From positions 1 to 24,019 of the IMG/VR virus record IMGVR_UViG_3300025879_000108: DNA of 24,019 nt; one strand, written 5' to 3'. A program made the position numbers and the translations under genes. Shown one piece after another: positions 1 to 24,019 of the stretch (its first letter is position 1; the number at the start of each line of letters is the position of its first letter). The stretch comes from a virus. Below the pieces are notes generated by a model. It did no database searches and was not told where the DNA came from. It saw only the letters and a list, made by a program, of their open reading frames with translations.

Positions 1-14
1 TAAACTTTTTTCAT
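1..14 (-). CDS. start of an unidentified gene leaving the window
   Basis: Only the first four codons (MKKV) are visible on the minus strand. The start is supported by position: a sigma70-type promoter lies at 46-74, followed by a purine-rich leader of GAGA repeats about 8 nt before the ATG, as for the other promoter-proximal genes here. The product cannot be identified. Confidence 0.45.
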
Positions 15-45
15 AACTAACTCTCTCTCTATTAACTATACCGCT

Positions 46-74
46 ATTATGGACTCTTTATGGTCAGATGTCAA
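46..74 (-). promoter_or_regulatory. sigma70-type promoter for the gene leaving the left end
   Basis: On the minus strand: TTGACA (69-74), a 17-nt spacer, and CATAAT (46-51). The spacer ends in AAAGAGTC, the same as in the promoters at 667-695 and 6986-7014. The TGA stop of the upstream 61-aa gene lies inside the -35 hexamer, so this promoter starts exactly where the previous gene ends. Confidence 0.75.
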
Positions 75-256
75 CCTTTTTCTGCCAAAATAAGCAAAAA
101 ACCACCAATCGCCATAGAGACTAGACCTATGACCGCATACAGTAGAGTCTCTGCTACAGAGTTCGCCTCTGCCATACACTTACCGTCACAATCGCCCCCG
201 GAACCAGCGGCTAGAATAATGCCCACAAACACCAATATCGAACCCAATACTCTCAT
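71..256 (-). CDS. small two-TM membrane protein
   Basis: A 61-aa protein not recognised as a named family. Residues 3-19 (LGSILVFVGIILAAG) and about 37-57 (LLYAVIGLVSMAIGGFLLI) are strongly hydrophobic, joined by a short polar loop with two Cys (GGDCDGKCMAE). It is therefore probably an inner-membrane hairpin protein with the Cys-containing loop outside. Its ATG overlaps the stop of the upstream 125-aa gene by one base (TAATG), so the two are probably translationally coupled. A holin-like role is possible from size and topology, but nothing else supports it. Confidence 0.7.
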   Translation of the reverse strand: MRVLGSILVFVGIILAAGSGGDCDGKCMAEANSVAETLLYAVIGLVSMAIGGFLLILAEKG

Positions 257-633
257 TACGCCGCCTCCTGTTCCAAAAAGCTCAACAATTGAGTAAAGCC
301 AACACCGTCTACCATGTAGTAGGTGCCCATCTCATTGTCACGAATAACATCACCAACACTTACCGAGTGCATGGGAGCCAGCCGCTCAATGCTTTCTTCA
401 GGACCCATGTTGCCAATCTGAAAAACACCGTTCAATGTAGCGGCATCAATATTGCAGACTGGAGCATAGTACTCACTCATCCAAGCACTAAACCCCTCAG
501 AACCGCCTCTGAAAGAAACATCTAATTGGATTTGAACTTCGGGGAACTGTTTCTGTGCTTCAGCCCAGCCCACACTGTTAACGGCTTCAATTGCTTCTTT
601 GGACATTCTTTGCTGTAGGACTGTATAACGCAT
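256..633 (-). CDS. uncharacterised 125-aa phage protein with a YodL-like C-terminal motif
   Basis: First gene after the promoters at 667-695 and 774-802; the start has the leader GGAGAGAGAGTT just upstream. The N-terminal half (VLQQRMSKEAIEAVNSVGWAE) looks helical. The C-terminal half reads MHSVSVGDVI, then YMVDGVGFTQL. From memory, this HSxSVGD...VDxxGFxxL pattern resembles the short YodL-type segment found in many phage and mobile-element proteins, whose function is unknown. The start of the 61-aa membrane protein gene overlaps its stop. Confidence 0.75.
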   Translation of the reverse strand: MRYTVLQQRMSKEAIEAVNSVGWAEAQKQFPEVQIQLDVSFRGGSEGFSAWMSEYYAPVCNIDAATLNGVFQIGNMGPEESIERLAPMHSVSVGDVIRDNEMGTYYMVDGVGFTQLLSFLEQEAA

Positions 634-666
634 AACTCTCTCTCCGTTTCTTCACTCTATGTAACT

Positions 667-695
667 ATTATGGACTCTTTTGGGTCCAATGTCAA
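667..695 (-). promoter_or_regulatory. sigma70-type promoter for the 125-aa and 61-aa genes
   Basis: TTGACA (690-695), 17-nt spacer, CATAAT (667-672) on the minus strand. The spacer contains GGACCCAAAAGAGTCC, a near-palindrome with one mismatch in 6-bp arms. The -35 is preceded by AGTGC. The leader GTGAAGAAACGGAGAGAG is shared with the promoter at 6986-7014. Confidence 0.8.
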
Positions 696-736
696 GCACT
701 ATTATGAAATCTTTTGAATTCTTTTCTCTATAGTAA

Positions 737-745
737 TCAAGCACT
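737..745 (-). repeat. AGTGCTTGA copy without a complete -35
   Basis: Nine bases identical to the extended -35 element of five promoters in this window, here followed by TTACTATAG rather than CA. It could be a decayed or weak promoter, or a binding site in its own right. Confidence 0.5.
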
Positions 746-773
746 TAGATATCCCCTCAAACGCTACAGAGCG

Positions 774-802
774 ATTATAACAGAACCCCCGTAGAGTGTC
801 AA
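774..802 (-). promoter_or_regulatory. full-consensus sigma70 promoter upstream of the 125-aa gene
   Basis: TTGACA (797-802), 17-nt spacer, TATAAT (774-779) on the minus strand: an exact consensus match in both hexamers and in spacing. It lies about 100 nt upstream of the second promoter at 667-695, so the 633-71 operon has tandem promoters. AGTGC precedes the -35. Confidence 0.85.
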
Positions 803-846
803 GCACTTTATTTTTTTATTTAGGTACTATCTGGGTATGTTGGCTC

Positions 847-876
847 TTGACATTGCCCTTAGATGTGTGCTACAAT
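847..876 (+). promoter_or_regulatory. sigma70-type promoter facing the sulfotransferase gene
   Basis: TTGACA (847-852), 18-nt spacer, TACAAT (871-876) on the plus strand. A start near 883 would give the sulfotransferase mRNA a leader of about 100 nt that includes the stem at 898-944. Confidence 0.65.
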
Positions 877-897
877 GATCCTCAGGGGAGATTCCAG

Positions 898-944
898 GGC
901 GGAGGACCCGAAAACTAAGTTCTGTTTCTATCTGCATCTCCGCC
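898..944 (+). promoter_or_regulatory. stem in the sulfotransferase leader
   Basis: GGCGGAG (898-904) pairs perfectly with CTCCGCC (938-944) around a 33-nt loop. A competing pairing, GGAGAT (887-892) with ATCTCC (936-941), uses the same right-hand bases, so only one can form. There is no T-run, so it is not an intrinsic terminator. Confidence 0.4.
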
Positions 945-972
945 ATACCAGTAAATCATGTATAGAACTCCG

Positions 973-980
973 CATAAATA
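973..980 (+). promoter_or_regulatory. T4-like late promoter of the sulfotransferase gene
   Basis: CATAAATA on the plus strand, one base from the T4 late consensus TATAAATA recognised with the gp55 sigma factor. With T4 spacing (last A at -6), transcription would start at 986, the A of the ATG. Confidence 0.5.
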
Positions 981-985
981 TCACT

Positions 986-1546
986 ATGGCATTTCACTAC
1001 TATAATAATAGAATTAATCTCTGGGCTTCTGATCGTTGTGGCAGTAATACTCTATCCAATTATATCCATGCTGTTACCTTTAAGGATGCTAGTGGTTGGA
1101 ACGATACTGCTCATACCGATATACAGCAGTGGGTTGATCTTATCAATAATAAAGAAGAAGAATGTATCCCCGTTATTGTTATTCGTCATCCCTATGAAAG
1201 ACTTAATAGTGCTATTAAACTCCACGAACACTTTAAAGATATTCCCGTATCTGTTTTCTATAGTGAGACTGCTGGTCCTTATCTACATTATACTACCCGT
1301 AGAAAAGCTAAGGAAAGAATATTCTTTTTTTATATACCTACGGAAGAATTGCATCTATACTGCGGAGAGAATAGATATGGTCCCGTGATGAATGTGAGTA
1401 ATAGAGAGTTGCCTGAGGTTTTGCCTAATGGTTATGAGCCTGGGCAAATGGAGGCTGAGCTTAATCTATACAATAATATTATCAGTAACTATCCGAAAAT
1501 GCCCGTTTCGTTGTTTCATAGTTTGATTACTTCCCAGTCAAATTGA
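986..1546 (+). CDS. sulfotransferase-like protein (PAPS-binding P-loop family)
   Basis: A 186-aa protein probably transferring sulfate from PAPS to a sugar or small molecule in the host cytoplasm. LWASDRCGSNTLSNYI (residues 12-27) matches the 5'-phosphosulfate loop of sulfotransferases (RxGSxxLxN), and VIVIRHPYERLNSAIKLH (63-80) matches the 3'-phosphate motif with Arg67 and Ser75. It is about 70-100 aa shorter than typical members, so the acceptor-binding part is reduced. The ATG at 986 is chosen because the family motif starts 12 residues later and upstream codons do not look like protein. There is no clear Shine-Dalgarno, but a late promoter lies 6 bp upstream. It is one of three plus-strand genes here and overlaps the convergent GT2 gene by 31 bp at the 3' ends. 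Confidence 0.75.
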   Translation: MAFHYYNNRINLWASDRCGSNTLSNYIHAVTFKDASGWNDTAHTDIQQWVDLINNKEEECIPVIVIRHPYERLNSAIKLHEHFKDIPVSVFYSETAGPYLHYTTRRKAKERIFFFYIPTEELHLYCGENRYGPVMNVSNRELPEVLPNGYEPGQMEAELNLYNNIISNYPKMPVSLFHSLITSQSN

Positions 1547-2271
1547 AGTATATTGTCTCTTTGCCATAGTTCTCTTCTCTCGTTTCTATAGCCAACAGCG
1601 TCCGTCAGTTTTTTTAATCGTCCTGCGTCTAATAGAGGATGGAATAGAAGATGGTTTCTATCATCATAAGTGGTTTTGGTTACTGTATCTGTCATTACAG
1701 TCTTTCTACCCATTCTCTTGTCTATAACGATGTTTGGCATAGTAGTTCTTTTGAGATAAGTGTTTAGTCTATCAGTAAACAATCTATCGCCATAGTGTAT
1801 TCCCGTGAATTCTTCATCATAGCCGCCGGATATCCAGTAATCATCGGTTCTTATGAGAAAATCATTATGTGACATCTCGCATCGACCAATATAATCCTGC
1901 TTGTCATTTACCCAGAAGTTATAATAGTTTCCTCTGCCGTTTTGTTCGCTTGCTGTTTTGTGTATATCACCCGCAATGCTCTCATCATAGTACATATCAA
2001 TATCGGTTAATAGAGCCCATTCCGTCTCTATGTGTCTCATTGCAAGATTTCGTGCGCCGTGTGAGTTAAAGCCCAAATCATCCTTTATTCGGAGCAATGT
2101 GATGGGCAGAGTGGGAAACATTCTTACGACAGGTTCTGCAGGGCTTTCCATACTACCATCATCCACGATGATAATCCGTGAAAATGCTGAGGTGTTGAAA
2201 TTATCTAGCAGAGCATACAATAATTCAGATTCATTATAATATGTGGTGCAGTAGGTTATGCCCTTAATCAT
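1516..2271 (-). CDS. family 2 glycosyltransferase
   Basis: A 251-aa GT-A fold protein, expected to transfer a sugar from a nucleotide-sugar to an acceptor in the cytoplasm. Visible motifs: CTTYYNESELLYALLDNF (8-25), nucleotide-binding IIIVDDGS (33-40), metal-binding DID at 90-92 (LLTDIDMYY), and the acceptor region FLIRTDDYWISGGYDEEF (138-155) with GDRLF (161-165). Last gene of the 5623-1516 operon; its ATG overlaps the lipoprotein stop by 8 nt (ATGATTAA). Facing the sulfotransferase tail to tail, it may act on the same glycan. Acceptor and donor are unknown. Confidence 0.85.
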   Translation of the reverse strand: MIKGITYCTTYYNESELLYALLDNFNTSAFSRIIIVDDGSMESPAEPVVRMFPTLPITLLRIKDDLGFNSHGARNLAMRHIETEWALLTDIDMYYDESIAGDIHKTASEQNGRGNYYNFWVNDKQDYIGRCEMSHNDFLIRTDDYWISGGYDEEFTGIHYGDRLFTDRLNTYLKRTTMPNIVIDKRMGRKTVMTDTVTKTTYDDRNHLLFHPLLDAGRLKKLTDAVGYRNERRELWQRDNILQFDWEVIKL

Positions 2272-2467
2272 ACCTTAGCTCTTCTAATAGAATAAGCAAT
2301 AATCTTTTCGCCCGTTGTTCGTCTCTTTGTGCTTTGCTTATCTGTCGATCTATTTCTTCATCTATGCGATTATCCGCTTCTTGATTGGGGCTATCGCTTC
2401 TTTCCGTTATGGTTGTACATGCGGTTAGAAGTAGTGTAACAAATGCCGTTTTAATGATAGATGCCAT
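2264..2467 (-). CDS. small lipoprotein (possible outer-membrane spanin)
   Basis: A 67-aa protein. MASIIKTAFVTLLLTAC is a lipoprotein signal peptide with lipobox LTAC and lipidated Cys17. The mature part is charged and helical (EADNRIDEEIDRQISKAQRDEQRAKRLL). Size, lipobox and helical tail fit an outer-membrane spanin used for lysis of Gram-negative hosts, but no inner-membrane spanin partner is certain, so this stays a guess. Overlaps the upstream gene by 17 nt and the GT2 gene by 8 nt. Confidence 0.75.
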   Translation of the reverse strand: MASIIKTAFVTLLLTACTTITERSDSPNQEADNRIDEEIDRQISKAQRDEQRAKRLLLILLEELRYD

Positions 2468-2660
2468 ATCCTTCTCCGGGTTCTGAGCTCGTATCTACAG
2501 TACCGTCTTTTTTGTTTTTTCTATACACAATACCTGAATATAGCCCGTAATGATGTGTTTTTGTCTCTATAGACATGCCGTCAAAGGACAGTATCTTTAC
2601 GCCGCTCTGTACTAATTCGTCTCTTAGGTCTGTGAGACTGTTATAAGTTTTCTTTTTCAT
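2451..2660 (-). CDS. uncharacterised 69-aa protein
   Basis: Begins MKKKTYNSLTDLRDELVQSG and ends in a Gly/Tyr-rich tail (PGEGYGIYH). No family recognised. The internal ATG at 2660 is chosen because it overlaps the TGA of the upstream 43-aa gene (TGATG); a start at 2690 would read through that gene's hydrophobic coding sequence in another frame. Confidence 0.6.
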   Translation of the reverse strand: MKKKTYNSLTDLRDELVQSGVKILSFDGMSIETKTHHYGLYSGIVYRKNKKDGTVDTSSEPGEGYGIYH

Positions 2661-2791
2661 CAATAAAATAATCCATAAGCCATGCACCAAAGCTCTAATC
2701 CGACTCTGTATAGCGCATATGATAGTGGTATACCTATAAGAAATACCATGCCTGTGACCGCTTTGTTCATCTCTTTATCGTCATCATTCAT
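2660..2791 (-). CDS. 43-aa single-TM membrane peptide
   Basis: Begins MNDDDKEMNKAVTGMVFLIG and continues IPLSYALYRVGLELWCMAYG, ending LFY. The N-terminus is acidic and the remainder mostly hydrophobic (residues 13-29 and 32-43), giving one or two membrane segments. It fits exactly between the SGNH gene stop (5-nt gap) and the ATG of the 69-aa gene (one-base overlap), which supports it as real. No family recognised. With the adjacent lipoprotein it could belong to a lysis or envelope set. Confidence 0.6.
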   Translation of the reverse strand: MNDDDKEMNKAVTGMVFLIGIPLSYALYRVGLELWCMAYGLFY

Positions 2792-2796
2792 TCGTG

Positions 2797-3519
2797 TTAC
2801 TCTACTTTTCCTATTTGTTTTAGCATGAGATAGGTGATATAGGCATGTTGCTTTCGCCCTGGAGATAGTAAATCTCTGCCCTTATCAAGTTTCCCGTTAG
2901 TCATTAGCAATTCCATATTAGCCGTATCATACCAGTCGCTACCGATAAAGGTAAAGGTACTGTTAAATCTACGGCAAATCTCCTTCATTGCCAATATGTT
3001 CTTTTCTCGGTTTACTGTGTAATCAGTGTCCGTTATGTTCTCGTGGCGCATTGGTTCGAGGCAAAATACATGCTGTGATTTTAGTTTGGGTAGCCAGCCT
3101 AGCAGATATTTAAAGTTATCATCGAGAGTGGCGGCGGGGGATGCGAGATTAATCGCTCTATACTGTAGGGCCGTACTCACAAGCGTAGGCCAAATAAGTC
3201 CCTCGGGCATACCAACGCCAAAGGTAAAACTACACCCAAGAGTAATAACACTGCGAGGCGTCATTGTAGGGGGAAAGTCATTACCTCTGAACCCATGTGT
3301 ATTGAATCTATAGGAAAGACTTATCGTGTCAGAGCGGAGAGGATTGTCGGGATTCCAAGGATATTCCCCATTAGGCATTTCAGTCCAGCCATATGCGTCT
3401 AGTTCATCCTGCCGTGTTGCTTTGTTTAGTTCATAAAGCTCTTCGGTGTCTAGATCATGGAACTGTGTCTTTTTCGGCTCGTTATCGAGACCGTTAATTG
3501 ATAATAGATCTATATTCAT
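2797..3519 (-). CDS. SGNH/GDSL hydrolase-like protein, catalytic His apparently replaced
   Basis: A 240-aa protein. VITLGCSFTFGVGMPEG (91-107) corresponds to the GDSxTxG block with nucleophile Ser97, and INLASPAATL to the conserved Gly/Ala block. The final catalytic block is usually DxxH; here it reads GRDLLSPGRKQH, so Asp216 is present but the expected His is Ser219. The next gene upstream encodes a paralogue (3494-4303) with the same layout (YGW, then a Tyr/Phe-Arg segment, GCSxTFGVGM, GRDLxxPG). Family members de-esterify sugars or lipids; this copy may be inactive or use His225. The internal start at 3519 overlaps the paralogue by 26 nt; a longer start at 3612 would add paralogue-frame sequence that does not resemble the family. 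Confidence 0.75.
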   Translation of the reverse strand: MNIDLLSINGLDNEPKKTQFHDLDTEELYELNKATRQDELDAYGWTEMPNGEYPWNPDNPLRSDTISLSYRFNTHGFRGNDFPPTMTPRSVITLGCSFTFGVGMPEGLIWPTLVSTALQYRAINLASPAATLDDNFKYLLGWLPKLKSQHVFCLEPMRHENITDTDYTVNREKNILAMKEICRRFNSTFTFIGSDWYDTANMELLMTNGKLDKGRDLLSPGRKQHAYITYLMLKQIGKVE

Positions 3520-4303
3520 TCTTATAAGATTCGTAATGTTCAAGTTCTGCATAGATGGCTTCAATGTCCATCGGCTTACCATATCTCTCCAACATAGCAT
3601 CTCGAGCAGCACTGTGCCATTGATGTCCTGGATGTATTAGGTCTCTACCCCTATCCATTTCCTGTACATTAAGTTTTACATGTGCCTCCTGTGCATTCCA
3701 AAGATATAGTTTTGCACCATATCGCTGGCACACTCCGAGAATGGCATATAGCGTCCGCCTCTTAGCAATCGCAAACTCTCTGTCGGCTAGATATAATTCA
3801 AAATTTGGATTAGACGCATTCCAGCTACCTATTCTAATAGCGGGGTCATCCGTATCATTCAGTATCTCTCTACGCCAATCGCTAGGAGTCTGTAGAAATA
3901 CCTCTTTAGATTTTGTTGTAGCAATAACCAACTCTAATGCACGGAAGCAGGATTCATAGCCGCCTGCAGGCACACCTAGATTCCACACTTTTTTCTGTAT
4001 AGCCTGTTCTACAAGATAGGGCCATGTACTTTCACGGTGCATACCTACGCCAAATGTGCATGAACAACCTATAGCAATCGCTGTATCAGGCCTATCATCT
4101 ATTTCCTCATCTCGGAAGTTATAGCCATTTACAGAATAGTTAATTGGTACAGGTGATACGCCATCCTCCTGCACCCAACCATACTTTTGTAGCAGGTCCT
4201 TTCGCTTTTTTATATTGATCTTGAAGGAACGCTCATCATCGGAACTGAACCAGCTCTCCTGCCTATCATCCCAGCAGGGTAATGATATGTCATCAACTGC
4301 CAT
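3494..4303 (-). CDS. SGNH/GDSL hydrolase-like protein
   Basis: A 269-aa protein likely hydrolysing an ester (acetyl or acyl) on a glycan or lipid. AIAIGCSCTFGVGM (75-88) is the GDS-like block with Ser81, WNLGVPAGGYES is the Gly block, and GRDLIHPGHQWH has the catalytic pair Asp221 and His224. Compared with its downstream paralogue the DxxH is intact. The C-terminal 30 residues (IEAIYAELEHYESYKNEY) form an extra helix not seen in the paralogue. No signal peptide, so it acts in the cytoplasm or is packaged. Overlaps the upstream gene by 11 nt. Confidence 0.78.
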   Translation of the reverse strand: MAVDDISLPCWDDRQESWFSSDDERSFKINIKKRKDLLQKYGWVQEDGVSPVPINYSVNGYNFRDEEIDDRPDTAIAIGCSCTFGVGMHRESTWPYLVEQAIQKKVWNLGVPAGGYESCFRALELVIATTKSKEVFLQTPSDWRREILNDTDDPAIRIGSWNASNPNFELYLADREFAIAKRRTLYAILGVCQRYGAKLYLWNAQEAHVKLNVQEMDRGRDLIHPGHQWHSAARDAMLERYGKPMDIEAIYAELEHYESYKNEYRSIIN

Positions 4304-4496
4304 GCTTCCGCCTCATCATATCTACAAACTCATTCTCATACTCTTGCATTTTCTCTACACCCAGTTTCTTAGTAAAAAACTCTGTGAGAATGATGATACC
4401 TAATTCGATACCTTCTCGCTTGCCTGAGGATTTACCAATATAAAAAGATGCCATAAGACACACTAGAGAGATTATTGTACTGGTGATTGGATCCAT
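4293..4496 (-). CDS. 67-aa protein with an N-terminal membrane anchor
   Basis: Residues 5-21 (TSTIISLVCLMASFYIG) form one transmembrane segment, followed by a basic stretch (KSSGKREG) and a charged helix ending MMRRKHGS. The topology (one TM, cytoplasmic or periplasmic helix) is common for phage inner-membrane accessory proteins. An inner-membrane spanin is conceivable, given the lipoprotein gene 2 kb downstream, but the helix is short. No family recognised. Confidence 0.65.
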   Translation of the reverse strand: MDPITSTIISLVCLMASFYIGKSSGKREGIELGIIILTEFFTKKLGVEKMQEYENEFVDMMRRKHGS

Positions 4497-4666
4497 TCGA
4501 TTCCATGCTCCTGATATGTTTCCCTAAGGAAAGATTCATTGTTTGAAAAATACTCTGCCCAAGTTAATTCAGGCTCGTTATTATCGAATCTTTCTTGGCA
4601 GTTCTCACGCCACACTAGTCTAGCAAAATGATAAAATTCACTATCCTTGTCCAACCACTTTTCCAT
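4472..4666 (-). CDS. uncharacterised 64-aa acidic protein
   Basis: Begins MEKWLDKDSEFYHFARLVWR; rich in Trp, Glu and Asn, with no signal or membrane segment. Overlaps both neighbours (26 nt with the HAD gene, 25 nt with the membrane-anchor gene), in line with the compact operon. No function can be assigned. Confidence 0.6.
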   Translation of the reverse strand: MEKWLDKDSEFYHFARLVWRENCQERFDNNEPELTWAEYFSNNESFLRETYQEHGIEWIQSPVQ

Positions 4667-5237
4667 AGATATCCTCCCAGTTCTTCACAATTCTAAAATC
4701 ACCCTTCTCGTGCATGTTGTATTTATGCTCCATCAGTAAGGTGTCGAACCCTACGCTCGAACCAATAAGAGCATTCTCTACCTTGTCCTCAATCCAATAA
4801 CAGCCTTCGTAGTTTTCCATAAGCTCTATTAGAATCTCGTCCTTGTCAGCGCCGCATGACAAACAAATAACTTCCTCGAAAGTGTTATCACCAAACAGTT
4901 TAGCTAGGTTCCGTTCTCTTAGCTTTTGTGCAAACGGGTCATCGCTTAGACTAGTTACTGCGATAAATTTATATTTGTGTTTCTCATGGAGTAACTTCAT
5001 ATAGTACTGAGCATCTCGCAATGGGGGTAGGAAGCCTATCGCCGCAGAGCTGTTAAATTGTTCTACCAGCTTCTTACTTACTTCCTTCTTAACACCATAT
5101 CGCTTGTTGATGTCATAAAACTCTTTGAAGCCCTCAACAGTATCATGCCCATGATGTTGCATCCAAACGCTGAAGCCCTCCTCCCAATCGAGGACGACTC
5201 CATCAATGTCTGTTAGGATTATTTTTTCTTTCATCAT
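4641..5237 (-). CDS. HAD-superfamily phosphatase, 5'-nucleotidase-like
   Basis: A 198-aa HAD phosphatase. Motif I is DIDGVVLDW with Asp10 (nucleophile) and Asp12, motif II TS at 95-96, motif III Lys132 (GADKDEI), and motif IV IEDK with Asp151. The long insert after motif I (residues 16-80) is a C1-type cap, as in the 5'(3')-deoxyribonucleotidase (NT5C) group. That suggests dephosphorylation of (deoxy)nucleoside monophosphates, which would fit the nucleotide metabolism genes on the right. Its ATG overlaps the stop of the LPD29 gene by 4 nt (ATGA). Confidence 0.8.
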   Translation of the reverse strand: MMKEKIILTDIDGVVLDWEEGFSVWMQHHGHDTVEGFKEFYDINKRYGVKKEVSKKLVEQFNSSAAIGFLPPLRDAQYYMKLLHEKHKYKFIAVTSLSDDPFAQKLRERNLAKLFGDNTFEEVICLSCGADKDEILIELMENYEGCYWIEDKVENALIGSSVGFDTLLMEHKYNMHEKGDFRIVKNWEDIYGKVVGQG

Positions 5238-5623
5238 ACGCTCTGATATCCTTTTCCATACTGTCCAACATTCACGCTCATGTAGAATGCAGTGTCGAAG
5301 TAATCGGTCATCGCATCGCTGTTATCGTACCATGCGCTACCACCTTCTGCCTTAGCAGGAGCAGTCTTTATGACCTCAACAATCCTATCAAACAGGCCTT
5401 TATATTCACCATAATTGTGAGTGTGATAGTGGTTGATCTGCTGGTAACCAGCACCGCTATATGTCTCTCCAACAGTCTCTAGAAGACCCTTAGGACCCTT
5501 CATAAGCGAAACCTCTACTGAGAGACTACCACTGCTCTTGCGGACTGAGAACTTGTATTTAGGGAAAGCTACCTTAAGCTCTTCGCGGATTGCTTTAACT
5601 TCTTTTGTACTAATATAAGCCAT
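5234..5623 (-). CDS. stand-alone LPD29-type domain protein
   Basis: A 129-aa protein beginning MAYISTKEVKAIREELKVAF. The pattern ISTKEVKxIRxxLKxxFPxxKFSVR, then VEVSLMKGP, QQINHYHTHN and YFDTAFYMSVNVG matches what I recall of the LPD29 domain (large polyvalent protein associated), found in conjugative-element polyproteins and as a single protein in many phages. The molecular role is unknown. First gene of its operon, preceded by the promoter at 5658-5686 and the ribosome site AGGAG. Confidence 0.8.
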   Translation of the reverse strand: MAYISTKEVKAIREELKVAFPKYKFSVRKSSGSLSVEVSLMKGPKGLLETVGETYSGAGYQQINHYHTHNYGEYKGLFDRIVEVIKTAPAKAEGGSAWYDNSDAMTDYFDTAFYMSVNVGQYGKGYQSV

Positions 5624-5657
5624 GATCTAAACTCCTGTTTCTTCACTTTATATACAC

Positions 5658-5686
5658 ATTATGCACTCTTTTGGCACAAATGTCAA
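5658..5686 (-). promoter_or_regulatory. sigma70-type promoter of the 5623-1516 operon
   Basis: TTGACA (5681-5686), 17-nt spacer, CATAAT (5658-5663) on the minus strand. The spacer shares AAAAGAGT and the leader shares AAAGTGAAGAAAC with the promoters at 667-695 and 6986-7014. It lacks the AGTGC extension (TTTTC instead). Confidence 0.8.
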
Positions 5687-5704
5687 GAAAAGATTGCACC
5701 CCTA

Positions 5705-5713
5705 AGTGCTTGA
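5705..5713 (+). repeat. AGTGCTTGA copy on the plus strand
   Basis: The only plus-strand copy of the nine-base element seen here, immediately beyond the stop of the minus-strand gene at 5714. It is followed by TTAATAAG, not CA, so no full -35 is present. Confidence 0.45.
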
Positions 5714-5893
5714 TTAATAAGACAATTCAAAATCTTTTCCTAAATATCCCGTACCACCCTGTCGAACATCATAGCAAACATCAAAAACCTGGCTATCTGT
5801 CAGGCCCTCGTCAACCAGAGACAGGCACAACCCTTCCCAATCAGGAAAGTCCTCGTAAATAAACTCTGCAACCAAACGCTCAACCTTAGTCAT
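5714..5893 (-). CDS. uncharacterised 59-aa acidic protein
   Basis: Begins MTKVERLVAEFIYEDFPDWE; the remainder includes LTDSQVFDVCYDVRQ and ends KDFELSY. It looks like a helical acidic protein. The start overlaps the stop of the upstream 60-aa gene by 8 nt (ATGACTAA), with GGAAGAAG as ribosome site. Last gene of the operon starting at 6285. Function unknown. Confidence 0.65.
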   Translation of the reverse strand: MTKVERLVAEFIYEDFPDWEGLCLSLVDEGLTDSQVFDVCYDVRQGGTGYLGKDFELSY

Positions 5894-6068
5894 ATGCTTC
5901 TTCCTCTAGAGTATCACAAAATGCATCAAGACCAGTGAGGAAGCTGTTAATCTCCTCAATGCGAGTCTCTGCCATTAAAGCCTTACCACCTACAACCGTC
6001 AGCATGTACTCATACAAACCTGGGTTAATCTGAACCAGCTCTTTTTTACTTTTAAAATTGTACGCCAC
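5886..6068 (-). CDS. uncharacterised 60-aa protein
   Basis: Begins MAYNFKSKKELVQINPGLYE and ends DTLEEEAYD. No motif or membrane segment. Overlaps the upstream gene by 17 nt and the downstream gene by 8 nt. Confidence 0.65.
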   Translation of the reverse strand: MAYNFKSKKELVQINPGLYEYMLTVVGGKALMAETRIEEINSFLTGLDAFCDTLEEEAYD

Positions 6069-6285
6069 ACTCGCCTCCTATCACACGATGCTTAATCACA
6101 CGCTTGTCACCCATAATATCTTGGGCGGCAATAATAGTTTTAACAAACTCGGTTGCATCATCCATAACCTGCTCTAGGCTGTGGGCATAAATGACCTTAG
6201 CACCTTGGCTATTGTCATCATAATGTAATTCAATTTCGGCTTGGAACATCTTGATTTCATGTTCACCTGTATAAGCTCCACACAT
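6052..6285 (-). CDS. uncharacterised 77-aa protein
   Basis: First gene after the full-consensus promoter at 6317-6345; the start has AGAGAG 8 nt upstream. An alternative in-frame start at Met13 (MFQAEIELHY) would remove a less conserved-looking N-terminus. The core (FQAEIELHYDDNSQGAKVIY, then a helix) is compatible with a small alpha/beta fold. Function unknown. Confidence 0.65.
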   Translation of the reverse strand: MCGAYTGEHEIKMFQAEIELHYDDNSQGAKVIYAHSLEQVMDDATEFVKTIIAAQDIMGDKRVIKHRVIGGECGVQF

Positions 6286-6316
6286 AATATATCTCTCTTT
6301 TCTCTAACTATACCTT

Positions 6317-6345
6317 ATTATACCGCCTTTTAAAACAAATGTCAA
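6317..6345 (-). promoter_or_regulatory. full-consensus sigma70 promoter of the 6285-5714 operon
   Basis: TTGACA (6340-6345), 17-nt spacer, TATAAT (6317-6322) on the minus strand, with AGTGC before the -35. The upstream 58-aa gene stops 4 bp before the -35. Confidence 0.85.
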
Positions 6346-6349
6346 GCAC

Positions 6350-6526
6350 TTATTTAACCTCAACAAATGTTCTACGGGACTTGCTAAACTGCTTGGAAGG
6401 CTTACCAAACATCAATAACTCTGTAGTACCTGCCTTGATGTATCCAACACACTGTCCGTTCTCGAAAGCATAAGTGTGGTTTGGAGTCTTACCATCCCAC
6501 TTAGTGGTCTCCTTGAGAAACTTCAT
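6350..6526 (-). CDS. 58-aa basic phage protein
   Basis: Begins MKFLKETTKWDGKTPNHTYA and ends KSRRTFVEVK. The opening KETTxWDGxTPNHTY is a pattern I recall from short conserved proteins of marine myophages, with no known role. Its ATG overlaps the stop of the upstream gene by one base (TAATG). Confidence 0.7.
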   Translation of the reverse strand: MKFLKETTKWDGKTPNHTYAFENGQCVGYIKAGTTELLMFGKPSKQFSKSRRTFVEVK

Positions 6527-6954
6527 TACGCTACCTCCTCCGTTTGGACATAACGAATTTCACGCTTGCCATCAGGATCCTGCAACCAAGTACGGAAACC
6601 AATAACACGATTGGATATATCGTAGGACTTCTGATCTTTAAGACAAGCAAGAACACCGTCCTCGTACCAAGCATAAATGGCAGTGTCCCACTCCTCAACC
6701 ACAGTAGCAGGGTCGAAGTCGATGTCATCGACCAACGACTCGCCAAGGATAAACTCCTCAGAGTAATCAGAGCGGTGTGCAATGCAACGACCCACAGCGG
6801 CATAGAAGCCAGCGTCCTGAGCCTGTTCGAGAGTACACTCGATAACATAGGTGTCACCACCTTTGTTCTTCCAGTACTGAGGGCATAGACCCTTGCCGTC
6901 CCAATCATGGGCACCGTAGTTTTCGCGGAACTGGGTGTGGATAACTAGCTTCAT
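6526..6954 (-). CDS. conserved 142-aa phage protein of unknown function
   Basis: Begins MKLVIHTQFRENYGAHDWDG, then CPQYWKNKGGDTYVI. This opening is a widespread signature in marine myophage hypotheticals, as far as I recall; its role is not known. The middle is helical (LEQAQDAGFYAAVGRCIAHR) and the end strand-rich. First gene of its operon, with the GGAGAG leader and the promoter at 6986-7014. Confidence 0.78.
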   Translation of the reverse strand: MKLVIHTQFRENYGAHDWDGKGLCPQYWKNKGGDTYVIECTLEQAQDAGFYAAVGRCIAHRSDYSEEFILGESLVDDIDFDPATVVEEWDTAIYAWYEDGVLACLKDQKSYDISNRVIGFRTWLQDPDGKREIRYVQTEEVA

Positions 6955-6985
6955 AACTCTCTCCGTTTCTTCACTTTACATATAC

Positions 6986-7014
6986 ATTATGGACTCTTTT
7001 GGGTCCAATGTCAA
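6986..7014 (-). promoter_or_regulatory. sigma70-type promoter of the 6954-6350 operon
   Basis: TTGACA (7009-7014), 17-nt spacer, CATAAT (6986-6991) on the minus strand. The spacer and flanks are identical to the promoter at 667-695 over AGTGCTTGACATTGG and CAAAAGAGTCCATAAT, and the leaders share GTGAAGAAACGGAGAGAG. Confidence 0.82.
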
Positions 7015-7019
7015 GCACT

Positions 7020-7039
7020 TTGGTAAATCTTATTACCAA
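7020..7039. repeat. 7-bp inverted repeat upstream of the promoter at 6986-7014
   Basis: TTGGTAA (7020-7026) and TTACCAA (7033-7039) with a 6-bp spacer. It lies between the stop of the 2OG oxygenase gene and the AGTGC element. No T-run follows on either strand, so it could be an operator or a weak hairpin rather than an intrinsic terminator. Confidence 0.4.
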
Positions 7040-7044
7040 TCAAA

Positions 7045-7053
7045 TCAAGCACT
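7045..7053 (-). repeat. AGTGCTTGA copy without a complete -35
   Basis: Same nine bases as the promoter-linked element, followed by TTTGATTGG. Sits just upstream of the inverted repeat at 7020-7039, about 30 bp before the real -35. Confidence 0.45.
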
Positions 7054-7064
7054 TACAAATTATT

Positions 7065-7556
7065 TTACAAAGATAGGAGATTTTTTATGTCAGAATAGGT
7101 GTATTTGTGGTCAAATGAGAACTGGAGGGCAACTCTTTGGTCAATATTGGGGTTATCTTCAACCCCATGCCTAACTGTAGTATCCATTAAAATAGGTGCG
7201 CCAATAGGAGCGGTGACTGAACCGGAGTCAGGGTAGAATGTTGTGGGTTTATATTCCTTAAAGGAGTTTTCATAGGGATACAGTGGTACGATTAAAACTG
7301 CCTTCCTTATATTGTTGTTATATTGCTGGTCAATGTGAGATTTCACTCCCGTGGGAGAAGTCACTGCGAAATAGATGGCTTCACATAATTGTGCTATCTG
7401 ATTTGGATGAGGTAGATGCCTTGCATCATGCACTAAACAATTTACAAAATGCATATCACCTGTTCTCGGTGTAGTGGTAAAGGACTCGTAATACTCCCGT
7501 TGCATCTCAGGTGTAATGAGATGTGGTACTGGAATAAAACACTGTTCTTTTTTCAT
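7065..7556 (-). CDS. 2OG-Fe(II) oxygenase-like protein
   Basis: A 163-aa protein with the outline of a 2-oxoglutarate/iron(II) dioxygenase. HxD iron ligands lie in VKSHIDQQYN (His74, Asp76), the distal iron His in TTVRHGVEDN (His130), and the 2OG-binding Arg 11 residues later (Arg141, QRVALQFSF), with strands such as RKAVLIVPLYP between. Members hydroxylate proteins, nucleic acids or small molecules; the substrate is unknown. Expected to be expressed late from CATAAATA at 7580-7587. The ribosome site is poor (AGG 9 nt before ATG). Confidence 0.65.
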   Translation of the reverse strand: MKKEQCFIPVPHLITPEMQREYYESFTTTPRTGDMHFVNCLVHDARHLPHPNQIAQLCEAIYFAVTSPTGVKSHIDQQYNNNIRKAVLIVPLYPYENSFKEYKPTTFYPDSGSVTAPIGAPILMDTTVRHGVEDNPNIDQRVALQFSFDHKYTYSDIKNLLSL

Positions 7557-7563
7557 ATAAATA
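7556..7563 (+). promoter_or_regulatory. T4-like late promoter for the plus-strand pair
   Basis: TATAAATA, an exact T4 late promoter consensus, on the plus strand. T4 spacing predicts a start at about 7569, giving a 28-nt leader with GGAG before the ATG at 7597. It overlaps the start codon of the opposite gene. Confidence 0.65.
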
Positions 7564-7579
7564 CCTAGTTAATGCTATT

Positions 7580-7587
7580 TATTTATG
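7580..7587 (-). promoter_or_regulatory. T4-like late promoter for the 2OG oxygenase gene
   Basis: CATAAATA on the minus strand; predicted start about 7574, 18 nt before the ATG at 7556. It lies inside the leader of the plus-strand gene. Confidence 0.55.
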
Positions 7588-7596
7588 GAGTATATT

Positions 7597-7815
7597 ATGG
7601 CAAAAGGTAAAAGATCCTCAGGGAATCATTACACATCTAAAGGTGAGAGACGCAATGTAGCAAAGGCTACAACAAAACTAGTGCGCCGCACCAAACCCGT
7701 TCTCGAGACTGCATACGACAAACACCTTGCCGCATTGGCAGGTAAAAACACACGACCTTTCCTAGACGGTATTGCTGAATATCGTAAGAAGTTTATTGAT
7801 GGCAAGAGCAAGTAG
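7597..7815 (+). CDS. small basic phage protein
   Basis: A 72-aa Lys/Arg-rich protein starting MAKGKRSSGNHYTSKGERRN. The start at 7597 is preferred over 7585 because GGAG (7587-7590) is at the right distance. High charge suggests binding to nucleic acid or to a virion component, which would fit late expression, but no family can be named. Overlaps the next gene by 17 nt. Confidence 0.7.
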   Translation: MAKGKRSSGNHYTSKGERRNVAKATTKLVRRTKPVLETAYDKHLAALAGKNTRPFLDGIAEYRKKFIDGKSK

Positions 7816-8338
7816 ATTCTTCCTATTTAAAACGCCTAAGGAGTTCTGGATTGTAGATGAAAATACAATCCAGGATGTCCCTAAGCCACGGGAGATGTTA
7901 ATTAAAAACTCTAATGTGGAATCAGTGCGTAATTACTGCATCACACAAAACAAACAGAACATACCTATTGTGGATCGTTGCCGTGACCGCACAACTTGGC
8001 ACACACCTGAAGGGCGTGAAAGAATACGCCAAGCCAAGTTAGGTGAAAATCATCCTGCTGTAAAAAATGGTCGCTCCGAGGAGTTCCGTGAAAAAGTATC
8101 TAAAACTATGAAAGGTACTAGGCAGGGTGAATTCAATCCTATGTATGGGCGTAAACATTCTCCCGATGCCATAGCTAAAATTCGTGCCGCTGCCTATGAA
8201 AGACCTAAGCGCCGCTGGTGCGTTGAGCCCTCTGGTAAGCGGCATCTTGTCGCTTTAGATCATGAGTTGGCTGAGGGTTGGCAATGGGGTAGGACTTACG
8301 ATCCCTATCGTCCCAGCGAGGCATTACCCAAAGATTAA
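7799..8338 (+). CDS. NUMOD3-type DNA-binding protein without a visible nuclease domain
   Basis: A 179-aa protein. Two NUMOD3-like segments are visible: TPEGRERIRQAKLGENHPAV (about 73-92) and GEFNPMYGRKHSPDAIAKIR (about 113-132). NUMOD3 is a DNA-binding module attached to GIY-YIG and HNH homing endonucleases. The N-terminal 70 residues (FFLFKTPKEFWIVDENTIQD) and the C-terminus (RRWCVEPSGKRHLV, WQWGRTYDP) show no GIY-YIG or HNH motif, so it may be a degraded homing endonuclease or a sequence-specific binding protein. The start ATG at 7799 overlaps the previous gene and avoids a longer unlikely start at 7772. Convergent with the gene at 8367. Confidence 0.72.
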   Translation: MARASRFFLFKTPKEFWIVDENTIQDVPKPREMLIKNSNVESVRNYCITQNKQNIPIVDRCRDRTTWHTPEGRERIRQAKLGENHPAVKNGRSEEFREKVSKTMKGTRQGEFNPMYGRKHSPDAIAKIRAAAYERPKRRWCVEPSGKRHLVALDHELAEGWQWGRTYDPYRPSEALPKD

Positions 8339-8366
8339 TTGGCGGCAGTCTAAATTTTGCCCACAC

Positions 8367-8564
8367 TTAAAACATTTCTCTAAGTGTTTCTAATTTATCA
8401 GATGCCTCTGCAAGTTTTGCAAGCTCTAAATCAATTGTATCTACAATATCAGGATGTTCTGCAACACCTACTGTATTTTGTAAATAGTTTTCGATGTTGA
8501 CTTTATGTCGTTTGATCTGCGCCTCGTATTGTGAGACTAATGCATCTATAATTTGCTTTCTCAT
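8367..8564 (-). CDS. uncharacterised 65-aa coiled-coil-like protein
   Basis: Begins MRKQIIDALVSQYEAQIKRH; almost entirely helical with heptad-like Ile/Leu spacing (DTIDLELAKLAEASDKLETL). No family recognised. Last gene of the operon from 11167, with ribosome site AAGGGAAG. Confidence 0.65.
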   Translation of the reverse strand: MRKQIIDALVSQYEAQIKRHKVNIENYLQNTVGVAEHPDIVDTIDLELAKLAEASDKLETLREMF

Positions 8565-8572
8565 GTCTTCCC

Positions 8573-9082
8573 TTACGCCTTTGCTTTGGCAACTTTCTTT
8601 GTAGTTTTCTTCCTAGGCTTTTTAGCTTTCACTGGTACATTATATTCAGTAATACCTATAGGTGCGAGTAATGCCTCTAACTGTGGGTACATCTCTAACA
8701 ACTTACCATCCTTAATAGCAGTCAACACCTGAGATTCTTTCCAGTGTAGCCCTTCAAGGATCTGTAACCAGTTCATTTCTCGCTTCCAATCAACGAGCTT
8801 CTGCATGTTACCACCAGGAGTAATAAATGCACTAATGCGGCGCCACTCCATTTGGATAGTGGTGTCGCCCATACCATCAGGCATATCCTTATCCAACTTT
8901 AAAGTATCAGGTGTACCTTCAGGCAGATTCCAGTCAGGTTTCTCTGCGCCTACACCAATTCGTACAACAGGTACAACTGTTTGATTTGTTGCCGCCCATT
9001 GCTTCAAGCGTTTAACTTGTTCTTCAACACCCTCGGCTTTAAAGACCCAATCAAAGCCTTCATTTGCTTGTCTAAACTTCAT
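8573..9082 (-). CDS. uncharacterised 169-aa protein with a basic tail
   Basis: The internal start (MKFRQANEGFDW) at 9082 is preferred over 9142 because it overlaps the upstream stop by 11 nt and has GGAG 8-9 nt before it. The body has Trp-rich helices (DWKREMNWLQILEGLHWKES); the last 20 residues are Lys/Ala-rich (KKPRKKTTKKVAKAKA), a typical nucleic-acid-binding tail. Its place in the RNase H operon fits a role in replication or transcription, but no T4 counterpart was recognised. Confidence 0.65.
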   Translation of the reverse strand: MKFRQANEGFDWVFKAEGVEEQVKRLKQWAATNQTVVPVVRIGVGAEKPDWNLPEGTPDTLKLDKDMPDGMGDTTIQMEWRRISAFITPGGNMQKLVDWKREMNWLQILEGLHWKESQVLTAIKDGKLLEMYPQLEALLAPIGITEYNVPVKAKKPRKKTTKKVAKAKA

Positions 9083-9449
9083 TCCTAAACTCCAATTCAT
9101 TCTGCATTGCATTTCTAACTTGAGGATACATTGCTTGTACATTATCCAAACATGCCTGAATATGGTCAGTTTCCATATCCTTCAGTAATATATATGTCAA
9201 CGGTAGATCACCGTTCTTGCCATATGTACCCCAAGCAAGTGTTTTGCGTATAAGAGAATGGCTGTCGTCATCATACACACAAAGATCTACTTGGTCATCA
9301 TGTACAGAACACCGAACATAGTCTAAGCCGCCGTCAACCATATATTCCTTGCCATTTGCATCAAGGTGTGTTACATAATCATGGCGATGGCGACTCTCAA
9401 TAATAGTACCATCAGGTGTTCGCATAGCATTATATAATAGTTTACTCAT
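9072..9449 (-). CDS. conserved 125-aa phage protein of unknown function
   Basis: Starting at 9449 it begins MSKLLYNAMRTPDGTIIESR, followed by HRHDYVTHLDANG, YMVDGGLDYVRCSV and a YDDD/WGTYGK stretch. This set is a recurrent signature in marine myophage hypotheticals as I recall it, without a known role. The start is chosen because ATGAGTAA overlaps the upstream stop by 8 nt; 9488 would add a tail that does not fit. Confidence 0.75.
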   Translation of the reverse strand: MSKLLYNAMRTPDGTIIESRHRHDYVTHLDANGKEYMVDGGLDYVRCSVHDDQVDLCVYDDDSHSLIRKTLAWGTYGKNGDLPLTYILLKDMETDHIQACLDNVQAMYPQVRNAMQNELEFRNEV

Positions 9450-9750
9450 CGCCCAGTGTTTCCGATATGCCTTTTTTAATTGCGGCAAGTGTGCCTATTT
9501 GGAAGAAGCCTTGGGCTTCTTCCGAGGACAATTCATATGTTCTAGGCTCAGGTATGTTTGCAATCTTAGCCCACTCATCCCATTCATCAGATGAGACGAG
9601 CACATAATCCTTACTTAAATCACCTAGTGCAACTCGCATACCTTCACGGATAAATGAGTTTACTGTATCCTCATCCATATCAAAAACAACTGTGGCACTA
9701 CCATCATCATTCTCAATATAGTTTGTTACCTCAATAGTTTGAACTGCCAT
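9442..9750 (-). CDS. uncharacterised 102-aa acidic protein
   Basis: Begins MAVQTIEVTNYIENDDGSAT; predicted strands then helices, rich in Asp and Glu (FDMDEDTVNSFIREGM). The start overlaps the RNase H stop by one base (TAATG). No family recognised. Confidence 0.65.
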   Translation of the reverse strand: MAVQTIEVTNYIENDDGSATVVFDMDEDTVNSFIREGMRVALGDLSKDYVLVSSDEWDEWAKIANIPEPRTYELSSEEAQGFFQIGTLAAIKKGISETLGDE

Positions 9751-10631
9751 TAAAAGTCTCCTAAGACATCAATCATATTCTTCATACGGAATTTCATAAA
9801 GTAATTGAGCAACTGGCTTTTATCCTTACCCTGTTGACTCTCATAAGATTTAATAATATCATCCTTGATATCCTGGGGTGTCATTGATAAATCAACTAAC
9901 TGTTTGTTTCGTACATAACCTGCCGCCATCTCACCTGTGACAAACTCCTCAGGTGATTGTGACCGCCACTCTGCAATCAAAGCCTTACGAATAGGCTTCT
10001 GCCGCTTGCCTGATACAAAAGTATCACCATCACTTAACATGTTAGGTACACCGTCACCCTTGTCACCTGTGATAATATGCTCCATCAAAATTTCCTGTGG
10101 GGTACAATCAATCTTAATGAATTTCTTTTTAACAGGTGAGTATTGTTTCACATTAGGAAACTTAAACAACTGATTAAAGTCATGGTCACCTGATACTACA
10201 AGGAACGGTTCAGTCTCCTCAAACAATGCACCGGGCTTTAGTACACTCTGAGAATACTCTGCAAGCGTCCCAATTACATCGTCAGCCTCAGCCCCATGAC
10301 AATCTATAATAGGATAGGGAAAGTACTCATCTATCTCATTACGAATTGCATTGAGTGCTTCAAAGATTGTGTTCCAATCAAAGCCACTGTCATCGCGAGT
10401 TTTCTTACGACTAGCCTTGTAGTGAGGAAATACTTCCCTGCGCCAATAATGTCTGTTGTCACATGCAATAACAACTTGCCCATACTCAGGTCCAAACTTT
10501 ACCTTGTAGCTTCTAATTGCGTTGATAATCATATGACGAAGCAAAGGTACATTGACCTCTACATCAGTGCGTCCTCGCACCTCTGCCATAAATGTGCTAA
10601 TTGCAGTTTGGTTAAAATCCACTACTATCAT
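9750..10631 (-). CDS. rnh: RNase H (T4-type 5' to 3' exonuclease of the FEN-1/PIN-like family)
   Basis: A 293-aa protein that removes RNA primers and flaps during lagging-strand synthesis. Acidic metal-binding residues are visible in family order: Asp5 (VVDFNQTA), Asp58 (IACDNRHYWRR), the Glu115/Asp117/Asp118 cluster (GAEADDVIGT), Asp149 and Asp151 (SGDHDFNQ), and Asp190/Asp193 (TGDKGDGVPN). The FPHYKASRKKTRD segment corresponds to the DNA-binding arch. Length is close to T4 Rnh (305 aa). It overlaps the 179-aa gene upstream by 4 nt (ATGA). Confidence 0.9.
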   Translation of the reverse strand: MIVVDFNQTAISTFMAEVRGRTDVEVNVPLLRHMIINAIRSYKVKFGPEYGQVVIACDNRHYWRREVFPHYKASRKKTRDDSGFDWNTIFEALNAIRNEIDEYFPYPIIDCHGAEADDVIGTLAEYSQSVLKPGALFEETEPFLVVSGDHDFNQLFKFPNVKQYSPVKKKFIKIDCTPQEILMEHIITGDKGDGVPNMLSDGDTFVSGKRQKPIRKALIAEWRSQSPEEFVTGEMAAGYVRNKQLVDLSMTPQDIKDDIIKSYESQQGKDKSQLLNYFMKFRMKNMIDVLGDF

Positions 10632-11167
10632 TGGAACAACCCCTCTAAGCCTTCTTCTACAGGCTCTTTAGGTTCTTGTCCGTAGACATATCCCAGGTCA
10701 GAATAGTATACACCCTGTGTACGCTTAGGTGTGCCATCATCATTATATGCCATAGCAACACATCGCCAAGTCATCTTATGCTCTCGGTTCTCTCCATAGA
10801 AGTTATCCTGCCAGTCACCATTGCGAAGATATGCTTCCATGTTAGCGACATAGCCAGCGGCATACTTAGACTTAGCAAGTGCACCTTTAACACCTGCTCT
10901 ATCATCTTTTGCATATGCGGTTGCAACTTCCTTATTGTGTTTAATCCATTCACGGACTTTTTTCAGTGAGAGATAGTGGTCATCATCTAATGCAACCACA
11001 TCGGGATGGATGTTAGCGTATGTAGGGGGATTGGCGGCTTGCCGTTTTGCTCTAGCTACAGCCAGTCTTTCGGCAGCCGCCGCTCGTTGTTCCTCAGTCA
11101 TCGGCTTGCGGCGCTTGCGGACTTTTTTCTGAGGAACTTCTTCGTTGGTTACTTTTCTTCGTGCCAT
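10628..11167 (-). CDS. 179-aa phage protein with a basic N-terminus, function unknown
   Basis: Residues 1-45 are strongly basic and Ala-rich (KKVRKRRKPMTEEQRAAAAE), then comes a folded part (YLSLKKVREWIKHNKE, WRCVAMAYNDDGTP). The N-terminus looks nucleic-acid-binding. First gene of the RNase H operon, with AAAGGAG 8 nt before the start, driven by the promoter at 11195-11223. This suggests a replication-associated job, which is inference only. Confidence 0.72.
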   Translation of the reverse strand: MARRKVTNEEVPQKKVRKRRKPMTEEQRAAAAERLAVARAKRQAANPPTYANIHPDVVALDDDHYLSLKKVREWIKHNKEVATAYAKDDRAGVKGALAKSKYAAGYVANMEAYLRNGDWQDNFYGENREHKMTWRCVAMAYNDDGTPKRTQGVYYSDLGYVYGQEPKEPVEEGLEGLFQ

Positions 11168-11194
11168 ATATAGGACTCCTTTAATAATACTTAT

Positions 11195-11223
11195 ATAGTA
11201 CTACAAAGAGCCTTCAATGTCAA
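11195..11223 (-). promoter_or_regulatory. sigma70-type promoter of the RNase H operon
   Basis: TTGACA (11218-11223), 17-nt spacer, TACTAT (11195-11200) on the minus strand, with AGTGC before the -35. The TGA stop of the preceding gene is inside the -35 hexamer. Confidence 0.75.
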
Positions 11224-11453
11224 GCACTAAATTTAGTGATTCGGTCCAAGACGACCGTTCTCCAACCTTGCTTTTCAGTATCGAACACAACTAGGTTCGT
11301 ATCTTTGGCTTTACTTGTGCCAGTAGTTTCAGGTACTACACCTTCTTGCAGTGTAGCTTTCATTACACGGTCAGAGCCGTCGAGCTTTGTAAACTCAATC
11401 GTCACTTCACCTTTTTGTAGGAATTCAATCATTTCATTTCTATTTAAAGTCAT
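11220..11453 (-). CDS. WYL_2/Sm-like SH3-barrel protein
   Basis: A 77-aa protein. VTIEFTKLDGSDRVMKATLQ followed by NLVVFDTEKQGWRTVVLDRI matches the small phage WYL_2 (Sm-like SH3 beta-barrel) family, thought to bind nucleic acid or protein. The start at 11453 (MTLNRNEM) gives the usual 4-nt ATGA overlap with the upstream gene. Last gene of the long operon. Confidence 0.78.
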   Translation of the reverse strand: MTLNRNEMIEFLQKGEVTIEFTKLDGSDRVMKATLQEGVVPETTGTSKAKDTNLVVFDTEKQGWRTVVLDRITKFSA

Positions 11454-12640
11454 ACTATAGTCCTTACACATTGGTTTAGTTTAGTTAAAAAGTTATTAAA
11501 ATATAAATTTTCTTTAATATCATTAGAATAGAGGCTTAGTGCTACATCATAATTATGTTCTAAAACATCTCGCATAGATTCATACCAGGCTAACTTGTCA
11601 GGTATTGCATCTATTTGTTTTAACAACTTAACAATAGCATTTAGTCTGTCATCATTAGATAGCTTATTATACGATTCATCGAAGTGATTGTCAAATGTTT
11701 TATAGCCAATATCGCGATATAAATCTAACTGGCCTTTGCTACCCACGGCAACGAATGGTAGACAGTAGCTAGTAGCTTTAGATACTTTTTCGTGGGTGGC
11801 TAAGAAGTTATCTGAATCAAAAGATGTTTCCACTGGTACATGCATCCAAGCATTACTTAATATTTTTGGGTTTATATGCATCTTGCGAGCCTTCTCTTTA
11901 TCAGAGAGACTGCGATCTATAAAAATTTCCATATCCTCAGGTAAATACTGTTTTTCTTTGGCATATGAACACAAATTATTTACCCATAAATCTTCCTCTA
12001 TGAGTTTTTTGTATACCTCATCTCGCCACTGAACACCCCTCCTACCTATAAAACAAGAGAGAGTTTTTATGTAGTGCTTATTTGCCGTTTTATATGCTAA
12101 CTGTTCTTCATAAGGACTATGCCACCAATCAAATATTTTATCTAATGGAGGATAATCTAAGGGTATTACTTCTGGATTTGCACAACCAACAAGATCCCCC
12201 TGATTAGTTAAAAACTGGGGTGTCACATAGTAGTAAAACAAGTGAAAGTTACTAGCGTGTTCTGGTAAAGTCTTTTTGTATTCCTCATACTTCTCAGGTA
12301 AGTAGCCATTGCCCGTAAACACTATAACATCAGAAGGAACAATATTATATCGGTTGAATAGGGTATTCAGATGTGCAAAAAACCCACCTGGTCTTTGATT
12401 CTCCGTTTCCGTTGTAAAGTCTAAAAACAGTATTGCCTTCCTGTCTTGCAGTAACTTTAAATCGTCACTGTTAAAATTTATAAAGAAATCCTCATCCTCA
12501 GATTTACGCCAATGCCCACTATGTAAAATTGTTTTATCAGTATCTAACTGAATTCCACTGTGGTATAGCGACTGTGCTAACGGTGATATTCCATATACGC
12601 CAAACTCAGGTGTTATAGATGTTTTAGGATTTATTTTCAT
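11450..12640 (-). CDS. glycosyltransferase-like phage protein (exostosin/fucosyltransferase-type C-terminus)
   Basis: A 396-aa protein. The C-terminal part (about 289-326: SYCLPFVAVGSKGQLDLYRD, GYKTFDNHFDESYN) resembles the donor-binding region of GT-B family phage proteins related to exostosin or fucosyltransferases, which read K..PF...G..G.L..L...GF.TF....DESYD. The N-terminal half (LFLDFTTETE, IVFTGNGYLPEKYEEY, FHLFYYYVTP) looks like a Rossmann-type domain. The usual TEK motif before the C-terminal block is replaced by KVSKATSYCLPF. Sugar and acceptor unknown. The start at 12640 overlaps the upstream gene by 17 nt. Confidence 0.6.
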   Translation of the reverse strand: MKINPKTSITPEFGVYGISPLAQSLYHSGIQLDTDKTILHSGHWRKSEDEDFFINFNSDDLKLLQDRKAILFLDFTTETENQRPGGFFAHLNTLFNRYNIVPSDVIVFTGNGYLPEKYEEYKKTLPEHASNFHLFYYYVTPQFLTNQGDLVGCANPEVIPLDYPPLDKIFDWWHSPYEEQLAYKTANKHYIKTLSCFIGRRGVQWRDEVYKKLIEEDLWVNNLCSYAKEKQYLPEDMEIFIDRSLSDKEKARKMHINPKILSNAWMHVPVETSFDSDNFLATHEKVSKATSYCLPFVAVGSKGQLDLYRDIGYKTFDNHFDESYNKLSNDDRLNAIVKLLKQIDAIPDKLAWYESMRDVLEHNYDVALSLYSNDIKENLYFNNFLTKLNQCVRTIV

Positions 12641-13559
12641 TTCGTTTCTTATCAATTAGCCAATTTAGTTTTGTTCTCAAAGTTCTATCTAACCTAGAAA
12701 ACTGTGCGATTTCTGTGTCAGATAACTCTGCCTCAGGTTTCGCGGTGAAAACTTCTTCTGCGGTTTCTGTGGCAGTCTCATCCAAAGAGGTAAAGGTAAT
12801 CATCTCACCTCTATACTCTCGCAAACTCATATTTGCCGCAATCACCAGCAAAATAGCAAGTGGGTCGAAAACAAATATAAGCATTATTATAATGAATCTA
12901 ACGGCTTTGTCAATAGTATTCTTATCTGTTTGGTCATATATCATCTCAGCAATATACTTGATAGGACCAACTTCTAATTCTATCTCAAGGGCGGCGCTTT
13001 GGAGCGGGCTAAGTGCTGCCTGTATTTCCTCAATGGATTCAGATGCTCTTTGTATTGAAAGATTTGTTGCGGCTCGCTCTTCTCTTTGGCTTTCTCTAAC
13101 TGCAATAGAACCTTCGGGTCCTCTGATTCTATCATAGTCAATGAGTGTTTGTACTGCGCCATCCAACTGTTGTAGAACCTTTTCTCCATCGGCGATAATT
13201 CTTCGCTCGTTAGCAATTTGTCTTTCCAAGTTTTGAATTTGTAATTCATTATCACCCCCTACTGATATTGTGTGTTCTAAATGTGCTTTGGATAAAAAGC
13301 CAAAGATACCCATAGATGTAATAAGTGAAAGGACAATTACTGCTACTGTAAAGTAAGACTTCATCACCAATGCGGCTTTGTCCCAATAACGATAGACCCA
13401 AGATGCTGTAACAAGTTTAGCAATTTCTAACACAACACCCATTGCTAGGATAGACATAGCGGCGGCAGGAAAGATTGACATGAGACCGACAATCGAAAAA
13501 TAGCCTGCGACTGCTGATACAGCAAGTGCTGAAAATAATAGTAATATTATGAAGAACAT
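12624..13559 (-). CDS. four-TM membrane protein with a central coiled coil
   Basis: A 311-aa inner-membrane protein. TM segments lie at about 3-25, 32-55, 67-90 and 219-243. Between TM3 and TM4 is a long charged helical stretch (about 103-195) predicted as a coiled coil (LERQIANERRIIADGEKVLQ). The tail is acidic, then basic (KLNWLIDKKRNENKS). Similar proteins recur in marine myophages without known function, as far as I recall. Overlaps the methyltransferase by 13 nt. The topology could place the coiled coil in the periplasm. Confidence 0.75.
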   Translation of the reverse strand: MFFIILLLFSALAVSAVAGYFSIVGLMSIFPAAAMSILAMGVVLEIAKLVTASWVYRYWDKAALVMKSYFTVAVIVLSLITSMGIFGFLSKAHLEHTISVGGDNELQIQNLERQIANERRIIADGEKVLQQLDGAVQTLIDYDRIRGPEGSIAVRESQREERAATNLSIQRASESIEEIQAALSPLQSAALEIELEVGPIKYIAEMIYDQTDKNTIDKAVRFIIIMLIFVFDPLAILLVIAANMSLREYRGEMITFTSLDETATETAEEVFTAKPEAELSDTEIAQFSRLDRTLRTKLNWLIDKKRNENKS

Positions 13560-14062
13560 TTTGTGTATCCCATCTTTGAGCCTCTTCTAGTGTTTAACTT
13601 AATTCCACTATCTGTTATAGCATCAGCAACATCCCGCATAACTATGTCATCAAGCACAAGAAACTTTGTTTTATGTTTCCAATATTGTATCATATTATAT
13701 GTTGATGTTTGAGAATGGCAGGCGTCATAGAATACTACATCATAATCACCTATATTAGAAAAAATTTCTCCTGTCATGGGGTGTACATGAGGAATCTTAC
13801 TATGTGTAATGTTATAATCCTTAGTATTTTCTAAGAACTTATTATAAACGATATTACAATCCGTATTATCTGTATGTGCGTCCTCAGCCCATGAGTCTAA
13901 ACAATGCACAACACCACCGAGACTAGCCCATGCTACAGAGCTTTTACCATATAGACTGCCTATCTCCAGTACTGTAAAACTACCATCAAACTGTGATGCA
14001 ACTTCTTGCATTAACAGATAGTCGGTGTACATAATGTAACCGGGTATATCTTTCCAGGTCAT
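13547..14062 (-). CDS. SAM-dependent methyltransferase (Methyltransf_24-like)
   Basis: A 171-aa class I methyltransferase. Motif I is VLEIGSLYGKSSVAWA (31-46), the acidic ribose-binding residue is Asp56 (VHCLDSW), and post-motifs are YDVVFYDACHSQ and FLVLDDI. This type often methylates sugars or small molecules. The start at 14062 (MTWKDI) gives the 4-nt ATGA overlap and has GGAAG 5 nt upstream; a start at 14074 would add MEAK. Confidence 0.78.
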   Translation of the reverse strand: MTWKDIPGYIMYTDYLLMQEVASQFDGSFTVLEIGSLYGKSSVAWASLGGVVHCLDSWAEDAHTDNTDCNIVYNKFLENTKDYNITHSKIPHVHPMTGEIFSNIGDYDVVFYDACHSQTSTYNMIQYWKHKTKFLVLDDIVMRDVADAITDSGIKLNTRRGSKMGYTKCSS

Positions 14063-14397
14063 TTTGGCTTCCATTCTATAGGTTCAAAGTCTGCAAGTGG
14101 TTCTTTATTTAGACGAATGTTCAACATTGAATTGAGACATTTAGGATCGTGCCGCTGTTGCCATTGCAACAAAAACTCCTGCATCTTAGCATGGGATTTT
14201 TTCTCAAATTCAGCAATGGTATCTTTTGTTAGTTCACCGTCATATTGTAGTACATATTTGGATGAGCCATAATACTTTTCATAGAGCTTTTGAGTTTTAC
14301 CACTGTAGCCTATATAATAGGTCCCGTCCGGGAAGTATGTGCAGTAAACTCTGTGAATTTGCTTTTCTTTAGGCTTTCGCTTTTTCTTCGCCGGCAT
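14059..14397 (-). CDS. GIY-YIG-type endonuclease
   Basis: A 112-aa single-domain protein. HRVYCTYFPDGTYYIGYSGK (15-34) is the GIY-YIG core (VY at 17-18, YIG at 28-30), followed by YYGSSKYV. Glu74 and the CLNSMLN segment are candidates for the metal-binding Glu and Asn. The usual catalytic Arg soon after YIG is not obvious (Lys34 or Lys37 instead), so activity is uncertain. The basic N-terminus (KKKRKPKEKQ) could bind DNA; no NUMOD domain. The start codon sits at the end of a 10-bp RNA hairpin with the ribosome site in and beside the loop, preceded by a late promoter. Confidence 0.75.
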   Translation of the reverse strand: MPAKKKRKPKEKQIHRVYCTYFPDGTYYIGYSGKTQKLYEKYYGSSKYVLQYDGELTKDTIAEFEKKSHAKMQEFLLQWQQRHDPKCLNSMLNIRLNKEPLADFEPIEWKPK

Positions 14398-14420
14398 AAT
14401 ATATCCTCTAGATATATTAT
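14396..14420 (-). promoter_or_regulatory. hairpin around the ribosome site of the GIY-YIG gene
   Basis: A perfect 10-bp inverted repeat on the minus strand: ATAATATATC (14420-14411), loop TAGAG, GATATATTAT (14405-14396). The ribosome site AGAGG is in the loop and first stem base, and the AUG overlaps the stem end. The upstream gene's stop codon is also within the left arm. Confidence 0.65.
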
Positions 14421-15376
14421 TTATGCGTGTTTATAATGACCTTTCCAGATAGGATATGTTCAGACAGTACGGCTCTTGTATGTTCTACATCATATGTTTC
14501 GGGTATGGTATATTGAGCGAATTGCTTATCATCCATCCACCAGTTCTCAACATCAAAGAACCAGTAGGAAGTTTTATGATTGCTTAATTTTTCTTCCATT
14601 AGATTGAAGAAGTCTAGTATCTCATTACAGTTTTTTCTCTGTACAACATAGGCAAGTTTAATATTATCAATACCTGTCTCGTTGTTTAAGTTCTCAATAT
14701 TTCTCATTAGAACCTGCCAACTACCACCCCTACGAATTTCCTCATAAGTCTCTTTACATGCGGCATCAACTGATAGTGTTATCTGAAAGGTATAGTTTTT
14801 TAAATTACTAAGTTTCTCTAGATTTTCTTTACTAAGAAGCATACCATTAGTGTACAACTCTACCTTTTTTAAAGCAGGATAGTTTTCAGGCGTTAGGCTC
14901 TGTAATAGTTTGAATGTGCGTTTGTTATAAAGTGGGTCACCTGAGCCAGAAGTTACAAAGGTGGTAACACTTTCAGATATTTCTGATAATTCCCTTTCTA
15001 TGTCTCTACCAGACTCATCATCTAGAATGAAATCCTTACGGCATGTGGGGCATGCCAAATTACAAGTTCTATCTTCAGCAGACACTACATGCAAAGGTGC
15101 TGTATTGTCCTTATATGGTTCAACATCTCTAAACAGTAAGTTTTCAGCACCCTGACGGTGGGAATATAGGAAGGGGCAACTATCTTTGCAATACCTATAT
15201 GAACCATCTAATACCGACTCGCGGATAACCTTTGCTTGAGAACTATTAAACTTCTCAAGAATAGTATTGCCTTGGAGTTCAGGGTGATTGTTATGAGAGG
15301 GACAGCAAACACTATCCCCCCCATCAACATGCATTTCATACATTGCAAAGGGGGCTATACAATATTTAGCCGTCAT
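14417..15376 (-). CDS. radical SAM protein with N-terminal SPASM/twitch-like Cys cluster
   Basis: A 319-aa radical SAM enzyme. The core 4Fe-4S motif is CNLACPTC (Cys105, Cys109, Cys112), followed by FVTSGSGDPL (the GGE-like strand) and VELYTNGMLL and ITLSVDAACK strands. Before the core are Cys6 (CIAPF), Cys24-Cys25 and Cys63/Cys67, resembling a SPASM or twitch auxiliary cluster placed at the N-terminus. Such proteins modify peptides or sugars by hydrogen abstraction; the substrate is unknown. The ATG at 15376 is preferred over the GTG at 15403 because the extra residues are basic and the Cys motif starts immediately after. Overlaps the 59-aa gene by 11 nt. Confidence 0.8.
   Translation of the reverse strand: MTAKYCIAPFAMYEMHVDGGDSVCCPSHNNHPELQGNTILEKFNSSQAKVIRESVLDGSYRYCKDSCPFLYSHRQGAENLLFRDVEPYKDNTAPLHVVSAEDRTCNLACPTCRKDFILDDESGRDIERELSEISESVTTFVTSGSGDPLYNKRTFKLLQSLTPENYPALKKVELYTNGMLLSKENLEKLSNLKNYTFQITLSVDAACKETYEEIRRGGSWQVLMRNIENLNNETGIDNIKLAYVVQRKNCNEILDFFNLMEEKLSNHKTSYWFFDVENWWMDDKQFAQYTIPETYDVEHTRAVLSEHILSGKVIINTHK
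14418..14425 (-). promoter_or_regulatory. T4-like late promoter of the GIY-YIG gene
   Basis: CATAAATA on the minus strand overlapping the stop codon of the radical SAM gene. T4 spacing puts the start around 14412, at the end of the hairpin's left arm, so a late transcript would lack most of the stem. Confidence 0.55.
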
Positions 15377-15545
15377 CTGTTTTAGGCTCTTCCTCTTCTT
15401 CACCGTCCCAATTGAGATCTGTCACCATTGCCTGTTTGACTTTTTGATCCTTTTTGCCAAAAATTAAATCCCAATTGGAATCAAACTGATCCTGGTCTGT
15501 AACTTTTCTAGGCTTACTGCCCTTCCCGCCATGCCATTGGCTCAT
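15366..15545 (-). CDS. short acidic phage protein (59 aa)
   Basis: Begins MSQWHGGKGSKPRKVTDQDQ, contains FDSNWDLIFGKK and ends EEEEEPKTDDG. WHGGKGSxxR followed by FDxNWDxIF is a pattern I recall in short conserved marine myophage proteins of unknown role. The start overlaps the zinc-ribbon stop by 4 nt (ATGA). Confidence 0.75.
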   Translation of the reverse strand: MSQWHGGKGSKPRKVTDQDQFDSNWDLIFGKKDQKVKQAMVTDLNWDGEEEEEPKTDDG

Positions 15546-15712
15546 TCGTAATCCTCTTCTTCTTCGTCATAATCCAACCCAACTTCAATATCAAGCTCAT
15601 CTCCGCAGAAAGGGCAATGCTCTACAGTATAGAATTCTATATCCATACTATGCTTTACAGTAAACATCGCCTCACACGAAATGCATTCTAACCATTTATT
15701 GGCTTTAGGCAT
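15542..15712 (-). CDS. 56-aa zinc-ribbon protein
   Basis: Two CxxC knuckles: LECISCEAMFTV (Cys10, Cys13) and HCPFCGDEL (Cys33, Cys36), then an acidic tail (DYDEEEEDYE). This is a typical rubredoxin-like or zinc-ribbon fold that binds nucleic acid or protein. AGGAG lies 6 nt before the start. It sits 9 nt from the nrdB stop. Confidence 0.82.
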   Translation of the reverse strand: MPKANKWLECISCEAMFTVKHSMDIEFYTVEHCPFCGDELDIEVGLDYDEEEEDYE

Positions 15713-15721
15713 TAAATTCTC

Positions 15722-16708
15722 CTACGCCGCAGAACCCCATACATCTCCCCAATCACCTGACAATGCGCCTCGGGCATAGTCTGTTGCTCGGTTTTCAAAG
15801 AAGTTTGTATGTGTTGGTGCGTTAATCATTTCCTCAACCCACAGTAGAGGATTCTTTTTAATTTTAAAAATACCTTTAAGACCAAGACTAATGAGTCTGC
15901 GGTCACAGATATATCTGATATATTTCTTAACATCTTCGGATGAAAGATTTTCCATTGGACCCATGGCAAATGCCAGGTCAATAAATTTATCCTCAAGCTC
16001 TACCATCTTCTCAGCAATAGAATAGATCTTACCTTTGAGGTCATCGTTCCAAATCTCTAGGTTTTCCTCAACATAGGTACGGAACAGTTTAATCATTGAC
16101 TCGGCGTGCATTGTCTCATCAACAATTGACCAAGTAACAATCTGACCCATGCCTTTCATTTTGCCGTGTCGAGGGAAGTTCAGCAACATAATAAACGAGG
16201 AGAATAACTGCATGCCTTCAGTAAATGCAGAAAAAGCGGCAATGTTTGTTGCTACTGTTTTCTTGTCTGCATCCATGTTAGACAGTTCCATAAAGTATTC
16301 ATGCTTGTCCTTCATAGCCTCATACTCAAGAAACTCATTGTAGGTGCTCTCTGGCATTCCTAAGGTCTCTATGAGGTGCGAATAAGCCGCAACATGTAAT
16401 GCTTCTCTTGCCGCAAACCCTGCAAGCATCATGCGAACCTCAGGCTGTGGGAAGTGAGGCAGGTAATTTGTCACATAACCACCCGCAACATCAATATCAC
16501 CCTGTGTAAAGAAACGAAAGATATTAGTTAGAAAGGCTTGTTCGGCTTTAGTTAGTTTGTTTTTCCAGTCCTTTACATCCTCTGCCATAGGGACTTCGGT
16601 GTGTAGCCAGTGAGACTGCTCATGTTTTAACCAAGCATCATAAGCCCAAGGATAATTAAAAGGTTTAAAATATTCTCTAGGCTCTTGCAAGTTTTGTTTC
16701 TTCGACAT
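15722..16708 (-). CDS. nrdB: ribonucleoside-diphosphate reductase class I beta subunit
   Basis: A 328-aa R2 protein that carries the diiron-tyrosyl cofactor and works with NrdA to make dNDPs. Iron ligands fit the family: an Asp in TQGDIDVAGG (about Asp71), Glu102 and His105 (REALHVAAYSH), Glu164 (TEGMQLF), Glu198 and His201 (VDETMHAES). Tyr109, four residues after His105, matches the radical tyrosine of E. coli R2 (Tyr122). The C-terminus lacks an obvious long tail. Overlaps the cobalamin-type radical SAM gene by 32 nt and is separated from nrdA by five genes. Confidence 0.93.
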   Translation of the reverse strand: MSKKQNLQEPREYFKPFNYPWAYDAWLKHEQSHWLHTEVPMAEDVKDWKNKLTKAEQAFLTNIFRFFTQGDIDVAGGYVTNYLPHFPQPEVRMMLAGFAAREALHVAAYSHLIETLGMPESTYNEFLEYEAMKDKHEYFMELSNMDADKKTVATNIAAFSAFTEGMQLFSSFIMLLNFPRHGKMKGMGQIVTWSIVDETMHAESMIKLFRTYVEENLEIWNDDLKGKIYSIAEKMVELEDKFIDLAFAMGPMENLSSEDVKKYIRYICDRRLISLGLKGIFKIKKNPLLWVEEMINAPTHTNFFENRATDYARGALSGDWGDVWGSAA

Positions 16709-18914
16709 GGGTATCCTCGTTCTCTATTAGGGTTAGCGTATTTTTAGCAGGGTGACGGTTCCGTCTATTGTCATATGTGCCGCCAGCTTCGGTCATATTG
16801 CTGGTAACAGTATAGTACTTATATTCCTCAGTTTCTTCAAATGTATTCCAATCCATTTTAGTGCGTAGTGTAAATGGATATACATGACTAGGATCAAACA
16901 TGTATGCCTTTTGACAATCCAAAATACTCTCATCAGTATCTGGTAGGAAGTGTTTTAAGGTTTGCCAAGCAATATCATAAATTTCTAATTTATGATCTAC
17001 AAAGTCTGTCTCTTTCTGATACAACCAAGCATGTGCAGAATCATTTTTTGTTTCTTCATCACAGGTACTTACCTTTACTCTTGCTTCTTGCATTGTTTCT
17101 TTAGGAGTACCTGTTGTCATCAGGTTATTTTTACCTGAGAACATTGCTTTAGGTTCTTCTTCCTTTTCATATCTATCGGCAGTAGTGACATTCTCCATAT
17201 TACTGTTACCTTTAGATTTTTCATAGAAGTTCATAGAGAAGATGGGTCTTTCCTCTTCCTCTTTTCCGTTTGGGGTCAACTCTAGGGGGGATGTTTTATC
17301 GGTTGCAATAAGTTGAGACCAGTCTCCACCCTTCTCGTTTGCAATAAGCAATCGACCATCAGCTACAGCTTCACCGCTTGCAGGTTTTTGCCTGTGGTCA
17401 GGAATATTTTTGCGGAGTTGGAACCATCCCTTACCTGCATCTTCACCCACTTGGTCTTCTGTAAGATATTTACTTACACTTCTTTTAATAGTATTAAAGT
17501 GGTCATCAATATGATTAGTAGATGGAATTAGAGAGAACATTTTTTCATAAAAGTCATTATAAGAAATGCCTTTTTGTCTTGCATATCGTGCAAGAGCATA
17601 TGTATATCCATATACATGAAAACGAACAACCATCCAAGAATACATATATGCTTCAATCATATCCTCAGTAGGCATATCCTTTGTACCACTAACAACTTCT
17701 ACATATTCAGGAATATCATCTGGGTCATTATAAAGGAAGATATAGTCCTTAACTAGTACAGTTTTAATACCGTACTTCTCTCTTGATTCAATTGTAGACA
17801 TGTCACTGTTCTTAAGAGTTTGTGCATACCAAACCTCAACGCAATTATGTTGACCGGCTTCAAGTATCTCACCCATACCTTTTTTCCAGGACTCTAGTGT
17901 CTCACCGGGTAAGCCGATAATCATTTCACTGTATGCATCCAAATCAGCCTCTTCAGTTTTATCTAACATTTCATTAAGTTTATTAATGTCCATGTTAGTT
18001 CGCTTAATTTCTTCTAGTACAGTGGGGCTCATACTTTGTTGACTAAGGGTGATGCCTTTACCCAATCTACCAAGAGCCTTACCAATTTCAATAACATGGT
18101 CATTACTGTTCTTAGCATATTGGATATTAATTTTATCCATGCGACTATTATCTAAATGTTTGTGAAACATCTTAGCAAGGTCCACATCCCGTTTTTTGAA
18201 AATGCCAAAGTTTGCATCTGCCATAAAAACATAGGCAATAGGATTCTTACTCATCCAAATAATTTCTTCTTCTAACCTTTCAAACTCATATTGTTTAACT
18301 TTCGAGTATGTTAAACTTCCCCAATCACAAAAGGTGCAGGAGAAAGGACAACCACGGGATGTTTCAAATGGTGTTTGCCAAATAATATCAGGGTTGTCTG
18401 CAATCAGTTTATCAAACACCCCGGTAGTAAACGGGCTAGGGAGTTCTGATAGATCAGTAATTCGTTGTCCAGTGTATATAGTTTTTAGAGGTTTGTTGTT
18501 GTGTATATCTTCCAACAACATTGTAAATTGTTTTTCGCCCTCACTTAACATGACCAAGTCAATCCAAGGATATGTATCAAGGTCGCTTTCATTAACCTGT
18601 GGGCCGCCAAATGCTATGATACAATTAGGCCAGCGTTCCTTAATTGCGTATGCCATGTGCAGATTGTATTGTTCATTCCATACATATGTACTAAACCCTG
18701 CAAGTACAGGCTCTTCCATTTTTTCAAGAACTTCATCAATTTTATCTCTTGCAAAATAAAGCCCATCGAGATTCCAATGCTCCTTAACAATGTCAGACTT
18801 TTCATTAGCATATGCCCACAAACAACCTGCTGAATAGGGTAGCCAGTTCTGTGTAGTACCCTGAAAGTTCATGGTGTATTGTGGTTGAAAAAGATATAAA
18901 TTTTTTCTTGCCAT
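16677..18914 (-). CDS. cobalamin-binding-type radical SAM protein with a large unassigned C-terminus
   Basis: A 745-aa protein. Residues 1-145 form a B12-binding-like domain (LAGFSTYVWNEQYNLHMAYA, IIAFGGPQVNES, VMLSEGEKQF), though I see no DxHxxG His motif, as in many members. The radical SAM core has SRGCPFSCTFCDWGS with Cys189, Cys193 and Cys196. From about 480 on is a part I cannot assign, with acidic linkers and a folded C-terminus (LDCQKAYMFDPSHVYPFTLR). Members methylate unreactive carbons or rearrange substrates. The start at 18914 gives the TAATG overlap with the epimerase stop. The neighbouring epimerase and methyltransferase suggest a sugar-type substrate. Confidence 0.8.
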   Translation of the reverse strand: MARKNLYLFQPQYTMNFQGTTQNWLPYSAGCLWAYANEKSDIVKEHWNLDGLYFARDKIDEVLEKMEEPVLAGFSTYVWNEQYNLHMAYAIKERWPNCIIAFGGPQVNESDLDTYPWIDLVMLSEGEKQFTMLLEDIHNNKPLKTIYTGQRITDLSELPSPFTTGVFDKLIADNPDIIWQTPFETSRGCPFSCTFCDWGSLTYSKVKQYEFERLEEEIIWMSKNPIAYVFMADANFGIFKKRDVDLAKMFHKHLDNSRMDKINIQYAKNSNDHVIEIGKALGRLGKGITLSQQSMSPTVLEEIKRTNMDINKLNEMLDKTEEADLDAYSEMIIGLPGETLESWKKGMGEILEAGQHNCVEVWYAQTLKNSDMSTIESREKYGIKTVLVKDYIFLYNDPDDIPEYVEVVSGTKDMPTEDMIEAYMYSWMVVRFHVYGYTYALARYARQKGISYNDFYEKMFSLIPSTNHIDDHFNTIKRSVSKYLTEDQVGEDAGKGWFQLRKNIPDHRQKPASGEAVADGRLLIANEKGGDWSQLIATDKTSPLELTPNGKEEEERPIFSMNFYEKSKGNSNMENVTTADRYEKEEEPKAMFSGKNNLMTTGTPKETMQEARVKVSTCDEETKNDSAHAWLYQKETDFVDHKLEIYDIAWQTLKHFLPDTDESILDCQKAYMFDPSHVYPFTLRTKMDWNTFEETEEYKYYTVTSNMTEAGGTYDNRRNRHPAKNTLTLIENEDTHVEETKLARA

Positions 18915-19846
18915 TATAGTAAGTCTTTCCATATTGCTATTGTTTTGTCCAACCCATCAGATAAGGTTGTACTTGGTTGCCACCCTAAAGTCTCTGTAAT
19001 CAAATTATGATTACTGTTCAACCAGTATATTTCACCTGGTCTATGTGGCTTTGTATCCCAATTAACAGTACCGTGCCAATCTAGTTTTTCCGCTATCATA
19101 TCAACATAGTCGGAAATTTTAATAGGTTGGTCAGGACCAATGGTAAATATTTTACCATCATTACATTTTTCTGGGTTAGAAATTACGGCGTGCCATGCTT
19201 CTAACATGTCATCAATATATATAAAGTTTCTGTACGGTTCGCCGTAACCCAAATTAATTTGAGGTTCATTCGACCCGCTATTTATACTATGCAACATCTG
19301 TGTTATGATTTGCTCCGTAACAAAAAAGTCATTGTCTTTTCTACCATAACAGTTTGTTTGTCGAATAGCAGTGAAAGGCATACCATAAGATCTATGTGCA
19401 TACTGTAGATATTTCTCGCACCCATATTTTGCAACCGCATAAGGTGCGTTAGGATTAGGCTGTGTGTTTTCATCAAATGCAACATGCTTCTCTGGCTTAC
19501 CATTAATTTTTATTTCATCACTAATTGGTTGCCAGCCGTATACTTCCATTGTACTAGCAAAAACAAAGTTTTTGAGATTCTTACAATTTCTGGCAGCCTC
19601 AATTAAATTTACTGTGCCAGTATAATTAATGTCACTAAAGGTTACTTGCTCATAAAAACTCTGTTCGACCTCTGTTCGTGCGGCCAAGTGTACAATAATA
19701 TCTGGGTTAATATAACTAACTTCCTCACGAACCTTTAAGTGGTCTCGTAAGTCATTGTCCAGGTGGTATATTTGGTGCTCTTTTTTAAGCATTGGAACAA
19801 GATGAGATCCAATGAATCCAGATGAGCCGGTTATCAAAATTTTCAT
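18914..19846 (-). CDS. NAD-dependent sugar epimerase/dehydratase
   Basis: A 310-aa extended SDR acting on nucleotide-sugars. The N-terminus MKILITGSSGFIGSHLVPML carries the GxxGxxG NAD site (Gly7, Gly10, Gly13). VHLAARTEVEQS is the cofactor loop, Ser98/Thr99 (FASTMEVYG) the catalytic Ser/Thr, and Tyr136-Lys140 (PYAVAKYGCEKY) the YxxxK pair. The C-terminus (RPGEIYWLNSN, LGWQPSTTLSDGL) fits the GDP-mannose dehydratase and UDP-glucose epimerase groups; which reaction is unclear. A gap of only 3 nt separates it from the methyltransferase stop. Confidence 0.85.
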   Translation of the reverse strand: MKILITGSSGFIGSHLVPMLKKEHQIYHLDNDLRDHLKVREEVSYINPDIIVHLAARTEVEQSFYEQVTFSDINYTGTVNLIEAARNCKNLKNFVFASTMEVYGWQPISDEIKINGKPEKHVAFDENTQPNPNAPYAVAKYGCEKYLQYAHRSYGMPFTAIRQTNCYGRKDNDFFVTEQIITQMLHSINSGSNEPQINLGYGEPYRNFIYIDDMLEAWHAVISNPEKCNDGKIFTIGPDQPIKISDYVDMIAEKLDWHGTVNWDTKPHRPGEIYWLNSNHNLITETLGWQPSTTLSDGLDKTIAIWKDLL

Positions 19847-19849
19847 AAT

Positions 19850-20623
19850 TTATTTCCTAGTCCATAAAAAGCGTTTAGAGTGCCCACAAACCATTTGTTC
19901 TATAGGAAAATCACTTAGTTCGGGTTCACAATTTAAATCCTTACTAATACGCTCTGCATCTTCAACTCTCCAAATATCTAACAATAGTTTACCGCCTGGT
20001 TTTAAGCATTGTAACACTTTTTCATAGTAAATGTCAAGAGGATAATGCCATGCATATGACCAAGTAGACTGAATTAAATCATATTGTTCCCACTCACTGT
20101 CGGGGGTCATAAATCTAAAACGGTCAGAGTCCATATTACTAAGTCTAATTGCTTCCTCAGTTAAGCTGGTGTCATTGTAAAAAACATATTCCTCATTGTA
20201 ACCATTTAAAAAATCTCTAGGCTGATCCTTAACTTCTTCCCACCCAGCGTTCTTATCCAAAAGATTTAATTTACTCTCAGGTAAGTAGTTATGTAAGATC
20301 AAACTGTTAATACCTACACCACACCCAATATCAAGAATGTTTGCGTCTCGAGGCAAGTCATTATATGTTCCCAAGGAATGATTTCTATTCCATTCCTCTT
20401 GTCGCATTTGATTATGTAAGTTATAAAAATTTTGCAGTGAAACAGGTCCATGGTTTCCTAAACCTATTTGAAATGTTGTGTAAAATGCTAACTTATCTAC
20501 ACTTTCCCAATTTATCTGATAATGCCCTTTGTCAGTTTCAATATCCAATGTGTAAAGATACCAATCAGGCACTTTAGTTAATAAGCGGTCACTAAGGGTT
20601 ATATCGTCAAAGGAAATTAACAT
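19850..20623 (-). CDS. SAM-dependent methyltransferase
   Basis: A 257-aa class I methyltransferase with motif I ILDIGCGVG (96-104), LLDKN as the second strand, and LKPGGKLLLDIW near 206-217 as the post-motif. The N-terminal 90 residues (VDKLAFYTTFQIGLGNHGPV) may recognise the substrate. The start at 20623 is chosen for the TAATG overlap with the glutaredoxin stop; 20641 would add six residues. Lying between a glutaredoxin and an epimerase, a sugar substrate is plausible. Confidence 0.82.
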   Translation of the reverse strand: MLISFDDITLSDRLLTKVPDWYLYTLDIETDKGHYQINWESVDKLAFYTTFQIGLGNHGPVSLQNFYNLHNQMRQEEWNRNHSLGTYNDLPRDANILDIGCGVGINSLILHNYLPESKLNLLDKNAGWEEVKDQPRDFLNGYNEEYVFYNDTSLTEEAIRLSNMDSDRFRFMTPDSEWEQYDLIQSTWSYAWHYPLDIYYEKVLQCLKPGGKLLLDIWRVEDAERISKDLNCEPELSDFPIEQMVCGHSKRFLWTRK

Positions 20624-20808
20624 TATTGTGCAGCCACCCATTTAACTAGTTCATTATAACCGCCGATATGTTCCTCACCTAAATAAATTTGAGGCACCGT
20701 TCCTGTAGGTTGTTCTTCCTCCTCAAACTCATAGTCCATACCAGTTAAAAAGTCCTTAGCATCTTTGCAGAACTTACAATCATCTCTAGAGTAAATTTTA
20801 AATTTCAT
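20623..20808 (-). CDS. glutaredoxin
   Basis: A 61-aa minimal glutaredoxin. The redox site CKFC lies at residues 11-14 (RDDCKFCKDA), the cis-Pro strand is TVPQIYLG, and the glutathione-binding GGYNEL follows. It would reduce the C-terminal CxxC of NrdA. It lies between the QueC-like gene and a methyltransferase in the nrd region, with TAATG overlaps on both sides. Confidence 0.88.
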   Translation of the reverse strand: MKFKIYSRDDCKFCKDAKDFLTGMDYEFEEEEQPTGTVPQIYLGEEHIGGYNELVKWVAAQ

Positions 20809-21419
20809 TAGTTTCTTCCTTCATCTATTTTACCAATGGCATTGAATGCCCATTCTCGCTCCTTACACCACTGGCAATATTGGCACCTACCAACATCCTG
20901 TTCTGTGCAACTATGCGTGGTATGCATCAGTCCCTGTGCAATACCCAAATCAAAACCTAACTGTACAGTCTCATCCTTTGTCATATTAGAAAAAGGTTGT
21001 AGGCATTTATCCTCGGCATTGTATTGACTTGCATGTTGTCTATCGTGGTCGGGTTCCATACCTTCATAATATTTCGTTACTCCCACATAAACAATATCAG
21101 CTAATCCCTTTTCAAAGATATCAATGATGCCGCTTGCAACATATTTAGAGGGATCTTCAGCATCAACACTACCTATAACATTTGTTGTGTCGGTATAACC
21201 TGATAGTGTTAATACTTGATTAGCCCAATGTACAGCCCCATCTAATTTAGGTACAGTATATGGGCGACAACTTTGTCTGCGCTCAAGACACTCATTATAA
21301 ACAATGTGCCATAACACGGCACTATCCCAACCCCCAGAGACAACTACTGCAATTCGTTTGTCTCTGGGGATATTATTTGCTATTTCTTTAGCCTTCGCAG
21401 GCCAGGCATTCTTCATCAT
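20808..21419 (-). CDS. queC: QueC-like PP-loop protein (7-cyano-7-deazaguanine synthase family)
   Basis: A 203-aa protein. VVVSGGWDSAVLWHIV (25-40) is the ATP-pyrophosphatase PP-loop (SGGxDS), and HSCTEQDVGRCQYCQWC (169-185) supplies the four Cys (171, 179, 182, 185) of the QueC zinc site. NMTKDETVQLGFDLGI and THSC also fit. QueC makes preQ0 from 7-carboxy-7-deazaguanine; some phages use preQ0 to modify DNA. No FolE, QueD or QueE gene was seen in the window. It overlaps nrdA by 32 nt. The start could be Met2 (21416). A related PP-loop enzyme is the alternative. Confidence 0.75.
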   Translation of the reverse strand: MMKNAWPAKAKEIANNIPRDKRIAVVVSGGWDSAVLWHIVYNECLERRQSCRPYTVPKLDGAVHWANQVLTLSGYTDTTNVIGSVDAEDPSKYVASGIIDIFEKGLADIVYVGVTKYYEGMEPDHDRQHASQYNAEDKCLQPFSNMTKDETVQLGFDLGIAQGLMHTTHSCTEQDVGRCQYCQWCKEREWAFNAIGKIDEGRN

Positions 21420-23187
21420 TTACCAAACTACTCATATCAATTTCTTTAATAATTTGTCGCTCAATTCGGTTAGACACTTTGTCTGCTTTACCGAGTTTTT
21501 CTGAACGGCAATAATATAAAGTTTTCAATCCCTGTTTCCATGCTAGGTAATGTACGGCATGTAGATACTTAATGTTTGTATCAGGGCGGAAGAACAAGTT
21601 CAGCGATTGTGCTTGGTCGATAAATACCTGTCTATCAGCCGCATGTTCAATTACCCACCGCTGGTCAATTTCCATTGATGTTTTATATACATCTTTCTCA
21701 TATTCATCCAAGAATTTTAGATGTTGTACTGACCCATCATTTGCAATTATTGAAGACCAAGTTTCATCATAATCAATCTTTGGATTTTCTTCAATTTTAC
21801 TCTTAATGAGATTATCCAAATGCTTATTTTTGTTGAGATACGCACCGCTAAGTGTGTCCTGACGATATGCGTTTGCACGATATGGTTCAATGGACGGCGA
21901 AGTGTTTCCCATAATAATACTACTACTAGCATTGGGAGCGATAGCCATAACATGACTAAATCTTCTGCCTGTGCCCTTTGCATCAGGAGCCTCGCCTCGC
22001 TCTTTACCAAGTTCAATATTTGCTTCATCCAATTTGCTCCTAATTAACTTAAACATTCTCATGTTAGCGCCTTTAGCAATAGCGCCTTCCCATGCAAGAT
22101 TCTTTTTCTGTAGATAGGCATGGAATCCCAATGCTCCGATACCAATACTCCTTTCTTGTGTAGCAGAAAACTTAGCTCTTGCTACAGCGTCTGGAGCATT
22201 GTCAATAAAGAACTGTAACACATTGTCTAACATCTCTGCCATGTCTTTGAGGAACATAGGATCCTTCGACCAAGCATCATAGTATTCTAAGTTAACAGAT
22301 GACAAACAGCATACAGCGGTTCTTTGTTCGTTTGTAGGTAGGATAATTTCAGAGCAAAGATTTGACTGATGGATTTTCAACCCAAGTTCTTTCTGAAACT
22401 CAGGCATCAAACGATTGCTTGTGTCAATATAATGAATGTATGGTTCACCGGTCTCCATACGCAACTCTAGAATCTTTTGCCACAGTGCCTTCGCTGATAC
22501 AGTATCTCTTACTTCACCAGTGTGGGGGTCACACAAATTCCAACCATCGTCGGCGTTAGGATCAGTCATACAGCGTTCAACAATTTCCATAAAGCGATCA
22601 CTGATATTGATACCGTGATGGAGATTGAGACAGCGCATGTTTGGGTCACCAGTAGGTTTACGCATCTCGAGGAACATTCCGATGTCGGGATGTGAAATAT
22701 CTAGGTAAGCGGCATAACTTCCTCGTCTAGTGCGGCCTTGTCGATAAGCCAAGGAACTTGCATCGTAGGTTTTAAGATGGGGCATAACTCCTGTTGACTT
22801 ATCGTCTGCCGCACGAATCCCAAACCCAATACCAACACCACCCCCAAGCATAGAGAGCCAAGAGGTCTCAGAATAGTTTTGGACAAGCCCTTCCGCTGTA
22901 TCTTCAATGTAGTTAAGAAAACAAGAAATAGGCATGCCGCGCTTACTGCGACCATAAGATAGAATAGGGGTACTATAAGACAACCAATGTTTACTAGAAT
23001 ATTCATAAAGCCTCTGTGCGTGTTCAGGATTAGATCCAAATTGTTTACTTACATACGCAAACCTTTGTTGTGGAGATGTCTCATCATCTCGCATATAACT
23101 TTCTTTTAACCGGTTAAGTCCCAGCTTGTCAAATAGTTCATCCCGGGAAGGGTCAATTTGAATACCCATATAATCTTGTTTTGCCAT
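21388..23187 (-). CDS. nrdA: ribonucleoside-diphosphate reductase class I alpha subunit, no ATP cone
   Basis: A 599-aa catalytic subunit that reduces NDPs to dNDPs. Active-site residues are Cys89 (MPISCFLNY), Asn276, Cys278 and Glu280 (SNLCSE), and Cys293/Cys294 (AVCCLSS). The radical-transfer Tyr pair is Tyr558-Tyr559 (LKTLYYCRS), and the C-terminal CxxC is Cys594/Cys597 (ECLACEG). Class Ia proteins are usually about 750 aa with an N-terminal ATP cone; this one starts directly at the core, so dATP activity control is probably absent. The start has TAATG overlap with the 56-aa gene. Confidence 0.93.
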   Translation of the reverse strand: MAKQDYMGIQIDPSRDELFDKLGLNRLKESYMRDDETSPQQRFAYVSKQFGSNPEHAQRLYEYSSKHWLSYSTPILSYGRSKRGMPISCFLNYIEDTAEGLVQNYSETSWLSMLGGGVGIGFGIRAADDKSTGVMPHLKTYDASSLAYRQGRTRRGSYAAYLDISHPDIGMFLEMRKPTGDPNMRCLNLHHGINISDRFMEIVERCMTDPNADDGWNLCDPHTGEVRDTVSAKALWQKILELRMETGEPYIHYIDTSNRLMPEFQKELGLKIHQSNLCSEIILPTNEQRTAVCCLSSVNLEYYDAWSKDPMFLKDMAEMLDNVLQFFIDNAPDAVARAKFSATQERSIGIGALGFHAYLQKKNLAWEGAIAKGANMRMFKLIRSKLDEANIELGKERGEAPDAKGTGRRFSHVMAIAPNASSSIIMGNTSPSIEPYRANAYRQDTLSGAYLNKNKHLDNLIKSKIEENPKIDYDETWSSIIANDGSVQHLKFLDEYEKDVYKTSMEIDQRWVIEHAADRQVFIDQAQSLNLFFRPDTNIKYLHAVHYLAWKQGLKTLYYCRSEKLGKADKVSNRIERQIIKEIDMSSLVNDEECLACEG

Positions 23188-23357
23188 TATTCTTTCTCGT
23201 ATACTGTTGGGGTTGGTTTGCCCGCTTCGGGTTTAAAGATTTTTGTGCCCTCAGGTGAATATTCCCAATCCCGCCTGTCGGGATCAAGTTCTTTGTTTTT
23301 TAATTTTTGATAGTGCTCTGCTTCTAAGTCACTGTAGGAGGGTTGTTTTTTTGTCAT
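23187..23357 (-). CDS. 56-aa uncharacterised protein
   Basis: Start at 23357 (MTKKQPSYSDLEAEHYQKLK), with AGGA 9 nt upstream. A start at 23372 would run through that ribosome site. The product is highly charged and disordered-looking, ending PTPTVYEKE. Its stop overlaps the nrdA start (TAATG). Confidence 0.65.
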   Translation of the reverse strand: MTKKQPSYSDLEAEHYQKLKNKELDPDRRDWEYSPEGTKIFKPEAGKPTPTVYEKE

Positions 23358-23375
23358 AGTATTTCCTTTCACTGG

Positions 23376-23882
23376 TTAGGTATTTATTGTATCTTTTATT
23401 TTGCGGACGACATCTTCATATGAGGATTCTCTAAAAGAAATCCTTACAATGGTTCGGTCAGACTGCGGTGTAATTCTATGCATGTGTGATGTGTTAAACA
23501 CACATGCCTTATACCTGTATTTACCTAACCCTTCAAATTCTACTTCATTTTCATCGCCTGAAACTAAAATATTAATAGTGCATTGCACAGGCTTAAGATT
23601 ACTAACTGCGGTAGATGCTACATTGTCAACATGATAAGGATATACTTCACCCTTATTAATGTACATGTAGGACATTGAGATTTCCCCGAAGTTATATGGG
23701 TATGTTTTTAAGAACTCCCCATATAACTTCTTTAAAGCAGGGCTCCTACTGGACATGGGTACTGCACGGATAATAGCTTTGGATGTTTCAAATACTAGAG
23801 CTTCATTTTTTAAAACTTTTGCTTCCTCTTTCAAGTCGGCATAGTCCCAGAACTCTTTTTGTAGATGAAAAATCGGTTCCAT
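23376..23882 (-). CDS. 2OG-Fe(II) oxygenase-like protein
   Basis: A 168-aa protein with the dioxygenase outline: HxD at YPYHVDNVAS (His84, Asp86), the distal His in TSHMHRITPQ (His133 or His135), and Arg143 or Arg147 in DRTIVRISF, with jelly-roll strands between (CTINILVSGD, KACVFN). The substrate is unknown. It differs clearly from the other oxygenase-like gene at 7065. The start overlaps the upstream stop (TAATG). Confidence 0.65.
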   Translation of the reverse strand: MEPIFHLQKEFWDYADLKEEAKVLKNEALVFETSKAIIRAVPMSSRSPALKKLYGEFLKTYPYNFGEISMSYMYINKGEVYPYHVDNVASTAVSNLKPVQCTINILVSGDENEVEFEGLGKYRYKACVFNTSHMHRITPQSDRTIVRISFRESSYEDVVRKIKDTINT

Positions 23883-24019
23883 TATTCTTCCAGTGCCGCT
23901 ACAATATCAGGAAAGTGTGTACCAATAATAGCCCAACACTTGTCGGCAATTATCATGTGTTCTTTCTGGGTACCATTACCTCGGCGCAAATCACAGTAGT
24001 GAATCCATGAACGCAAACT
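23882..24019 (-). CDS. thyX: probable flavin-dependent thymidylate synthase, C-terminal fragment
   Basis: Only the last 45 codons are inside the window. SLRSWIHYCDLR, then GTQKEHMIIADKCWAIIG and HFPDIVAALEE fits the ThyX C-terminus (L+SxxHFxxLR, then xxQxEI and a final FP helix). It would make dTMP from dUMP beside the reductase genes. The RHRxxS signature lies outside the window, so the call rests on this short end only. Confidence 0.6.
   Translation of the reverse strand, partial: SLRSWIHYCDLRRGNGTQKEHMIIADKCWAIIGTHFPDIVAALEE

Follow-up and report, generated by a model that had tools for sequence, protein, structure and literature searches.

The start region of a small GIY-YIG-like gene in the analyzed DNA of a marine T4-like phage (IMG/VR record IMGVR_UViG_3300025879_000108, 24,019 nucleotides, hereafter the window) combines a T4-type late-promoter-like sequence with a predicted RNA hairpin over the ribosome-binding site. 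The best explanation, to which we assign a probability of roughly 0.8, is a switch that would permit translation only late in infection. RNA reading in from the nrd operon would carry both hairpin arms, fold the hairpin, and thereby hide the Shine-Dalgarno (SD) sequence and the AUG. Late in infection, the gp55/gp33 RNA polymerase would initiate at CATAAATA, and the resulting RNA, beginning at about 14412 and lacking eight of the ten left-arm bases, would be translated. The nuclease domain would then be made when DNA is replicated, recombined, and packaged. From the features described below we infer that the promoter is active, where it starts, that the early RNA is repressed, and what the enzyme does. 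Selection appears to maintain the T4 late-switch design in uncultured phages that are widespread in the ocean, here on a small, conserved, nuclease-like gene.

Predicted late promoter and hairpin in front of the GIY-YIG-like gene

The element lies on the minus strand, in the context CATAAATAATATATCTAGAGGATATATTATG. Positions 14420-14396 read ATAATATATC-TAGAG-GATATATTAT, a perfect 10-bp inverted repeat around AGAGG. The left arm, ATAATATATC (14411..14420), is supported by sequence, folding, and covariation. It is the perfect reverse complement of the right arm, GATATATTAT (14396..14405), from which it is separated by a 5-nt loop; the last two bases of the right arm are the A and U of the start codon (AUG, 14397-14395). 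The SD-like AGAGG, recognized from its sequence, occupies 14405..14409, partly in the loop and partly in the stem; the stem therefore lies over SD and AUG, as in the T4-type late-promoter/RBS-hairpin switch. The isolated hairpin folds at -7.3 kcal/mol, and a 61-nt piece containing it at -13.5 kcal/mol (z -4.0, with 0 of 200 shuffles as good), whereas an RNA starting at 14412 lacks a stable fold (-0.2). Repeat and coordinates thus agree with a preliminary description of this DNA, as does the loss of the structure from the late RNA. Across the whole window, four perfect inverted repeats of at least 10 bp with loops of 3-10 nt were found, compared to a mean of 0.25 and a maximum of 2 in 40 first-order Markov sequences. 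The other three have loops of 3-8 nt and lie at 7846-7873, 9501-9523, and 16974-16996.

The late-promoter-like CATAAATA (NATAAATA), assigned by its motif, spans 14418..14425 on the minus strand and overlaps the left arm by 3 nt. In cyanophage S-PM2, NATAAATA has been described as the late motif (PMC2984593). T4 late boxes comprise 8 bp starting at -13 (PMC2988020); with this numbering the box extends from -13 to -6 and the predicted late +1 falls at 14412. As the left arm begins directly after ATAAATA, a late start would remove most of it, and by this predicted +1 the late RNA would lack the 5' arm. From the window alone the promoter call is weak, because ATAAATA is not enriched there (9 found versus 9.45 expected) and CATAAATA carries at -13 the minority base C, which speaks against a promoter; in relatives, 56 of the 68 late-type sites that are SD-led have T at this position. 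The call is carried instead by conservation, as ATAAATA stands in the same place in nearly all relatives. On this comparison, the earlier proposals of a T4-like late promoter overlapping the left arm, and of its union with an RBS hairpin and a +1 near 14412, are supported. Elsewhere in the window, at 7557-7586, late-type boxes occur on both strands within 30 bp and face divergent genes of 76 or 72 aa (+) and 163 aa (-); their ATAAATA and TATTTAT are complementary and could also form RBS stems.

The 112-aa, single-domain GIY-YIG-like ORF (14059..14397, minus strand) is overlapped by a downstream methyltransferase gene (Methyltransf_24; 13547..14074, minus, ORF and profile). Upstream lies a radical SAM gene (14417..15403, minus, likewise from ORF and profile), and farther upstream nrdB for the ribonucleotide reductase small subunit (15722..16708, minus), the constant upstream neighbour in relatives. 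The TAA stop of the radical SAM gene (14419-14417) falls inside the left arm of the hairpin, which the preliminary description had missed. Ribosomes terminating there could open the hairpin, so that coupling could leak.

The GIY-YIG-like protein

Pfam, PHROGs, and NCBIfam run directly on the window protein returned nothing useful. Within the family, phrog_314 matches the relative L060 (E 2.8e-6), PF01541 weakly matches a relative that is 33% identical (E 0.046), and hhalign of the family to the T4 Seg protein alignment yields E 1.8e-4 at a probability of 49%. Residues Y18, Y28-I29-G30, E74, N89, and N93 are invariant in 39 sequences and follow the GIY-YIG catalytic pattern Y...YIG...E...N; the family pattern YIG...GS...E...N likewise fits GIY-YIG. 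The structure model (pLDDT 76.7) displays the order strand-strand-helix-strand-helix. A PDB fold search with this model gave no significant match, with the UPF0213 entry 1zg2 second at E 0.61, and a PDB sequence search gave chance matches only. The evidence for the assignment is weak but consistent, and from it we infer nuclease activity. The earlier naming of a GIY-YIG gene is in keeping with phrog_314, the alignment to Seg proteins, and the catalytic pattern, though Pfam does not call the window protein. A replacement of T4 endonuclease VII (gp49) was considered and rejected. PF02945 is absent from the four searched GIY-carrying contigs, and also from the GIY-less HTVC008M, Melnitz, Syn9, and P-SSM2, so that its absence says nothing.

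Relatives and genomic place

The 112-aa protein has 117 matching stretches in viral contigs, of which the best 80 were kept, mostly 80-92% identical. At least 80 close relatives of the gene are thus present in HTVC008M-like marine viral contigs. In one contig carrying the gene (G001), the major capsid protein is 70% identical to that of Pelagibacter phage HTVC008M (Kyanoviridae). Relatives of the late machinery are present in contigs carrying the gene, namely of the late sigma factor gp55 in G001 and G004, and of gp33 in G001 and G002. The gene was not found in T4, Syn9, P-SSM2, HTVC008M, or Melnitz, and a DNA-level search of the locus in named phages gave no match. Kolga-like pelagiphages carry a second subfamily at about 33% identity, and in Kolga itself the gene directly precedes the lysozyme and terminase genes. 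From this terminase neighbour and the expected expression timing, a role in late recombination or packaging may be guessed.

The usual gene order is nrdB, variable genes, GIY, a ~320-aa protein, small genes, and an RNase-H-like gene (rnh), with the last genes provisionally named by likeness to the T4-like order. The nrdB ... GIY ... rnh neighbourhood is kept in nearly all loci, while the gene directly upstream of GIY varies. We regard GIY as a fixed operon gene that is not obviously mobile; an I-TevI-like mobile or homing gene was rejected on synteny, as nearly all loci share one neighbourhood rather than scattered or intronic sites. The kinship with intron homing endonucleases such as I-TevI that had been drawn at the outset is not supported, given the single genomic place in nearly all relatives and the absence of a C-terminal DNA-binding region. 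G004, which carries the small GIY gene, contains two more GIY-YIG genes above the Pfam cut-off, at 30199-30444 and 35434-35667 (-) (L101), the second of which is Seg-like.

Covariation across the gene tree

ATAAATA and the hairpin precede the gene over most of its tree, with compensatory change. The loci fall into classes that differ in the distance from box to ATG, which is 27 or 30 nt in class A1 and 20-22 nt in class A2, to which the window belongs. In class A3 (4 loci) the stem is shifted off the SD, and the sequestering stem is absent from these four loci and from L072. In class B (22 loci) the hairpin is absent, and a few loci have CTAAATA in place of ATAAATA. Class B forms one side of a branch with a support of 92 (SH-aLRT, quick search), and the window together with L017 lies next to class B in the tree.

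Among 16 distinct relatives of the A1 type, 97.2% of cells are paired, with 28 cells changed on both sides compared to 11.4 in shuffles, where cells count sequences rather than events. Slid controls of the same type reach 29-60%. In the six sequences of the window type, all cells (100%) are paired, and three pairs show double changes. The left arm has changed at least eight times on the gene tree. Furthermore, an open-arm scan of the collection found complementary arms in 11 of 11 distinct hits before this gene and in 1 of 7 elsewhere. Covariation is strong evidence for an RNA helix, and the comparative support is unusually good here, indicating that an RNA hairpin is being kept. Stem bases neither conserved nor covarying in relatives would have spoken against the original proposal, and these pairing frequencies leave it standing.

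The ORF upstream of the gene in A1 relatives continues through the hairpin and terminates 29-83 nt beyond the AUG. Because this frame runs through promoter and hairpin, different upstream proteins share the C-terminal tail INS(V/T)SD(D/N)E(G/D/E)(T/V)LD. Its V...T versus T...V swaps follow the stem, which fits selection on RNA rather than on protein. Judging from the shared tail, box, hairpin, and gene may constitute a single block that has become linked to various upstream genes.

At 20 C, the SD region is predicted to be unpaired with a mean probability of 0.58 in the late RNA versus 0.29 in the long RNA for A1, and of 0.65 versus 0.45 for A2, while the accessibility of the AUG itself changes little in either class. 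The predicted gain of about 1.5-2 fold, not all-or-none, argues against a strict switch. Ribosomes may also open the hairpin in the early RNA, at the stop in the window or by way of the A1 read-through ORF.

Alternative explanations

The position of the upstream stop within the left arm, and the A1 upstream ORF that crosses the hairpin, would also fit translational coupling, in which ribosomes finishing the radical SAM gene open the hairpin and the nuclease is made from the long RNA together with the upstream protein, as a matter of coupling rather than timing. We consider this unlikely. The upstream genes differ among relatives while ATAAATA and the hairpin stay, and in the other A2 loci the upstream stop ends 23-30 nt before the AUG. 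Coupling further leaves unexplained both the constant ATAAATA at the arm and the fact that class B has lost SD and hairpin together.

As the repeat overlaps the promoter, it might instead be a palindromic DNA operator, for example for autorepression of the kind known from I-TevI, which represses its own late promoter (PMC2988022). This is highly improbable: the arms vary freely (GTGTTTC, GTACATC, CTACTACC, GTGTATT, ATATATC) with complementarity kept, among proteins that are 80-92% identical, and a DNA-binding tail of the I-TevI kind is missing from the protein. Least credible of all is that the repeat arose by chance in AT-rich sequence, or that it is an intrinsic terminator. The chance-level count of ATAAATA in the window would agree with the former, yet the number of repeats exceeds the control, no U run follows the stem 3' in the window sequence, and the covariation in relatives contradicts both. 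The late-only switch accordingly remains our preferred reading.

Class B and predicted leaderless late mRNAs

In class B, the ATG lies 4 or 5 nt after the box and no SD is present. Counted from the end of the box, +1 is the sixth base, which is the A of the AUG where the gap is 5 nt and the U where it is 4 nt. Class B late mRNAs are therefore predicted to be leaderless, although late starts may vary by a base.

ATAAATA stands 4-5 nt before the ATG of 24 genes in eight contigs, compared to at most 6 for 20 control permutations of the motif; ORF starts were picked mechanically and some may be wrong. HTVC008M has eight such genes, all at 5 nt and mostly at annotated starts. With the box 3-6 nt before the ATG, Melnitz has three, equalled by controls (maximum 3), and T4, Syn9, and P-SSM2 have none; a shorter length limit adds one 76-aa P-SSM2 ORF with the box at 5 nt. 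This open spacing test replaced the strict pattern TATAAATA-4 nt-ATGGC, which was not found in four cultured phages. SD-like 4-mers precede only 1 of 36 close-box genes, versus 92 of 153 genes with the box 19-49 nt away. In the window, ATAAATA also occurs 5 nt before an in-frame ATG at 974-986 (+), and the ORF of 186 aa that follows (986-1546), which has no SD, is a possible leaderless late gene.

Orthologs retain this spacing, as two genes of HTVC008M show. Relatives of the HTVC008M DNA end protector have the box at 5 nt in G001, G002, HTVC008M, and Melnitz, and their contexts in IMG/VR have it at 5 nt in 9 of 15 and at 8 nt in one; the five box-less contexts comprise one cut-off match and otherwise distant relatives. 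For baseplate gene 25, the gap is 4 nt in G001, 5 in G002, 5 in HTVC008M, and 16 in Melnitz. ATAAATA lies 5-9 nt before the ATG in all 49 distinct IMG/VR contexts of gp25 relatives (L304-L383), which predicts leaders of 0-4 nt.

We postulate that HTVC008M-like marine myophages probably make a class of leaderless or nearly leaderless late mRNAs, and that in the GIY-YIG family these replace the RBS hairpin as a second late-promoter-dependent translation device. The long RNA lacks an SD and only the late RNA starts at or next to the AUG, which would tie translation to the late promoter. The loss of the hairpin in class B, with the predicted late start moved onto the A of the AUG or the base after it, offers a natural comparison of two devices for the same timing. 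The layout also suggests that phages of SAR11-type hosts, for example the cultured HTVC008M, translate leaderless late mRNAs. A literature search, in which most matches were judged by title or abstract, found none on leaderless late RNAs in T4-like phages.

Comparison with known systems

The combination of late promoter and RBS hairpin is already known from T4, and the leaderless class is the newer point. The mechanism has been described for e, soc, 49, I-TevI, segB, and mobE (PMC3014915, PMC2988022). Since the free-standing segB and mobE are among these, as are e, soc, and 49, the arrangement is not restricted to introns. We scanned all records for ATAAATA followed after 16-39 nt by ATG, requiring a stem that begins immediately 3' of the box and reaches the start region. 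This gave 27 cases versus 3-19 for permuted motifs, so part of the list is chance. Among the cases are T4 I-TevI, e, 49, soc, and a gene resembling segB (named from their N-termini), as well as two ortholog pairs with hairpins, in G2/G4 and G4/G5.

The closest likeness is to T4 segB, also a free-standing GIY-YIG-type gene with a late box over the left arm and a hairpin over SD and AUG (PMC2988022). However, segB encodes a complete homing endonuclease that has a C-terminal region and moves between phages, whereas the window gene is a single domain of ~100 aa that stays at one position in its operon. In T4 I-TevI, e, soc, and gene 49, the late start likewise eliminates the 5' half of an inhibitory hairpin (PMC3014915), but apart from I-TevI they are unrelated genes, and I-TevI is intron-encoded and autorepressed. 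Aeh1 mobE, in turn, is a free-standing nuclease gene in the nrd region with an RBS hairpin and late expression (PMC2988022). In contrast to the window gene, it is of the HNH type, embedded in a ribonucleotide reductase gene, and a homing endonuclease.
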